A model generated the notes under the pieces. It searched no databases and was not told the DNA's origin. It saw nothing but the letters and a program-made list of their open reading frames with translations. Source: Paenibacillus pedocola (lineage in GTDB: Bacteria > Bacillota > Bacilli > Paenibacillales > Paenibacillaceae). From it: a stretch of DNA of 64,000 nt. The stretch spans positions 248,001 through 312,000 of the forward strand of contig NZ_CP134223.1 in assembly GCF_031599675.1 (NCBI RefSeq). Reading direction: 5' to 3'. The translations under genes and the position numbers were made by a program. Positions 1 to 64,000 of this stretch are shown here, one piece after another (position 1 is the first letter of the stretch; every line of letters starts with the position of its first letter).

Positions 1-2
1 CT

Positions 3-935
3 GCTTATACGGATGAAATCACAGAGGCCAAGAAGGCATGGGCAGCGGAAAGAACACGTCTGGCCAGTGTGGAGTATACGGGGATAAAGGGCAGCTTGAA
101 GGCGGGCGGTGCGAAGGATGGCGGTGTGAAGGAAGCCGATGCGTTGAATGGTGTGAAGGAAGCAGACCGCCCGGCAGATTCATTCGTGCCGGAAATTGCC
201 GGACATCTCGATGAGAGGCTACCCGAGTATGCGGAGGCGCTGAATACTTCGCTGGCGCAGACACAGGTGCTTGCGATACTTAATGAATATATCCCTGAGG
301 ACGCCATCGTCATCGGAGCAGCCGGCAGCCTGCCGGGCGATATGCAGAGGATATGGAATTCGGCTGTGCCGGATACTTACCATATGGAATACGGATTTTC
401 GTGTATGGGGTATGAGGTCGCCGGTGCACTCGGCATCAAATTGGCTGAACCGGAGCGGGAAGTATACGCCCTGGTCGGAGACGGCAGCTATCAGATGCTG
501 CATTCGGAGCTGGTAACGAGCCTGCAGGAGAACAAGAAGATCAACGTCATACTGCTCGACAATGCAGGCTTCGGCTGCATCAACAATCTGCAGATGGAAC
601 AGGGTCTGGACAGCATGGCGACGGAGTTCCGCCATCGCGGCCAAGATGGCCAATTAAGCGGCGGGCTGATGGTCATCGACTATGCAGCCAGTGCCGCCGG
701 CTATGGGGTTAAGACCTTCCGGGCGGCGACTGTGGAAGAGCTGCGTAATGCTCTAGCGGAAGCCCGGCGGGCGGAACGGTCCACGCTGATCGACATCAAG
801 GTGCTGCCGAAGACAATGACACACGGCTATGGAGCCTGGTGGCATGTCGGTGTACCGGAAGTGTCCGGCAGCGAAGCCGTGCAGACCGCCTACGGGCAGA
901 AAAAAGGGCAGCTGGAGAAGGCACGCAGTTATTAA
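3..935 (+). CDS. iolD: 3D-(3,5/4)-trihydroxycyclohexane-1,2-dione hydrolase, 3' part
   Basis: This is the C-terminal 310 residues of IolD, a thiamine-diphosphate enzyme that opens the ring of the trihydroxycyclohexanedione intermediate of myo-inositol breakdown in the cytoplasm. The reading frame is open to the left edge, so the start lies outside the window. The TPP/Mg-binding signature is visible: GDGSYQ near position 480, followed about 28 residues later by the [10 protein letters not shown] stretch. The segment [11 protein letters not shown]...[12 protein letters not shown] is typical of IolD as I recall it. Upstream of it, positions about 93-185 encode a low-complexity stretch with GVKEAD twice, which looks like a small lineage-specific insertion. 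iolE follows after 96 bases, consistent with an iol operon. Confidence 0.9.
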
Positions 936-1031
936 GTTGTTTAAGCAGCTTGTGCTGCCGAAGCAAGGGAACTCTGCGGCGGGCGGCTGAAGCCTGCTGC
1001 CATACCTGTGATAATGGAAGGGGTAGTACCC

Positions 1032-1931
1032 ATGATGTTCAAAGAACATGCGGTCCGGCTGGCCATTGCCCCCATCGCCTGGACTAATGATGATATGCCC
1101 GAACTGGGGCGGGACAATACGTTTGAGCAGTGCATTAGTGAGATGGCACTTGCCGGGTATGAGGGCAGCGAGGTGGGTAACAAATATCCGCGTTCTCCGG
1201 AGCGGCTGCACCGGGCGCTTGAGCTGCGCGGGCTGCAGATTGCCAGCGCCTGGTTCAGTGCCTACCTGACGGCAGGTCCTTATGAGGAGACCGCTAAAGC
1301 TTTTATCGCCCACCGTGACTTTCTGCATGAGATGGGAGCCAAAGTGATTGTGGTTTCCGAGCAGGGGCGGAGCATCCAAGGGCAGATGGATACGCCGCTG
1401 TTCGCTGCCAAGCCTGTGTTTACGGAACAGGAGTGGGCGGCGCTCGCTGCGGGTCTGGGCGGGCTGGGCCGCCTGGCTGCTGAGAAGGATATGTCGCTTG
1501 TCTATCACCACCATATGGGAACCGGAGTGCAGACGGCGGCTGAAATCACCCGGCTGATGGAGCTCACTGATCCCGGCGAGGTATCCCTGCTGTTTGATAC
1601 CGGGCATCTGGCTTTTGCCGGTGAGAATCCTTTGGAGGTGCTGCGGGCTCATCTGCCGCGGATTAAGCATGTCCACCTGAAGGATATCCGGCCCGGGGTT
1701 GTCCAGCGTGTGATTTCGGATGGGCTCAGCTTCCTGCAGGCGGTAAAAGCAGGAGCGTTCACCGTGCCGGGTGACGGGTGCATTGCGTTTGCTGAGATTT
1801 TTGCCGAGTTGGCGGCGGCGTCCTATACGGGATGGTTCGTGGTGGAAGCGGAGCAGGACCCGGCGCTGGCCGATCCGCTGGAATACGCGATCAAGGCGCG
1901 CCGTTATATCCGGGAAGTCAGCGGTTTGTAA
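1032..1931 (+). CDS. iolE: Myo-inosose-2 dehydratase
   Basis: This is a 299-residue TIM-barrel protein of the xylose-isomerase-like / AP-endonuclease-2 superfamily. IolE dehydrates scyllo-inosose to the diketone that IolD later hydrolyses. The N-terminal segment [18 protein letters not shown] and the motif [13 protein letters not shown] are characteristic of IolE, and [23 protein letters not shown] and [11 protein letters not shown] carry the metal- and substrate-binding His, Asp and Glu residues of the barrel. The start is placed at the ATG at 1032 because GGAAGGGG lies about 7 bases upstream. An ATG at 1014 and a GTG at 1008 are in frame but have no ribosome binding site. It follows iolD on the same strand and is probably the last gene of the operon. 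Confidence 0.9.
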
Positions 1932-1993
1932 GCCTTGTTGGGCGGCGGACCGGGCGGCCGTGATCTGGCGGATTTGCCCATGTGAGTGTGTAT

Positions 1994-2044
1994 GCGGGGT
2001 TGTGCGGCTGCGGCTGTGCTTACCCCGCCTTTTGCATTGGTTAG
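1994..2044 (+). terminator. Probable terminator after iolE
   Basis: GCGGGGT at 1994-2000 pairs with ACCCCGC at 2032-2038, with a GC-rich loop, followed by CTTTTGC. The T-run is short, so termination may be partial. It would close the iol operon. Confidence 0.55.
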
Positions 2045-2140
2045 GAGCGTGTGGACTCCTACTGTTGCGGGGATAAAAAGCATCGGAAATGTGTGGATTA
2101 AGGAGGAAATCTTCGTAAGGAGATGGAGCCTGGCCGTCCC

Positions 2141-2768
2141 GGGCGGAAGTCCGGCCACCGGATGGAATCAGAGGGATAAATCCCTCTGATTGGGCGGAAA
2201 CCCGGCCACCGGGCGAAAATAGAGGGATAAATCCCTCTGATTGGGCGGAAACCCGGCCACCGGGCGAAAATAGAGGGATAAATCCCTCTGATTGGGCGGG
2301 AACCCGGCCACCGGGCGAAAATAGAGGGATAAATCCCTCTGATTGGGCAGAAACCCGGCCGCCGGGCGGAATTAGAGGGATAAATCCCACTGATTGGGCG
2401 GAAACCCGGCCACCGGGCGAAAACAGAGGGATAAATCCCTCTGATTGGGCGGAAGCCCGGCCACCGGGCGAAAATAGAGGGATAAATCCCTCTGATTGGG
2501 CGGAAGCCCGGCCACCGGGCGAAAATAGAGGGATAAATCCCTCTGATTGGGCGGGAACCCGGCCACCGGGCGAAAATAGAGGGATAAATCCCTCTGATTG
2601 GGCGGAAGCCCGGCCGCCGGGCGGAAATAGAGGGATAAATCCCACTGATTGCACAGAAACCCGGCCACCGGGCGAAAATAGAGGGATAAATCCCTCTGAT
2701 TGGGCAGAAACCCGGCCGCCGGGCGGAATTAGAGGGATAAATCCCACTGATTGGGCGGAAACCCGGCA
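2141..2768. repeat. Tandem array of twelve 51-bp palindromic repeats
   Basis: Twelve units of exactly 51 bp run from 2141 to 2752, with a partial thirteenth to about 2768. Each unit has two palindromes: CCCGGCCACCGGG in the first half and AGAGGGATAAATCCCTCT in the second, ending CTGATT. Copies 2 and 3 are identical, as are 4 and 9, 7 and 8, and 5 and 12; the last pair share the variant ending CCCACTGATT. The first copy is degenerate. This pattern suggests expansion by unequal exchange or slippage. Because 51 is divisible by three, long frames stay open through the array on the minus strand, but I see no gene there. It fills most of the 1080-base gap between iolE and the AraC-type regulator. 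Confidence 0.97.
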
Positions 2769-2883
2769 GCCAAACTCTCCGGTTTGGTTTAGGGCCATCC
2801 GGCTGCTTCATTCGTCACCTCCGGGGAACAAGATTGTTACGAGAATCCATTATTTTCCCTGTTGGCCGGGTCCCGGAGGCATG

Positions 2884-2892
2884 TGCTATAAT
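2884..2892 (+). promoter_or_regulatory. Extended -10 promoter candidate for the AraC-type regulator
   Basis: TGCTATAAT is an extended -10 (TG-N-TATAAT) 120 bases before the regulator start at 3012. No good -35 is visible at the right distance, which is common for extended -10 promoters. Confidence 0.45.
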
Positions 2893-3011
2893 GGCAGCAA
2901 TTCGGACGGAAGCTTCGATTATTTGAGCGCAGCCGAGTTTCCGGAGCGGCGTGTGCATGGAGCGGCCGGACCGCGGCCTGGTATCCTAACGGTTGTGGAG
3001 GGGGTTGTCTA

Positions 3012-5261
3012 ATGTTCCGTACCTGGTATCACCGATTGCTGCTATCCTACTTTCCTATCTTTTTGCTAACTGTGACAATCCTGATTTTTGCCTCGTTTGT
3101 ATTTATCAATGACATCTCCCGGATGGAGACCAAGAAGGCGGACCGCATCTCAGCCAGTTATCTCATGGATAATGTGGACCGGACGGTCAAAGAAGTCGAA
3201 CTGTCTGTACTGGAAGCTGCCGAACGCAGCGATGCCTATAAGCGTTACTTTAATAATCAGGGTAAAGCGGATACGGGGGCAATCTATGCAGTAGCCCAGA
3301 GCCTGCGTGGTCTTATTCACGAATCCTCCTACATCCAATCGATCTATCTGTACGACAAAAGAAATGAAAGCGTTTTAACGGAAACTGGATTGAAGGAGCT
3401 TACCGGATTTGTAGACGAAGGCTGGATTAGGCAAATAACCTCCGGTGTTCTGCCGGAAGGCTGGCAGCCCGTCAGGGAATATAAATATGAGTTTATTCAG
3501 CGTACGCCCATACGTGTGCTTACTATAAATAAAGCCATGCCGCTTCCCTTCGGCTCAGGGGGGGTACTGGTGATCAATATCAAAATGAGCGGAATTGAGC
3601 AGCTTGTCGACAGCATGGTCAATCAGCAGCTCTCTTTCCTGACCATTTCCGGCAGCGATGGACAGACCGTGTATCAGGCGCATTCGGACAGTGAGGGTGC
3701 CGCCAGCGGCAAGCTGCTGAACACGCTTTATCTGGAGAGGCTCGGCTGGACGTTCTCCAGCGGAATTAAGGCAGGCAACCTGTTCAGCTGGGTGTCTGTG
3801 ATTTCCTATCTCTGGGTGGCGATTGCCCTTGGGACGGTTATCTGTGCGATTTTTTACCTGGTCTATGTGACCCGGCGCAATTATAAACCGATCCAGGTGA
3901 TTATGAACCGGATTGAAGGCCACCAGATCCGTATGATGGACCGGTCGACCGACCGGCCTGACGAAATGATGCTCATTGACGGGGTGCTGGAGGATCTGAT
4001 TAACAACATGACGGATTATGATAAAAAAAGCCGGGAGAACCTGCTGCTGCAGCGCAGCAAGCTGTTCACCGATCTGCTGCACAGCGAGCGGCTCGACAAC
4101 GTCATCCAGCGGCTGGAGGAACTGTCACCGCTAACCGGTGCCGATTCCTCCTCCCGCTTTATGGTTGTGCTCAGCGAAATTAACCGCTATGAGCAGGTAT
4201 TTGAGGACCGTTATACAAGGGGAGACCAGAATACGCTCAAGTTTGCCTTGATGAACGTGTTTCAGGAATTGGCGCGAAATGCTGAGCTTCAGGGCTGGGC
4301 GGAGTGGGTCGGGACCGAGCGGGCCGCGATTCTCTTCCTGGCCACCGGCAGCGATGAGGAAATGACCGGCAAGATCCGCATTTTCGCTGAAGACTGCCGT
4401 TCCTGGGTAGAGCAGAATTTGCGGATCTCGCTCAGCTTCGGCATCGGCCCGGCTGCATCCGGACCGGGAACGATCCGGGAGTCTTATGCAGCGGCCGAAT
4501 ATGTCATGCAGCATAAGCTGCTGATGCAGGAAGATATCGCGCTGGCGGAATGCGGGGAAGCGCGCCAGCCGCTGCTTGAAACGTACAAATATCTGCAGAT
4601 GATTGCCGAGTTTGTCAAACAGTTCCGGATGTCGAGCGGTCAATGGCGGGAGCAGCTGGAGTCGATTTTTGAGGCGTTTGAACAGGATTTTCTGCAGGAT
4701 GACGATATCCGCTCGCTGATTCAGGCTATGCTGCAGATGCTGAGCCGTGAAGTGGCCGTGATGTCGGAGCAGCTGCAGGATGAGCTGTCGGCAGAGAATG
4801 CCCGGGTCCGGCTGAAGGGGCTGGAAAAGGCTGACTCCATCGGTGAAGTGAAGAGCATTCTGTTTGAATATTTGACAGAGTTATTCCGGACCTATGTCTC
4901 TGTCAGTGAGACCAAAAGCTACCGGGCGATGGTCAACGAGATGAAGAACTATATCGAGGAGAACTTTGCCAATCCGGATCTTTCCCTGAAGCATTTAAGT
5001 GACCGGTTTCAGGTGTCCGGCAAATATGCCAGCTACCTGTTCAAAACGGAATTCAAAATGAAATTTGTTGATTTCGTTACGGAGCTGCGGATGAAGGAAG
5101 CGGAACAGCTGCTGCTGGAGACGGAATATTCACTGCAGGATATCGCGCTCCAGGTGGGCTATGCAAATGCGATTACGTTCGGCAGGGTATTTAAGCGGGT
5201 TGCCGGCATCACGCCCGGCGATTACCGTTCTTTGAAGCGCCGCGGAGCATCCAAAGCCTAA
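3012..5261 (+). CDS. AraC-family regulator with membrane-anchored extracellular sensor
   Basis: This 749-residue protein has a first membrane segment at about residues 8-30, an extracellular sensor region of about 230 residues, a second membrane segment at about 260-283, a long cytoplasmic linker, and an AraC-type double HTH at about 640-745 (LSLKHLSDRFQVSGKYASYLF ... LQDIALQVGYANAITFGRVFKRV). This is the architecture of the YtdP/YesS-type one-component regulators that control pectin and oligosaccharide uptake genes. It should sense an extracellular sugar or its binding protein and bind DNA directly. GGAGGGGG precedes the ATG. It sits just upstream of, and codirectional with, the transporter operon at 5666, its likely target. 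Length and domain order are normal for the family; the ligand cannot be read from the sequence. Confidence 0.88.
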   Translation: MFRTWYHRLLLSYFPIFLLTVTILIFASFVFINDISRMETKKADRISASYLMDNVDRTVKEVELSVLEAAERSDAYKRYFNNQGKADTGAIYAVAQSLRGLIHESSYIQSIYLYDKRNESVLTETGLKELTGFVDEGWIRQITSGVLPEGWQPVREYKYEFIQRTPIRVLTINKAMPLPFGSGGVLVINIKMSGIEQLVDSMVNQQLSFLTISGSDGQTVYQAHSDSEGAASGKLLNTLYLERLGWTFSSGIKAGNLFSWVSVISYLWVAIALGTVICAIFYLVYVTRRNYKPIQVIMNRIEGHQIRMMDRSTDRPDEMMLIDGVLEDLINNMTDYDKKSRENLLLQRSKLFTDLLHSERLDNVIQRLEELSPLTGADSSSRFMVVLSEINRYEQVFEDRYTRGDQNTLKFALMNVFQELARNAELQGWAEWVGTERAAILFLATGSDEEMTGKIRIFAEDCRSWVEQNLRISLSFGIGPAASGPGTIRESYAAAEYVMQHKLLMQEDIALAECGEARQPLLETYKYLQMIAEFVKQFRMSSGQWREQLESIFEAFEQDFLQDDDIRSLIQAMLQMLSREVAVMSEQLQDELSAENARVRLKGLEKADSIGEVKSILFEYLTELFRTYVSVSETKSYRAMVNEMKNYIEENFANPDLSLKHLSDRFQVSGKYASYLFKTEFKMKFVDFVTELRMKEAEQLLLETEYSLQDIALQVGYANAITFGRVFKRVAGITPGDYRSLKRRGASKA

Positions 5262-5348
5262 GGCGGTTGTCCTGTTAATGAATCCATGGCGAAGCAGTTT
5301 CAGCTTGCCGGTACCAAAGGTGAAACGTCGGACTGATTCTGGCTTGCC

Positions 5349-5413
5349 AGGCCGCATTCCTGCTCGCAAAGCTCCGTCAGGAGCATGCAAACACGGATGC
5401 GGCCTCTTTTTTT
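5349..5413 (+). terminator. Terminator after the AraC-type regulator
   Basis: AGGCCGCAT at 5349-5357 pairs with ATGCGGCCT at 5397-5405 and is followed by CTTTTTTTT. The inner TCCTG/CAGGA bases can extend the fold. Confidence 0.8.
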
Positions 5414-5427
5414 ACTGCTTATGAAAG

Positions 5428-5464
5428 CGGTTTATCATACGAAAATGGTTGGTCCGATAAACCG
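5428..5464. promoter_or_regulatory. Inverted repeat ahead of the transporter operon
   Basis: CGGTTTATC at 5428-5436 and its exact complement GATAAACCG at 5456-5464 are separated by 19 bases, in the gap between the regulator's terminator and the binding-protein gene. The arms are about 28 bp apart centre to centre, under three helical turns. It could be an operator for the AraC-type regulator. The rest of the 5262-5665 gap holds only a weak promoter-like pair (TTGTCA at 5508, AATACT at 5532). Confidence 0.35.
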
Positions 5465-5665
5465 GAAGTCCGAATTCGCGGCAAAGGACATATCCGAAAC
5501 AGGTTTATTGTCAGACTGCCGAAAGTTATGGAATACTGTGGGCATCCCGAACGGCAAGCGGTCAAGCAGCACATCAGAGGATTTCCGCTTAGGGATGGAC
5601 AGGTGGAAGGCACGGGGATCATAAAGTCACCATTATAGCCTTGTAAAGGCGAAGGAGATGGAACA

Positions 5666-7279
5666 ATGACAGTGAACGTAAACCAAGGATTTCTGAAGAA
5701 GGCCATCGGAATCGGATTGACCGCAGTAATGGGGGCTTCCCTGCTGGCGGGCTGCTCCTCTGATTCCAAGACAAACACGGCAGATGGAAGTACAGCAGCA
5801 CCAAGTGAGAGCGCCGAGCGTGTCACACTGAAGGTAGAAATCTTTGACCGCGGCAACAGCCCGGAGCCTTATACCATTACCAACAACTATCTGTCCCAGC
5901 TGATTCAGAAAAATTTCGGCGATCCGAATAACATTGATGTCGAATTCGTGCCGGTTCAGCGCTCTGAGGAAGTTACGAAGCTGAATGTACTCATGGCAAG
6001 CAACACGGATGTGCCTGATATTGTATTTACGTATGATTCCAGTGTATTTTACCGCTACGCCCAGCAGGGCGGCCTGACAGATGTCGGGGATCTGCTCGAT
6101 CAATATGGTTCGAACCTGAAGAAATTCATTGGCGACGAAACACTGGCATTCGGCCAGCTTGACGGCAAGCAGTTCTCCATCCCGGGCAAACGGGCGATTA
6201 CGGGCCGTTACAGCTCCTACATCCGCCAGGATTGGCTCGATAAACTGGGCCTCCCTGTACCGACAACAACTGACGAGCTGTATACAACTTTGAAAGCGTT
6301 TAAAGAGAAGGACCCGGGCGGTCTCGGAAGCAAAAACATCCCAATGGGCATGGCGCTCGCTCCGGCCCAGTTCGAGACACTGATCTATTCCTTCATGAAG
6401 CCGATCAGCGGGGATCTGACCTACAGCCAGCGCTATGAGCTGCCGCTGCATGAGGGCTTCAAAGATGCGATGCAATTCCTCAATAAGCTCTACAATGAAG
6501 GGCTGATCAGCAAGGATTTCAGTCTGGACGAGGATAAAACCCAGCTGGCCAAGGATATTCAGAACGGCAACGTAGGCTATTGGTCAGAGGATGTGGATGT
6601 CCTGTTCTATGCCGACGGAACCCTTGATAATCTCTCCAAAAATGTAGAGGGCAGCAAGGTGCTTCCGGTGGATGTTCTGACTAACGCCAAGGTCGACAAT
6701 AAGCACATTAAATCCCGCTATGCCTCGAACGGCATGTACATTATGATTCCGAAGAGCAGCAAACGTGCGGTGGAAGCGGTTAAGTATCTGGACTGGATGG
6801 CTTCAGGGAACAACCTGATCGATATCTACAGCGGTGTTGAAGGGGAAAACTATGATCTGGTTGACGGCATTCCAGTAGTTAAAGCAGATGTTCCTCAGGA
6901 ATTTGCTGACCGTCTGTTCAATGCCGGTGACACAGCAATCATCTCCAACGGCAAAAACCTCGGAGATCAGGCTACCAACGAAAAAGCATGGATCAGCGGC
7001 TTCCCGGAACGCAACCAGGAAATGCTGAAGCAGTCGATTGCGATTGCCAATACCGACACCGTCGGCCCGATCGTCTTTGGTAAGCCAATTGAAGCGGAAG
7101 GCCAATACGGCACTACTCTCAATGACAAGCTGGCCGTAATTATTGTGAAGACCGCGATGGCTAAGCCGGATGAGTTCGAATCCGTATATGAGCAGGAGAT
7201 GAAGGATTACATGTCCCTGGGCGGAGATAAGCTGAAGGCAGAGCTGGAGAAGGCACTTACAGAGCTTCCGGCTAAATAA
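5666..7279 (+). CDS. Extracellular solute-binding lipoprotein of an oligosaccharide ABC importer
   Basis: This is a 537-residue binding protein. The N-terminus is a lipoprotein signal: a basic start, a hydrophobic stretch and the lipobox LLAGC at about residues 26-30, followed by a Ser/Asp/Thr-rich linker. It should be anchored outside the membrane and deliver sugar to the two permeases that follow. The size and overall composition match the LplA/YtcQ class of large family 1 binding proteins, which bind complex plant-derived oligosaccharides. AAGGAGATGG precedes the ATG. The permease genes begin 73 bases downstream, across a stem-loop. No ATPase gene is present in the locus, so a shared MsmX-type ATPase elsewhere is likely, as known for this transporter class. 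Confidence 0.88.
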   Translation: MTVNVNQGFLKKAIGIGLTAVMGASLLAGCSSDSKTNTADGSTAAPSESAERVTLKVEIFDRGNSPEPYTITNNYLSQLIQKNFGDPNNIDVEFVPVQRSEEVTKLNVLMASNTDVPDIVFTYDSSVFYRYAQQGGLTDVGDLLDQYGSNLKKFIGDETLAFGQLDGKQFSIPGKRAITGRYSSYIRQDWLDKLGLPVPTTTDELYTTLKAFKEKDPGGLGSKNIPMGMALAPAQFETLIYSFMKPISGDLTYSQRYELPLHEGFKDAMQFLNKLYNEGLISKDFSLDEDKTQLAKDIQNGNVGYWSEDVDVLFYADGTLDNLSKNVEGSKVLPVDVLTNAKVDNKHIKSRYASNGMYIMIPKSSKRAVEAVKYLDWMASGNNLIDIYSGVEGENYDLVDGIPVVKADVPQEFADRLFNAGDTAIISNGKNLGDQATNEKAWISGFPERNQEMLKQSIAIANTDTVGPIVFGKPIEAEGQYGTTLNDKLAVIIVKTAMAKPDEFESVYEQEMKDYMSLGGDKLKAELEKALTELPAK

Positions 7280-7292
7280 CAAATATAAAGTG

Positions 7293-7334
7293 AAAACCGG
7301 GGGGGAGGTGAGATGCCGCTTCACCCGGTTTTTC
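7293..7334 (+). terminator. Stem-loop between binding protein and first permease (partial terminator)
   Basis: AAAACCGGG at 7293-7301 pairs with CCCGGTTTT at 7324-7332 and is followed by TCTC. It overlaps the leader of the permease gene. A leaky terminator or 3'-end stabiliser here would give more binding protein than permease, the usual stoichiometry for such operons. Confidence 0.6.
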
Positions 7335-7352
7335 TCATAGGAGGAGACCGAC

Positions 7353-8255
7353 TTGAGCAAAGCGAGTTACTTTAGACGGTATTGGCAACTCTATGCGCTG
7401 CTTTCGCTGCCTATTATCTATTTTCTAATTTTCCGTTATGGTCCGATGTATGGTGTGCAGATCGCTTTTAAGGATTTCAATTTGTTCCAGGGGATCGGCG
7501 GCAGTGAGTGGATCGGCTTCGACGCCTTCCGCGAGGTTTTTGGCATGAGGGAGTTCTACAGCACCCTGCGCAATACGTTTATGCTGAATTTTCTGGATTT
7601 ACTGGTCTCCTTTCCGGCCCCGATTATTCTGGCGATTATGCTGTATGAAATCAAGTCGGTATGGTTCAAAAAAATATCGCAGACCATCCTCTACATCCCC
7701 CATTTTATTTCCTGGGTAATCATCGGGGGGATCGTCTATCAGTTGTTCGGCAACCAGTCCGGTATGGTGAACGAAGTGCTGCAGGGGCTGGGCCTCTCTC
7801 CCATTCCGTTCCTGACCGAAAAAAATCCTTGGCTCATTACGTACTTGTTTACTGGCGTCTGGCAAAGTGCCGGCTGGGGAACCATCCTGTATCTGGCGGC
7901 ATTGACCGGTGTCAACCGCGAGCTGTTCGAAGCAGCTGAAGTCGATGGGGCAACCAGGCTCAAGAAGATCCGCTATATTACGCTTCCAAGCATTAAACCA
8001 ACCATCGTGACCCTGCTTATCCTCAACCTCGGGAAAATGGTCAGCATCGGCTTTGACCGTCCTTACATCATCGGGAATACAGCGGTACGTGAATATTCCG
8101 ATGTGCTCAGCACCTTTGTATACCGGATCGGTCTGGAATCGGGCCAATATACGCTGGCTACTGTAGTCGGATTGTTCCAGGCGGTGGTGGGGCTGGTATT
8201 CATTCTCGGCTCCAATTATATTTCGAAAAAAGTGACCGGCAACGGCATCATATGA
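7353..8255 (+). CDS. Oligosaccharide ABC transporter permease, LplB/YteP type
   Basis: This is a 300-residue inner-membrane permease with about six hydrophobic segments. The N-terminus (YWQLYALLSLPIIYFLIFRYGPMYGVQIAFKDFN) is the conserved LplB-type opening. The EAA loop that contacts the ATPase is visible as FEAAEVDGATRLKKIRYITLP, about residues 189-209. It starts with TTG: GGAGGAGACC lies just upstream and no ATG fits the alignment. It pairs with the permease at 8278 to form the channel for the substrate bound by the 5666 lipoprotein. Confidence 0.93.
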   Translation: MSKASYFRRYWQLYALLSLPIIYFLIFRYGPMYGVQIAFKDFNLFQGIGGSEWIGFDAFREVFGMREFYSTLRNTFMLNFLDLLVSFPAPIILAIMLYEIKSVWFKKISQTILYIPHFISWVIIGGIVYQLFGNQSGMVNEVLQGLGLSPIPFLTEKNPWLITYLFTGVWQSAGWGTILYLAALTGVNRELFEAAEVDGATRLKKIRYITLPSIKPTIVTLLILNLGKMVSIGFDRPYIIGNTAVREYSDVLSTFVYRIGLESGQYTLATVVGLFQAVVGLVFILGSNYISKKVTGNGII

Positions 8256-8277
8256 TAAAAGAAGGAGGCGGAGTGCT

Positions 8278-9150
8278 ATGAGTGAACGCACCTCAAACCG
8301 GATTTTTGATATCGTCAATATTACATGTGTTACCTTGTTCGTCCTGTTCTGTCTGGCTCCGTTTTTGCACGTAATTGCTGTGTCGCTCAGCTCCAACCGG
8401 GCAATCACATCCGGTGAAGTGACGATTTTCCCGATAGAAGTGAACTGGAATGCATACATTAATGTATTTTCTGACAATGCGATGATCCGCTCGCTCATCT
8501 TTACGATCATTCTGACGGTGGCCACCACGCTGCTTTGCATGATCTTCACGATTGCAGCAGCCTATCCGCTGACCAACACTAAACTGAAGGGCCGCAAGTT
8601 TTTCATGTATCTGATCATCATTACCATGTTTTTCAGCGGAGGGATTATTCCTGAATATCTGCTGATCCGTGATCTGAAAATGATCGACTCGGTCTGGTCA
8701 CTGATTCTGCCCGGTCTGGTCAGCCCGTTTAACCTGATTATCCTTATCTCCTTCTTCAACAATATTCCGCCAAGTCTGGAAGAATCGGCTGAAATCGATG
8801 GCAGCTCGCATTTCCGCACATTAATGAGCATTATCCTGCCGTTATCTATGCCGGTTATGGCCACATTGGCGCTCTTTTATGCGGTGGGGCGCTGGAACGG
8901 CTTCCAGGATTCACTTATGTATATCAATAATCCCGATCTGTACCCGCTTCAGCTCAAACTGTTCCAGATGGTGCAGAACAATATGGTCTCCGAATTGACA
9001 CAGATGGAGGGGGCCAACCGGACTGCGCTGACTCCGGAGAGCCTCAAAGCAGCAACGGTTATCTTCGCTACGGTGCCGATCCTTGCCGTGTATCCGTGGC
9101 TGCAGAAATATTTTGTCAGCGGGGTCATGCTTGGTGCCGTCAAAGGGTGA
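8278..9150 (+). CDS. Oligosaccharide ABC transporter permease, LplC/YtcP type
   Basis: This 290-residue protein is the second permease of the importer. It shows the family opening (VLFCLAPFLHVIAVSLSSNRAI), about six membrane segments, the EAA loop SLEESAEIDGSSHFRTLMSI (about residues 164-183) and the typical C-terminus YFVSGVMLGAVKG. AAGGAGG lies a few bases before the ATG, and the gene starts 22 bases after the previous permease. The TIM-barrel gene starts 31 bases after it, so transcription is probably continuous through to 12734. Confidence 0.93.
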   Translation: MSERTSNRIFDIVNITCVTLFVLFCLAPFLHVIAVSLSSNRAITSGEVTIFPIEVNWNAYINVFSDNAMIRSLIFTIILTVATTLLCMIFTIAAAYPLTNTKLKGRKFFMYLIIITMFFSGGIIPEYLLIRDLKMIDSVWSLILPGLVSPFNLIILISFFNNIPPSLEESAEIDGSSHFRTLMSIILPLSMPVMATLALFYAVGRWNGFQDSLMYINNPDLYPLQLKLFQMVQNNMVSELTQMEGANRTALTPESLKAATVIFATVPILAVYPWLQKYFVSGVMLGAVKG

Positions 9151-9181
9151 CCTGCAAGGCAGGGTGTACAGAAGGGAGAAC

Positions 9182-10132
9182 ATGGCTGTGGAAGACAAAG
9201 GAGCATTCTCATTCTCAACCTGCTGGAATATTAAACGGCATACGGATGGCAGCAGCATGCTGCGGGAAATCCGTGAGCTTGGCTTCCGGCGGGTGGAGCT
9301 GAACTATAATGTCACCGAAGCAATGCTGGGGGCGATTGAGCCGATGATCGAGCGGGGGGAGATCGGCGTTTCCAGTGTTCATAACACCTTCCCTCACGTT
9401 CCCGATCCCGATTACGGCACGGATTCCGTGCTGCTGGGCTTCGGGGATGAGACGAAACGGCAGCGGGCGGTGGAGCTGCTGGTCCGTTCGGCTGAGTACG
9501 CCCAGCGTTACGGCGGCGAGGCCGTGGTGGTGCATCCCGGCGAAGTGCCTTTTCCGAATGATATTGCCAAGGAGCTGGAGCAGATTTACAGCGGACAAGG
9601 CAGGGATTCGGAAGCGTACCGCAGCAAGTGGGCGGAGCTGCTGGAACGGCGGGAGGCTTATAGCGCCGGCTATGTGCAGACGATTATCCGCAGCCTGGAT
9701 GAAGTATGCAACCGCGCGGCCTCCAAGGGCATAAACGTCCGCTTTGGGATCGAGACACGCTCCCGGCCGCAGCAAATTCCAACGCTCGCGGAAGCCAAAA
9801 CGGTAATAAGCGCGTTAAAGGGCGCACCTGTCGGCATCTGGTATGACACCGGCCATGCCATCATGATGGACCGGATGGGCTTGTATGACAGTGTAGGAGA
9901 GATGGAGGGGTTGATGGATGATATCGTGGGCGTTCACGTCCATGAGACCATCGGCCTCTCCGACCACTGGTGTCCCTATGTGAACAGCGGAAATATGGAA
10001 TTCTATGATGCCTATTTACCGATGATTGAGCGGGCCCAGGTCAAGGTGTATGAGCTGAAGGCGGCTTGCCGGCCGGAGGAAATTCATGAGAGCCACCGCC
10101 TGCTTACGGCTAAGCTGGCGGGCAGGGGGTAG
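9182..10132 (+). CDS. Sugar phosphate isomerase/epimerase-like TIM-barrel protein
   Basis: This is a 316-residue member of the xylose-isomerase-like / AP-endonuclease-2 TIM-barrel superfamily. Visible barrel elements include FRRVELNYN near the N-terminus, AVVVHPGEVPF, VRFGIETRSRP, VGIWYDTGHAIMMDR and VGVHVHETIGLSDHW, which supply the His, Glu and Asp ligands of a divalent metal site. Members isomerise, epimerise or dehydrate sugars and inositols; the substrate here is unknown. The start at 9182 is chosen because GAAGGGAG lies directly upstream; the frame extends to 9083 inside the preceding permease gene but without a binding site. Its place behind an importer points to the intracellular processing of the imported sugar or uronate. 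Confidence 0.8.
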   Translation: MAVEDKGAFSFSTCWNIKRHTDGSSMLREIRELGFRRVELNYNVTEAMLGAIEPMIERGEIGVSSVHNTFPHVPDPDYGTDSVLLGFGDETKRQRAVELLVRSAEYAQRYGGEAVVVHPGEVPFPNDIAKELEQIYSGQGRDSEAYRSKWAELLERREAYSAGYVQTIIRSLDEVCNRAASKGINVRFGIETRSRPQQIPTLAEAKTVISALKGAPVGIWYDTGHAIMMDRMGLYDSVGEMEGLMDDIVGVHVHETIGLSDHWCPYVNSGNMEFYDAYLPMIERAQVKVYELKAACRPEEIHESHRLLTAKLAGRG

Positions 10133-10137
10133 GCGGT

Positions 10138-10926
10138 ATGCTGAGCGCTGAAGATGATAAGCTGAGCGATGCAGACCGCAAGTTAAGCGATGAAGACCAC
10201 AAGTTAAGTGATGAAGACCAGATCATGAGCGATGAAGACCATAAGTTAGGCAATGAAGATAGCAAGCTGAGCGATGCAGATCGTAAGCTGGCTATCCGGT
10301 ATGCCCCGCGCTTATGGTTCGACCGAAGCGAGCTGTTTTTCCCGGTCCGCTTCGGTGTAACTGTGCTGCGGAAGGACGGGGTTTCCCCCTCCTTCCGGCG
10401 CCGTCTGGCCGAGAACCGTCCCGAAGTAGAAGCGATTGTGGAATATGCGATATATTACGATTATGATATCCAGCATCTCTATGATCTGGAGCATGTGTGG
10501 GTATATATCGGCAGGAACGGGGAGGTGGCGGATGTTGAAGCCAGCTTCCACGGGAAATACCTGAAAGGGCTGCTCCGCGGCTCCGCCAATCTGAGCGGAA
10601 CGCGGGCCGTTCTGTATGTCCAGCCCGGCAAGCATGCCCTCTCCCCGATCCCTGAAGTCTTTGAGCTGCTGCCGGCCTTTGCCTCCTGCACGCAGGAGGA
10701 AGCCGGGGCGGACGGGCTAATCTTCGGGGATTTCTTCCGCGGCATTCTGGCTACGGACGAAGAGACAGACCGGCGGGTCCGGCGTTATCTGCAGACCTGC
10801 CGGTTCACGCCTTCTCTGTCTTATGAGGAATGGATATATGCTGACCGGGAGGATCTGTTCGTTTCCTGGAGCCAGCTGTTTGCAGAAATTCCCGGACGTA
10901 TCCGCAGGGAGCTGGGCCGGCTGTAG
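10138..10926 (+). CDS. Unrecognised protein with N-terminal heptapeptide repeats
   Basis: I do not recognise this 262-residue protein. Residues 2-50 are seven tandem heptads of the form LSDEDHK, encoded by seven 21-bp units at 10141-10287. This segment is strongly charged and probably helical or disordered. After it comes a globular part beginning YAPRLWFDRSELFFPVRFG, with VEYAIYYDYDIQHLYDLEHVWVYIG and VEASFHGKY. The pattern of YAP...W/Y...P near the start and EHVWVYI...SFHGKY later recalls the Vps62/DUF946-like fold, but this is only a resemblance. There is no signal peptide. It starts 5 bases after the isomerase gene with AGGGGGTAGGCGGT as binding site, so it belongs to the operon. Its role is unknown. 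Confidence 0.7.
   Translation: MLSAEDDKLSDADRKLSDEDHKLSDEDQIMSDEDHKLGNEDSKLSDADRKLAIRYAPRLWFDRSELFFPVRFGVTVLRKDGVSPSFRRRLAENRPEVEAIVEYAIYYDYDIQHLYDLEHVWVYIGRNGEVADVEASFHGKYLKGLLRGSANLSGTRAVLYVQPGKHALSPIPEVFELLPAFASCTQEEAGADGLIFGDFFRGILATDEETDRRVRRYLQTCRFTPSLSYEEWIYADREDLFVSWSQLFAEIPGRIRRELGRL
10141..10287 (+). repeat. Seven 21-bp coding repeats (heptapeptide)
   Basis: Seven units of 21 bp encode LSDEDHK-like heptads. Copies differ at several third positions (CTG/TTA, GCA/GAA), so the array is not a recent duplication in all units. Copy 6 is the most altered (GGCAATGAAGATAGC). Confidence 0.93.
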
Positions 10927-10985
10927 ATAAGTTATACGAGGACCAGTTATGATACAAGAAATGATTCTTAATGGAGGGAACCATC

Positions 10986-12734
10986 ATGTATAAGCAACTG
11001 GTGGCCAGCAATGATCTGGCGGTAGAGAGCGGATTATCCCGGCAGGTGCTTGATCCGGAGTGCCGGTATTACGGAGGTACCATAGATCCCGGCACAGGCG
11101 TTGCCTGGGTCAATCACACCACCGGCACACCGACTGAGATGTGTTATTGGGGGGCCGCCCTGGTAAACCCCGATTCTAAGTACTACCGGGATGAAGAGCT
11201 GCTGGACCGGCTGCGGCTGGCAACGGAGTTCGTGCTGCGTGCCCAGCATGAGGACGGCTCCATCTCCCCGGGCTGGACGAACTATCATTCCCCGCCGGAC
11301 ACGGCCTTTGTCATCGTCGGTTATGCCCAGCTCTATCAGCTGCTGGCGCAGCAGGAATGGCAGCCGCTCCAGCCCGTGCTGGACAATATGAGATTGTTTC
11401 TTGAGCGGACGCTGCCCGTCATGCTTACGGGCGGCGTCCATACCCCGAACCACCGCTGGGTGATCTGTGCGGCGCTTGGATTTCTGCATAAGCTGTTTGG
11501 ACTGGAAGAGCTTGTGCAGCGAGCGGATCAGTGGCTGGCAGAGGGAATGGACATTACCCCGGACGGGGAATGGACGGAGCGGAGCAACGGCATTTACAAT
11601 GCAGTCAGCGACATCATGCTGATTCATGCCGCCCGCCTGCTGGACCGGCCGCAGCTCCTGGAACCGGTCCGTCTGAATCTGCGGATGATGGTCTATCTGG
11701 TCCATCCTTCGGGCGAGGTCGTGACCGATTATTCCGGGCGGCAGGATCTGGGGAGTGTCCATGATCTCTCCCCGTATTATTTGCCCTACGCAATTCTGGC
11801 CCGTGCAGACAACGATGCGCAGTTCGCTGCCATGGCGGAATGGGCCGGGCGGGCGCTCAGCCATCCGGGCGTCTGCTCGGCCAATGTGCTGGTGAGGATG
11901 CTGCTTGAGCCAGAGCTTAAGCAGTCTTTCGGGGCCGTGGCAGAGCTGCCTGTGAAGTACGAGACGCTACTGAACGGGGATTTTCTGCGGCACAGCTATC
12001 TGCAGGACATGGAGGCCGCCGGTCATCAGGGGCGGATTTTTCACAGCCGGCTGCATACCGATTTCGGGGCACCCGTTGCCCGCTTTAGGGATGAAGATAC
12101 CAGTGTAACGCTGATCACGGAGACACCGTCTTTCTTTGCGCTGCGCCATGGTGCTGTGCGGCTGCTGGCCGTGCAATTGGCGTCTTATTTCAATCCGGGA
12201 TTCGTCCCGATGCAGGAAATAACGAAGCTGTCCGCCGGATACCGCCTCGCAGGCGAGCAGAAGAAAGGGTATTATGGTCCGGTCGAAGGAGCCCTTCTTC
12301 CGCCGACTGCAGCAGCAGCGGTCAGCCCCTGGTATCTGCTCCCGCACCAGAGCCGTACGCTCACACATGAGCAGACGTTTCGCGTGGAGGCGGAGGTGCA
12401 GCGCACAGACACGGGCTGGACGATCCGGGTGCATTGTGAGGAGCCGGGGGAGGTCATGACCCAGCTGTCCTTTGTTTTTGGCAGGGAAGGAAGCTTTACT
12501 TCTGGCGAGCTGCAGGCGGTAGAAGAGGATCGCTACCTCTGGAGCGGAGGCGTTCTCCGCTATACCAGCGGCGAAGACTGGTTGGAACTGACGGGGGGAG
12601 AGCTTGGCCATCTGGCGAGTACGGTACGTGAAGCGAAGCTGCAGAACAACTGCAAGGCGGTGCTGGTCAATGTGATGACCCCGTTCGATAAGACATTCAC
12701 CCTGACGCTCTCTCCTTCTATGAGAAGTGTCTAA
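10986..12734 (+). CDS. Putative alpha/alpha-toroid polysaccharide lyase or glycosidase
   Basis: This is a 582-residue cytoplasmic protein without a signal peptide. The first 330 residues are helical with Trp/His-rich turns (GGVHTPNHRWVICAALGFLHKLF, WTERSNGIYNAVSDIMLIHAARLL, DYSGRQDLGSVHDLSPYYLPY). The last 250 residues look like beta-strands. An alpha/alpha toroid followed by a beta-sandwich is the layout of heparinase II/III-like and related polysaccharide lyases, and the NHR in TPNHRW could supply the catalytic Asn-His pair. That assignment is inference. GGAGG sits just before the ATG at 10986; the in-frame ATG at 10971 overlaps that site and is rejected. It is the last gene of the operon and probably attacks the imported oligosaccharide. 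Confidence 0.62.
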   Translation: MYKQLVASNDLAVESGLSRQVLDPECRYYGGTIDPGTGVAWVNHTTGTPTEMCYWGAALVNPDSKYYRDEELLDRLRLATEFVLRAQHEDGSISPGWTNYHSPPDTAFVIVGYAQLYQLLAQQEWQPLQPVLDNMRLFLERTLPVMLTGGVHTPNHRWVICAALGFLHKLFGLEELVQRADQWLAEGMDITPDGEWTERSNGIYNAVSDIMLIHAARLLDRPQLLEPVRLNLRMMVYLVHPSGEVVTDYSGRQDLGSVHDLSPYYLPYAILARADNDAQFAAMAEWAGRALSHPGVCSANVLVRMLLEPELKQSFGAVAELPVKYETLLNGDFLRHSYLQDMEAAGHQGRIFHSRLHTDFGAPVARFRDEDTSVTLITETPSFFALRHGAVRLLAVQLASYFNPGFVPMQEITKLSAGYRLAGEQKKGYYGPVEGALLPPTAAAAVSPWYLLPHQSRTLTHEQTFRVEAEVQRTDTGWTIRVHCEEPGEVMTQLSFVFGREGSFTSGELQAVEEDRYLWSGGVLRYTSGEDWLELTGGELGHLASTVREAKLQNNCKAVLVNVMTPFDKTFTLTLSPSMRSV

Positions 12735-12758
12735 TCTCTGAGAGAATCGGCGGATTCC

Positions 12759-12786
12759 TTGACTTCTGGACTCCATATGTTAGAAT
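12759..12786 (+). promoter_or_regulatory. Sigma-A promoter for the MATE transporter gene
   Basis: TTGACT at 12759-12764 and TAGAAT at 12781-12786 are separated by 16 bases, and a TG one base before the -10 makes it extended. The gene starts 36 bases later. Confidence 0.7.
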
Positions 12787-12822
12787 GACGAAACCCTAAT
12801 TCTAATATAAAGAAGTGAAGTT

Positions 12823-14214
12823 ATGCTAGAGCCCAAGGTAAAGGGGAAACGGGGCAGCCTGTTCCTCGACAAGTATTTTTCCGGAGAATCCATAGATTAC
12901 CGCCAAATGATAGCGTTATTTATACCGCTTCTGGTCGATCAGGCCTTTATTGTCGGTCTGAATCTAGTGAATACGGCGATGATCAGCTCGTCCGGTGTGG
13001 CGGCGATCAGCGCCGTTAATATGATCGATTCACTTAATATTTTTTTGATCAGTGTGTTCATTGCAGTTTCCACTGGAGGGACCGTTGTTGTCGCCCAGTA
13101 TAAAGGGAGCGGTAATGACCAGATGGTCTCCAAAGCCACAGCCGGTGCAGTCTCATCAGTTTCTTTGATGGCGCTATGCATCGGCTTGTTCGGGATTGTG
13201 CTTCACGGTCCGCTGCTGAACCTGCTGTTTGGTGCGGCTTCGCCAGAGGTAATGGCCAATGCCAGGACGTATCTTATCGGAAGCAGCCTGTCCTATCTGG
13301 GTATCGCTGTTGTAGAAGCGGTCTGCGGTGCATTGCGCGGAATCGGCAGGACCAGGGCTTCACTCGTGCTGTCTCTGATCATGAACCTGATCTATGTTCT
13401 GCTGAATTTTGTATTCATTAACGGTCTGCATATGGGTGTGTTCGGGATGACCATTGCCATCAACGTATCCAGATATCTGGCTGCGGTCTGCGCACTCATC
13501 TATCTGTTCCGGATGGACAATACGCTGCATGTGAGAATCCGCGATTTGCTGGTCTTGAACTGGACGATGCTCAAACGAATTATGAATATCGGCCTGCCGT
13601 TTGCCGCAGAGCAGATGTTTTTTAACGGCGGTAAGATTCTGACCCAAGTCTTCATCGTCAGTCTGGGCACCTATGCGATTGCCACGAATGCCATCACGTC
13701 TACCCTGGCCGGAGTCATGCAGATTCCTGCGAATGCCTTGTCCCTGACGCTCATTACAGTGGTAGGCCAATGCATGGGCAGCAGAAATGTGAAGGACGCC
13801 CGCAAATTCGTCAAATCGTTTCTTTGGCTGTCGTCGGTTTCCTTTGTGCTGATGGCGCTGCTGATCTTCCCGTTTTACCATCCGCTGGTGTCCTTGTTCC
13901 ATCCTCCGGCTGAGATTATCGGCGACATTTTCCTGGTCTTCCTGATCAATTCCATTGCCCAGATTCCGCTGTGGTCGATCAGCTTCATTACACCGTCGGC
14001 CCTTCGGGCCGCGGGTGATTCCAAATATACATCGATGGTTTCGATGCTGTCGATGTGGCTGTTCCGCGTTGTGCTGGGATATCTGCTCGGCATCCAGTTC
14101 GGTATGGGCATTGTCGGTGTATGGCTGGCGATGAACTGCGAATGGGGCGTGCGGGGCTTCATCTTCCTGCGGCGGTTCCTTGGCGAGAAATGGGTTCAGC
14201 ATAAGGTAATCTAA
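12823..14214 (+). CDS. MATE family multidrug/metabolite efflux transporter
   Basis: This is a 463-residue integral membrane protein with about twelve hydrophobic segments in two similar halves. The opening IALFIPLLVDQAFIVGLNLVNTAMISSSGVAAISAVNMID is the MATE signature, and the second half starts at about residue 245 with GLPFAAEQMFFNGGKILTQ. Proteins of this family export cationic drugs or metabolites in exchange for protons or sodium ions; the substrate here is unknown. A weak GAAGTGAAG site precedes the ATG at 12823. It has its own promoter and terminator, so it stands alone. Length is normal for the family. Confidence 0.93.
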   Translation: MLEPKVKGKRGSLFLDKYFSGESIDYRQMIALFIPLLVDQAFIVGLNLVNTAMISSSGVAAISAVNMIDSLNIFLISVFIAVSTGGTVVVAQYKGSGNDQMVSKATAGAVSSVSLMALCIGLFGIVLHGPLLNLLFGAASPEVMANARTYLIGSSLSYLGIAVVEAVCGALRGIGRTRASLVLSLIMNLIYVLLNFVFINGLHMGVFGMTIAINVSRYLAAVCALIYLFRMDNTLHVRIRDLLVLNWTMLKRIMNIGLPFAAEQMFFNGGKILTQVFIVSLGTYAIATNAITSTLAGVMQIPANALSLTLITVVGQCMGSRNVKDARKFVKSFLWLSSVSFVLMALLIFPFYHPLVSLFHPPAEIIGDIFLVFLINSIAQIPLWSISFITPSALRAAGDSKYTSMVSMLSMWLFRVVLGYLLGIQFGMGIVGVWLAMNCEWGVRGFIFLRRFLGEKWVQHKVI

Positions 14215-14291
14215 TCCAGGGTCGGGGCAGGATGTTATATATATGAATTCTGTACAGCCTCATTTGGGGTAAAACAGAGCAGGTACGGCGG

Positions 14292-14318
14292 CCGCTTTCA
14301 AGAGAAAGCGGTTTTTTT
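14292..14318 (+). terminator. Terminator after the MATE gene
   Basis: CCGCTTTC at 14292-14299, loop AAGA, GAAAGCGG at 14304-14311, then seven T. A textbook intrinsic terminator. Confidence 0.92.
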
Positions 14319-14421
14319 GGCGCGATTTCGTCTGCGCGGATCATGTTTTATCCGAATAAATGACAATAAACCTACTAATATTTCCTTTTTTACTATGAGT
14401 TGAATCACGCAATTACCCCAA

Positions 14422-14450
14422 TTTACAGCAAAAATCCTACAGATTATAGT
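14422..14450 (+). promoter_or_regulatory. Promoter candidate for the SLH subtilase gene
   Basis: TTTACA at 14422-14427 and TATAGT at 14445-14450 are 17 bases apart, giving a leader of about 80 bases before the start at 14535. The rest of the 14215-14534 gap holds the preceding terminator and AT-rich sequence in which I see nothing else. Confidence 0.55.
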
Positions 14451-14534
14451 AAGTTAAAAAATTGGGTCCAAGCACATTTGCAGTATGTCTGTTGATCTAC
14501 CAATCTATTAACTTTGATGTCATGGAGGAATCTA

Positions 14535-17500
14535 ATGAAGCGCAGAACAATGAATCGCTTATTTTCCGGCACAATCGCAGGGGGAATGCTGGTTTCTACT
14601 TTACTGGCCCCTGCCGCTTTTGCGGCGCCTTCCGCGGGCAGTAAGTTCACCTCGGAACAGGCGGCAGCTATTCTTAAGGGATTGACCCCGGCACAAAGAC
14701 AGGCACTGGAACAGATCAGTGTCAGTACCGGACCGGTTATTTCGCCCGAAATTAACACGGAGAGCACAGAGCTTGTCAACGTTATCGTCCAATTTATCCC
14801 TGAACCGGCGGCAGTAGCCGGGCTGACAAGTGCAGGAAAGGCGCAGAAATTCTCTTTGACCTCCGCTGAAGATCAGGTAGAACAGTCCCATGAGGACTTC
14901 AAGGCTTTTATCGGTAAACTGAAGGTCAACAAACTGGAGAGCCGCAGCGCATTCGCGTATAACCCGTCGGAAATTTCGATCTATCAGGAGTACCGCGAAG
15001 CTTTTAACGGTGTGGCTGTGACCTTGCCGGGCACTGCTGTGCGGGATTTGGCGAGTTCCGGTCTGGTCAAAAAGATCTGGAATGATACTACAGTTCAATT
15101 GCCGGAGGATACGGTTATTCCTACTGATCTTACAGGGGAAGACAACGCCGCTGATTTGACTGCAGGAGAAGAGGCCGCCGACACCAGTAAGCTGATGATG
15201 GAAAGCTTTCCAGTCATTGGGGTGGACAAGCTGCATGACGAGGGCGTTACCGGTAAAGGCATCAAGGTAGGTATTCTGGATACCGGGATTGATTATAATC
15301 ACCCCGATTTGACCAGCGTCTATCACGGATACCGTAAGACGGATGGTGAAAATCCGGCGGCTGTCGATCCGGCAACCGTTAAGGGCTGGGACTTTATTGA
15401 CAATGATGCCGATCCAATGGAGACCACGTACAAAGATTGGGAGGCAGCTGGTAAGCCGGAATCCGATTCAGAAGAATATTTTACTGCACATGGTACGCAT
15501 GTAGCGGGGACGATTGCCGGCCAGCAGGCCAATGATGTCGATTATGCCGCCCTGGGTGTTGCGCCCGATGTCGAGCTGTATTCCTACCGTGTCCTCGGTC
15601 CATATGGATCGGGTGCGAACAGCGGGATTATCGCCGCAATCGACAAGGCGGTTCAGGATGGAATGGATGTTATCAACCTGTCGCTCGGTTCGAAGCTGAA
15701 TGATCCGCTCGATCCAACGTCCATAGCCATTAATAACGCAATGCTTGCCGGTGTAGTCAGCGTAATTGCCGCAGGCAACGACGGTCCGGCGGCGGGTACG
15801 CTCGGAACACCGGGCGCCAGCGCACTGGGGATAACGATCGGTGCCTCCAGCGTGCCGATCGCCATTCCTACGGTTACGGCTTCCGTATATGATGCGGCCG
15901 TTCCGGCAGCCGCAGATGAAGAGTCTGCTACGGTTACGGATACGGTCTACCAGCCGCTGACGATGAAGCTGTTCGGGGAAGAGTTCAACTATGAACCTGC
16001 CAGCATCGTCGGTACAGAGCAGGAAATCGTATACGCGGGCTTAGGCAAGGCTGCTGATTTTGCAGGCCTTGATGTGGCTGGCAAAGTTGCCCTGATCGCA
16101 CGCGGAGAGATCGGCCTGAACATCAAAATCAAGAATGCCGCCAAAGCCGGTGCGATTGCGGCCATTATCTATAATAATACAACCGGTTATATCGATAATT
16201 ATCTGGGTGAGGCTTCCGGGTATATTCCGACCTTCCAGGTTGAGCAGGCGGCAGGCGAGAGCCTGAAGAAGATGGCCAAGCCTTACATCAGCTTTACGGA
16301 TGTGAGCGACACCGTGTCGCAGGGCGATTTGCTGGCTGATTTCAGCTCGCGGGGGCCCGTGTCCGGAACAGATGACATCAAGCCTGACCTTGTAGCTCCG
16401 GGTGTAGCGGTATTCTCCACCTATCCGGTATATATGAATGATCCGGTCAACCAGAGCAACTATGATATCGCCTATACGCGGATGTCCGGTACGTCCATGG
16501 CGACTCCGCATGTTACCGGCATCGCCGCTCTGATTCTGCAGAAGCATCCGGACTATACGCCTTTTGATGTCAAAGCTGCCCTTATGAATACCAGCGTTGA
16601 CTTAAATAAGGACTATTCGATCTATGAAGTCGGCGCAGGACGAGTAGATGCTTATCGTGCAGTTCATGCGGATACGACCGTTAAGGTGCTGGATACAACC
16701 ACCAGCGTTTCCGCTGACAATGAGTATGTTGAGATTGCCGATATTACCGGTTCCCTGAACTACGGAAGTGTGTATACCGAAGAAGGGAAGACCACTTCAG
16801 CCAGCAAGACGCTGGAGCTGGATAACGGGGCTGAGAACGCCAAGACCTATCACCTGGAGCTGGAGCTGCCTTCGAGCGCCCCGATTACACTAAGCAGAGA
16901 CGAGGTATCCGTACCTGCAGAATCCAGCACAACCTTCGATACCCAGCTGCTGGTAAATGATTCGGTGCCGAACGGAACCTATGAAGGATATATTCATGTA
17001 ATCAACGAAGCAGATGCTGCGGACGTTTACCAATTGCCGCTGCTCATCCGGGTATCGGACAAAGGCCTCGATTACCTGGAAATGGATCCGCCCGCAATTT
17101 CTAATAACTATGTGATGCATTCCTACTCCAATTGGGTTACAACTGCCTATTTCTCTATGAAGAGCCCGATGGAGACTATGGATGTCTATCTTAAGGATTA
17201 CAAGACCGGAGAGGTACTAGGATTCCTGGGCACTGTAAATACTGCAGATCTTGCTGTAGGTAAAGACATCATGCTGTTCAATTTGTTCAAAGGCTATGTC
17301 TATCCATTTACAGAAGACGGCAGCATCTCTAAAGTCTCCCGCTTTGTTCCAGAGGGTGAATATGCGCTGGAGGCGTTCTCCATAGATGCGGACGGTGAAT
17401 CCTATCAAGTGGAATCACCGATGACATTGGTAGATAATACATCACCGGAGCTTTCACTTAAGACTACGAATGCTGCCGGAGATACAGCTGTACTGACTCC

Positions 17501-20273
17501 ACAGATCATTGAAGTGAATGATGATTCGCTGTTCACGACAGAAACGTATGACGGCAAAGATATTTCCGCTATCTGGGTACACGGGAACATTACAGACAGC
17601 AGCGTGAAGACACTGCAAGAGGCGGGATATTCCTATGATCAAAGCGACAATACGGTAAGCTTTTATGAATACGGCAGCCCGTTCATGTCCGGTTACTTTA
17701 AGGCCGATAAGAACGGTGACTTCCGTTACGGGATTACGAAGGAAGACTTCGCATCGGAACCTTATGAACTGCGGCTCTTCGGCTGGGACCCTGCAACGGT
17801 AGGGACGACCTGGCTGGGCAATAAATATGTGTATCTGACCCCTGATACCACTTATGCACTTACTGAACTGGACCGGGAAACGGTAAAAGTAGGTGATACC
17901 TTTACTGCGACGATCAACATGAATAATCTGAAAGCATTCACCGGAGCGGAGTTTACACTTCAGGAACTTACCGGGAACTTCAAACTGGAGTCGCTGGATG
18001 TCACGGATGAATTCAAGGCACTTGCGGCAAAGCAGGGGGCTACGGTGGAGCTCCAGGATGATATCAAAGATTTCTACAGCAGCGTAAAAGTAAAACTGCA
18101 AGGTGAGAACCTTACCGGGATCGATGGCGATGTACCGTTCCTGAAGCTGAAATATAAAGTAAGTGGCGACTCCTACTATAATAAGGTGGCCACGATTCTG
18201 GCTACGGATCTCTTCGTGACTCAAGCCGGGACGGAAGAAGCCTTATATACTCCGTCGTATACAACGGATTATATGGATTTTGTATCCAAGACTTCGCGGT
18301 TGTACGGCTTTGTAAGCCCGGAAGCCTTCCTGGTTAACGGGGAATATATGGAGTTTGGCAAGGATTACAGCAAGATGAATTTCGAAGTATTTGCGGAAAC
18401 TGAATCCGGCAAAAAATATACGGCAACCGTAGACCGGAATGCCCAATATGATCTTAAATCGATTCCTGTCTCAGACGAGGTAATCAAAGTAACCTTCAAA
18501 GCGCCGGGACACACTTCTATCAGCCGCTCAAGCACTGCTTACAAGATTGAAGACGGCAAGATGATCGGCTCGCAGCAGCTGTTATCCCTGCACGGCTCGC
18601 TGGCCGGGGATGTCAACGGCGATGAAGTTATCGACATTCTTGATTTGCAGCAGGCTGGACTGGCTTATAATACCAGTGATCCCAAGTCTGATATCAACCA
18701 GGACGGAACCGTGGATGATACAGATATCCAGTTTATCGTGAAGAACTTCCTGTCACTTGGCCAGAATGCCGCTGTAGATGCGGTTCCTCAGGACAAGATT
18801 GGCGGGATTGGCCTGGACGAGATGCTGGAACAAATCAAGAACGGCACGCCTAATAGCGGCGGCGGTACAGACAACGGCGGTGGAACCGACAACGGCGGCG
18901 GTACTGACAACGGCGGTGGAACCGATAACGGTGGTGGTACGGATAACGGCGGTGGAACCGATAACGGCGGTGGAACCGATAACGGTGGTGGTACTGACAA
19001 CGGCGGTGGAACCGATAACGGCGGCGGTACCGACAACGGCGGTGGAACCGATAACGGTGGTGGTACCGACAACGGCGGCGGTACCGACAACGGCGGCGGT
19101 ACTGATACAGTCAACGGCAATACTGGCAACACAAGTAATACAGGCAGCAGCAATACCGGAAGTGCTCCGGTTGTGGTTACTGAGCAAACTGTGCCGGCTT
19201 CCGATTTGGCGGCTGTCACTAACGGTGTAGCAACAGTAGACGGTAAAGCGGGCGTTCCGGTGAAACTGCCGGCTAATAGCGGGGAACTGCTCAAGGGCAG
19301 CAGCCTGGCAGTGCACACGGATGCCGGAATGGTAACCATTCCGTCTGGGGTGCTGCAGGCACTTGCAGCGCAGGCGAACGACAATAATCAGGGCAATATC
19401 TACTTGAATATTGCAGCTAAGGCGGCAACGCCTGCACCTGCTGAAGCGGGTGTGGCGCTGACAGCAGGCGGCGTTTATGATTTCAATCTCTTCTATAAGA
19501 AGGCGAATGGCGAAGAAGTGCGCCTTGCAGCCTTCCCGAAAGAAATTCAGCTAACGCTATCTTACAACAACAGTCTGAACGCCGATCTGTCAGGCATCTA
19601 TTATTTGAACGAACAGACCTCTGCCTGGGAATATGTAGGCGGCAAGGTCAATGCAGCACAGCATACCATCACCGCAAATGTAGGCCATTTCAGCACTTAC
19701 GGTGTACTGGCTTACGAGAAGAGCTTTACCGATCTTTCCGCTTCGCACTGGGCTACGGGAGCCGTTAAGGCATTGTCGGCGAAGCACATCGTAACCGGCC
19801 AGTCGGAAACGCTGTTCGCTCCGGATGCCAAGACAACACGGGCTGAATTCGTGGCGATGATTGTACGGGCCTTGGGATTGCATACGGGGGTAGAAGATAC
19901 GCAATTCAGCGATATTCCGGCAGATGCCTGGTATGCGGATGAAGTGGCTGCGGCGCATGGGGCCGGATTGGTTAACGGCCTTACGCAGACCGCGTTTGCA
20001 CCAGATCGGAGCATTACCCGTGAAGAAATGGCAGTTATTGCAGTTAAGGCTTATAAATATGCGGCAGCGAAACAAGCCGGGGCTTCGGCCAACACTCAGG
20101 TGTACAAGGATCAATCGTCCATCTCTTCCTGGGCGGCGGCGAGCATCCAAGAGGCAGCAGGCCTGGGAATTATGTCAGGGCATGCGAGCGGGCTGTTCGC
20201 TCCGAAAGCGGCGGCAAGCCGGGCCGAAACTGCGCAGACCATTTATAATCTGTTGACTGCGGCAGGCAAGTAA
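14535..20273 (+). CDS. Cell-surface subtilisin-like serine protease with dockerin-like and SLH domains
   Basis: This 1912-residue exported protease has a signal peptide ending about AFA-AP (residue 31), then an I9-like propeptide to about 200. The S8 domain has Asp249 (GILDTGID), His319 (HGTHVAG), an Asn in AAGNDGPA and Ser654 (GTSMATPH), interrupted by a PA-type insert at about 470-590, as in C5a peptidase-like enzymes. Beta-rich domains follow, then a dockerin-like pair of Ca-binding loops at about 1357-1415 (DVNGDEVIDILD, DINQDGTVDDTD), fourteen GGGTDN repeats, another domain, and three SLH motifs at about 1731-1911. SLH motifs bind pyruvylated cell-wall polymer, so it should be held on the cell surface. 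GGAGG precedes the ATG at 14535; upstream in-frame starts lack a site. All catalytic residues are present. Confidence 0.93.
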   Translation: MKRRTMNRLFSGTIAGGMLVSTLLAPAAFAAPSAGSKFTSEQAAAILKGLTPAQRQALEQISVSTGPVISPEINTESTELVNVIVQFIPEPAAVAGLTSAGKAQKFSLTSAEDQVEQSHEDFKAFIGKLKVNKLESRSAFAYNPSEISIYQEYREAFNGVAVTLPGTAVRDLASSGLVKKIWNDTTVQLPEDTVIPTDLTGEDNAADLTAGEEAADTSKLMMESFPVIGVDKLHDEGVTGKGIKVGILDTGIDYNHPDLTSVYHGYRKTDGENPAAVDPATVKGWDFIDNDADPMETTYKDWEAAGKPESDSEEYFTAHGTHVAGTIAGQQANDVDYAALGVAPDVELYSYRVLGPYGSGANSGIIAAIDKAVQDGMDVINLSLGSKLNDPLDPTSIAINNAMLAGVVSVIAAGNDGPAAGTLGTPGASALGITIGASSVPIAIPTVTASVYDAAVPAAADEESATVTDTVYQPLTMKLFGEEFNYEPASIVGTEQEIVYAGLGKAADFAGLDVAGKVALIARGEIGLNIKIKNAAKAGAIAAIIYNNTTGYIDNYLGEASGYIPTFQVEQAAGESLKKMAKPYISFTDVSDTVSQGDLLADFSSRGPVSGTDDIKPDLVAPGVAVFSTYPVYMNDPVNQSNYDIAYTRMSGTSMATPHVTGIAALILQKHPDYTPFDVKAALMNTSVDLNKDYSIYEVGAGRVDAYRAVHADTTVKVLDTTTSVSADNEYVEIADITGSLNYGSVYTEEGKTTSASKTLELDNGAENAKTYHLELELPSSAPITLSRDEVSVPAESSTTFDTQLLVNDSVPNGTYEGYIHVINEADAADVYQLPLLIRVSDKGLDYLEMDPPAISNNYVMHSYSNWVTTAYFSMKSPMETMDVYLKDYKTGEVLGFLGTVNTADLAVGKDIMLFNLFKGYVYPFTEDGSISKVSRFVPEGEYALEAFSIDADGESYQVESPMTLVDNTSPELSLKTTNAAGDTAVLTPQIIEVNDDSLFTTETYDGKDISAIWVHGNITDSSVKTLQEAGYSYDQSDNTVSFYEYGSPFMSGYFKADKNGDFRYGITKEDFASEPYELRLFGWDPATVGTTWLGNKYVYLTPDTTYALTELDRETVKVGDTFTATINMNNLKAFTGAEFTLQELTGNFKLESLDVTDEFKALAAKQGATVELQDDIKDFYSSVKVKLQGENLTGIDGDVPFLKLKYKVSGDSYYNKVATILATDLFVTQAGTEEALYTPSYTTDYMDFVSKTSRLYGFVSPEAFLVNGEYMEFGKDYSKMNFEVFAETESGKKYTATVDRNAQYDLKSIPVSDEVIKVTFKAPGHTSISRSSTAYKIEDGKMIGSQQLLSLHGSLAGDVNGDEVIDILDLQQAGLAYNTSDPKSDINQDGTVDDTDIQFIVKNFLSLGQNAAVDAVPQDKIGGIGLDEMLEQIKNGTPNSGGGTDNGGGTDNGGGTDNGGGTDNGGGTDNGGGTDNGGGTDNGGGTDNGGGTDNGGGTDNGGGTDNGGGTDNGGGTDNGGGTDTVNGNTGNTSNTGSSNTGSAPVVVTEQTVPASDLAAVTNGVATVDGKAGVPVKLPANSGELLKGSSLAVHTDAGMVTIPSGVLQALAAQANDNNQGNIYLNIAAKAATPAPAEAGVALTAGGVYDFNLFYKKANGEEVRLAAFPKEIQLTLSYNNSLNADLSGIYYLNEQTSAWEYVGGKVNAAQHTITANVGHFSTYGVLAYEKSFTDLSASHWATGAVKALSAKHIVTGQSETLFAPDAKTTRAEFVAMIVRALGLHTGVEDTQFSDIPADAWYADEVAAAHGAGLVNGLTQTAFAPDRSITREEMAVIAVKAYKYAAAKQAGASANTQVYKDQSSISSWAAASIQEAAGLGIMSGHASGLFAPKAAASRAETAQTIYNLLTAAGK
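18858..19109 (+). repeat. Fourteen 18-bp coding repeats (GGGTDN)
   Basis: Fourteen exact 18-bp units encode Gly-Gly-Gly-Thr-Asp-Asn (the last ends Asp-Thr). Codon choice alternates among GGCGGCGGTAC, GGCGGTGGAACC and GGTGGTGGTAC versions, so blocks of units have been copied together. The product is a flexible linker between the dockerin-like region and the C-terminal surface-anchoring part. Copy number probably varies between strains. Confidence 0.97.
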
Positions 20274-20295
20274 TATCAACTTTTCATATTTAGGC

Positions 20296-20347
20296 AAAAA
20301 GCCGGGGGAATATCGCTGCAAGAGCGGTAACCTCCCGGCTTTTTTTA
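20296..20347 (+). terminator. Terminator after the SLH subtilase
   Basis: AAAAAGCCGGG at 20296-20306 pairs with CCCGGCTTTTT at 20334-20344 and runs into seven T. Confidence 0.9.
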
Positions 20348-20359
20348 ATGGAATAACTC

Positions 20360-20386
20360 TTGAATCTGTCTTTACCGTTGTATAAT
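20360..20386 (+). promoter_or_regulatory. Promoter candidate for the HTH-TPR regulator
   Basis: TTGAAT at 20360-20365 and a perfect TATAAT at 20381-20386 are 15 bases apart (16 if the -35 is read as CTTGAA). The gene starts 45 bases after the -10. Confidence 0.5.
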
Positions 20387-20431
20387 AAAGAGAGCTTACT
20401 GCTGTACTTTAACGGAAAAGAGGACTTAAGA

Positions 20432-21679
20432 ATGACTGAGGGGAAAATCATCAAGCACTACCGGGAGAAGCAGCAATTAACCCAGCGTGAGCTTGGTCAT
20501 GGGATTTGCTCAGTGACTCATCTAAGCAAAATAGAGCGGGGCATCACCGAGTATTCCTCCGAAATCATCGATTTATTATGCGGGCGCCTCAATATCAATA
20601 TGGCTACAGAGATAGAACGTTTCCATATGACCCAGCGCAAGTTAAACGAATGGCATGATGCGATGGTAATGCAGCGGACGAAAGAAGCGGAGATCCTGAA
20701 GGAGCAGATTGAGCGGGAAACACTTAAAGATTTGCCCGATTACAAAATCCCGTATCCCCTGCTGTTAACCCGTTACTATTTATATAACAATGACTTGAAG
20801 CCTGCTTCCAGGCTGATCCGGGAGATTGGAAAGGATGAATATGCTTCGCCTTACGTGCGCAACTATTTTAAGCATCTTCAGGGAATCTATTATTTTTTGT
20901 CGGGTAAATTCCTGGAATGTATCGGCGTTTTGACGGAGATTGACGAGCCGGAGTATACCGAACAGGAGTATTTCTATCATTTGGCGCTTGCGTATCATTC
21001 GATTCATTCCAATATTATCGCCTACTATTATGGGGAAAAAGCGCTGCAATATTTCCGCAAGACACTTAATCTGGTGCGGATTATCGATACCGAGACCCTT
21101 TTGCTGATTCAGCTGAGTGTGAATGAACCGCATTATTTCTCGATAGCTAAGCAGTCTTACGAAAATCTGATCAAAGCCTGTGAGTTATGCGGCTCTATCG
21201 ACCGCAAGTACAAGCTGCTCCATAACCTTGCCTTTGAGCATATGCGCCGGGGGCTGTACGACGAAGCGGCCGACCTGTTCGAACAGGTGATGGAGCTGAT
21301 TAGCGGGCCGGACCATTCGTTCTACCTGACTGTGCTTGACTGCTATATCACTTCCTGCGTGGGCGCTAAGCGCCTTCCCGTATCCGAATTGCTTGCTTTA
21401 ACCTATCAAGGGCTGACACTGGCGACGGAGCGTACAGACAACCGGGCGATTAACTTTAACCTGCTGATGCTGTCGCTGAAAGAGGATTGGCAGCCGTATT
21501 ACCGTTATATTGAGGAGGAAGCCCTGCCGCATTTCCGCAGCAATGGCGACACCTATGCCATCGAGCGGTATGAGCGCAAGCTGTTGTCCTATTATCTAAA
21601 GAGCGGCGAACGCGATAAAGCACTGGATCTTTCGCTCTCCATGATTGGCGGCATGAGCAGCGGGCTGGAGAATTATTGA
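20432..21679 (+). CDS. XRE-type HTH regulator with TPR-like sensor domain
   Basis: This 415-residue protein has an XRE-type HTH at residues 1-62 (IIKHYREKQQLTQRELGHGICSVTHLSKIERG) followed by a long all-helical region of TPR-like repeats. That is the layout of RRNPP regulators such as PlcR and Rgg, which bind a short secreted peptide. I see no candidate signal-peptide gene directly beside it, so the ligand may lie elsewhere or the protein may not use a peptide. The start is set at the ATG at 20432, with AGAGGAC upstream; the frame extends to 20360 inside the promoter. It lies alone between two terminators, so its targets are not obvious. The upstream SLH protease is one possibility. Confidence 0.75.
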   Translation: MTEGKIIKHYREKQQLTQRELGHGICSVTHLSKIERGITEYSSEIIDLLCGRLNINMATEIERFHMTQRKLNEWHDAMVMQRTKEAEILKEQIERETLKDLPDYKIPYPLLLTRYYLYNNDLKPASRLIREIGKDEYASPYVRNYFKHLQGIYYFLSGKFLECIGVLTEIDEPEYTEQEYFYHLALAYHSIHSNIIAYYYGEKALQYFRKTLNLVRIIDTETLLLIQLSVNEPHYFSIAKQSYENLIKACELCGSIDRKYKLLHNLAFEHMRRGLYDEAADLFEQVMELISGPDHSFYLTVLDCYITSCVGAKRLPVSELLALTYQGLTLATERTDNRAINFNLLMLSLKEDWQPYYRYIEEEALPHFRSNGDTYAIERYERKLLSYYLKSGERDKALDLSLSMIGGMSSGLENY

Positions 21680-21720
21680 TACATCCGGGATGGCCGAGGC
21701 GGAGGTGCTGTTTCCGTTAT

Positions 21721-21775
21721 AAAAAAAGAGACCACCCGCGCGCAGAGCTGAAGCTGCAAGCGGGGCGGTCTCTTT
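21721..21775. terminator. Shared terminator between the HTH regulator and the GH4 gene
   Basis: GAGACC-ACCCGC at 21728-21738 pairs with GCGGGGCGGTCTC near 21760-21772. The minus-strand side is followed by seven T, so it best ends the sugar operon arriving from the right. The plus-strand side has only TTT. Confidence 0.75.
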
Positions 21776-21781
21776 GTGATG

Positions 21782-23119
21782 TTATTCTGCAGTGGCCGAA
21801 GCCGCTTCCTTACCGGCAAAAAAATTCGGCAAATACTCCCTGTTCGCCTCCAGCATTTCATCCAGCATGAATATAGCCGTCTCTACGGAAGGCACGAGCG
21901 GATGATGGGCGAGCGCCTGGATCGCCAGGCTGCGGTCGCCGGTAACGGCGGCGTCAATCGCCAGCTGCTCATACGTCTTCACGGCATGGATCAGTCCCTT
22001 CGCCATCGGCGGCACCTTGGTCAGCGGCAGCGGCAGCGGACCGGTCTTCGTGACGACACAGTTGACCTCAATGCTGGCATCCTCCGGCAAAAAGCTGAGA
22101 ATGCCGCGGTTCGCCACGTTCAGTGTCTGAATATCATTCGTGCCGTTATGTAGCGAGCGCATCAGGTTGACCGCCGCTTCGGAATAAAAGGCTCCGCCGC
22201 GCTGCTCCAGCTGCTTCGGCTTCTCCTTCAGCTCCAGATTGCTGTAGATTTCGAACAGCTCTTCCTCGACGCGTTTGACTACTTCGGCACGGTTTGCACC
22301 CTGCCTGGCGGAGGCCAGCTGCTCTTCGAGCATGGCGTCGGTCATGTAGAAATATTTCAAATAATAAGAGGGCAGAGCACGCAAGGACTGCAGGAATTCG
22401 GGATTCCACTCCCGTGCAGGGACGTTCTTCGCGCTGTAGCCAGCCGTATCGGCCAGCATCTCATCCAGCTTGTCTTCACCCTCGACATCAATCCGGGTAA
22501 TCCAGTGCAGGTGATTAAGCCCGACGAACTCGGCATAAATCCGGTCCGGCGCGGCATTGTATTTCGCTGATACCTGCTTGATCAGCCCGATCGGCGCATT
22601 GCAGAGTCCGATGCTCTTCACCTTCGAGTATCTCAGCACCGCTTCGGTCACCATTCCCGCCGGGTTGGTGAAGTTCAGCAGCCAGGCATCAGGAGCGAGC
22701 TCTTCGATATCCCGGCAGATGTCCAGGATGACGGGAATGGTGCGCAGCGCTTTCATCATTCCGCCCGGGCCGGTCGTTTCCTGGCCGATGACGCCGTATT
22801 TGAGCGGAATGGACTCATCGCGGGCGCGGGCGTCCAGCATGCCGACGCGGATCTGGGTGCTGACGAAGTCCGCTCCGGCAATCGCCTCGCGGCGGTCAGT
22901 CGTCAGGTGGACTGTAATCGGCAGACCCGATTCCTGCACCATCCGCTTAGCCAGACTGCCGACAATGTTCAGCTTACGCAGGCCGGGCTCAATATCCACG
23001 AGCCACAGCTCAGTCACAGGAAGCTCCTTGTGATGGAGAATGAAGCCTTCGATCAGTTCAGGTGTATAGGAAGAGCCGCCGCCAATCACGGCGATCTTAA
23101 GTCCTTGGTTAGCTGCCAA
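21782..23119 (-). CDS. Family 4 glycoside hydrolase, 6-phospho-beta-glucosidase type
   Basis: This is a 445-residue cytoplasmic enzyme of GH4, the NAD- and metal-dependent glycosidases that cleave sugar-6-phosphate glycosides by an oxidation-elimination-addition mechanism. Visible are the NAD-binding VIGGGSSYTPELIEGF at the N-terminus, NFTNPAGMVTEAV, the metal-ligand Cys in GLCNAPIGL and His in GLNHLHW, all in the LicH/CelF subtype. The start is TTG at 23119, with AGGAG eight bases upstream and no in-frame ATG nearby. It starts 6 bases after the kinase gene, so the two are cotranscribed. Length is normal. The exact sugar cannot be read from the sequence. Confidence 0.92.
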   Translation of the reverse strand: MAANQGLKIAVIGGGSSYTPELIEGFILHHKELPVTELWLVDIEPGLRKLNIVGSLAKRMVQESGLPITVHLTTDRREAIAGADFVSTQIRVGMLDARARDESIPLKYGVIGQETTGPGGMMKALRTIPVILDICRDIEELAPDAWLLNFTNPAGMVTEAVLRYSKVKSIGLCNAPIGLIKQVSAKYNAAPDRIYAEFVGLNHLHWITRIDVEGEDKLDEMLADTAGYSAKNVPAREWNPEFLQSLRALPSYYLKYFYMTDAMLEEQLASARQGANRAEVVKRVEEELFEIYSNLELKEKPKQLEQRGGAFYSEAAVNLMRSLHNGTNDIQTLNVANRGILSFLPEDASIEVNCVVTKTGPLPLPLTKVPPMAKGLIHAVKTYEQLAIDAAVTGDRSLAIQALAHHPLVPSVETAIFMLDEMLEANREYLPNFFAGKEAASATAE

Positions 23120-23125
23120 GATGAA

Positions 23126-24121
23126 TCACTCCTGTCTTGTTGTTATCGGAATGGGTTCGAATTCTTGAAAGGGACGCATTTTGTCATAGATTTCACTGGT
23201 GATGCTGAGGCCGTCGCTTTCCAGCGCAGCCCACACCGCACCGACCACAGGCTCTGTGGCCAAGGTAACAACAGAGGCGTGCGGCGCGGCTTCGCGCACA
23301 GCCTGTTCAATGGGCCCGCGGATCCAGCCGCGGTCCCCCCGGGTCAGCAGGCTGCCGGCCAGCACGACGTCGAAGACGTCATGCTCCATGCCCAGCCTGC
23401 GGATCACGGCCGCTGCCGACTTGCCCAGCTCGGCACCCTGCCGGTGCAGGATGGCAAGCGCGGCGGTATCGCCGGCTGCTGTCGCCGGGAACAGCAGGCG
23501 CGCCGCATGCAGCGGCACGGATTTGCCGTGGTCGAGGAAGTCGTTGTACATGTCCCCGACCGACTTGTAGCCCAGCAGCTCCAGCAGCGCTGCCGTCAGC
23601 AGAGTTGGTGCCTCGCGCCCGTCCCAGGCACGGATCACGGTGCGGAACACCTCGACATTCAGCGCGCCGCCGCCGCCGAAATCGCCGTACATATAATCGA
23701 AGCCGCCGCACTGGAAGTGCTGGCCTTCACGGTTACGTCCTGCGGCATTGGTGCCGGTGCCGCAGATCAGGGCAACCCCGTACGGGCGGTCCGTGCCCGC
23801 CCGGAGGCCGATCATCGTGTCACCGCCAATCGTATAGCGGCTGAATCCGATGCCGCGGATCAGCGGATGGAGGATGTCGTAGTCCGTCTTGCGGTCGGCT
23901 CCGGCGAGCCCGAGATAGGTATGCCTGACATCCTCAAGCCGGAGCCCGGCCTCCGTAAGCGCGGCAAACGCTGCTGCACGGATATTCGCGGCGGCTTCCT
24001 CCACGCCGGTCTGGTGATTGCCGTTGCCGCTCCTGCCCTTACCGAGCACGTTGCCGGCGGCATCGGTCAGCAGGGCATAGGTTTTACTTCCGCCCCCATC
24101 GATCCCCATATAGTAAGCCAA
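23126..24121 (-). CDS. BadF/BadG-type ATPase, N-acetylglucosamine kinase-like sugar kinase
   Basis: This is a 331-residue protein of the actin-like ATPase clan. The phosphate-1 motif MGIDGGGSKTYALLTD is at the N-terminus, the phosphate-2 motif ALICGTGTNAAGR lies at about 116-128, and GDFGGGG and DVVLAGSLL follow. Close relatives phosphorylate GlcNAc or other amino and neutral sugars. The first codon is TTG at 24121, nine bases after AGGAG; an ATG five codons in would be 21 bases from that site. It is directly upstream of the GH4 gene. As no PTS gene is present, it may phosphorylate the ABC-imported disaccharide to make the GH4 substrate, or the sugar released from it. Confidence 0.83.
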   Translation of the reverse strand: MAYYMGIDGGGSKTYALLTDAAGNVLGKGRSGNGNHQTGVEEAAANIRAAAFAALTEAGLRLEDVRHTYLGLAGADRKTDYDILHPLIRGIGFSRYTIGGDTMIGLRAGTDRPYGVALICGTGTNAAGRNREGQHFQCGGFDYMYGDFGGGGALNVEVFRTVIRAWDGREAPTLLTAALLELLGYKSVGDMYNDFLDHGKSVPLHAARLLFPATAAGDTAALAILHRQGAELGKSAAAVIRRLGMEHDVFDVVLAGSLLTRGDRGWIRGPIEQAVREAAPHASVVTLATEPVVGAVWAALESDGLSITSEIYDKMRPFQEFEPIPITTRQE

Positions 24122-24212
24122 TGGTCGTCACTCCTAAAGTTTTGTGAGCAATCCTTCATTGATGTGTCTTCGTACAAAACTGTCTTCGAAAGCATATGCT
24201 TATATCTTTTAA

Positions 24213-24480
24213 AAAGTGGATTTCGTCCAGACCTGTTAATTCGCTGCTTTATACAAAAATGTGTTATAGCACGTCTTCTGATTAAAAGAAGTGGAATTTC
24301 TCCACTTATTTCTTCATTAAACACTGCGTATAGAATGCTAGTGGGAAAAACTCCGCTTAATTGTACCTAATTCGTCCCCAGAGTAGTGGATGGCCCGAAA
24401 TAGGTGGAGGTTTTCCAACTAATCATCGTAAATTAGGAAAAATGATGGAATTAGGTGGAGGGATTCCAACTAAGTGTTGA
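24213..24480. repeat. Dispersed palindromic repeats related to the 51-bp arrays
   Basis: Four palindromic elements begin with GTGG at 24291, 24341, 24404 and 24454 (spacing 50, 63 and 50), with a weaker one at 24216. Examples are AGTGGAATTTCTCCACTTAT and TAGGTGGAGGTTTTCCAACT. The last two sit in the frame AAATAG-GTGGA-N4-TCCAA-CTAAT, which lines up with the core of the 51-bp arrays at 2.1 and 48.8 kb. They occupy the middle of the 567-base gap between the kinase and LacI genes. The perfect palindrome AGCATATGCT at 24191-24200 and AT-rich sequence make up most of the rest; I see no gene. Confidence 0.75.
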
Positions 24481-24688
24481 ATTCCCTCTTTCTGAAACAG
24501 ACGCTTGCTGATCAACAGCCCTCAATTTTCTCTGCTTCATTCCAATGTTACTCGTTCTTAAGAATAATTAGCGGCGATTAGCGGCGATTTCACCATCTGT
24601 TTCGGGCAGGGCGTACGCCAATCAACAGTCTGGAGACCTCCTGGTTAAGCTTCTGAAGTACATTCTGAACGGGGATTTACCCGGCGGT

Positions 24689-25681
24689 CTATCTGGCGGC
24701 CGCAGTCGATTCCCGCACAATCAGCTCCGGATCAATCCGGATGCTGGCGCCCCGCTTCATATTGCCGTTCATCCGCCGCAGCAGCATATCGGCTGCGGCC
24801 AGTCCGATCTTGTCGGCAGGCTGGCGCAGCGTGGTCAGATGCGGGCGGAGCTGTGAAGCAATATAATGGTCGTCATAGCCGACCACCGCTACCTCTTCCG
24901 GCACGCGGACGCCGGCCTCCATCAGGGCATTGATCAGGCCGAGCGCGATGTTGTCATCGCCCGCGAACACTGCCGTGGGCAGCTTCCCCTCCCGGAGCCA
25001 GCGCTTGCCCGTGTCATAACCCATGCCGATATCGAAATCTCCGTGTACAATTTCGAACGGCTCTAACCCTTGCTCCTGCAGTGCCTGCAGGAAGCCGCTG
25101 CGCCGCTCGCGCGTGCTGCGGAACATCTCCTGCCCGCAGAGATGGGCGATGGAGGTGTGTCCCAGCTCCAGCAGATGGCTGGCTGCGGCATAGCCGCCTT
25201 TGACATTGTCGATGGTAACCGAGTAGGCATCATTGCTCTCCTGCTGATTATCGATCAGCACATAGGGAATGCCCCGGCGCTTCAGCTCCACGAGATAATT
25301 GTCTTCCTCCATCGGCGATAGCAGAATCAGTCCGTCTACCCGGTCCTCCTGGATCAGGTAATGATGGTCGCTGCCTTCCATACCTGTAGAGATGGAGATG
25401 GCCAGGAAATACCCGTGCAGCGCAAGCACCTCGTTCAGCTCTTTGACCACTGCATCGAAGAAGGAATCCTGCAGCGTCGTTACGATCAGGCCGATAATTC
25501 CGGTCTTGCCGCTGGCCAGACTGCGGGCAGCCGCGCTCGGCCGGTAGTCCAGCTCCCGGATCGCATCGAGCACCTTCTGCCGGTTGTTTTCCCGCACGGA
25601 TCCGGCGCCGTTTAGTACGCGGGATACGGTAACAACGGACAATCCCGATTTTTTGGCTACATCAAATATACTTACTTTCAT
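24689..25681 (-). CDS. LacI-family transcriptional repressor
   Basis: This is a 330-residue regulator. The N-terminal HTH SIFDVAKKSGLSVVTVSRVLNG and hinge helix RPSAAARSLASGKTGIIGLI are typical LacI features, followed by a periplasmic-binding-protein-like sugar-sensing core. AAGGAG sits nine bases before the ATG. It lies within the sugar operon, 82 bases after the binding-protein gene, and most likely controls the operon through the palindromes at 29002-29023 and 29073-29096, releasing when the imported sugar binds. The ligand cannot be named from the sequence. Confidence 0.93.
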   Translation of the reverse strand: MKVSIFDVAKKSGLSVVTVSRVLNGAGSVRENNRQKVLDAIRELDYRPSAAARSLASGKTGIIGLIVTTLQDSFFDAVVKELNEVLALHGYFLAISISTGMEGSDHHYLIQEDRVDGLILLSPMEEDNYLVELKRRGIPYVLIDNQQESNDAYSVTIDNVKGGYAAASHLLELGHTSIAHLCGQEMFRSTRERRSGFLQALQEQGLEPFEIVHGDFDIGMGYDTGKRWLREGKLPTAVFAGDDNIALGLINALMEAGVRVPEEVAVVGYDDHYIASQLRPHLTTLRQPADKIGLAAADMLLRRMNGNMKRGASIRIDPELIVRESTAAAR

Positions 25682-25763
25682 CTCCAGCGCTCCTTGCGGT
25701 GATTTTCCGAAGCTATAATACTACCTCCAGTATACAGGGTCGGGAGATGTTCCGCTAAAGGTG

Positions 25764-27152
25764 TTACCGCTTGATAATCTCGGTGACCTTGTTCTGAATA
25801 ACCGGCATCACTTCCTCAAGTGTTTTGTGGCCGGTCTCGACCGGCTGGAGCTCATTGATGAACATGTCGTTGATCTGCGAATAGTTGGTGATCAGATGGT
25901 TGTAGGATTCATAGCCGTATTTGACCGCACCTTCGTACACCTTCTTCACATCCTCTGGATCAATGCCGTCAAAATGCTTGTAGTAAGCTTCCGCAGCCTC
26001 GGTGTTCACCGGCGGATTGCCGCCGCTCAGCTCGATGGATTTCTCCTGAACCTCTGTCGTCATCAGGAACTTGATCCATTCAAAAGCTTCCTTCGGATGC
26101 TTCGAGCCTTTTAGAATCAGCAGCGGGTCAACATACAAGGTGCTCCGTACTTTATCATTACCGCCCCATGGGACTGCGGCTACGCCGATTTTAAACGGAA
26201 AATCATTCGCGCCTGCCAGATTCCAGGAGCCGCCGATCGACATACCGATTTTGCCGGCTACGAAGGGGTCGCCGTTCTGGCCCGCTACACTTTTGCTCCA
26301 CTCGGAGGTAGGTGATACTTTGTCCTTAAAGACCAGATCGAATAATTTCTGGTAAGCAGCGATAACCTCCGGTGAGTCAAAATGTGTCTCAGACGGTACG
26401 CCCCCGTTAGTCCACGTATCCGCGGAATACGGTTCTGCTCCGAAATACAGCGGCCGCATATCACGTTCAGCCCAGGTAAAGTCAACCCCGTATTGAGTTT
26501 TGGCGATATCGTCCGACACTAAGGTCATCTGTTTGGCTTCTTCGACCATTTTCTCAAACGTCCAGCTCTTGTCCTCGTAGTCACTTGGCGGATAGGAGAG
26601 CTTCGCAGCATCGAACATATCCTTGTTGTACAGCATAAGTGTGACGTACATATTCACCGGGATGCCGTAGGTACGGTCATTGACCGTATATATTTTCATC
26701 AGATTGTCCGGGATATGGTAATCCTCGGCTTTGAACCCGTCTTCGGCTATCAGGTCGGTCAGATCGAGCAGCATATCTTTGTTGTAATATTCGGCAAAAC
26801 CGCCGTATCCGTAGTGGCTGGTGACATCGGGCGATTTGCCTCCGGCAATCAGGGTCTGCAGCTTGCTGTCGAACTGCTCGTAGGGCGCTTTTTCCACTTT
26901 GACCTTGATATTCGGGTGCTCCTTCTCAAAATCAGGAATCAGCTTCTCGATGAAGGTGCGGTCCTCGGAATCAATCGTATAGTGCGTAATCGTCACTTGT
27001 TCGTCTGAGCCGCCGTTGTTACCGTTGTTTCCGCTGCCTGTTGCCACATTGCCTGCCGATTTACCCCCGCCGCAGCCGGACAAAGCCGCCGCTGTAGTCA
27101 ACAGTGCGGCCAGCAGCAATGCGGACCGTTTCCTAATGGTGTTCTTATTCAT
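25764..27152 (-). CDS. Sugar-binding lipoprotein of the MalFG-type ABC importer
   Basis: This is a 462-residue family 1 extracellular binding protein. Its N-terminus (KRSALLLAALLTTAAALSGC) ends in the lipobox LSGC, followed by a Gly/Asn-rich linker, so it is anchored outside the membrane. Family 1 features include HYTIDSEDRTFIEKLIPDFEKEHPNIKV, KSPDVTSHYGYGGFAEYY and KIGMSIGGSWNLAG. Two earlier in-frame ATG codons exist, but ATGGAGGGA acts as the ribosome binding site for the ATG at 27152. It works with the permeases at 27207 and 28085. The translation stop is 82 bases before the LacI gene. Confidence 0.9.
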   Translation of the reverse strand: MNKNTIRKRSALLLAALLTTAAALSGCGGGKSAGNVATGSGNNGNNGGSDEQVTITHYTIDSEDRTFIEKLIPDFEKEHPNIKVKVEKAPYEQFDSKLQTLIAGGKSPDVTSHYGYGGFAEYYNKDMLLDLTDLIAEDGFKAEDYHIPDNLMKIYTVNDRTYGIPVNMYVTLMLYNKDMFDAAKLSYPPSDYEDKSWTFEKMVEEAKQMTLVSDDIAKTQYGVDFTWAERDMRPLYFGAEPYSADTWTNGGVPSETHFDSPEVIAAYQKLFDLVFKDKVSPTSEWSKSVAGQNGDPFVAGKIGMSIGGSWNLAGANDFPFKIGVAAVPWGGNDKVRSTLYVDPLLILKGSKHPKEAFEWIKFLMTTEVQEKSIELSGGNPPVNTEAAEAYYKHFDGIDPEDVKKVYEGAVKYGYESYNHLITNYSQINDMFINELQPVETGHKTLEEVMPVIQNKVTEIIKR

Positions 27153-27206
27153 CCAGAATCCCTCCATCATTTCAAGAGTATTGGGCCGCTGTAAGAGTAG
27201 CGGAGA

Positions 27207-28088
27207 TTACTTGATGCCTGTAAGTACGATGCCTTCCACGAACTGCTTCTGGGCGATGGCGAACAGGGTGACAATCGGCACCATCGCCAGCACGGAAGCC
27301 ACCATTAAGAGATGCCACGGCGGAATACGGAACCGGGAGGAGGTGAGTGAGGCCATGCCGACCGGAAGCGTAAATTTGTCCGAGGAGCTTAAGTACAACA
27401 CCGGGGTCAAGAGGTCATTCCAGCTGTAGATAAAAGCAAAGATCGCCACGGTCGCCAGTGCTGGAGCTGATAGTGGGAGTGCAATCGTCCGCCACATCCG
27501 CAGCTCGCCGCAGCCATCGATTCTTCCGGCGTCGAACAGCTCCTCCGGCAGTGTGGAGAAGAACTGGCGCAGCAGAAAAATGTTATACGCCGAGCCGAAG
27601 AAGGCAGGTACGACCAGCGGCAGGAAGGTGTCGATCCACTGCATTTTGGAGAAGAGCACGAATTGCGGAATCATGATCGCCGGATAAGGAAGCATCATTG
27701 TGCTCAGCAGCAGAATGAACCAGAGCTGGTTGCCCCGGCCGCGGTATCTGGCGAAGCCGTAAGCGACCAGCGCCGAGGACAGCAGCGTGCCGATGACGGT
27801 GAGGACCCCGATAATGAGGCTATTCTTGTACAACGTGCCGAACTGCAGCGTATCAAAAATCTCTGTGTAATTGCTCCAGGCCCAGCTCTCCGGCAGAAAG
27901 GTCGGCGGAAACTTCAGCATCTCCCGCTTCGATTTCAGTGAGGTGGAGACCATGAAGAACAGCGGCAGCAGCATCAGGAAGGTTGTAATCAGCAGGGCTG
28001 CGAAGCTGGCAATCTTGACCGGGTCAGCCTTCCGGCGGTGTGCCAGGGATGAAGGTGCCCGGGAGCTGGCAGCTTTGACGATACTCAT
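27207..28088 (-). CDS. Sugar ABC transporter permease, MalG type
   Basis: This is a 293-residue permease with about six membrane segments. The EAA loop is LFDAGRIDGCGELRMWRTIALPLS, about residues 187-210, and the C-terminus KQFVEGIVLTGIK is typical of MalG-type proteins. The first 20 residues are a hydrophilic tail. Its ATG overlaps the end of the preceding permease gene by four bases (ATGA), so the two are translationally coupled. Confidence 0.93.
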   Translation of the reverse strand: MSIVKAASSRAPSSLAHRRKADPVKIASFAALLITTFLMLLPLFFMVSTSLKSKREMLKFPPTFLPESWAWSNYTEIFDTLQFGTLYKNSLIIGVLTVIGTLLSSALVAYGFARYRGRGNQLWFILLLSTMMLPYPAIMIPQFVLFSKMQWIDTFLPLVVPAFFGSAYNIFLLRQFFSTLPEELFDAGRIDGCGELRMWRTIALPLSAPALATVAIFAFIYSWNDLLTPVLYLSSSDKFTLPVGMASLTSSRFRIPPWHLLMVASVLAMVPIVTLFAIAQKQFVEGIVLTGIK

Positions 28089-28984
28089 CGGCGTCCGCCT
28101 CCTTCATAATGAACATACCGGTTTGACAGCTTCATAATGACGGCCGTGAATAGCATAACGACGATCAGCAGCACCCAGGCCAGTGCGGACGAGTAACCGG
28201 CGCGGTATTCCTTGAAGGCACTGGTGTACAGATTGTAGACGTAGAACCAGGTAGAGTAATTGGGGCCGCCCTGCGTCATGACAAATGCCTGGGTAAAGAC
28301 CTGGAAGGAGTCGATCAGGCCCATAATGAGCTGGAACAGCAGGACCGGGGAGATCATCGGCAGAGTAATATTTACAAAAATCCGCAAGCGTCCCGCCCCA
28401 TCGAGCCTGGCGGCTTCAATCAGGCTGCCCGGCACACCCTGCAGTCCGGCCAGGAAGAGGATCATCCCTGCTCCGGCGGTCCAGAAGGACATGATAATGA
28501 GCGCGTATAATGCAGTGTCGGGACTCATCAGCCACGCCGGGCCGGGAATGCCGAACCAGGAGAGCATATAATTGAAGAGGCCGATCTGCGGGTTAAAGAT
28601 CCAGTACCAGAGCAGTGACATGGCCACCCCCGAGACCATGCTGGGAAAATACATCGCAGTCCGGAAGAAGCCGCGCAGGGGAAGGGTCTGATTCAGCAGC
28701 AGCGCGAAGCCGAGGGCCAGCAGCAGCTGTACAGGCACACTAATGAAGGTGTATTTCAGCGTGACCGTTACAGACTTCCAGAACAGCTCACTGCCAAACA
28801 TCTCAGTGTAGTTGGCCAGGCCGATGAACCTGGGCGGATGGACAATGTCATAATCAGTGAAGCTGTAGTAGAGTGAAGACAAGATAGGGTAAAGGGCGAA
28901 GACAAGGAAGCCGATGAGCCACGGCGATATGAACATGTACATGTAGAACGTCTGCCGCCGGCTTTCACTCTTAATCACGGTCAC
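28085..28984 (-). CDS. Sugar ABC transporter permease, MalF type
   Basis: This is a 299-residue permease and the first gene of the LacI-controlled operon. The N-terminus (YMYMFISPWLIGFLVFALYPILSSLYYSFTDYD) is the MalF-type opening and the EAA loop is LIEAARLDGAGRLRIFVNITLP at about residues 189-210. It has about six membrane segments. The start codon is GTG at 28984, preceded by GAAAGG; no ATG suits the alignment. The operators and promoter at 29002-29178 lie directly upstream. No ATPase gene is in the operon, so a shared MsmX-like ATPase is expected. Confidence 0.93.
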   Translation of the reverse strand: MTVIKSESRRQTFYMYMFISPWLIGFLVFALYPILSSLYYSFTDYDIVHPPRFIGLANYTEMFGSELFWKSVTVTLKYTFISVPVQLLLALGFALLLNQTLPLRGFFRTAMYFPSMVSGVAMSLLWYWIFNPQIGLFNYMLSWFGIPGPAWLMSPDTALYALIIMSFWTAGAGMILFLAGLQGVPGSLIEAARLDGAGRLRIFVNITLPMISPVLLFQLIMGLIDSFQVFTQAFVMTQGGPNYSTWFYVYNLYTSAFKEYRAGYSSALAWVLLIVVMLFTAVIMKLSNRYVHYEGGGRR

Positions 28985-29001
28985 ACCAACCTTTCATCAA
29001 T

Positions 29002-29023
29002 AAAGTTAAAGCGCTTTAACTTT
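29002..29023. promoter_or_regulatory. LacI-type operator O1 (perfect 22-bp palindrome)
   Basis: The half-site AAAGTTAAAGC at 29002-29012 is followed without spacer by its exact complement at 29013-29023, with the central CG step typical of LacI-family operators. It lies 18 bases before the first gene of the sugar operon. Confidence 0.85.
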
Positions 29024-29072
29024 TGTTGCAAATAAAAGTCGGATAAGCTCTAAATTACTGATATTAAAACTA

Positions 29073-29096
29073 TAAAGTTTAAACGCTTAAACTTTA
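29073..29096. promoter_or_regulatory. LacI-type operator O2 (near-perfect 24-bp palindrome)
   Basis: TAAAGTTTAAAC and GCTTAAACTTTA form a 24-bp palindrome with one mismatched pair and a central CG. Its centre is 72 bp from that of O1, about seven helical turns, so a repressor tetramer or two dimers could sit on the same DNA face. Confidence 0.8.
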
Positions 29097-29149
29097 CAGC
29101 CTTCCTGATGACAATATCATAGAGGATGGGCCGGGAATAATCAACAGTT

Positions 29150-29178
29150 ATTTTAGACAATAAAGCGCTACCAGTCAA
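29150..29178 (-). promoter_or_regulatory. Sigma-A promoter of the LacI-controlled sugar operon
   Basis: Read on the minus strand, TTGACT (29178-29173) and TAAAAT (29155-29150) are separated by exactly 17 bases. The spacer contains AGCGCTTTA, a half copy of the operator, at 29162-29170. O1 and O2 lie downstream of the predicted start point, where a bound repressor would block transcription. With the udk terminator this explains most of the 28985-29384 gap. Confidence 0.8.
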
Positions 29179-29318
29179 TAAATATTACGCAAACCTGTGT
29201 TTTTTTATAATTATTGATCCTCCAAGCCGACATTCTATTATTATGTGTGAAGTATAATGACATTGATATGGCGTGGAAAGCAGGTGTTGGGATCATTGAT
29301 CCCGTAATAGCGGGCGAA

Positions 29319-29357
29319 GAAAAAGACAGCTGCCATGATTGCTCACAGCAGCTGTCT
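29319..29357 (-). terminator. Terminator after uridine kinase
   Basis: AGACAGCTGC at 29324-29333 and its exact complement GCAGCTGTCT at 29348-29357 flank a 14-base loop. Read on the minus strand the stem is followed by TTTTTC. Confidence 0.88.
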
Positions 29358-29384
29358 GTCCCAAAGCTTAAATCCGGTTATGCC

Positions 29385-30026
29385 TTAACGTGTGCTTCCG
29401 TTCCACTGCTGATCGCCCGACAAATATTTTGCGGTCAATACCGACAATAGCTCGATGCCGACTTCATTCTGCCCGCCTTCGGGGATGATGAGGTCTGCGT
29501 ATTTCTTGGAAGGCTCGATGAACGCCTCGTGCATAGGTTTCACCGTCGTCAGATATTGCGTGTGGATCGAACGGATCGTCCGGCCGCGTTCCTCGATATC
29601 GCGCAGCACCCGGCGCAGAATCCGTACATCCGGGTCAGTATCAACGAATACCTTAATGTTCAGCTGTGTCCGCAGCTTCTCGTCGGACAGCACATGCAGG
29701 CCTTCCACGATAACAATGTTGTTGGGCTTCAGCTCAACGGTCTTGTCTGTGAAGCGGGCATGCGTGGTGAAATCATACACCGGAGCATAGGCGGCTTGTC
29801 CTGACTTCAGACAATCGAGATGCTCAATCAGCAATTCCGTGTCAAAAGCCAGCGGATGATCGTAATTGATTGCTCCGCGTTCTTCGAGGCTGAGATAGGA
29901 ATGGTCTTTATAGTAGTTATCCTGAGATATGAACGTCACTTTGTCAGTTCCAAGACGGTTAATAACGGAGCGGGCTACCGTTGTTTTGCCGGAACCAGTC
30001 CCGCCGGCGATACCAATAATAAGCAT
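29385..30026 (-). CDS. udk: Uridine kinase
   Basis: This is a 213-residue enzyme that phosphorylates uridine and cytidine for pyrimidine salvage in the cytoplasm. The Walker A loop GIAGGTGSGKTTVA is at residues 5-18. Further family features are FISQDNYYKDHSYL, NYDHPLAFD, IVIVEGLHVL, IKVFVDTDPDVRILRR and the RDIEERGRTI lid. The ATG at 30026 is fixed by the family N-terminus; GGGAGG lies 14 bases upstream, further than usual. It is a single gene with its own terminator, and an extended -10 (TG-C-TACAAT) lies at 30073-30081 on the minus strand. Length is normal for the family. Confidence 0.95.
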   Translation of the reverse strand: MLIIGIAGGTGSGKTTVARSVINRLGTDKVTFISQDNYYKDHSYLSLEERGAINYDHPLAFDTELLIEHLDCLKSGQAAYAPVYDFTTHARFTDKTVELKPNNIVIVEGLHVLSDEKLRTQLNIKVFVDTDPDVRILRRVLRDIEERGRTIRSIHTQYLTTVKPMHEAFIEPSKKYADLIIPEGGQNEVGIELLSVLTAKYLSGDQQWNGSTR

Positions 30027-30201
30027 GGTGTTGTAATAAACCTCCCTAAGCTATTGCCTTTGCAATTCCAATATTGTAGCACAGCGGTCAACTTATTTCA
30101 CCTCGGATACAGGTACTAAAACGTGAATTTTTTAAAAAAATATAAGAAATTACAGGTTTTTAAAGCTGTTTCTTCTTGAAATTTAGAAATTTGCCGTGAA
30201 A

Positions 30202-30210
30202 TGTTATAAT
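30202..30210 (+). promoter_or_regulatory. Extended -10 promoter candidate for threonine aldolase
   Basis: TG-T-TATAAT ends at 30210, 50 bases before the start codon. A weak -35 (TTAGAA) lies 16 bases upstream. Confidence 0.5.
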
Positions 30211-30259
30211 TTTAGAACATTGTTCAATTATAGCGTACCTGAGAGGAGAATTTGCCCTT

Positions 30260-31351
30260 ATGCAAGAACAGATAACATTGATGGAGGCTTTTGACGGAGC
30301 TGAGATTCAATTAGCGGGCCACGGAAAACGGGATGTGCAGGTGCTGAAACAGGCATTTGCCGCTGCCGAAGGAAATATTAGCAGTGATATATACGGGGAC
30401 GGCGCAGTCATCGAGGATTTCCAGGCGGAAATAGCAGGCGTACTCGGTAAAGAATCAGCGGTCTTCTTCCCGAGCGGAACGATGGCTCAGCAGATTGCTC
30501 TCCGGATCTGGTGTGACCGCAAAGGGCTGAAGACCGTCGCCTACCATCCTTTGTGCCATTTGGAGATTCATGAGCAGGACGGGCTGAAGGAGCTGCACCA
30601 TATCAAGCCGGTACTGCTTGCTGACAAGGACCGTCTGATCACCCTGGAGGATGTGCAGAATATTGGAGAGGACATTGCCTGCCTGCTTCTTGAGCTGCCG
30701 CAGCGCGAGATCGGCGGCCAGCTGCCGGATTATGCTGAGCTTGAAGCCATCTCCGCCTATTGCCGTGAGCAGGGGATTATTCTGCATCTGGACGGGGCCC
30801 GGCTGTTCGAGGTGCTGCCGTATTACGGGAAGACCGCGGCAGAAGTCTGCGGGCTGTTCGACAGTGTGTATATCTCCTTCTACAAAGGCATAGGCGGCAT
30901 TGCCGGGGCGATTCTCGCGGGCAGCAGGGACTTTACAGAGGAGTCTAAGATCTGGAAGCGGCGGCATGGCGGCGATCTGATCAGCCTGTATCCGTATATT
31001 ATTCCTGCACAATATTACTACCGGCAACGGGCGGGCCGGATGGCTCAGTATTACACGGAAGCCAAGGAGCTTGCGGCTCTGTTCAACGCTTGCCACAAGG
31101 TGTCTACGCTGCCGGAAGTGCCGGTGTCGAACATGTTCCATGTCCATTTTGCCCTGTCCAAAGAGCAGGCAGAGCTGATTCTAATCGAAGTGTGTGCGCA
31201 GACGGGTGTAGCCCTTGCCGCAAGGCTGAAGGAAACCGGAGCAAACTCCTGTTATTATGAGCTGAACATCGGCGATTTGTACGGCGGGATTTCCAAAACC
31301 AAGCTGAAAGAGACATTCGGACTGCTCGATCAGCTGCTGAAAGAAGCTTAA
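30260..31351 (+). CDS. Low-specificity L-threonine aldolase (PLP-dependent)
   Basis: This is a 363-residue fold-type I PLP enzyme that splits threonine or allo-threonine to glycine and acetaldehyde. Family features are YGDGAVIEDFQAEIAGVLGKESAVFFPSGTMAQQIALRI near the N-terminus, LHLDGARLFE with the PLP-contacting Asp, and the Schiff-base lysine in SFYKGIGG, at about residue 209. The His-rich stretch YHPLCHLEIHEQDG corresponds to the substrate-binding region. GAGAGGAG precedes the ATG by about 12 bases. It lies alone between udk and a VOC gene. The beta-eliminating lyase family also includes tyrosine phenol-lyases, but length and motifs favour the aldolase. Confidence 0.88.
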   Translation: MQEQITLMEAFDGAEIQLAGHGKRDVQVLKQAFAAAEGNISSDIYGDGAVIEDFQAEIAGVLGKESAVFFPSGTMAQQIALRIWCDRKGLKTVAYHPLCHLEIHEQDGLKELHHIKPVLLADKDRLITLEDVQNIGEDIACLLLELPQREIGGQLPDYAELEAISAYCREQGIILHLDGARLFEVLPYYGKTAAEVCGLFDSVYISFYKGIGGIAGAILAGSRDFTEESKIWKRRHGGDLISLYPYIIPAQYYYRQRAGRMAQYYTEAKELAALFNACHKVSTLPEVPVSNMFHVHFALSKEQAELILIEVCAQTGVALAARLKETGANSCYYELNIGDLYGGISKTKLKETFGLLDQLLKEA

Positions 31352-31396
31352 ACGATAATCCGGCATTCTCTGAATAAGGAGGGTGTCGTTTTTTTT
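31350..31396 (+). terminator. Weak terminator candidate after threonine aldolase
   Basis: AAACGATA pairs with TGTCGTTT (one G-U) across a loop of about 28 bases, and a run of nine T follows. The T-run is convincing, the stem only moderate. Confidence 0.45.
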
Positions 31397-31400
31397 TGGC

Positions 31401-31757
31401 TTAACTTTCTAACAGTAAAATTTTATTGCCATCCGGATCAAGGAACGGAAGCTCTTTTCCACCCCATACGGCTGTTGCCGGAGGTTCCAATTGGACGCCT
31501 TTTTCCTGCAGCTCAGCATAGGTCTGGTCAAGATTATCACAAGCGAATACAAAGTTGACCTTGCCTTCGCTTGATTTGCCCCATTTATTCTCATCCCAAA
31601 TCACGATTACAGGAGCATCTTTCCGAAATCCTATAGATACACCATCGTAGTTCTCATCTGGCTCCAAGATAGGTATACCTAATTTTTCATTATAAAATTC
31701 GACCAGTTCCTTTGGATGCGTAGAAGAGATATTCACACACTGATATTTCGTAATCAT
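31401..31757 (-). CDS. VOC-superfamily (glyoxalase-like) protein
   Basis: This is a 118-residue single-module protein of the vicinal-oxygen-chelate superfamily (glyoxalase, bleomycin-resistance and dioxygenase fold). The N-terminal beta-alpha-beta unit CVNISSTHPKELVEFYNEKLGIPILE and the C-terminal AVWGGKELPFLDPDGNKILLLE are typical. The start is set at the second of two adjacent ATG codons, six bases after GGGAGG; the first ATG, at 31760, leaves only three bases. No substrate can be inferred from sequence or neighbours. Confidence 0.82.
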   Translation of the reverse strand: MITKYQCVNISSTHPKELVEFYNEKLGIPILEPDENYDGVSIGFRKDAPVIVIWDENKWGKSSEGKVNFVFACDNLDQTYAELQEKGVQLEPPATAVWGGKELPFLDPDGNKILLLES

Positions 31758-31867
31758 CATTTACCTCCCGGGCGATATTAATTTAGCTTCATCTGCTCAA
31801 TGGTTTCTTGTCCTCTTATTTTCTTACAATATAACGTATTCCGATCTTTAAAAATGACATAAGTTAC

Positions 31868-31892
31868 TAAAAAAGACACCCTAAGGGTGTCT
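31868..31892 (-). terminator. Terminator of the glycan cluster
   Basis: AGACACCC at 31874-31881, loop TAA, GGGTGTCT at 31885-31892. On the minus strand it is followed by five T and lies just after the last glycosyltransferase gene. Confidence 0.88.
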
Positions 31893-31930
31893 TCAGTGTG
31901 AGCGATATGGAGCCGGTCTACAGCCGGCAG

Positions 31931-33244
31931 TTACCGGTTCAACAGTGTTCTTACAAAAGAGACGCGCAGCAGCTGCTTCTTCATCAGCTTGGTGCGGAAC
32001 TCGCGTTTGAGCTGGCTGTAGGCTTTGGGGCAATGGGTGCTGGCCCAGCTGTACATGAACTTGAAATCGGTATGGCTTTTGGCCGAGTTCATCAGATAAT
32101 ACGAGATGGTGTCATAGACGTTATGGTTGAACCATTCGTTCATTTCCGCCTTGCTGTAGCCGTAGCGTTCGATGGCCATATTGCGGATCAGCCGCTTCTC
32201 CTCCAGATTCTCGATCAGGAAGGACTGGCTGAGATTGAAGGTGATATTGTTGCCGTGGATCCGGTAAACTCCGGCAATCGTGTCGATAAATCCGGCATCG
32301 CCGATCAGCAGCGCGCGCAGATAAATCGATGCGTCGTTGACCATGTTCATGTTCAGAATATCCAGTGCCATCAGCGCTTCCCGCTTGAAGATGGTCGTGA
32401 GCGTGGAAGCGGGCTTGGGATAGTTCTTTTGCTCGAAATTCTTAAAATAGTCCTGCTTAGGCGTGATGCTCCGCAGTCCCAGGCTGGAGATTTTGAGCTG
32501 CTGCGATTTGGAGTATTCCATGAAGACATTCGCCGCGACAAAGGAGATTTCCGGGTGGAGCTTATGGAAGCTTACGGCCTTGCTGAAATAGCCGGAGTCT
32601 ATGAGGTAGTCATCATCGTCCAGGAACAGGATGTACTCTCCGTCGCCGTGAGCGGCGAACGCCTTGCGCCGGTTGTTCCCCGGCCCCTGATTGGTTTCGC
32701 TGCGCATATAAATGACACGCGGTTCCTCCCCGAAGCTTGCAGCCATCATGGCATCCGTTCCGTCGCTGGAGCAGTCATCGATGACGGTGATCTCTTTATG
32801 GGGATAATCCTGGCGCAGAATGCTGTTAATCGCCTGGTTCAGGAAGTCTTTTCTATTATATGTGGTGATAATCACGCTAATCTTGGGAAGGCTGGCCGGG
32901 TCGGCGGATTCTGCAGGCTTGCTCTCCGGTGCTGTAATCCGCAGCTTCTCAAGCCCGGATAGGAGCTCGGGGAACTCTTTGCCAATGTCCGTATTGAACT
33001 GCTCCGAACAATAGAACTGCAGCGCATCCGCCGAGGCACGTCCTGATAAGCAGGCTTCAATGACTCCGGTTAGCGTCTCCAGCGGTTCCTTCTCCGCGTT
33101 ATTGGCTGCTCCGCTGCTGATATTCCGGCATTTGGTGACGATGTCTTCCCGGGACAGCCCCCCTGCGGGCGGATGCTGAATATCGTCATGGAGCTGATGC
33201 AGTAATCGGTAGCCGGCCTGTTGCAATCCTTCGCTGTGATCCAT
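31931..33244 (-). CDS. Family 2 glycosyltransferase with N-terminal extension
   Basis: This is a 437-residue protein. Residues 120-350 form a GT-A fold (PKISVIITTYNRKDFLNQAINSIL, EITVIDDCSSDGTDAMM, with the metal-binding LFLDDDDYL at about residue 210). The first 115 residues are a hydrophilic helical extension I do not recognise. It has no signal peptide or membrane segment, so it works at the inner face on a lipid-linked glycan or a nucleotide sugar. AGGAGG stands eight bases before the ATG. It is separated from the flippase gene by a 361-base gap but has the same orientation, so it is probably part of the same cluster. Confidence 0.88.
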   Translation of the reverse strand: MDHSEGLQQAGYRLLHQLHDDIQHPPAGGLSREDIVTKCRNISSGAANNAEKEPLETLTGVIEACLSGRASADALQFYCSEQFNTDIGKEFPELLSGLEKLRITAPESKPAESADPASLPKISVIITTYNRKDFLNQAINSILRQDYPHKEITVIDDCSSDGTDAMMAASFGEEPRVIYMRSETNQGPGNNRRKAFAAHGDGEYILFLDDDDYLIDSGYFSKAVSFHKLHPEISFVAANVFMEYSKSQQLKISSLGLRSITPKQDYFKNFEQKNYPKPASTLTTIFKREALMALDILNMNMVNDASIYLRALLIGDAGFIDTIAGVYRIHGNNITFNLSQSFLIENLEEKRLIRNMAIERYGYSKAEMNEWFNHNVYDTISYYLMNSAKSHTDFKFMYSWASTHCPKAYSQLKREFRTKLMKKQLLRVSFVRTLLNR

Positions 33245-33375
33245 ATTCAGCCCTCCTAAAGGTATGGTTCTTGTCTAAAAAGTTACGGGAAGCAAGCTAT
33301 AAATTTGAACTTTTAATGATTATATTTTTGGATTGGTCGTGACTGCAGAGAATGTTTGGACTTTCAGCCGCTGTT

Positions 33376-33465
33376 GTTCACAGATTCCTTGATTTGAACC
33401 CGCTATTAGCGGTTGGAATCTGTGAACTGCTTATGCTTTCGATGCTAGCTTTCCTTCGGAAAGCT
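33376..33465. repeat. Palindromic intergenic element with nested hairpins
   Basis: GTTCACAGATTCC at 33376-33388 and its exact complement GGAATCTGTGAAC at 33415-33427 enclose a second small hairpin (CCGCT-ATT-AGCGG). Twenty bases on, AGCTTTCC-TTC-GGAAAGCT at 33447-33465 is another perfect hairpin. The following GCGGACGCTACCGCTC to about 33484 is also repeat-like. Neither hairpin has a T-run, so they are not standard terminators. The remainder of the 33245-33605 gap shows no gene. It may be a small dispersed repeat of the genome. Confidence 0.7.
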
Positions 33466-33605
33466 TTCAGGCGGACGCTACCGCTCTTAGAGTTCCAAAA
33501 TTCCCCTCTGTCCCTTTTCCCTAAATGTTTATTTTCTAAGTTCAATAAATATGGCCGGTGCCCGTTTAATTGTATCTGCTACAGTTAAATGAGGCGGGAA
33601 GAGAG

Positions 33606-35150
33606 TCAAGCCTCGGCCCTTTGCCCCGCCGCAACCTTGCGTTTAAGCCGCAGCTTGGTGAAGGCGCTTTTGGCGTAACCCCAGGCGTAATGGAAGACTT
33701 CCCGCTCCATCAGTGAGCCGACCAGGAAATAAAGGGGCAGGATGATGACGCCCAGCAGCACGCTCCACAGAATGACGGCGGTGTACGAGGTCATTTTGAT
33801 ATCGATGAGGTTAGCGGCAGCGACGATAGCGGCGAACACAGCGACATTGGTCAGCCAGCGGCGGAAAGTCACCCAAGGGCTGCGCTCCAGCAGCACTCTG
33901 CTGGCATAGACGATAATGTCGATCGAACGGTACAAGAGAGCAACGATCGTGCCCATCAGCACGCCGTAAATGCCGAAGAAGATTACGAAAATAACCGAAG
34001 CCCCCAGGTTGATTGCCGATTCCAGAATCGAACGGAACTGGGTATTGCGGAAGTGTCCGGCGATAGTAATCAGATTGTTGGACGAGGTCCGGGCATTCGT
34101 CAGCAGCTTAATGACCACGAACAGGACCGGCAGCCAGAAATTAATATAGTTCACATCGTTGACCCCGGCGGTGTACAGGCGCATGAACGGCAGAATTACA
34201 ATGTACACCACGGTCAGGATGGAAAAGATCAGGCCCATGAAATATACCTCGTAGGCATCGTAGAACTTTACAAAAGCCTCTTTGCCTTCATGATAGCTCT
34301 GCCCCAGCGCCGATTTGATGCTTCCGTTCACTGTCTGGACGATGTTGTCGACAATGGTGAAAATCATATTGTACATCACATAGATGCTGACAATTTTCAG
34401 GTTGGTGAAGATCGTCAGGATCAACACATCGGTATTGCGAAAGACAAGATAGGAAATTTCATGCACCATAACCGAGTTTTTTTGCCCGATGGCAGCGAAG
34501 TCCGGCTTCTGGTTCAGATCAATCCACTTATAATGTTTCCGCGAATAGTAGTAGAAAGCAACGATCTGCAGCAGCGTCAGCACGAAGAAGGAGGCCTGCA
34601 CGGCAATAATGTTCACACCCTGCAGCAGCAGGATGATCCGCACCACATTGTTGAGAATGTTCGCAATCGTGACGATGGAGGTCTCTACATAGCTTTTGCC
34701 CTCGGCGATCAGCAGGATGCGGAATTTACCCTGAAAATAATAATTGATCGCTCCGCCAAGGCCTGAGAAGAGGATAATCGCCATAATCGCTATACCGCTG
34801 ATTTCCGAATGGATAACAAGCGGATAAATGACGGCCAGTAGGACAACAGAGATGAAATAATAAATCCCGGTTTTTTTGTAGTAGCTGGACGAGGCGGCGA
34901 GTATCGAATTGATATGCCCGCGGTCACCTGCGGCAATAGGCTTATAGAGGGCCTGCAGCGAAGCTGCGCCGATTCCGGCTTCAAGCAGGGCGAAATAGCT
35001 GATAATCTGCACTATTGAGGCGATTAGACCATTCGCTTCCGAGCCGTAGTTGACCATAATCAGCCGCGGGATGAAGAAACCGAGAATAATGGTGATCACC
35101 TGGCTGGCAAGACCGAAGCCCAGGTTCAGCATACTTCGTTTAGCTTTCAT
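33606..35150 (-). CDS. Polysaccharide flippase, Wzx/MATE-like family
   Basis: This is a 514-residue membrane protein with 12-14 hydrophobic segments. The opening SMLNLGFGLASQVITIILGFFIPRLIMVNYGSEANGLIASI is typical of oligosaccharide flippases of the MOP superfamily, which move lipid-linked glycan repeat units across the membrane. The C-terminus is basic and cytoplasmic. AAGGGAG lies eight bases before the ATG at 35150. An ATG eight codons earlier lies deeper in the upstream gene without a site. The start overlaps the end of the pyruvyltransferase-like gene by 11 bases, so the two are coupled. Confidence 0.9.
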   Translation of the reverse strand: MKAKRSMLNLGFGLASQVITIILGFFIPRLIMVNYGSEANGLIASIVQIISYFALLEAGIGAASLQALYKPIAAGDRGHINSILAASSSYYKKTGIYYFISVVLLAVIYPLVIHSEISGIAIMAIILFSGLGGAINYYFQGKFRILLIAEGKSYVETSIVTIANILNNVVRIILLLQGVNIIAVQASFFVLTLLQIVAFYYYSRKHYKWIDLNQKPDFAAIGQKNSVMVHEISYLVFRNTDVLILTIFTNLKIVSIYVMYNMIFTIVDNIVQTVNGSIKSALGQSYHEGKEAFVKFYDAYEVYFMGLIFSILTVVYIVILPFMRLYTAGVNDVNYINFWLPVLFVVIKLLTNARTSSNNLITIAGHFRNTQFRSILESAINLGASVIFVIFFGIYGVLMGTIVALLYRSIDIIVYASRVLLERSPWVTFRRWLTNVAVFAAIVAAANLIDIKMTSYTAVILWSVLLGVIILPLYFLVGSLMEREVFHYAWGYAKSAFTKLRLKRKVAAGQRAEA

Positions 35151-36285
35151 AGCTGCGTCTCCCTTCCAGGGCAAACGGTGCCGGAGACAGATAGGCGTCC
35201 AATTGTTCGAAATGCTTCTCGGCCTGATTGGCCTGCAAAGTCACATCGATTGTGTTCGTGGCCATGCTCTCATAGACCATTTCCGGAGTGAGCTCCGCCA
35301 AATGGGCGAAATCCGTATATTTGCCGTCAAAATAGGCGTCCTGCATGACGTTAATCATTTTTTTGCTGTAGGCGATCGGGAAGACCGGTTTGCCGAAGAC
35401 CCAGCCGAGAATCATCGCATGGAATCTGGAGGCGACGATAAAGCTGGCGCCCGATAGCGCCGCGAGAATGTCATCAATATCTGTTTTATAGAGATGCACA
35501 TGGGTCTGTCCCTGATACTCAGCGGGGATGAGGCCGAGAATATGCGTAATCGCCTCCTGGTCACCCTCGTGCTGGCAGAACGACATGAAATGCACGGCAT
35601 AACCCTGCTGAATGAAATGGATTGCAACATCTTTCATTTTTTCATAATAGAGGTCGTCAAACCCGGTTAAAGCCTTGGAGGAGGGCTTGATTACTGAGAT
35701 CGCAATCGTCCGGCCTTGGTTGCCGTTCTTCTCCGCTGATGGTTCGGTACCGTCATATTTTAGCTGGAAAATAATATCCGGAGCCATCCGCACATTGTCC
35801 AGATCCTTGAACAGATCATAGGAGTACTGCTCCCTGAAGCAGACGTCCGCATATTCCGGGAACACCTTCCGGTAGTGCTGGACATATCCATCATCGGTAA
35901 ACGGGCCGAAATTGGCACCCATGAGATAGTAGGGTTTGCTCTTGTTGCGGACGTCCTCGGCAGCAGCCACATATTCCGCCCAGCCCTCGCCCTGCATAAA
36001 AATAGACCCGCCGATATGCACGGTTCCATCAGATTGATCCCCGAGCAGCCTCTGCACAAAATTAGGGTGCAGCTTCAGCTTGCGGAAGACATAGTTCACG
36101 CCCCGGAACAGCACGGAATCGGAAGCATAGACCCTGAGGTTCTTAATGTCCTTGAAGACCAGCTTGTAAAGACGCGGAGCAATAATCATAAAGCGGGTAT
36201 CCGGGTAGCGTTCGCAGAGTACCTTAATGAATAAATCGTCGCCGAGGTTGAATTCTGTATATGCGTAGATCATCATCTTCTTCAT
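35140..36285 (-). CDS. Polysaccharide pyruvyltransferase family protein
   Basis: This is a 381-residue protein of the WcaK/CsaB/ExoV family, which transfers pyruvate from PEP as a ketal onto sugars of surface polysaccharides. Family features are YTEFNLGDDLFIKVLCERYPD at the N-terminus, HIGGSIFMQ and GANFGPF, and the C-terminal ASRFHAMILGWVFGKPVFPIAYSKK. The ATG overlaps the stop of the upstream glycosyltransferase by four bases. Its N-terminus differs from the CsaB proteins that pyruvylate cell-wall polymer for SLH anchoring, so it more likely acts on an exopolysaccharide; this is uncertain. Confidence 0.85.
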   Translation of the reverse strand: MKKMMIYAYTEFNLGDDLFIKVLCERYPDTRFMIIAPRLYKLVFKDIKNLRVYASDSVLFRGVNYVFRKLKLHPNFVQRLLGDQSDGTVHIGGSIFMQGEGWAEYVAAAEDVRNKSKPYYLMGANFGPFTDDGYVQHYRKVFPEYADVCFREQYSYDLFKDLDNVRMAPDIIFQLKYDGTEPSAEKNGNQGRTIAISVIKPSSKALTGFDDLYYEKMKDVAIHFIQQGYAVHFMSFCQHEGDQEAITHILGLIPAEYQGQTHVHLYKTDIDDILAALSGASFIVASRFHAMILGWVFGKPVFPIAYSKKMINVMQDAYFDGKYTDFAHLAELTPEMVYESMATNTIDVTLQANQAEKHFEQLDAYLSPAPFALEGRRSYES

Positions 36286-37328
36286 ATCTTAATTTCCTTT
36301 CTCGAAATCACGGTTTTGAGCTTGTGTTTGAACTGGATCCAGCTCCGGTCTAAGCGGATCAACCGCGCGTATAAAGGCGGGGAAATTAAGAAGGCCTTGA
36401 TGTGCAGTGCAAGCTGCCGGTCATCCCCCTGGTAGTGCTTCATAATCAGCTTCATCTCCTGGGGTAATCCGGGATAGGCGCGCCCGATATCTTCAAGCAG
36501 GCTACGGATGTCCGCTCCGGTAGTTCCGTTCAGACAGGTTTTCAGGTTGTAGAAGTAGTTCTCGGTCATTTCCCTGTTCATCAGCAGCTCCGATATAGCG
36601 GCAGCTTCACTGAAGGGATGGGCTTTGAAATATTCATCCACCCGTTTGAAGGCAGCGACGACATCGAACTTGCCTACATTATAAGTACCAGTAATGGAGG
36701 AAGTCCGCTGTACATAATAAGACAGAACCTCCGGGATAGAGACTACCCGTACAGCTCTGGATAAGGCTTTATAGATGAACTCCTGATCCTCGCCGTTAAC
36801 ACAGCGCTCCGTATAGCGAATGCCGTGATCAAGCAGGAAGCTGCGCTTGTAGGCAATGCTGCCGGTCCAGATTCTCAGGCTTTTGTGCACAAAAATATTC
36901 TGCAGTGCTTCACTGCCCGTAGTATCGCCCGCGGCAGAAGTGAAGCTTACAATCGTTGACTGATCCTCACGGACCAGGTTGTAGCCCCAGCAGATCACGT
37001 CCGGCCCGGCGGAGCTGACAATCCTCCGTACCAGGCTGCTGTCCGCGTAATCATCTCCGTCCAGGAACAGCACATAATCTCCGGCGGCTGCGGATAGTCC
37101 GGTATTTCTGGCGGCGCTGACACCGGCGTTGGCTGTGCGGATCAGCGTGGCCTGCAGACTGGGGTGCTGCTCCAGGAAGCTGTTCACGACCGCGGAGGTC
37201 CTGTCGGTAGACCCGTCGTCGACCAGGATGACTTCGAACCGCTTCTCGCTCTGCTCCAGGAGTGAACGCAGCAAGGGCGTTACATAATGCTCTAAATTGT
37301 ACATAGGAACTACAATACTTACACTCAT
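36282..37328 (-). CDS. Family 2 glycosyltransferase
   Basis: This is a 348-residue GT-A fold enzyme. The N-terminus SVSIVVPMYNLEHYVTPLLRSLLEQ, the nucleotide-binding EVILVDDGSTDRT at about 33-45 and the metal-binding LFLDGDDYA at about 89-97 are all intact. The C-terminal third is helical and probably holds the acceptor site. AAAGGAG lies seven bases before the ATG. It overlaps the pyruvyltransferase-like gene by four bases and follows the first glycosyltransferase gene after 31 bases. Donor and acceptor sugars are unknown. Confidence 0.92.
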   Translation of the reverse strand: MSVSIVVPMYNLEHYVTPLLRSLLEQSEKRFEVILVDDGSTDRTSAVVNSFLEQHPSLQATLIRTANAGVSAARNTGLSAAAGDYVLFLDGDDYADSSLVRRIVSSAGPDVICWGYNLVREDQSTIVSFTSAAGDTTGSEALQNIFVHKSLRIWTGSIAYKRSFLLDHGIRYTERCVNGEDQEFIYKALSRAVRVVSIPEVLSYYVQRTSSITGTYNVGKFDVVAAFKRVDEYFKAHPFSEAAAISELLMNREMTENYFYNLKTCLNGTTGADIRSLLEDIGRAYPGLPQEMKLIMKHYQGDDRQLALHIKAFLISPPLYARLIRLDRSWIQFKHKLKTVISRKEIKI

Positions 37329-37359
37329 GCGGCTGCTCCTTTCCTGAAGCGGAAGTGGT

Positions 37360-38268
37360 TTAACGGGCAGTTTGTCTGGAGAAAATTTCCCTCAGCCCTT
37401 TTTTGTAGCCTCTGATAGCGGGGAAATTCTTCTTGGGCTGCTCCCGGAGAATAAGATAGAGCGTTGTCCAGATCAGGGCAAGGTAGCCGATCGGTCCCGA
37501 ACGTTCGTCTTTCAGCAAATGTACATGGTTAAGCACCCTTGTATAGGCCACGTCCTCAAGATTGTCCCTGGAAGCAGGAGATTCGTGGTGCAAGAGTTTC
37601 AGTTCGGGATTGATATAGAGAGGTCCGGTCTTGCGGGCGATTCGGGACATAAGAATATCTTCGCCGACACTGTAGCTTTTGAGCCAGGGGACAGGCTGCA
37701 AATCGCGGATGGCGTCTTTCTTGAAGGACATGTTGCAGCCGTGCTGGAATTCGGTCTTGAAGATTTTCCTCGCTTTGTGCCAGTTGTACATGGATCCGGC
37801 TTGGCCGCTTAAGGAGAGCTTGCCGCTCGAGAGAGATTGCTGGAAGGACAGTAAGCAGCGGATGGTGCCGAGGAAGCTGTTGCGCATTCCGATGGCGACG
37901 CCGCCGACTCCTGCACAATTCGGATGATCGAGGTAGGTTTGGTATAAAGTGGCCAAATAATGACCGGGGATTTCGACGTCATCGTCGAGGAAGAGGATCT
38001 TGTCCATGGTGGACAGCTCCACAGCCTTGATCCGCGACATCCATAGTCCCCGGTCAGTCGTTTTGCTGAAATAAATAAGGGGATAACCGCTGGCAGCTAG
38101 TAAAGCCTCATAGTCGTTTAATACTTCTTTGGGTATTTCACCGTCGTCAATAATAATGACTTCTATAGGGTAGGTCCGGCCTATGCTTTGCTTAGTTATA
38201 GAATGAATGCACCGTGTCAGGTCCTGTACCCGGTTCCTTGTGCAGATAGCCACTGACAATCCTTGCAT
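37360..38268 (-). CDS. Family 2 glycosyltransferase, first gene of the glycan cluster
   Basis: This is a 302-residue GT-A fold enzyme with LSVAICTRNRVQDLTRCIHSI, VIIIDDGEIPKE and the metal-binding LFLDDDVEI. The later motif SVGEDILMSRIARK carries the ED pair common in family 2 enzymes. A hydrophobic stretch near residue 272 (YLALIWTTLYLIL) may touch the membrane. The ATG at 38268 is chosen because AAGGAG lies eight bases upstream; the in-frame GTG at 38277 overlaps that site. It is the first gene of the cluster that runs to 31931. Confidence 0.9.
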   Translation of the reverse strand: MQGLSVAICTRNRVQDLTRCIHSITKQSIGRTYPIEVIIIDDGEIPKEVLNDYEALLAASGYPLIYFSKTTDRGLWMSRIKAVELSTMDKILFLDDDVEIPGHYLATLYQTYLDHPNCAGVGGVAIGMRNSFLGTIRCLLSFQQSLSSGKLSLSGQAGSMYNWHKARKIFKTEFQHGCNMSFKKDAIRDLQPVPWLKSYSVGEDILMSRIARKTGPLYINPELKLLHHESPASRDNLEDVAYTRVLNHVHLLKDERSGPIGYLALIWTTLYLILREQPKKNFPAIRGYKKGLREIFSRQTAR

Positions 38269-38473
38269 ATACTCCACTCCTTATCCAATTCTCCCATCCT
38301 ATGTCTATAAATCTCACTTGGGATTATAAGCTAACTTAAGCTTACTATTGGCATCAAAAGGTTGTATATACTACTTTAGTTTACTTATTGGATATCACGG
38401 GTAGCTAAGGGAAAGAACGAAATCAGTAAATTTTTTTTGTAATTAACATTAAATTCTATTAATTCGACATAAA

Positions 38474-38502
38474 TTGCACTGCTTAAAAATCCGATATATT
38501 AA
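38474..38502 (+). promoter_or_regulatory. Promoter candidate for the giant SLH protein
   Basis: TTGCAC at 38474-38479 and TATTAA at 38497-38502 are 17 bases apart. A leader of about 80 bases follows, with AAGGAGGAT near 38522 that has no start codon after it. In the same 38278-38590 gap the minus strand has TATAAT at 38328-38323, a possible -10 for the glycan cluster, without a clear -35. Confidence 0.45.
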
Positions 38503-38590
38503 ATTATAAGCATTTTACACTAAGGAGGATAGGACCGAGGACTGATACGGGTTACCAGTGTTAACATCTTAGATAAATGGGGCTGAGTTT

Positions 38591-41500
38591 GTGAAAATAA
38601 AAAAGAGATCAAGACATTTGATCGTGGCTTTGGTTTTTATCCTGATCATCAGTAATTTCTATGGTATACCATACGTTGCCCGGGCACAGGCTTCAGGCCC
38701 ACTTGATACAATCATCGAAGATACGCTGGAACCTGCCGGGAAATACGTTTCACTCATAGATACCAACGGGATTGGCATTTCCGAAGTGGATAATAGCAAC
38801 GGGCAATGGCAGTATAACGCTGGGGGAATGTGGTTGTCCATTGTGGCACCCGAGACCGGCAAGATTGCCGTCTTCGGCAGAGATGTGATGATCCGTTTTG
38901 TTCCGAAGAAGGACTGGAATGGAACTACGCAAATCAAGTACCGCAGTTGGCTTGCTTCAGGAGAGTCCAGCGGTAATTATGTAAATGTAAATGCTGAATA
39001 TTCCGGGGATCCGGAGAGTTATAGCGAACTGGAACAAGCTGCGCAGATCGTGGTTACACCTGTTAATGATGCCCCTTATATTTCGGAGTCAAGCGGCAGT
39101 ACGTATCTGAATTTTGACGGTAAAGGATATGTCACGATTCCGGATCTGAATATATACTCCAATTCGCTTACAGTCGAAACCTGGGTAAATGCCAGCAGTG
39201 CTCCGACGTGGGCCCGTATTTTTGATACTTCGTATGGACCTGATAACTATAATTTACACCTTACGTTTGAAGGAAGTACAGGAAGAATAGCCCTTGAAGC
39301 TTTACCGCAAAAAGGTGCCAGAATTAAAGCCTATATGGTAAAAACCACGGAGCAGCTGCCTTTGAACCAATGGGTTCATGTAGCCGCTGTTTACAACGCT
39401 GTAGAGAAGAAGGCTTATATTTATTGGAATGGGATTCTGAAAGGCAGCGGGTTTATGGATCTTACCGATATGGCAAACGCCAGTGCCCAGAACTCCAATC
39501 TGCCGAGACCTTATAACTATATCGGTGAGAGTACATGGTCCCAGGACGCCAATTATGTTGGCGGTATGAGGGATTACCGGATATGGAAAAAGGCTAAGAC
39601 CCAGGCGGAGATTGAAAGTCAGATGAACACCAGCCTTACGGGGTCTGAGGCCAATCTGATGGTCAATTATAAGTTCAATAATTCTAACGATGGAGCGGTA
39701 GCCAAGGACTCCTCCGCAGGCTTAAGGAACGGAAATATCATCAGCGGGAAATGGCAGTCCAGTATAGGGTTCAACTCCAATCTGGTGACATCGGTCAATA
39801 CCCCTGTATCGAAGCCGTTTAAATTGACAGATGTGGATGCCGGAGATGTGCTTACGCTTACTGCGACCTCGTCCAATACGTCTCTTTTGGCGAATGCCAA
39901 TATTACATTTTCCGGCGGAGGCTCAGATAGGAACATTAATCTGACTCCGACAGCAAACATGACAGGTACCTCTACTGTCACCGTCACAGTAAATGATGGA
40001 ACTACTTCAAGCGCCAGCAGTTTCTTGTTGAGTGTTGTGGCCGGGAAATTTGATCTTAAATCCATTACGCCTTCTGTAGGTGTAATGACACCTGCTTTTA
40101 ACCGTGGAATTATTTACAATAAAGTTCATGTGCCCAACAAAAGCGGAAACAGCCCGAACAACAGTATCGATATTAATGTAGCAGCGGTGAATCCCGCTGA
40201 TGTAAATGTAACCGCCTATGCCGACAATGGTTCTGGGGTAACCGTATCGGGTGCCTATCCGACCTTTACTGTAGGCGGACTGGCAGTGGGTGTATATAAA
40301 CCGGTAAAAATCAAAGTAGCCGATAAATTCTCAACCAACTTTAAGGAATATCAGCTCGATTTGATCCGCTATCCGGGAAATGATGCCGATCTGGCTGCAG
40401 TAAACGGGCTTGCCTTGTCTAACGTGAGCGGAGGACAACTCATTGCCTTGTCTCCGGTCTACAGCAGCAACACTGGCAGCTACACCGCGACAGTTGAAAA
40501 TAATGTGAGTTCGATCAAAGTAGATGTAATCAAGTCCAGTCTCTTTGCGGCAGCAACATTGAACGGGGCAAGCATTGGCTCTACGGAATCCGCTAATGCT
40601 ACTGGAAATGTAAGCTTAGCCTACGGGAAGAATGTAATTTCCGTGGTAATTACCGCAGAAGACGGCAAGACTCAAAAAACCTATACAGTTACGATTGTCA
40701 GAAAGCTGTCTGGTGATGCCAGTCTGACCAATCTGACCGCTTCACCGGTTGGATTATCGCCGGTCTTCACCACTAATCAGTCAGACTACACGCTGAAAGT
40801 GGCGAACGCTGTAACGGCTGCTGAGTTTACGCCGACAGCTGCAGAAGGTGCTGTTCTAAAAGTGAACGGCATAGTTCATCCGAGCGGTACGCCTTTTGTT
40901 GTTACTGATCTGGCCGCAGGAAACAATAAGTACGTGATTGAAGTAATGGCGCAGGATGGAATGACGAAGAAAATTTACAACCTGTTTATTCTGCGTGCGC
41001 CTTCGGATGTTGCAGATCTGTCCGGATTAAGTGTCTCTTCAGGTACTTTAACACCTGCATTTAACAACAATGAGACTGGCTATTCGGTTGAAGTGCCTTA
41101 TCAGGTCTCTTCACTGGGTGTTACGCCTAAGCTGCTGGACGCTGCGGCAAGCCTGTCTGTGGATGGGAATGCACATCAGGACAATACAGCCTTCACCAAA
41201 AGCTTGAGTGTCGGACTGAACACGGTCAAGATCGTTGTTACCTCACAGAGTGGAGCCCGTGAGAAAACAACCCTTATCAATATTATCCGGAAGGCCTCTT
41301 CCAATGCGGATCTGTCCAATCTGGTTCTTTCCAAGGGCGTGCTCAATCCTGTGTATGACAAGAATCAAACCGGGTATGCCGTTACTGTAGCTAACCAGGT
41401 ATCTGAGCTTACGATAACGCCAACTCCTGAAGAACTCCAGGCAACGGTTAGTCTCAACGGCAACTTGACTGCGAGTGCCCAGCCAAGATTGGTCAATCTG

Positions 41501-44500
41501 CAAGTGGGAGTTAACGAATTCAATGTTCAGGTCACAGCTGAAGATGGGGTAACTACGAAGAATTATGTATTGACGATTGTCCGCGAAGCCTCCTCCGATG
41601 CGGATTTAACCAATATTACCCTGTCCGGCAAACCGCTGTCCGGCGGATTTGACCGTGCAACTTCGACCTATTACGAATATATAGCCAACAATATTACCAG
41701 TATGACCGTTGCTGCGACTACAAGCGATGTGCAGGCCACCTATACCATCAACGGACTCGAGTCTGCAGGGGGTGTGCCGATTCCACTGGTTGTTGGCGAG
41801 AATGTAGTTACAGTAGTTGTTACGGCTGCTGATCAATCAACTATTAAGGAGTACACGGTAACCATCGTGCGCGCGGCTTCGTCCAATGCGAGTTTACTTG
41901 AGCTCACGATGACGGACTTATCGGATAATGCGATCGCTCTTTCACCGGTTCCGGGAACTTTCAGCTACAATGCTACGGTTCAGAATGAAATCTCTGTAGC
42001 CAAGCTCAGTCCGGTAGTTGATGATGCCAATGCCAGTACCTCAGTCTTTGTAAATGGGGTGTGGGTCGAAGACCTCAATGCCGTGCCTTTGACTACAGGA
42101 CTGAATGTGATTGAAGTCAGAGTTACAGCTCAAGACGGAAGTATGAAGATGTATACCATTAATCTGGTGAGAAACCCAAGTGCAGATGCTTCGCTGTATA
42201 ATCTGATCGTTTCTCCTGGCGAATTAACACCAGACTTCCAGCAAGGAATCAGTGATTATTCTGTCCAAGTGGACAATAGTGTGAGCAGCATGGATTTTTG
42301 GATCAATACGAATAATGAAGAGGCTAGTTACATCCTGAAAAAGAATGGAGCTTCCGAAGGTGTAACTGGAAGCCGCGTGACACTGGATGAAGGGACGAAT
42401 CAAATTACAGTAGAGGTTACCGCTGCAGATGCCAGTACTAAAAAAACCTATACAGTTACTGTGAATCGTGCGATTCTGCCGAAGGACTCCTCTCTGGCGA
42501 ATTTGACCGTCAGCTCTGTGAGAGGAACGGAGACTCTCAATCCTGAATTCTCGAGTGAAGTGTTCAAATACCTTTTATCGGTACCTTATGAAGTAGATCA
42601 GCTAGAACTGGCTGCGGTAAAAGGAGACCAGGATGCGCGGATTAGCGTAAATGGTGTCACTGTAGATCAGACGATGCCTATCCAGTTAGCAGAAGGCCTA
42701 AACATCGTAAACCTGAAGGTCACTGCGCAGGATGGAAAGACAGAAAGTGTCTATGAGCTGGATTTCACCCGGGAATCACGTTCTTCCAATGCAGACCTGA
42801 GCAGTATCAGCACAGATGCTGGAGTCTTGGATCCTGTATTTGATCCGGGGGTTATAAATTATACGGTAGAGGTAGAGAGTGATGTGAACTCCATCGTTCT
42901 TACCCCGTTAGCAGCAGATGCAAAAGCAAAAGGCCAAATCACGGGAAGAGACGGTGCTTTGCTGACTAATCTGGTTGAGGGCGACAATATATTTGATATT
43001 CAGGTCATTGCGGAGGACGGAACTGCAAAGACTTATACTGTCAATATTATTAAGGCTAAGCCTGTAGCGACACCGACGCCAACACCGACGCCAACACCGA
43101 CGGAAGAACCGACAGCAACGCCGACGGCAACAGCGGATCCTACACCAACACCTACAGCAGCACCGACGGCAACACCGACAGCAACAACAGATCCGACATC
43201 AACACCTACGGAAGAGCCAGTAGTAACACCAACGGTAGAGCCGACACCGGCAACGCCAGCGCCGGAAACACCAGCGCCAGCAACGCCGGTACCAGCAACG
43301 CCAGCGCCGGAAACACCAGCGCCAGCAACGCCAGCACCAGTAACGCCAGCGCCGGAAACACCAGCGCCAGCAACGCCGACACCGGCAACGCCAGCGCCGG
43401 AAACGCCAGCACCAGCAACGCCATCGCCAGCAACACCAGCGCCAGCAACGCCAGCACCAGCAACGCCAGCGCCGGAAACTCCTGCAGCACCTGTTGCGAC
43501 TGCATCGACAGAGGAGATTACCGTGAAGGTAGAATCAGGACAACTGGGCCAGGGTTCTGTTCTGGCGGAAACGGTCATCCAACGTACTCAGGATACAGGT
43601 GGAATTCTGCATGATGTAGTCAACTTCACAACGGAGCGTGTAGAGGAGGTTGTCCGGAAAATTACCGGGTCTTCGGATAATACGGCCCGGATTATGATCC
43701 CGGATGAGAAGGACCAGGTCGCGGATATCAATGTAAAGGTTCCTAAGGATGCCATTAAAACACTTGGTGACTCCAACGTGAATATGGAGGTCTTCACCGA
43801 GAATGTTAGAATTCTCATCCCGCAATCGTCATTAGACAATTTTACAGAAGATTTGTATTTCCATGTTGTACCGATCAAGGACCAGGCACTGCGCAAAGAG
43901 GTTGAAGACCGGGCAAGAATTGAGCGGATTGTCAGAGAAATAGCAGCGGACAAGCAAATTGATGTAGTTGCCCGTCCAATGACTATTGAGACTAATATGC
44001 AGAGCAGACCGGTGACATTAACCCTTCCGCTGCGTGACGTACAGCTGCCAGGTGACCTCCAGGAAAGACAGGACTTCCTGGCGAATCTTGTAATCTTCGT
44101 CGAGCATAGTGATGGAGACAAGGAATTGATTAAGGCAACCGTAGTCGATTACAAAACGGGTGAGCTGGGTTTACAGTTTAAAGTAAATAAATTCAGTACA
44201 TTCACCATATTGAACATGGAAGGCTGGGAGCAGTATCTTGCCTCAGCGGAGGCTGCACAACAGCAGCTTGCCGGTCACAAGGCATTCATCAACGGCTTTA
44301 CCGATGGAACCTTTAAGCCGGACCATTCCATTACCCGTGCGGAAATGGCTGCAATTCTGGCCAGAAACCTTGGGTATGATCCAGCAGCACCGTTGGCTGC
44401 CTCTTCCTACCCGGATGTGAAAGATAGTCATTGGGCAAAAGGCGTCATCGAATTCGTCAAAGCTGCCGGATTGATGCAGGGTAACGACAAAGGCCAGTTC

Positions 44501-44881
44501 CTGCCGGATGCTCCTATCACCCGCGGGGAAATCGCCGCGATTGCATCCAGATATAAGAAGCTGGACACTGCGGCCGTTACTTCCAGCGGGTTCAAGGATA
44601 CCGACAGCCACTGGGCTGCCAAGGAAATTGCGGCAGCAAGCAAGGCTAACATCATCAACGGATATGGGGATGGCACTTACCGTCCAACAGGTAACCTGAC
44701 ACGTGCTGAAGCCGTGAAGGTTGTCAACCGGCTGTTCGGACGCGGGCCGCTGTACGGTGTCACAACACCGAGCTGGCCGGACGTTCCAGTGACAAATTGG
44801 GCGTATAATGAAATTGAGGAAGCCTCCATTGATCACACGTTCACCGTGCGGAATGAAGGCGGAGAAACACTTAGCCAATAA
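38591..44881 (+). CDS. Giant SLH surface protein with LamG-like domain and cadherin-like repeats
   Basis: This 2096-residue exported protein starts with a signal peptide (KKRSRHLIVALVFILIISNFYG, cleaved near ARAQA at about 34). A LamG/concanavalin-like domain lies at about 175-360 (YLNFDGKGYVTIPDL, VETWVNASS, WVHVAAVYN). A bacterial Ig-like segment to about 485 is followed by a further region. Nine repeats of about 99 residues at 596-1487 each begin DADL..L and end with YTVTIVR, the pattern of cadherin-like beta-sandwich domains. A Pro/Thr-rich linker (1492-1633), a domain of about 240 residues and SLH motifs from about 1895 follow; the last SLH copy is incomplete. The GTG start has only a weak GGGG site. 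It is probably an adhesin or glycan-binding surface protein. Confidence 0.87.
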   Translation: MKIKKRSRHLIVALVFILIISNFYGIPYVARAQASGPLDTIIEDTLEPAGKYVSLIDTNGIGISEVDNSNGQWQYNAGGMWLSIVAPETGKIAVFGRDVMIRFVPKKDWNGTTQIKYRSWLASGESSGNYVNVNAEYSGDPESYSELEQAAQIVVTPVNDAPYISESSGSTYLNFDGKGYVTIPDLNIYSNSLTVETWVNASSAPTWARIFDTSYGPDNYNLHLTFEGSTGRIALEALPQKGARIKAYMVKTTEQLPLNQWVHVAAVYNAVEKKAYIYWNGILKGSGFMDLTDMANASAQNSNLPRPYNYIGESTWSQDANYVGGMRDYRIWKKAKTQAEIESQMNTSLTGSEANLMVNYKFNNSNDGAVAKDSSAGLRNGNIISGKWQSSIGFNSNLVTSVNTPVSKPFKLTDVDAGDVLTLTATSSNTSLLANANITFSGGGSDRNINLTPTANMTGTSTVTVTVNDGTTSSASSFLLSVVAGKFDLKSITPSVGVMTPAFNRGIIYNKVHVPNKSGNSPNNSIDINVAAVNPADVNVTAYADNGSGVTVSGAYPTFTVGGLAVGVYKPVKIKVADKFSTNFKEYQLDLIRYPGNDADLAAVNGLALSNVSGGQLIALSPVYSSNTGSYTATVENNVSSIKVDVIKSSLFAAATLNGASIGSTESANATGNVSLAYGKNVISVVITAEDGKTQKTYTVTIVRKLSGDASLTNLTASPVGLSPVFTTNQSDYTLKVANAVTAAEFTPTAAEGAVLKVNGIVHPSGTPFVVTDLAAGNNKYVIEVMAQDGMTKKIYNLFILRAPSDVADLSGLSVSSGTLTPAFNNNETGYSVEVPYQVSSLGVTPKLLDAAASLSVDGNAHQDNTAFTKSLSVGLNTVKIVVTSQSGAREKTTLINIIRKASSNADLSNLVLSKGVLNPVYDKNQTGYAVTVANQVSELTITPTPEELQATVSLNGNLTASAQPRLVNLQVGVNEFNVQVTAEDGVTTKNYVLTIVREASSDADLTNITLSGKPLSGGFDRATSTYYEYIANNITSMTVAATTSDVQATYTINGLESAGGVPIPLVVGENVVTVVVTAADQSTIKEYTVTIVRAASSNASLLELTMTDLSDNAIALSPVPGTFSYNATVQNEISVAKLSPVVDDANASTSVFVNGVWVEDLNAVPLTTGLNVIEVRVTAQDGSMKMYTINLVRNPSADASLYNLIVSPGELTPDFQQGISDYSVQVDNSVSSMDFWINTNNEEASYILKKNGASEGVTGSRVTLDEGTNQITVEVTAADASTKKTYTVTVNRAILPKDSSLANLTVSSVRGTETLNPEFSSEVFKYLLSVPYEVDQLELAAVKGDQDARISVNGVTVDQTMPIQLAEGLNIVNLKVTAQDGKTESVYELDFTRESRSSNADLSSISTDAGVLDPVFDPGVINYTVEVESDVNSIVLTPLAADAKAKGQITGRDGALLTNLVEGDNIFDIQVIAEDGTAKTYTVNIIKAKPVATPTPTPTPTPTEEPTATPTATADPTPTPTAAPTATPTATTDPTSTPTEEPVVTPTVEPTPATPAPETPAPATPVPATPAPETPAPATPAPVTPAPETPAPATPTPATPAPETPAPATPSPATPAPATPAPATPAPETPAAPVATASTEEITVKVESGQLGQGSVLAETVIQRTQDTGGILHDVVNFTTERVEEVVRKITGSSDNTARIMIPDEKDQVADINVKVPKDAIKTLGDSNVNMEVFTENVRILIPQSSLDNFTEDLYFHVVPIKDQALRKEVEDRARIERIVREIAADKQIDVVARPMTIETNMQSRPVTLTLPLRDVQLPGDLQERQDFLANLVIFVEHSDGDKELIKATVVDYKTGELGLQFKVNKFSTFTILNMEGWEQYLASAEAAQQQLAGHKAFINGFTDGTFKPDHSITRAEMAAILARNLGYDPAAPLAASSYPDVKDSHWAKGVIEFVKAAGLMQGNDKGQFLPDAPITRGEIAAIASRYKKLDTAAVTSSGFKDTDSHWAAKEIAAASKANIINGYGDGTYRPTGNLTRAEAVKVVNRLFGRGPLYGVTTPSWPDVPVTNWAYNEIEEASIDHTFTVRNEGGETLSQ
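43066..43490 (+). repeat. Pro/Thr- and Pro/Ala-rich coding repeats
   Basis: The first part encodes TP and TPTA/TADP units, the second about fourteen units like PAPETPAPATP. The DNA units (CCAGCGCCGGAAAC, CCAGCAACG) recur with few changes, so copy number is likely to vary. The product is an extended wall-spanning linker. Confidence 0.93.
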
Positions 44882-44898
44882 AATTATATCAACAGAGA

Positions 44899-44949
44899 AA
44901 GGCCGTAGGTCACCTGTCGGGTGCTACGGCCTTTTTTTTGCATGTTAAT
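44899..44949 (+). terminator. Terminator after the giant SLH protein
   Basis: AAGGCCGTAG at 44899-44908 pairs with CTACGGCCTT at 44934-44943 and is followed by TTTTTTG. The reverse direction has only a short T-run. Confidence 0.9.
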
Positions 44950-45820
44950 TAAATTCGATTGTCAATGAGCTGGTGAAAGTTCCCCCTGGTGCCAGGCCGA
45001 TTACGCCTTGCTTGTCCTGCAGTTCGCCGTCGAACGTATCGCCATCCGCGATACCCTGCCAAGGCTCGATGCACACAAAAGGTGCGTTTTTCGGCTGCCA
45101 GAGACCAAGATCGGGGAAGCCCTTGGAGGTGACGATTACGCTTTTATCTGTAAGCTTGCTTCTTAACGCAATGCGCTCTGACTTCACATTCCGGAAGACC
45201 AGCGCACCGTCAAAGAACATTTCATGGGAGAGCGGAAGGATGCGTTCGCCTTCCAGTACCGGCTCGCTTTTGCCGCTGATGACAAGACCGGCATCGCTCA
45301 GGAACAGACGCTCGAGGTTCTCCTGTTCCGAGAACTCCAGATAATAGTCTGTGATAGCGCCCTGTCCGTCCACCGGGCAGTTGAAGGCCGGATGGGTGCC
45401 AAGCTGGAAGAAGATCTGCTGCTCATCGGTATTCTCCACGTGGTAGCTGATCTCAAGCGTGCTTCCGCTCAGGATGTAGGTAAGGACCAGCTTGAATTGA
45501 TAAGGGTAGCTGGCGAGCGTCTGCTCATTCTGTGAGAGGGAGAAGACCGCATGCGTGTCGGTGGCTTCTACCAGTGTGAATTCACTGCGTCTGGCAAAAC
45601 CGTGATTGCCGATGGTGTAGGTCTTGCCGCCGGTCCGGATCTCTCCGTTCCGGGCTGCACCAATAATCGGAAACAGCACCGGAGAGCGGCCTGTCCAATA
45701 CTCCGCATCTCCGCTCCAGATATATTCGTTGTCCGTATCCAGCCTTTTGAAGCTGACCAGCTCAGCTCCCAGTGTGCTAATGACAGCTTCGGCAGTTCCG
45801 CTGCGTAGTATGGTGTTCAT
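44945..45820 (-). CDS. Aldose 1-epimerase family protein (LacX-like)
   Basis: This is a 291-residue protein of the galactose mutarotase-like beta-sandwich superfamily. It shows EYIWSGDAEYWTGRSPVLFPIIG, the catalytic-type His in TIGNHGFARRSEF and in LGTHPAFNCPV, and the Glu in VCIEPWQGIAD. This is the YihR/LacX-like branch, which interconverts sugar anomers or binds phosphosugars. It has no signal peptide. It is a single gene on the minus strand, convergent with the SLH gene and divergent from the amidohydrolase at 46018. Confidence 0.88.
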   Translation of the reverse strand: MNTILRSGTAEAVISTLGAELVSFKRLDTDNEYIWSGDAEYWTGRSPVLFPIIGAARNGEIRTGGKTYTIGNHGFARRSEFTLVEATDTHAVFSLSQNEQTLASYPYQFKLVLTYILSGSTLEISYHVENTDEQQIFFQLGTHPAFNCPVDGQGAITDYYLEFSEQENLERLFLSDAGLVISGKSEPVLEGERILPLSHEMFFDGALVFRNVKSERIALRSKLTDKSVIVTSKGFPDLGLWQPKNAPFVCIEPWQGIADGDTFDGELQDKQGVIGLAPGGTFTSSLTIEFN

Positions 45821-45886
45821 TTGTCAGTTCCCCTTTCATCCTAGCTTCATCTCGTGATAGCTCATATTCTATCAAACTCTTCTGCA

Positions 45887-45898
45887 GTGTTGTAACAC
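45887..45898. promoter_or_regulatory. GTGTT-N2-AACAC palindrome in the divergent gap
   Basis: GTGTT at 45887-45891 and AACAC at 45894-45898 lie between the mutarotase-like and amidohydrolase genes. The same 12-bp pattern is the centre of the larger palindrome upstream of ald at 47423. Confidence 0.4.
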
Positions 45899-46017
45899 AA
45901 CGTGAACATTTACAAAAAATAATTATTACAGACTGTACAATGAAAATAAAAAGGATTGGTATAACATATATAGAAAGCAATAATAACATGATGATCCGAA
46001 GCGGAGGGATATATAAC

Positions 46018-47244
46018 ATGAAGCTGCAGCAGGTATTGGTGAACGGCGGGCGATTGAAAAATACCATTGAGGCTTTTGCCGATTTTGGACGTACGGACAA
46101 TAATGGTGTAACCCGGCTGTCGCTGTCGGAGCAGGATGTGCTGGTACGAAATTATTTCACCTCCTGTTGTGAAGAACTGGGGATGACAGTGAAGATTGAT
46201 GATATGGGTACGATGTATGCCACGCTTGCCGGCAGGGAAGAGGGTCCGCCCGTAGTGATCGGCTCCCATCTGGATACTGTGAAGAAAGGCGGCAGATTCG
46301 ACGGGGTGCTCGGTGTGATCGCCGGACTTGAGGTGGTAAGAACCCTGGTTGATCATGGTATTACGCCGCGCCTTCCGGTGACGGTAATGAATTTCACCAA
46401 TGAGGAGGGTGCGCGTTTCGAGCCTTCGATGATGGCTTCCGGCGTACTCGCGGGCAAGTTCGATAAGGCGGCAATGCTGAGTAAGAAGGACCCTGAAGGG
46501 ACGACCTTCGAGGAAGCGCTGCTGGCGAGCGGCTACGCCGGGGATGAGGCCAACCGGATCGCCGAAGCGACGGCTTATCTGGAGCTGCACATCGAGCAGG
46601 GACCGGTGCTGGAACGGGAAAACCTTACCATTGGCCTAGTCGACTGTGTGGTCGGGATGGCCTGTTATGAGATTGAAGTGACAGGTGAATCGGATCACGC
46701 CGGAACGACGCCGATGGATATGCGCAAGGACGCCTTGTTTGCCGCCACCGATCTGATTACTGAGCTGCGGGCCAAGCTGGGCGTGCTTGATTCCGAACTG
46801 GTGTACACCATGGGCCGGATGAACGTGCTGCCTAATATTCATACGGTGATTCCGAATAAGGTGATTTTTACCGTGGAGGCAAGGCATAAGGACATGGATA
46901 TCGTCCGTCAGGTGGAGGACATTATTACCGGCCTGCCGGAAGAGCTGCTGGGATGTTCGGTCCAGAAGACGAAGCTATGGGGCCGCGACACCGTATGGTT
47001 TGATCCGCGGATCTGTGATCTTGTGGAGCAGGCAGCGGTCACGCTGGGGTATTCTCATAAAAAGATGGCCAGCGGAGCAGGCCACGATGCCCAGTTCGTA
47101 GCCGGATTCCTGCCGTCGGCGATGATCTTCGTGCCCAGCGTTAACGGCAAAAGCCACTGTGAGGAAGAGCTTACCTCCTATGAAGAATGTGAAATGGGTG
47201 TAAATGTTGTGCTGGAGACGGTGCTGTCATTGCTATCCAGTTAG
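46018..47244 (+). CDS. Zn-dependent N-carbamoyl-amino-acid hydrolase / allantoate amidohydrolase family
   Basis: This is a 408-residue M20-family hydrolase of the hydantoinase/carbamoylase branch, which frees ammonia and CO2 from N-carbamoyl amino acids or allantoate. Metal-ligand motifs are in place: GSHLDTVKKGGRFDG (His, Asp), FTNEEGARF (Glu pair), LHIEQG (His) and the C-terminal SHCEEE (His); the substrate-binding GAGHDAQ is also present. GGAGGG lies nine bases before the ATG at 46018; the frame extends to 45940 without a site. A candidate extended -10 (TG-G-TATAAC) ends at 45964. The neighbouring alanine dehydrogenase and PucR-type regulator fit a nitrogen-scavenging role. Confidence 0.88.
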   Translation: MKLQQVLVNGGRLKNTIEAFADFGRTDNNGVTRLSLSEQDVLVRNYFTSCCEELGMTVKIDDMGTMYATLAGREEGPPVVIGSHLDTVKKGGRFDGVLGVIAGLEVVRTLVDHGITPRLPVTVMNFTNEEGARFEPSMMASGVLAGKFDKAAMLSKKDPEGTTFEEALLASGYAGDEANRIAEATAYLELHIEQGPVLERENLTIGLVDCVVGMACYEIEVTGESDHAGTTPMDMRKDALFAATDLITELRAKLGVLDSELVYTMGRMNVLPNIHTVIPNKVIFTVEARHKDMDIVRQVEDIITGLPEELLGCSVQKTKLWGRDTVWFDPRICDLVEQAAVTLGYSHKKMASGAGHDAQFVAGFLPSAMIFVPSVNGKSHCEEELTSYEECEMGVNVVLETVLSLLSS

Positions 47245-47307
47245 TGTGTGTCACTTAATGTAACGCGGTTAAACCATGCATTCACAGACGGAAAATGATA
47301 AATATAC

Positions 47308-47340
47308 AACAAAGGACACCAGCGATGGTGTCTTTTGTTG
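47308..47340 (+). terminator. Terminator after the amidohydrolase
   Basis: AACAAAGGACACC and GGTGTCTTTTGTT pair across loop AGCGAT (core GACACC 47315-47320, GGTGTC 47327-47332), with T-rich sequence within the descending arm. Confidence 0.75.
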
Positions 47341-47422
47341 TGTGCCGGGCTGGGGTCAGCAGCTGTCAACCCTTGATGGTTCAAGGGGTTCCGGAGGATG
47401 GCGGTTGTTTTTTACCACCTCC

Positions 47423-47440
47423 ATTGTGTTAAAACACAAT
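47423..47440. promoter_or_regulatory. 18-bp palindrome upstream of ald, likely regulator site
   Basis: ATTGTGTT-AA-AACACAAT is a perfect palindrome about 110 bases before the ald start. A TG-T-TATCAT extended -10 ends at 47499, which puts the palindrome around -74, a usual activator position. The PucR/AdeR-type regulator encoded downstream is the obvious candidate binder. Confidence 0.6.
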
Positions 47441-47540
47441 CATGGCAGATAAAGTTTTTCTTTTTACCCAAAATGCAAACGAAATTGATATGTTATCATT
47501 CTTTACATAAGAGATCCACATAAGACGGGAGAGATGAACA

Positions 47541-48674
47541 ATGATTATTGGCGTACCTAAAGAGATTAAGAATAACGAAAACCGCGTAGCGATTACCCCT
47601 GCCGGAGTGGTCAGCCTGGTGGCTGAAGGACATAAAGTGCTGGTGGAAGCCGGAGCCGGAGTAGGCAGCGGATTCCTGAATGAAGAGTATGCCGCAGCCG
47701 GAGCTGAGCTGATTGCAGAAGCAGCTGCTGTATGGGCAGCCGCTGAAATGGTCATGAAAGTAAAAGAGCCGCTGGAAAGCGAATACGGCTACTTCCGTCC
47801 GGGTCTGATCCTGTTCACGTATCTGCACCTTGCCCCAGAACCGGCCCTCGCATCCGCATTGAAAGACAAAGGTGTCTTCGCTATCGGTTACGAAACGGTT
47901 GTGGATGGACGCACACTGCCGCTGCTTACACCCATGAGCGAAGTGGCAGGACGGATGTCCGTGCAGCTCGGCGCGCAGTTCCTCCAGAAGAACTACGGCG
48001 GACAAGGCATTCTGTTATCCGGTGTTCCCGGCGTCAGCAGAGGCAAGGTTAGCATTATCGGCGGCGGTGTAGTTGGCACGAACGCAGCTAAAATGGCCAT
48101 TGGCCTCGGGGCTGAGGTGACCATTGTTGACCTGAGTGCAGACCGGCTCCGTACGCTGGATGATATTTTCGGCTCGCAGATCAGCACGCTGATCTCGAAC
48201 CCTTACAACATTGCCAAAGCGGTCGCTGAAGCGGATCTGCTGGTTGGCGCAGTATTGATCCCGGGTGCAAGAGCACCGAAGCTGGTCACTGAAGAGATGG
48301 TCAAAGCCATGAAGCCGGGCTCCGTGATCGTCGATGTAGCCATCGACCAGGGCGGGATCGTAGAAACGATTGACCGGGTAACGACCCATGACAATCCGGT
48401 GTTCGAGAAACACGGCGTACTGCACTATTCAGTAGCGAATATGCCGGGAGCTGTAGCCAAAACCTCGACAATTGCTTTAACCAACGTAACGGTTCCTTAT
48501 GCACTGCAAATAGCCAATAAAGGTGTATTCCAGGCGATTGAAGACAATGCCGGCCTGAAGAGCGGCGTCAACGTAGCCAATGGCAAAATCACCTGCCAGG
48601 CCGTGGCGGAAGCTCTTGGGGAAGAGTACTTCACGGTAGAGAAAGCAGTAGAGCAAGAGTTCACTCTGATCTAG
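47541..48674 (+). CDS. ald: Alanine dehydrogenase
   Basis: This is a 377-residue NAD-dependent enzyme that deaminates L-alanine to pyruvate and ammonia, used in alanine catabolism and known to matter for sporulation in Bacillus. The family N-terminus [21 protein letters not shown] is intact. Lys75 (MKVKEP) and His96 (YLHLAPE), the pyruvate-binding and catalytic residues, are present, as are the NAD-binding [13 protein letters not shown] and the Asp in [16 protein letters not shown] lies about eight bases before the ATG. It is a single gene, followed by the 51-bp repeat array and a PucR-type regulator resembling AdeR. Length is normal. Confidence 0.97.
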
Positions 48675-48845
48675 TATGTGCTAAGCCCCGCAGAGAGAAA
48701 TGAATTGGGGATGAGCGGGAGAGGGGATAGCGGTGTCGGCATTCCGCAGAACCGGGGATATAACGGCATTTAGGAGCTTAAAGAGAGAGAACAGAGGGGT
48801 ACCTCCATTGCAGTCCGGTGAGCAATCACCGGGCTATATTTATTG

Positions 48846-49085
48846 GAGTGAGAGAGGGGAAAATCCCACTGATTTCGCCGAATGCGGGCAAAGGAGTGGA
48901 AATAGAGGGAAAAATCCCACTGATTTCACCAAATGCGGGCAAAGGAGTGGAAATAGAGGTAAAAATCCCTTTGTTTCCGTCGAATGCGGGTAAAGGTGTG
49001 GAAATAGAGGTAAAAATCCCTTTGATTCCGCCGAATGCGGGCAAAGGCGTAGAAATAGAGGTGAAAATCCCTCTAAACTCGCCGT
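48846..49085. repeat. Second tandem array of 51-bp palindromic repeats
   Basis: A first 48-bp unit (48846-48893) is followed by three 51-bp units starting at 48894, 48945 and 48996, and a partial fifth from 49047. Each unit has the core AATAGAGGGAAAAATCCCAC or a variant, then TGATTTC and the filler GCCGAATGCGGGCAAAG. The core matches the core of the 2.1-kb array, while the filler is unrelated. The frames are open in both directions but I see no gene. The array fills the middle of the 573-base gap between ald and the PucR-type regulator; the rest of the gap shows nothing clear. Confidence 0.93.
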
Positions 49086-49247
49086 CGATCTGGCAACAAG
49101 CGGATAATCAGGGCGAGCGGAAAGCCGATAAGCCAACTCATGTCAGGTTTTCTCGCATATTATCCTAGTCAGCCGTAAATCTGAGTAATATAATGTAAAC
49201 ACCTAAATGTGCAAGATTCGGTTATTCTTCGGGCTGGGGTGGGAACA

Positions 49248-50531
49248 TTGACAGAATCAGGGCCAACATTTGATCGTTTTTTTGACAGCATGGAATCCTT
49301 GGCGGATACCATTAGTGAATCGCTGCAGTCGCAGGTGACGATCGAGGACAGCAACCACCATGTCATCGGCTACAGCTCCCATCAGTTCGAGAGCGACGCG
49401 GCGCGCATCTCCACCATTATCGGCAAACGGGTGCCGAACACGGTCATCATCGGACTCCGCAAAAAAGGCGTCATGCAGCAGCTGGAGAACGCGGCGCATC
49501 CGATCCGCATTCCGGCGGTGATGGAGGTCGGGCTCGGACCACGGCTGGCCATGTGCATCAAGCACCAGCAGGAGATTCTGGGCTATATCTGGGTAGTGGA
49601 CCGGGGAAATCTCGCCGAGGGGTATGCCGAGGAGATTGTCGAGAAGGCGGCCGGCATCGCCGGGCGTTATCTGCTGAAGCAGCGCGGCTGGAAGACCAAG
49701 CAGGATAAGGCTTTCGAGGACTTCTTCTGGAAGCTGCTGACCTCGCATTATGATACGGAGCCGCGCATCCGCCAGGAAGCGGAAGCCTGGTCGATTCTGC
49801 TGCCGGAGAGCTACTACATCGGGGTGCTGGAAAGCGACAAGATCATCGACGAGCACTTTCTGCTGCGCTTCCGGCAGGTGATGGATGCCTATGCCGGGCA
49901 GCGTCTCCTGTTTCTGACAGCTGAGCATAACCGGCTGATTCTGCTGTTTTCTTTTGTTTTTCCGGTGGAGGGAACGGAAATTCTGTCTTCTTTTGTGAAC
50001 AAGCTGCTTGCGGATATGAGCCGCAGTGAAGGCTGCCGGCTGGCCGCCGGCTGCAGTCCCGGGTACAGGGAATATACCTCTGCCGCTCTGGCCTACCGCG
50101 AGGCACTGTCGGTACTGGAGATCAAGAAGCTGCTTCCCTACCATGCCCGCGGGCTGCTGCTCTACGAGCAAATCGGCTTTTGGGCTCACATTCCGGCCAT
50201 CATGGAGCAGAAGCGCAGCCGGACCCGCCGCAGTGCGCTGCTTCATCCGCTCAAAATGCATGACCGTGAGCATAAAAGTGATTTTCTCAAGACGATCGCC
50301 GTGTATTTAACGCTGGACGGCAATCTCAAGGAGTCGGCTGCTTTTTTGCATATTCATACCAACACCCTGATGTACCGGCTGAACCGGATCGCCGAAATTA
50401 CCGGCAGAAGCCTGAAAGAAACCGACTACCGTACCTCGGTTTATCTGGATATTCTCACGGAGGAAACGGCGCAGGTGAACAGCTGGTTTCAGTTTCAGGA
50501 GGATACAGGCAATGCGGCGTCCATGTCGTAG
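49248..50531 (+). CDS. PucR-family transcriptional regulator, AdeR-like
   Basis: This is a 427-residue regulator with an N-terminal sensory region (about 1-140), a GGDEF-like middle part, and the C-terminal PucR-type HTH (LKESAAFLHIHTNTLMYRLNRIAEITG, about 360-390). Its position beside ald recalls Bacillus AdeR, a PucR-type activator of ald. The likely start is TTG at 49248, after GGGGTGGGAAC; the frame extends to a GTG at 49209 without a site. The 18-bp palindrome at 47423 is a candidate target. It is codirectional with ald, separated from it by the 51-bp repeats. Confidence 0.85.
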   Translation: MTESGPTFDRFFDSMESLADTISESLQSQVTIEDSNHHVIGYSSHQFESDAARISTIIGKRVPNTVIIGLRKKGVMQQLENAAHPIRIPAVMEVGLGPRLAMCIKHQQEILGYIWVVDRGNLAEGYAEEIVEKAAGIAGRYLLKQRGWKTKQDKAFEDFFWKLLTSHYDTEPRIRQEAEAWSILLPESYYIGVLESDKIIDEHFLLRFRQVMDAYAGQRLLFLTAEHNRLILLFSFVFPVEGTEILSSFVNKLLADMSRSEGCRLAAGCSPGYREYTSAALAYREALSVLEIKKLLPYHARGLLLYEQIGFWAHIPAIMEQKRSRTRRSALLHPLKMHDREHKSDFLKTIAVYLTLDGNLKESAAFLHIHTNTLMYRLNRIAEITGRSLKETDYRTSVYLDILTEETAQVNSWFQFQEDTGNAASMS

Positions 50532-50543
50532 TGCTTCATAAGG

Positions 50544-50586
50544 AAGAGTCCAGTCCCCGGCAAGAGGGATTTGGACTCTTTTTTTG
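50544..50586 (+). terminator. Terminator after the PucR-type regulator
   Basis: AAGAGTCCA at 50544-50552 pairs with TGGACTCTT at 50572-50580, and six further T follow. Inner TCCC/GGGA extends the stem. Confidence 0.92.
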
Positions 50587-50663
50587 ATGCTCCGCACCAA
50601 CAGAAGTGTTGACACGTACAATAACCTATATTTTGTGAATGAATCAAGAAAGGGGCTGACAGA

Positions 50664-51386
50664 ATGGGGATTGGCTACGGCTCACCCGGCGGTTCAGACT
50701 TTGAACGGAACATGCGGGCGGGAATCATTGCGGCGGCAAAATCAATGAGTGTTGGCGGAACGGACTTCTCCGATTTTAAGAACTCCCGCTGCAATCCGAA
50801 ATACTGGAACCGTACGGCGGGCGGCGGATTTGAATTGAAGGCGGGGGTACGCCCGTCGGCAGCGGTCAATGATATTTTTGAGAACGGGCCGCTGTATGCC
50901 TTCGAATGTGCAATGGCGATGGTGATGATTCTATATAAAGCAACAATTGGTGCGATTGGAGCGGAAGCGTTTGACCGCTATTTCACCGACCTGTACCTGT
51001 GGGACTGGAATTATGACAGCAATCTGCAGATGATCACCACGTTCCAGCAGTTTGAGATGCAGCCAGGCGATGTGGTCTATTTCAGGAATCCCGACCATGA
51101 CCCGGATTTACCGGAGTGGCAGGGGGAGAACGCAATAATGATGGGTCCGGACCGCTACTACGGACATGGGCTGGGCATCAAAAGCGCAGAGGAAATGATC
51201 ACCTCGCTGAACCGGAAAAGAGTGCCGGGCAGCCGGACATCCGCTTATTTGACCGATGAGGCGCTCCACCCGAATTTTGATTATATCAGCACGCTTGCCA
51301 TGAGAGGTAATCTCCCTAAGGAAGGTAAAGACGGGCAGAACGCCATCTTCTCCAGGATCGGAGTGCGGACCTATATCTATAAATAG
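50664..51386 (+). CDS. tgl: Spore-coat protein-glutamine gamma-glutamyltransferase
   Basis: This is a 240-residue transglutaminase that crosslinks spore-coat proteins through Gln-Lys bonds. Cys82 in AFECAMAMV, Glu154 in WQGENAIMMG and His167 in YGHGLGI match Cys116, Glu187 and His200 of Bacillus subtilis Tgl, with the same spacing (72 and 13 against 71 and 13). The segment before the Cys is about 34 residues shorter than in Bacillus, and the protein has about 30 extra residues at the C-terminus. An in-frame stop shortly upstream and AAAGGGG before the ATG confirm this start. It is a single gene, convergent with the response regulator. It is good evidence that the host forms endospores. Confidence 0.92.
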   Translation: MGIGYGSPGGSDFERNMRAGIIAAAKSMSVGGTDFSDFKNSRCNPKYWNRTAGGGFELKAGVRPSAAVNDIFENGPLYAFECAMAMVMILYKATIGAIGAEAFDRYFTDLYLWDWNYDSNLQMITTFQQFEMQPGDVVYFRNPDHDPDLPEWQGENAIMMGPDRYYGHGLGIKSAEEMITSLNRKRVPGSRTSAYLTDEALHPNFDYISTLAMRGNLPKEGKDGQNAIFSRIGVRTYIYK

Positions 51387-51391
51387 CTGAA

Positions 51392-53017
51392 CTAAGAGGG
51401 GCTATCCTTGCCTGAGCGGTATTTGAGCGGATGCACCCCGACTGTTTTTTTGAAGACGGTACTAAAATAATGGGGGTTCTCATAACCGACACGCTCAGAA
51501 ATCTCCATCACTTTAAGATCGGTTGTCAGCAGCAGCTCCTTGGCCTTGCCCATGCGGATTTTGGTGATATAGTCGGTGATCGTCTCGCCGGTCTCTTTCT
51601 TAAAAATCAGGCTGATATAGTTGGGGGTCAGGAAGACCTCTTCGGCAATTTTGGTAATGGAGAGCTCCCGGGCGTAGCCTTCCTGCACGATCGTTTTGAT
51701 CCGGCTGATGGCCCGGCTGTTTTTGGAAGTGTTTTTGCCTGCCACATAAGTGCTGAGGTCATGAAAAAGCTCCAGCATATACGCCTTAAGCCCGGCAATG
51801 CTCTTCTGGGTATATAGCGTATCCATAATCGTCATCCGGTCACTCAGTACCTCTTCAATATCCTCGTCAATCTCATAGAGCGTCCGGGCTGAGGTGAAAA
51901 TCATCTCGGCACAGATGCTCTGTACATAATCGATTTGCAGCCGCGGTCCCGCAAGCTTGGTGAACAGTGTATCCAGCAGCTCCATCACATTGTCCGTATG
52001 GCCAGCCTTCAGCTCATTCATCAGCCGGGCATGGAATGTATAGAAGAATGTACTCTGCAGCGTCTCCGTATCCGGCTGAATGTCTTTGAAGTACAGGACG
52101 GTAGCGTGTCCGGTATAAAATTTGTGGGCCAGCGCAGCAGTGGCCTCCTTGTAGGAATCCTCCAGCTGTCCAGCCAGGGTGGAGGCCCGGCCGATACCGA
52201 TGGAGGCGTCCAGCCGCAAATATTCCCGGATGCTGCCAATAATCTTGTTGCAGAGGCCAGTAAGCGGCTCCGCAGCCGGGTCCTCCGGTGAGCAGAACAT
52301 CATAATGAATTCATTCTCGCCGGCTACGAAGCTAACTGCACAGGGGTGCGCAGCCAGGCACTCATCAATAATATTCCGGATGGAAAAGTAGAGCAGCTGC
52401 TTATCTTCCTCTGAGAACTTGTCGACAGCGCTCCGGTAATCATCAAGCTCCAGCACGCCTACCGTTAACGTGTCGCCTTGCCTGAACGGCAGGTTAAAAT
52501 AAGTGATTTTATCCCATATTTCCTGTTCGTTCCGGTATAAGCCGAAGATCAGATTCTGCAGAAATTTCTCGCGGATTAGCGGCATGTTGTCCTGCAGCTG
52601 CTTACCCAGATGCTGCAGATTCAGCCGGTTGTTGCGTTCATGGTGAATCCGGTCAGTGACCTCCCGAAAAAGCTCCCGGATCTCCTCCAGCTTCACCGGC
52701 TTCAGGATATAGCCCTCCGCATTCACCTTCATGGCATTCTGGGCATAAGCGAAATCCTGTGCGCCGCTGATGACAATAATCCGGGTAGGGCAATCTGCAT
52801 CCTTCAGCTTCTCGGCGACCTGGAGGCCGTTCAGAAAAGGCATCATAATGTCGGTGAACAAAATATCCGGCTTAAGCTCCATACATAAATCATAGGCTTC
52901 CTGGCCGTCTGAGGCCTCCCCGATAATCTCAATGCCGAACTCTTCCTGCCACTTGAACACCTGGATCAGGCTGCGCCGGATAAACGGCTCATCATCCGCT
53001 ACGATCATGGTCAACAT
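51392..53017 (-). CDS. YesN-type response regulator with AraC HTH
   Basis: This is a 541-residue response regulator. The receiver domain is at 1-125 (IVADDEPFIRRSL, phospho-acceptor Asp56 in LFTDIMMPFLNG, Lys in YILKPVK). A middle region of about 300 residues follows, and the AraC-type double HTH lies at about 432-535 (LSITKIAEEVFLTPNYISLIF, MEISERVGYENPHYFSTVFKK). GAGGTG lies eight bases before the ATG. It overlaps the end of the kinase gene by 26 bases, so they are coupled. It should activate the divergent transporter genes from 54995 on in response to an extracellular sugar. The stop is 5 bases from the tgl stop, with no terminator between. Confidence 0.93.
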   Translation of the reverse strand: MLTMIVADDEPFIRRSLIQVFKWQEEFGIEIIGEASDGQEAYDLCMELKPDILFTDIMMPFLNGLQVAEKLKDADCPTRIIVISGAQDFAYAQNAMKVNAEGYILKPVKLEEIRELFREVTDRIHHERNNRLNLQHLGKQLQDNMPLIREKFLQNLIFGLYRNEQEIWDKITYFNLPFRQGDTLTVGVLELDDYRSAVDKFSEEDKQLLYFSIRNIIDECLAAHPCAVSFVAGENEFIMMFCSPEDPAAEPLTGLCNKIIGSIREYLRLDASIGIGRASTLAGQLEDSYKEATAALAHKFYTGHATVLYFKDIQPDTETLQSTFFYTFHARLMNELKAGHTDNVMELLDTLFTKLAGPRLQIDYVQSICAEMIFTSARTLYEIDEDIEEVLSDRMTIMDTLYTQKSIAGLKAYMLELFHDLSTYVAGKNTSKNSRAISRIKTIVQEGYARELSITKIAEEVFLTPNYISLIFKKETGETITDYITKIRMGKAKELLLTTDLKVMEISERVGYENPHYFSTVFKKTVGVHPLKYRSGKDSPS

Positions 53018-54890
53018 CTTCGATCACCTCATTCCATGTAGTAACGACCGGAAACCGGATCATGGCCAGAAGGCCGGACTGATCCTCATTATTGGTATAA
53101 TAACGGATGCCGTAAGCCTCCCCGAAAAACTGCTGGATTCTTGTATGCACATTACGGATGCCGTACGACTGGTTGCCGGGCTGCTGATCGGTCAGCAGCA
53201 GGTTCAGCCGCTCAGGATCAGCACCGACCCCATCGTCAAAAACGGATACGAACAGGACCTCCTGTGCGGATGTCACCCGGATACGGATTTTTCCTTTGCC
53301 GCGGCGCTGCTGAATCCCGTGAATGATCGCATTCTCCACCAGCGGCTGGATGCTCAGCTTGACCACCAGGCATTCCGTAAGCAAGCGGGGGTCCACGTCT
53401 TCCAATTCGTACTCCAGCTTATCCTGGAAGCGGAACTGCTGGATACCGAGATAGCTCTCCACCTGCTTCAGCTCATCGCGCAGCGGGATGATATTCCGTC
53501 CTTTACTCAGGCTGTATCTGAAAAAATCCGATAGCGATGTCACCATGCTGCTGATCTCGGGAACGTTATGGTTGATCGCCAGCCAGTTGATCGAATCCAG
53601 CGTATTATAGAGAAAATGCGGATTGATCTGAGCCTGGAGCGTTTTGAGCTCGGCTTCTTTTTTGCGCAGCTCGGTGACATACAGCTTGTCGATCAGCGCC
53701 TTGATCTGCTGCAGCAGCTTGTTGTAGCGGTTGAATAAATAGGAGAATTCGTCCTTGCGCCGGTAGCGGATGATGATGTTGAAGTTCCCGCTTTCGGCAT
53801 GGGACATCGACTGGATGAACTTGCGGATTGGCGCCGAGATATTCTCCGACAGCAGCAGGGCCATCGTCAGTGACAACAGCATACAGATGCCGATCACGAC
53901 ATACATGACCCGCTGGAAGGAGGCCAGTTCCCCGTTAAGCTCGCTGACCGGAGAGAAAGAGAGAATCGTCCAGCCGGTAGCCTGAATATTCTGGTAGGAG
54001 ACAAGCATCTTCTCGCCGCCGATGACATGGCGGAAGGAATGAAAGGTGCCGGAGGCTGCATCCGCCGGGCTTATTTTGCTGAAATAATCCCGGGTGCTGA
54101 TATTCTGGCCGATCAGGCTCTCCTCAGGGCTAATGGCGATGGTCCCTGTCTGGTCAACGATATAGATCCGGCTGCCGGGAGTAGGCTTGTAATGGTCCAG
54201 CAGTGTGCTGAATTCGCTCACCGGAATATCAATAGTAAGCAGGCCGGCAAAGGGCAGCTGGGCATGCCGGATACCGAACAGGCGCTTGGCGAACTTAATG
54301 GTAAATCTTGAATCCAGTGAGCTGAGCCCGACCACGGTGAAGTCGGACTTGGCCGGAATCGCCAGATACCAGGGCTTCAGCGAGATCTGATCGATATTAA
54401 ACACGCGTCTGGAGAAATTATACTGGGTATATTCCGGGCGGTTCAGCATGTAGAGCATTGGCACAAAGCTGCTTCCCGAGGTTCCGTTCGCCGGGAAATT
54501 CTCCAGAATTTTATTGAGGGCGGCCAATTCATTAATGATTCCGGTGCTGTCGGTAGGGCGGTTAGAGGAGATCAGGTCGGCGAATTCGGTATTGAGGTAG
54601 AGGGCGATCATCGAATTATTGGCGCTGGTGAATCTCTGATCCAGGTTATCCTGTACCAGATTAAGATTATTCTCGATCGATGTATTCACATTTCGGGTGA
54701 TAATATCGGCGGATTTGTTATATACGGTGATGGATATAATCGTCGTAGGAAGCAGGACCAGGAACAGGAAATAGAGGATCAGCCGGCTGCGGATGCTGAA
54801 ATTGTACAGAAAGAGGGTTTTAGACAGAGTGTCAAATAATTTCTTCAGTGCAATCCTCCCCCGTCCCGGAGAATAATCTTCACTTGCCAT
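52992..54890 (-). CDS. YesM-type sensor histidine kinase
   Basis: This is a 632-residue membrane kinase. Membrane segments lie at about 38-58 and 327-347 around an extracellular dCACHE-like sensor. A HAMP-like segment (SENISAPIRKFIQSM), the phospho-acceptor region (LQAQINPHFLYNTLDSINWLA, His at about 425) and the ATP-binding domain (LSIQPLVENAIIHGI, VFDDGVGAD) follow. This is the His_kinase/YesM class paired with AraC-type response regulators. The ATG at 54890 has no ribosome binding site. A strong GGGGGAGG stands six bases before an in-frame CTG at 54848, so the true start may be a non-ATG codon 14 residues later. Confidence 0.92.
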   Translation of the reverse strand: MASEDYSPGRGRIALKKLFDTLSKTLFLYNFSIRSRLILYFLFLVLLPTTIISITVYNKSADIITRNVNTSIENNLNLVQDNLDQRFTSANNSMIALYLNTEFADLISSNRPTDSTGIINELAALNKILENFPANGTSGSSFVPMLYMLNRPEYTQYNFSRRVFNIDQISLKPWYLAIPAKSDFTVVGLSSLDSRFTIKFAKRLFGIRHAQLPFAGLLTIDIPVSEFSTLLDHYKPTPGSRIYIVDQTGTIAISPEESLIGQNISTRDYFSKISPADAASGTFHSFRHVIGGEKMLVSYQNIQATGWTILSFSPVSELNGELASFQRVMYVVIGICMLLSLTMALLLSENISAPIRKFIQSMSHAESGNFNIIIRYRRKDEFSYLFNRYNKLLQQIKALIDKLYVTELRKKEAELKTLQAQINPHFLYNTLDSINWLAINHNVPEISSMVTSLSDFFRYSLSKGRNIIPLRDELKQVESYLGIQQFRFQDKLEYELEDVDPRLLTECLVVKLSIQPLVENAIIHGIQQRRGKGKIRIRVTSAQEVLFVSVFDDGVGADPERLNLLLTDQQPGNQSYGIRNVHTRIQQFFGEAYGIRYYTNNEDQSGLLAMIRFPVVTTWNEVIEDVDHDRSG

Positions 54891-54994
54891 TTATCGGATA
54901 GTATTGGAATATATTTAATATTGGCAGATATTAACCAATAGCTGGTATCCATTGTAAGGTGTGCCAAGACGCGCTGTCAACGCAGGAGGTAATA

Positions 54995-56467
54995 ATGAAA
55001 CGAATCCTCGTCTTTAGTATGGCTGTGTTGCTCTGCGGGCTGGTGGTCTATGCGATCGCTTATGACCGGCCGCTGTTGGTTGATTTCGCTCCCGAGCCTG
55101 TTCCTGCAGTGCAGCCGCACACCCAGATCCGGATCGCCCTCTATGACTGGACGGAGAATCTGGAAGTGAAGAATGCGATTAACCAATATAACAAAACGAA
55201 CCCGGACGGGATTGAGATCAGTATTATGAATATCTCTACGGATGTATATGATGATACGCTGAATATGCTGATGACCTCAGGACAAGGGCCGGATGTGTTC
55301 AGTGTTGACAATGCCTGGCTGGCTACTTATGTGAACAAAGGGTACCTGGCTAATCTGTCCTCCGCGCTGACTCCCGGGGACATGAACAGATTTCCGGACT
55401 GGGCCAGAGCCTATGCGGAAAGCTCCTTGTTCAAGGGCGGGATTTATTTCATGCCCTCCAGCATTGAAACCGTTCGGCTGATCTACAACAAGCAGCTGTT
55501 CCGGATCGCCGGCCTTGATCCGGAGCTACCGCCGGCGACCTTTGCCGATATGAAGTCGGCTGCCGGTAAGATCAGCCAGGCCGGAGTCGGGGTGAACAAA
55601 TACGGGTTCGCGCTTGCTGCCGGCGATAGCCAGTACAGCCTGCAGACCGGATTGGAGCTGTCGAATACGTACAGCGGAGTATATCTGTATAATTACCGGA
55701 GCGGTTATTACGACCTGAACGGTTATAAGCCATGGCTGCAGATGCTCCTGGATATGAAGGCACAGGGCAGCCTGTATCCGGGAGAGACTCTGCTCAAGCG
55801 CAACAGTGCCCTGCGTCAGTTCGCCGACGGCAATATCGGCATGATGTATGTAACCAGCAAAGACTATGTGAAATTGCAGGAATATATGCCAAAGGATGAC
55901 TGGGGGGTAGCAATGCCGCCGGTGACGGAGGCCTCCAAACGTGGGGCCGGGGCATTAATGATGATTCCGCACTCTCCGCTCGTTGTGAACAGCGCGGCTG
56001 CGGACCGTGAGGCCGCGATTAAGGTCTGGACCTTCCTGCAGTCAGAAGAATTCCTGACGATCCTGTTCCACCAGGCACTGGCTCTGCCGGTTGTTGACGG
56101 CATTCTTAATCTGCCAAACATGGCTCCCGGCCTGGCCCACTTCACGGAGTTCTATCCGACGGCGGCCGATTCGATCTATCCGCTCCCGCCGCAGATCATG
56201 GACCAATATGATCCGAGCACTGTGTCGATAGAGCCGCGGGATGCAGGCGACCGCCCGCGGCTGCAGCTGTATCTGCAGATTATATCCGGCGAGAAGAGCT
56301 TAAGTGAAGCGCTGAGCGGCGAAACTGCCCGGCTGAATCAGATGCTGGACATCGCGGCAACAGGGTACTCTTTTAAGCATGAGGAATATATTTATCCGGG
56401 GTTTGATCCGAAGGACCCGCTGAAGGGGCAGAGTCTGGAGCAGATACTGAGCTTAGAGAAGAATTAA
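54995..56467 (+). CDS. Extracellular solute-binding protein, possible sensor partner of the two-component system
   Basis: This is a 490-residue family 1 binding protein. The N-terminus MKRILVFSMAVLLCGLVVYAI is hydrophobic and contains LLCG, which is not a good lipobox, so it may be membrane-anchored by an uncleaved segment. The mature part shows IRIALYDWTENLEVKNAINQYN, GPDVFSVDNAWLATYVNKGYL and GVAMPPVTEASKRGAGALMMIP. AGGAGG sits a few bases before the ATG. It is divergent from the YesM-type kinase and followed by its own terminator, apart from the importer genes, which have a second binding protein at 58654. That position suggests it may act as a ligand-presenting partner of the kinase. Confidence 0.83.
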   Translation: MKRILVFSMAVLLCGLVVYAIAYDRPLLVDFAPEPVPAVQPHTQIRIALYDWTENLEVKNAINQYNKTNPDGIEISIMNISTDVYDDTLNMLMTSGQGPDVFSVDNAWLATYVNKGYLANLSSALTPGDMNRFPDWARAYAESSLFKGGIYFMPSSIETVRLIYNKQLFRIAGLDPELPPATFADMKSAAGKISQAGVGVNKYGFALAAGDSQYSLQTGLELSNTYSGVYLYNYRSGYYDLNGYKPWLQMLLDMKAQGSLYPGETLLKRNSALRQFADGNIGMMYVTSKDYVKLQEYMPKDDWGVAMPPVTEASKRGAGALMMIPHSPLVVNSAAADREAAIKVWTFLQSEEFLTILFHQALALPVVDGILNLPNMAPGLAHFTEFYPTAADSIYPLPPQIMDQYDPSTVSIEPRDAGDRPRLQLYLQIISGEKSLSEALSGETARLNQMLDIAATGYSFKHEEYIYPGFDPKDPLKGQSLEQILSLEKN

Positions 56468-56496
56468 GGGGAATTGTAGTCCGGCATTCGATGTGC

Positions 56497-56536
56497 AAAG
56501 AGCTGTCCACAATCTACAACAGTGGGCGGCTCTTTT
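56497..56536 (+). terminator. Terminator after the first binding protein
   Basis: AAAGAGCTGTCCAC pairs with GTGGGCGGCTCTTT around a loop of about 11 bases, with TTT following. The rest of the 56468-56687 gap has a weak -10-like ATTATA at about 56596. Confidence 0.85.
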
Positions 56537-56687
56537 TATGCGGATCAGGCATGAAGGGACTCCGATGTAAAACTGTATAGATTATCGAACTTTTATTATA
56601 GATGGTCTTATTTAGCAAATCTGCTGCTCCGGCTACACTTAAGACATGGAAAAGAGAGAGTGATGATGGAATCAGGAGGCGTAAGTG

Positions 56688-57674
56688 ATGATTACTCAAG
56701 GAAAAAGGAGTACAGTCCATACGGTGCAGAGCCAGCCGGTGCGGCTCCCCGCCAAGAAAGGCTCCGTATTCAAGCATTTGCTGAAGCATAAGGTGCTGCT
56801 GCTCATGCTGCTGCCGGGTGTTGTCTTTTTGCTCATTAACAATTACCTGCCGATGTTCGGGATTATCATTGCCTTCAAGAATATCAACTACGTGGACGGG
56901 ATACTGGGGAGCCCGTGGGTCGGACTGGATAACTTCAGGTTCCTGTTCGCCACCTCGGATGCGTGGATCATTACCCGCAACACGGTGCTGTACAATTTTG
57001 TGTTTATCATTCTCAATCTGGTCATAGCGGTATCGATCGCGATTGCCCTGAATGAGCTGAGAAATAAGCTGGCTGCTAAATTCTATCAGAGCATCATGTT
57101 CTTCCCCTACTTTTTGTCCATGGTCGTTGTCAGCTACCTCGTGTTCGCTTTTCTCAATGTTGAATACGGTTTCATCAATAAAGGCGTACTGTCCCTGTTC
57201 GGGCTCAATGAGCTGAACTGGTATTCCGAGCCGAAGTACTGGCCGTTCATTCTGCCGCTGATCAACCTCTGGAAAGGGGTCGGCTATGGCTGTGTAATTT
57301 ATCTCGCGGCGATCATCGGTATTGATTCCGAGTATTATGAGGCCGCTCTGATCGACGGTGCCAGCAAGTGGAAGCAGATCCTGCATATCACGATCCCGCT
57401 GATCCGGCCGGTCATTATCATCACGACCATTCTGGCAATCGGCGGCATTTTCCGCTCCGACTTCGGGCTGTTCTACCAGACTACGCTGAATTCCGGGGCA
57501 TTGTATCCGACAACGCTTGTCATCGATACCTACGTCTATAACGCGCTGATCAACATGGGCAACCTCGGCATGTCCGCAGCGGCAGGTTTATATCAGTCAT
57601 TGGTCGGATTTTTCCTGGTACTGGGCTCGAACTGGATCGTGCGCAAGGTCGACAAGGACCAGGCTGTTTTCTAA
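56688..57674 (+). CDS. Oligosaccharide ABC transporter permease, LplB type
   Basis: This is a 328-residue permease with about six membrane segments after a basic 30-residue tail. The opening LLLMLLPGVVFLLINNYLPMFGIIIAFKNINY matches LplB-type permeases. The EAA loop is YYEAALIDGASKWKQILHITIPL, at about residues 218-240. AGGAGG lies eight bases before the ATG at 56688; an adjacent in-frame GTG at 56685 is less likely. With the permease at 57705 it forms the channel for the substrate bound by the lipoprotein at 58654. The gene follows the terminator after the first binding protein, so it has its own promoter or depends on read-through. Confidence 0.93.
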   Translation: MITQGKRSTVHTVQSQPVRLPAKKGSVFKHLLKHKVLLLMLLPGVVFLLINNYLPMFGIIIAFKNINYVDGILGSPWVGLDNFRFLFATSDAWIITRNTVLYNFVFIILNLVIAVSIAIALNELRNKLAAKFYQSIMFFPYFLSMVVVSYLVFAFLNVEYGFINKGVLSLFGLNELNWYSEPKYWPFILPLINLWKGVGYGCVIYLAAIIGIDSEYYEAALIDGASKWKQILHITIPLIRPVIIITTILAIGGIFRSDFGLFYQTTLNSGALYPTTLVIDTYVYNALINMGNLGMSAAAGLYQSLVGFFLVLGSNWIVRKVDKDQAVF

Positions 57675-57704
57675 AAAAAGAAGGATTAGGAGGAGAGAAA
57701 TGCT

Positions 57705-58598
57705 GTGACCAATAATGAAATTTCCAAATTCACGAATACGCTGCTCCATCTTATATTTATCATCCTGACGATCACCTGCCTGCTGCCAATTGTACTGGTC
57801 TTCATGATCTCCATTACCGATTACGATACGATTGTGCTGAACGGGTATCAATTTTTTCCGGAGAAGTTCAGTCTGGAGGCGTATACCTATATCTTTAAGG
57901 ATTACACCGTCATTGTAAAAGCCTACGGGGTGTCCATTTTTGTCACCGTGATCGGTACACTGCTGAGTGTATTTATCTCTTCGCTGTATGCCTATCCGAT
58001 TTCCCGGGCGGACTTCAGATACCGCGGCATCTTCGCTTTTCTGATCTTTTTCACGATGCTGTTCGGCGGGGGGCTGGTGCCCTGGTACATGGTGTACACG
58101 CAAGTGCTCGATCTCAAAAACTCGGTCTGGGCGCTGATTGTTCCGATGCTGCTCTCCCCGTTCAATGTGCTGATTATGAAAACCTATTTCCAGATGTCCG
58201 TGCCCCCGGCACTGATCGAAGCCTCCAAAATTGACGGGGCCGGCGAGCTGAGAACCTTTTTCCGGATCGTTTTCCCGCTGTCCCTGCCGGTCTTCGCCAC
58301 GATTGGGCTGTTCAACACTCTGCATTACTGGAATGACTGGTTCAACAGCATGATCTTCATCACCGATACCGACCTTTATTCCCTGCAGTACCTGATGTAC
58401 AAAATGATCTCCCAGGCGGACTATTTGAGCCGCAACGGCGCTCTGATCCAGGGCTCGGCCACCGAGCTGGCCAAACTTCCGGGGGAGACGATCCGCATGG
58501 CGATGGCCCTGATCGGGATTGGTCCGATTGTGCTGGCGTATCCGTTTTTCCAGCGCTATTTCATCAGAGGCCTAACGCTCGGCTCCATTAAAGGCTAA
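57705..58598 (+). CDS. Oligosaccharide ABC transporter permease, YtcP type
   Basis: This is a 297-residue permease, partner of the one at 56688. It has the typical opening TLLHLIFIILTITCLLPIVLVFMISITDYD, the EAA loop LIEASKIDGAGELRTFFRIVFPLS and the C-terminus RYFIRGLTLGSIKG. The start is GTG at 57705, after AGGAGGAG. An ATG at 57700 in another frame gives only a two-codon frame (ATG CTG TGA) whose stop overlaps the GTG. The gene begins 30 bases after the first permease. Confidence 0.93.
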   Translation: MTNNEISKFTNTLLHLIFIILTITCLLPIVLVFMISITDYDTIVLNGYQFFPEKFSLEAYTYIFKDYTVIVKAYGVSIFVTVIGTLLSVFISSLYAYPISRADFRYRGIFAFLIFFTMLFGGGLVPWYMVYTQVLDLKNSVWALIVPMLLSPFNVLIMKTYFQMSVPPALIEASKIDGAGELRTFFRIVFPLSLPVFATIGLFNTLHYWNDWFNSMIFITDTDLYSLQYLMYKMISQADYLSRNGALIQGSATELAKLPGETIRMAMALIGIGPIVLAYPFFQRYFIRGLTLGSIKG

Positions 58599-58653
58599 CC
58601 TCGGCTGACGCCGATTAGCATATATTTTTCAAGTAAGAGGGAGGAAAAGAGTA

Positions 58654-60201
58654 ATGGCAATTAAAAAAGGCACGGGTCTAATGCTATCACTTGTTTTGAT
58701 GATCGGACTTACGTTAAGCGGGTGCGGAGGAAATACGAATAACACCAAAAACGCCGCCCCTGAGGCCACGGCAAAAAGCACCGCCGCTCCAGCCGCCAAC
58801 GCCACCGAAACCGCTGCCCCCACCGAAAAAACGAATGAGCTGGAACAGGTGGAACTGTCCCTGTATCTGCCCGGCGGGCCGGATAAGGACGTAGCGTCCG
58901 TAGAGCAGGAGATCAATGCTTATTTGAAGGATAAAATCAATGCCACCATCAAAATCAACCAGCTGAGCTGGGATAAACCGGCCGACAAAGTCAATCTGAT
59001 GATCCAGTCCGGTGAAGTCTTCGATATGGTCTATACGTGGAACTTCATGACCAATGCCGCGAAGGGCGCGTATGCCCCGCTGGAGGATTTGCTGGATAAG
59101 TACGCCAAAGAAACCAAAGTACAGATTAATCCGGCGTATCTGCAGGCTGCCACTGTAAACGGACATTTGTATGCGGTTCCAACGGAAAAAGAACTGGGCC
59201 AGTCGGTCGGGTTTGCCTTTGATAAAGCGATCGTCGATAAGTACGGCTTTGATGTGAACAGCATTACGAAGCTGGAAGATATTGAACCGATGCTCAAGGT
59301 CATTAAGGAAAAAGAGCCGGGCATGTCCCCCTTGTTCATGAACCATACAGACAGTCTGAACTGGTTCACAGCGTATCCGGAAAGCGAGGACCTCGACGGC
59401 AGCAATGAAATTCCGACCCTGCTGGATTACAAAACGATGAAGGTCTTCAACGAATACGATACTCCGGAAATCCTGGAACGGCTGAAGCTGATCCGCAAAT
59501 GGTACGAAGCCGGCTATATCAATAAGAATGGGGCCACGGACAAAACAGAGCTGAAGGATGCTGTAAAAAGCGGCAAAGCCTGGTTCGTCTACGGTAATAT
59601 GAATCCGACCTCCACCAACGACTGGACACGTCTGGCCGAGAAACCGATGATAATCAAAACCCTTCTGCCGGTGCAGGTAGGCACGAAGAGTCTGCAGGGC
59701 TCGATGCTGGCTATTTCCAGAACCTCCAAGAATCCGGAACGGGCGATGATGTTCATCAACCTGATTCATACCGATCCTGTACTCTATAACCTGCTCACCT
59801 TCGGCATTGAAGGCAAACACTACAAGAAGCTGGATGCGAACACTGTAGAGTTCATTCCGGACAGCGGCTACAATTCCGTCTCTTCCTGGATGATCGGGAA
59901 TGTGCTGCTCAACTACCTGAATAAGGATGAGGATCCAAGACGGGTGCAGCTGTACAAAGACTGGAATGCCAACTCCAAAACCTCACCGGTCATCGGCTTT
60001 GTCTTTGATTCCACGAAGGTGCAGTCGCAGATCGGGGCGCTGATCAATATTACGAAGCAGTATAAGAACACCCTGTACTCCGGGGAAAAAGATCCTGAAC
60101 CGATCCTGAAGGAAATGAACAGCAAGCTGAAAGCTGCCGGACTGGATGCGGTAATCACCGAGATTCAAACGCAAATGGATGCATTTCTGGCCGCCAAATA
60201 A
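58654..60201 (+). CDS. Solute-binding lipoprotein of the oligosaccharide importer, LipO/DUF3502 type
   Basis: This is a 515-residue binding protein. It has a clear lipoprotein signal ending in LTLSGC (about residue 24), a long Ala/Thr/Asn-rich linker, and a family 1 core (VELSLYLPGGPDKDVASVEQEINAYLKDKINATIKI, SGEVFDMVYTWNFMTNAAKGAYAPLEDLLDKY, NGHLYAVPTEKELG). The C-terminal 150 residues look like the DUF3502 domain of the LipO-type proteins. GGGAGG lies about ten bases before the ATG. It follows the two permeases and precedes the secreted glycosidase gene, so it should bind a breakdown product of that enzyme. Confidence 0.9.
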   Translation: MAIKKGTGLMLSLVLMIGLTLSGCGGNTNNTKNAAPEATAKSTAAPAANATETAAPTEKTNELEQVELSLYLPGGPDKDVASVEQEINAYLKDKINATIKINQLSWDKPADKVNLMIQSGEVFDMVYTWNFMTNAAKGAYAPLEDLLDKYAKETKVQINPAYLQAATVNGHLYAVPTEKELGQSVGFAFDKAIVDKYGFDVNSITKLEDIEPMLKVIKEKEPGMSPLFMNHTDSLNWFTAYPESEDLDGSNEIPTLLDYKTMKVFNEYDTPEILERLKLIRKWYEAGYINKNGATDKTELKDAVKSGKAWFVYGNMNPTSTNDWTRLAEKPMIIKTLLPVQVGTKSLQGSMLAISRTSKNPERAMMFINLIHTDPVLYNLLTFGIEGKHYKKLDANTVEFIPDSGYNSVSSWMIGNVLLNYLNKDEDPRRVQLYKDWNANSKTSPVIGFVFDSTKVQSQIGALINITKQYKNTLYSGEKDPEPILKEMNSKLKAAGLDAVITEIQTQMDAFLAAK

Positions 60202-60220
60202 GAAACTGAAGCAGTAGCAG

Positions 60221-60272
60221 ACCCGGTCTCCGGCAAGCGTCGTGAATTTAGCCGCTTGCCCGGTTACCGGGT
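60221..60272 (+). other. Nested stem-loop between the binding protein and the secreted glycosidase gene
   Basis: ACCCGGT at 60221-60227 and ACCGGGT at 60266-60272 form an outer stem; GCAAGCG at 60233-60239 and CGCTTGC at 60253-60259 an inner one. No T-run follows, so it is not a standard terminator. It may stabilise the transporter mRNA or limit read-through into the enzyme gene. Confidence 0.6.
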
Positions 60273-60335
60273 ATTCATATTCGCAGAGCCAGCACTTGGG
60301 GTGCCCTAATCTTATTTAGAGAAGAGGGTGTTAAT

Positions 60336-63300
60336 GTGCGAATTCATAAAAGTACAGCGAAACTGCTTATCCTGTTATTGGTTATGACCACGTTTATTGC
60401 GCCAGGCGGACCAGGGGTAAAAGCTGCCTCAACCGCTGCCGCGGCTGTGCTGGAAGTACAGCCAGATGCAGAGCCGGTGGAGCAGGTCTCAAACCCGGAA
60501 ACGGTAACCAGCGCTACTTACGAGCCGCCAATGAGCTTGTTGTGGCAGGTTGGTAACCAGAATAACAGCTCGTCTGAATTTGCCGATTATAACAACGTAT
60601 ACAGCAATGTATACAGTAGTGTATATGAAAACGTATATGGATCCGTATATGAAAAAGCATTTAGCGAAAAGCTCACTCTCCCCGTACCTCCCGCAAGGTG
60701 GAGCACGATCTCCAAAGGAATGAAGGCTGATGCCAACGGTACAATGAAGCTAACGTACCAGCTGGCGCAGGTTCCTGTAAATGGGATTCAATTCAGCTTC
60801 AAGGTCATTGATGCAAGCACAGCTATCCCCCAGCTGGCAGTATTCTCCAACGGCCTGATGAGCGGGCTGATTCAAATTACCGGTTTGAACAATGGTGAAA
60901 CCGCTTTAGTGAACACCTGGAAGCAAACCTACAAGCTCTATATTCCCAAGGAACAGCTTCATATCGGCAAGAATGTGCTTACACTGGCTGTAGACCGCGG
61001 TCTTTACGCGGACCCGCAGGCCCCCGGGTATACCGGAGACCAATATCTATGGTTCGAATGGGATTATTTCAGGCTGGATGCGCTGAATGCGCCGGCGCTT
61101 GAGCCGGTTCATGGCCGGTATATCCATCTGGGCAGCACCTTGGCCGCGTCCACCTTCAAATATGATGAGCATGCGATCCGCCATCTGGCCCCGATGACCA
61201 AATGGATGGGCATTGCCTATAGCGGCAACTGGATGCGGGCCTCCTTCTGGTCGGACACAAGCAGCGGCTGGGACCCGCAGGGGCGCAATTATCTGACGGC
61301 GCTGCGTGATCTTAATCTGGAGCCGATGGTGAATATTATCGGCGGCAACTGGAAGAGCAACACGGAGCTGGCGGGCGGTACGATACCAGCGGCTCTGAGA
61401 AGCTATTATGCTGGTTTTGTCAGCAAATTCGGCGACCTGTATCAGTATGCCGAGACGGGTAATGAGCCGGGACTGTTCGGCTGGGCCCAGCAGGCTGTGG
61501 TGGCAACCCATGAGCTGATGAATGAGCAGCGGCAGAGTAACAGCCAGCCTTACCTTAAGATTGTGGCCCCGGGCTGGGCGTATTGGCCATATAACGGGAC
61601 ACCCGACGGCTGGGAACGGGATGCGGAGCAGCGCCGGGAGATTGAAGAGCTGTCCGATGTGACTAACGGGCACAGCTATGGCGGTACAGGCGTGCAGCCG
61701 CTGCCTGGCGCCAGCCTTTATGAGAATCTGCGCGTTTATAATCAATCGGATGAGGGCTTTGGCAAAGAGATGGCGATGAGCGAGACCGGCGCCAATGACA
61801 ATCACTCCGACAACACCAAATACGGCACATATGCTTACAGGTTTGCCGCTGCCTTTGACCGGGAGATACGCGGCGACATCGGCTATGCGGACCATATTAT
61901 GCAGCATGCAGCCTTCTTCAATGACGGTACGGAATTTGGATTGTTCGGCTCAGGCATCAACTGGAATACTCACCGGTTTGAAGATACGGTGGCCGTGCCA
62001 GCCAATCAGAATGAGGGGGGAGAGACAAGGCTGAAGACCTTCCGCAGATTGGCTGCAGCGTATGCGACCCATGGAAGCCCGCTCAGCTACAAGGTGGTGA
62101 ATACCTTTGCCTTAACCGGCAAAAAAGCCTATTTCCGCGCAGTTGATACCTCGGCGCTCGGCACCTCAACCATTGGAGCATCGGCGGATAAAATCCTGCT
62201 GAACTTCGTCAACTTCGAGAAGGAGCCGTTAACGATGCGGGTGAAGGTGACGATGCCGGCCAGCGGAACCTACACCGGTGAAGTGTTCGGGGCAGGCAAC
62301 AGCTATGCTGCTGCACATTCTACCGTGCAGCTCACGGCAACTCCATATCTCACCCTTAACGTGACTCTGGGGGCCGGCGAAACGGTGCAGTATATCCTGG
62401 ATGAACTGGAGACGACCGCCCCTACTATTCCAACCGGCGCTGCTGCGGCGGCTGTAAGCCATGAACAGATCAGAGTGAGCTGGAACGCTTCAACCGACAA
62501 TGATAAGGTGACCGGATACCGCGTATTCCGGGACGGAGGAACAGAGCCGGTGATGACCGTGCCGGGACAGCTTACGTTTTTCGATGACTACAGCGTTGCC
62601 CCGGAAACAGCATACAGCTACAGGGTGCAGGCAGTGGATGAATCGGGCAACGTGTCTGCCTTAACGCCTGACGTATCGGCGACTACTCTGGCTATGCCTA
62701 TTACACCGCATGTGGCGGGGGACCCTACGAAATTCGAGGCGGAGGCTGCTGCGTTTGCCCTGCCGTTAAGAATCGGCACCAACAACCTCGCTTCCGGCAA
62801 AAAGGTTGTGGAGCAAACCCATGGCGGTCCGATTTCGATCCAGGGCTTTTATTCGGCCTCCGGCGGCAGTTATACCTTAACTGTTGCATACACTTCCAAT
62901 CAGGATTCGAAGAAGAATATATATGTCAACGGGCAAAAGCTCTCCACCATTTCGCTGCCGACCACTGGAAGCTGGACCAGCAATATTACAGCCCGACAGT
63001 ATGGCATCACACTTCAGCCGGGGTATAACACGATTACTTTTACTTCCGGCGGAAACGGGGCAAATCTCGATTATTTCAGGCTGGAGGAGGGAGCCTTTGT
63101 TCCGGTGTCAGCATGGTATACGGTAGCGCATGACAATGCTTATATCGACTATAGCGGCTTTGAGCCGGCTCCGAACGGAGTGACTCACGTGACCTATTCG
63201 CCGGATGCCACGGCGGTGCTTAATTTTAACGGCATCGGCGTGCGCTGGAAATCGGACATCAAGAGCGATATGGGCAGCGCGGATGTCTATGTGGATGGGG

Positions 63301-63893
63301 AGCTGAAGGGAACCGTGGTTATTCCGCAGGCCGGTCTTGAGGGCGACAATAAGGTTGTCTACGAGCTGACCGGACTGGATTACGGGCTGCACCGGATTGA
63401 GATCATTGCGCGTGAGGGAACAGTTATGGTCAGCAGCTTCCAGTTCGAGGGGTATGAAGCCACGCTGCCTGTTCCGGGCCCGGACCTGACCATTACGGAC
63501 ATCGGCTGGAATATCGTGAACAGCGACGGTACGCCGTCCAGCCATACGACACCTCAGCTGGGGGACTCCTTAATCTTCTGGGCCAAGGTCAAAAATATCG
63601 GCGTGCGTCCGACTCCGCTGAATGCTTCCACCGGGCTTGGCCAGATTACGGGCGGCGCCTTCTCCGTCAATGGCGGGGTTGTCTCCTGGTCGGATACGAA
63701 CAACAGCATCATCCAGCCGGGGGAAGAGATCACGCTGACCGCAAACAGCAGCGCCCAGGGAACACCGCGCTGGACGGTCCCGGCGATCGGCGATTTCACG
63801 GTCCAATTCTTCGTCAATGATATCTGGCGCTACGAGGAAATGAACAAGGAGAACAATAAATTATCTGAGACGCTTCATATTAGCCTGCCCTGA
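60336..63893 (+). CDS. Large secreted glycosidase-like protein with carbohydrate-binding modules
   Basis: This 1185-residue exported protein has a signal peptide (KLLILLLVMTTFIAPGGPGVKA). An N-terminal beta-sandwich opens with LLWQVGNQNNSSSEFADY, followed by five NVYS-like tetrapeptide repeats. A barrel-like domain lies at about 260-600, with likely acid/base Glu377 in AETGNEPGLFGW and nucleophile Glu483 in MAMSETGAND, the arrangement of clan A glycosidases. A fibronectin type III domain (about 695-785), a CBM-like domain (about 790-920), another beta domain and a C-terminal CARDB-like domain (about 1050-1185) follow. The start is GTG at 60336, after AGAGGG. I cannot assign a family; it probably degrades an extracellular polysaccharide for the transporter upstream. 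The 107 bases after it to the window end show nothing. Confidence 0.8.
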   Translation: MRIHKSTAKLLILLLVMTTFIAPGGPGVKAASTAAAAVLEVQPDAEPVEQVSNPETVTSATYEPPMSLLWQVGNQNNSSSEFADYNNVYSNVYSSVYENVYGSVYEKAFSEKLTLPVPPARWSTISKGMKADANGTMKLTYQLAQVPVNGIQFSFKVIDASTAIPQLAVFSNGLMSGLIQITGLNNGETALVNTWKQTYKLYIPKEQLHIGKNVLTLAVDRGLYADPQAPGYTGDQYLWFEWDYFRLDALNAPALEPVHGRYIHLGSTLAASTFKYDEHAIRHLAPMTKWMGIAYSGNWMRASFWSDTSSGWDPQGRNYLTALRDLNLEPMVNIIGGNWKSNTELAGGTIPAALRSYYAGFVSKFGDLYQYAETGNEPGLFGWAQQAVVATHELMNEQRQSNSQPYLKIVAPGWAYWPYNGTPDGWERDAEQRREIEELSDVTNGHSYGGTGVQPLPGASLYENLRVYNQSDEGFGKEMAMSETGANDNHSDNTKYGTYAYRFAAAFDREIRGDIGYADHIMQHAAFFNDGTEFGLFGSGINWNTHRFEDTVAVPANQNEGGETRLKTFRRLAAAYATHGSPLSYKVVNTFALTGKKAYFRAVDTSALGTSTIGASADKILLNFVNFEKEPLTMRVKVTMPASGTYTGEVFGAGNSYAAAHSTVQLTATPYLTLNVTLGAGETVQYILDELETTAPTIPTGAAAAAVSHEQIRVSWNASTDNDKVTGYRVFRDGGTEPVMTVPGQLTFFDDYSVAPETAYSYRVQAVDESGNVSALTPDVSATTLAMPITPHVAGDPTKFEAEAAAFALPLRIGTNNLASGKKVVEQTHGGPISIQGFYSASGGSYTLTVAYTSNQDSKKNIYVNGQKLSTISLPTTGSWTSNITARQYGITLQPGYNTITFTSGGNGANLDYFRLEEGAFVPVSAWYTVAHDNAYIDYSGFEPAPNGVTHVTYSPDATAVLNFNGIGVRWKSDIKSDMGSADVYVDGELKGTVVIPQAGLEGDNKVVYELTGLDYGLHRIEIIAREGTVMVSSFQFEGYEATLPVPGPDLTITDIGWNIVNSDGTPSSHTTPQLGDSLIFWAKVKNIGVRPTPLNASTGLGQITGGAFSVNGGVVSWSDTNNSIIQPGEEITLTANSSAQGTPRWTVPAIGDFTVQFFVNDIWRYEEMNKENNKLSETLHISLP
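60594..60653 (+). repeat. Five 12-bp coding repeats (NVYS type)
   Basis: Five 12-bp units, each containing GTATAC or GTATAT, encode NVYS-NVYS-SVYE-NVYG-SVYE near the N-terminus of the secreted glycosidase-like protein. A tetrapeptide with one Tyr per unit suggests a short linker expanded by slippage. Confidence 0.9.
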
Positions 63894-64000
63894 CCGTGGA
63901 GAGGAGTCAGGGAGCATGGATTAGACAGCGTAATCGGACTGTGGAGATTAAAGAGTAGTTATCAGACAGTGGTGCTTGAACCGGCAATCCCCGCCTCCCG

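Follow-up and report, generated by a model that had tools for sequence, protein, structure and literature searches.

The window, by which we mean the whole 64,000-nucleotide stretch of Paenibacillus pedocola DNA analysed here, contains a short tandem array (array 2) between ald, encoding an alanine dehydrogenase (47541–48674, + strand; PF01262/PF05222), and a gene encoding a PucR-type regulator (49209–50531, +; PF13556), the position that an earlier note on this DNA had given it. The array consists of five 51-bp units arranged head-to-tail (48850–49078, +), the fifth of which is a core only. TRF places it at 48853–49074 (period 51, 4.4 copies, 88% match, 0 indels), and its cores begin at 48850, 48901, 48952, 49003 and 49054, in exact 51-bp steps. 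All five cores lie on the + strand: the first, GAGAGAGGGGAAAATCCCACTGATT (48850–48874), and the fifth, AATAGAGGTGAAAATCCCTCTAAAC (49054–49078), belong to diverged edge units, with AATAGAGGGAAAAATCCCACTGATT (48901–48925), AATAGAGGTAAAAATCCCTTTGTTT (48952–48976) and AATAGAGGTAAAAATCCCTTTGATT (49003–49027) between them. The gap to ald holds a terminator-like hairpin (48812–48835, +; two found in 48600–49300, 0.7 expected), and the gap to the next gene a promoter-like TAGTCA-17-TATAAT (49166–49194, +; one found, 0.6 expected). The same repeat family forms a longer array of twelve 51-bp units elsewhere in the window (array 1; 2154–2765, +), which TRF places at 2141–2767 (period 51, 12.3 copies).

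Core type and register are common to both arrays, as the earlier note had stated. The joint 25-bp core pattern, allowing up to three mismatches, has 15 matches in the window (twelve in array 1, three in array 2) against 0.00 expected from 100 shuffles, so the shared core type is not a product of chance. The exact form proposed for it, AATAGAGGGA-N-AAATCCC, fared less well, being present in only one of the five array 2 units (48901), while of the other four, one has GAGAGAGGGG, two have AATAGAGGTA and one has AATAGAGGTG. Mismatches to the joint pattern number 4, 1, 3, 2 and 5 in the successive array 2 cores and 0 to 2 in those of array 1. The claim that the other half of the unit differs completely did not hold, as 14 of the 26 filler bases are identical between the two arrays, compared with a mean of 8.0 after shuffling (P 0.008).

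Long ORFs span both arrays (753–2798, −, 681 aa; 48818–49168, +, 116 aa), and a period of 51 would correspond to coding repeats of 17 residues. Both ORFs look spurious, and a Pfam search of the shorter one (116 aa) gave no match. No frame is open across all 21 arrays of at least three units (open counts by frame 12, 7, 1, 12, 13 and 2), and the sole frame with a synonymous excess (117 versus 97.5 expected, sd 7.5) contains 98 stops and is open in 7 of the 21. Given these closed frames and the existence of a 52-bp period, we rejected coding repeats, to which we assign next to no probability. The arrays thus give rise to spurious ORFs when genomes are annotated, and these may be mis-annotated as repeat proteins. 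Further tandem repeats in the window, at 18857–19102, 43070–43473 and 10142–10280, have periods of 18, 12/15/45 and 21/42 bp, respectively, and are possibly coding because these periods are multiples of three.

A symmetric core with locus-specific filler

The family was collected from the genome of the window (G000) with a sequence-only profile built from 39 units and the stretches around its matches. This yielded 28 loci with 156 units of the 51-bp family, while an 18-bp core pattern gave 38 matches over the genome against none for its reversed control, placing the core likeness above what palindromes would produce by chance. Neighbouring units are spaced at 51 bp (123 times), 50 bp (twice) and 102 bp (twice), so that 123 of 125 one-unit spacings are exactly 51 and unrelated periods were not encountered; a single outlier is the gap separating two weak units near the array at 931 kb. 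These weak family units lie about 2.4 kb downstream of that array (L034, 933848–933950), and the matching region of another genome, G022, carries full arrays in both gaps, one of GGG cores at 52 bp and one of GGC cores at 51 bp.

The core of each unit is two-fold symmetric, of the AATCARAGGNAWAAATNCCTYTGATT type. Fillers are alike inside one array and different between loci, and the proposal of a fixed core and spacing with locus-specific filler holds at the 28 G000 loci, in many genomes of the genus and at orthologous sites. Conservation is strong for core and spacing and weak for parts of the filler. Of 117 array consensuses taken from several genomes, 62 are non-redundant; these give the filler consensus cCGCCGaAAGcGGGCgaaatGGcGAA with 11.9 bits, compared with 34.9 bits in the core, and in 52-bp units the filler consensus amounts to 6.6 bits (33 non-redundant of 44). 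The idea of a family selecting for core and spacing is thus upheld, but its corollary that filler is free of selection is not entirely, since filler is weakly constrained. The filler may contain a second dyad: among the centres tested, unit position 34 scores highest in both classes, yet the signal is weak. Two arrays at 4.630 Mb and 5.165 Mb of G000 (L049:4612–5071 and L051:4867–5377) have much filler in common although they lie on opposite strands at a distance of 535 kb, which looks like the copying of one array to another locus. We also considered a CRISPR array and rejected it, as the filler, the counterpart of the spacer, is alike within each array.

Among 143 array consensuses from 13 genomes, the dyad register has an excess of complementary pairs of 79.7, compared with −16.5 to 16.9 for 12 other registers. 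Most of this excess comes from two pairs, 3-22, which occurs as C-G (40), T-A (37) and also G-G (41), and 9-16, which occurs as G-C (92) and C-G (28), both reached by 0 of 1000 shuffles; weaker pairs are 0-25 (2/1000), the borderline 6-19 (56/1000) and 5-20 (108/1000), the last without significant compensation, A-C (40) being more frequent than G-T (24). Because the shuffles leave relatedness in, this covariation pattern is evidence at the level of classes. RNAalifold on 39 G000 units returned two pairs, without covariation. Single cores differ in folding: good hairpins come from W1, from L041 and from a GGC array, poor ones from two units of array 2 (−3.4 and −0.1 kcal/mol; z −1.53 and 0.87). 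With pairing not compensated along the whole stem and with such poorly folding cores, we rejected a conserved hairpin RNA as the main constraint. These substitution and folding patterns agree better with a two-fold symmetric recognition site, altered in specificity in both of its halves, than with a hairpin under selection for folding; the palindromic core of the earlier note therefore behaves as a two-fold symmetric site and not as a conserved hairpin.

Unit length, core class and orthologous sites

Scanning one genome per species, of 84,980, with free gaps and periods of 36–66 gave at least 120 stretches, and the 80 listed with names, on which the following per-species counts are based, are all from Paenibacillus. 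Among these 80, the period is 51 in P. tritici (90/92) and P. phytohabitans (60/63) and 52 in P. typhae (19/22), PastM-3 (23/25) and DMB5 (9/13). Outside the genus, a single weak profile match was found, in one of 15 genomes. Within it, 100 genomes were searched for pairs at periods 51, 52 and 53, which occurred in 39, 27 and 5 genomes, respectively, the period being mainly 51 or mainly 52; the richest, G110, holds 234 pairs at 51. Under the pattern used, 61 of the 100 had no 51-bp pair, so the arrays are dispensable. Array-poor genomes are interspersed with array-rich ones in a gyrB tree (weak profile matches: G077 3, G100 6, G107 1, G076 0, G017 2 and G003 5). In this midpoint-rooted tree of 41 genomes, the six genomes of the 52 type group in a single clade (99/98); one more, G100, was labelled 52-type on a single pair. 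The sister of the clade is G096 (88/81), a 51-type genome, and genomes of the 51 type occur in both branches of the deepest split. A single switch of the GGG class, in the ancestor of this clade, is therefore the best placement.

The period is not a property of the genome, an idea that we dropped because the 52-type genome G022 holds 51- and 52-bp classes together, including arrays with a GGC...GCC core. Period follows core class rather than filler: among same-class array parts of G022, GGC parts are at 51 in 25 of 26 cases (the other being a 1:1 tie) and GGG parts at 52 in 12 of 14, the other two being at 51 (Fisher p 2e-7). Pair counts in this genome run in parallel (GGC 51 ×92, 52 ×2; GGG 52 ×57, 51 ×6, 53 ×1). 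The profile searches took about 150 candidates from each genome, so the 40 G022 arrays studied are a lower bound (GGG pairs in left orientation alone number 42); in 3 of 36 stretches (L220, L243 and L244) the profile matched and the core pattern gave no array. A free-gap scan of ten genomes (periods 44–58) listed 150 GGC pairs in five genomes of the 52 type, and 143 of these are at 51 (G044 36/36, G081 51/51, G084 32/38, G097 7/7 and, among those listed, G022 17/18). A further 14 GGC pairs, outside these 150, are held by G111, and exact GGC pairs were absent from G096, G099, G102 and G103 in the same scan. GGC arrays at 51 also occur in P. phytohabitans (9/10) and P. typhae (2/2). Outside the 52 clade, GGG arrays have a period of 51, so class, not the letters of the core, goes with unit length. 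A core letter code in which a TAAT tail means 52 was likewise dropped, as such cores are at 51 outside the clade. The fixed 51-bp period of the earlier note is hence dominant in G000 but becomes 51 or 52 with core class in the genus.

Both classes can lie close together. In G081 they occur inside 400 bp at 1.777 Mb, and in G022 array L251 (6815139–6815552) four GGC units at 51 are directly followed by five GGG units at 52. Another composite array, L227 (1213980–1214135), joins GGC to GGG units and has 51- and 52-bp spacings in one array. These composites look as if one class settles beside the other. In G084, arrays look loose (GGG pairs 51 ×23, 52 ×41, 53 ×5); the contamination of this assembly is 7%.

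Arrays persist at orthologous sites while their filler, and sometimes their period, differ. For 8 of the 28 G000 arrays, an array is also present in G022 where the flanking genes match on either side; matching here means a match by any of the three nearest ORFs per side, crudely called and not always adjacent, and orientation is the same in all eight. W1, L032, L034 and L038 are at 51 in G000 and at 52 in G022; the G022 site matching array 1 (2154–2765) thus has a 52-bp array. L031, L042 and L044 are at 51 in both, and L047, a single unit in G000, corresponds to a 51-bp array of nine units. Similarly, L037 is at 51 in G000 and at 52 in PastM-3 and DMB5. Over all genomes compared, 32 of 37 two-sided site pairs keep the same orientation and 5 are inverted (L048/L110, L053/L065, P. 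typhae L118 versus L223, and DMB5 L087 and PastM-3 L129 versus L230). Between close relatives, matching sites retain both the filler and the array edges, as array 2 and L116 illustrate.

These comparisons bear on the neutral explanation, in which all arrays would stem from a single ancestral 51-bp array with few indels, homogenisation keeping each of them uniform, and no trans-acting factor would be involved. It agrees with arrays that are homogeneous inside, with their locus-specific filler and with the weak common filler consensus. However, a class-linked period is hard to reconcile with it; five sites are at 51 in G000 and at 52 in genomes of the 52 clade, with different fillers; core pairs 3-22 and 9-16 have changed together, and the replication polarity described below is left unexplained. 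We consider this explanation improbable.

Gene context and replication polarity

Arrays are scarce between divergent genes. With genes called on both sides of 87 arrays by crude ORF calls, 39 lie between convergent, 43 between co-directional (32 with the genes, 11 against) and 5 between divergent genes, compared with 21, 90 and 65 of 176 control gaps (convergent enriched, p 7e-9; divergent depleted, p 8e-9). Proximity to a regulator, which the earlier note had taken as recurrent, was not found as a rule in these contexts; functional annotation of neighbours covered the two window arrays. The enrichment behind genes would suit RNA elements, that is, arrays transcribed as 3′ ends whose hairpins terminate transcription or stabilise the mRNA, a role suggested for REP repeats, and so would the good hairpins from W1, L041 and a GGC core. 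Against this stand the poor folding of two array 2 cores and the uncompensated pair 5-20, the terminator-like hairpin already present ahead of array 2, and an Rfam scan of the window that returned nothing at gathering score. Orientation, finally, does not follow the genes.

Arrays are oriented with replication. A protein that is presumably DnaA starts at position 1 of G000 and is followed by gyrB, and with the origin placed there, arrays point in the leading-strand direction in 14 of 14 cases on the right side and 10 of 14 on the left (Fisher p 1.5e-4); two of the four arrays opposing replication are hard to orient because they are nearly symmetric. In G022, all 40 arrays examined run with the leading strand, including 16 of 16 in convergent gaps and 5 of 5 at lagging-strand genes (crude gene calls). 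Further counts were made by eye, with chromosome sides split half a genome from the gyrB-placed origin. They gave 14/14 in G001, 8/8 in G078 and 6/6 in G050 from full listings and, among the matches listed, 21/22 in G043, 14/16 in G058, and 12/13 GGG and 23/24 GGC in G081, the exceptions lying at 3.30 Mb in G043, 0.69 and 4.00 Mb in G058, and 1.88 Mb (GGG) and 4.62 Mb (GGC) in G081. In total, 162 of 171 loci in eight genomes follow the leading strand, partly by eye among listed matches. As polarity is kept between convergent and at lagging-strand genes, direction follows replication rather than transcription, and RNA elements seem to us an unlikely account, if marginally less so than neutral drift.

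Selfish amplification is a weightier alternative that we nevertheless regard as doubtful. Here, a core-recognising nuclease or recombinase acting on single-stranded DNA at the fork would copy units of a measured length like a ruler, with no host function, filler being whatever adjoined the core and gene ends being safe landing places. This would account for polarity and class-specific length, for unit-number variation at matching sites and patchy distribution, and for the two-class composite L251 and the filler common to the distant L049 and L051. Yet sites and orientation are kept between G000 and G022 although the neighbouring proteins have diverged to 69–98% identity, the weak filler consensus would need another cause, and several array-rich genomes lack Y1 transposases, to which the enzyme of the best-known case belongs.

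A putative spacing-reading factor and known repeat systems

Array 2 belongs to a family of non-coding head-to-tail arrays shared by many genomes of the genus. We tentatively favour, with somewhat less than even confidence, the reading that their core and spacing are read, with replication polarity, by a putative class-specific and probably dimeric factor. One such trans-acting factor per class would bind successive cores, which at 51–52 bp (about five turns) would lie on nearly one face of the helix, allowing a cooperative and polar assembly. Selection on this assembly would retain core and spacing and leave the greater part of the filler to drift. The tie between orientation and replication suggests that what reads the assembly would be a machine travelling along the DNA, such as the replisome or a chromosome translocase, and not RNA polymerase. 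Counting against the factor are the variable copy number at matching sites, the lack of 51-bp pairs in 61 of the 100 genomes, the four G000 arrays opposing replication, the five inverted site pairs, the GGG arrays at 51 in G022 and outside the 52 clade, and the mixture of 51 and 52 in L227 and among GGG pairs of G084. Whether the arrays serve the cell or merely propagate is argued both ways, persistence in place speaking for service, and patchiness and copy-number change for propagation. A more speculative extension, which we think unlikely on balance, is an address made of two parts, core class and unit length: paralogous DNA-binding systems, polar with respect to replication and present on one chromosome, would be separated by GGC or GGG core and by 51- or 52-bp spacing, a 1-bp period change through many arrays in one ancestor having insulated them.

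Bacterial intergenic repeats are usually accounted for by transposition or RNA. A unit length kept to the base pair across loci with different fillers, moving with core class while replication direction is kept, points instead to a machine measuring DNA spacing, and strains with both classes allow this to be tested directly. As markers of copy number, the arrays should be useful too.

Among literature titles and abstract openings, we found no description of these arrays; passages of the P. vortex genome paper count 231 tandem repeats without giving sequences (PMC3012674). REP/BIME repeats, as portrayed in excerpts of PMC3733652, are short intergenic palindromes, mostly in convergent or unidirectional gaps, with sub-families differing in complementary stem residues, a tag at one palindrome end (GTAG and CGTC super-families) and rare head-to-tail dimers. 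The Paenibacillus arrays resemble them as palindromic intergenic repeats, 82 of 87 being outside divergent gaps (crude ORF calls). They differ in that neither GTAG nor CGTC tag appears in the consensus (62 non-redundant 51-bp and 33 52-bp units), and in their head-to-tail arrangement, period fixed at 51 or 52 and replication polarity. RAYT (Y1_Tnp, PF01797) had no match in G000, G011, G001, G043, G081, G078, G096 and G110, each with at least 30 array pairs; PF01797 matches occur in other array genomes. As tag, arrangement and transposase do not fit, we rejected an identity with REP/RAYT.

Two further systems share features with the arrays. MIRU-type mycobacterial minisatellites are intergenic tandem units of about 50 bp with variable copy number, a description that also applies to the Paenibacillus arrays; we know of no symmetric core common to MIRU loci with different fillers, nor of a class-linked period. 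KOPS/SRS and Chi are 8-bp non-palindromic sites present in very many copies and oriented with replication. The Paenibacillus arrays differ from these in being tandem 51-bp units at a few dozen loci, and are like them in being oriented with replication across the chromosome.
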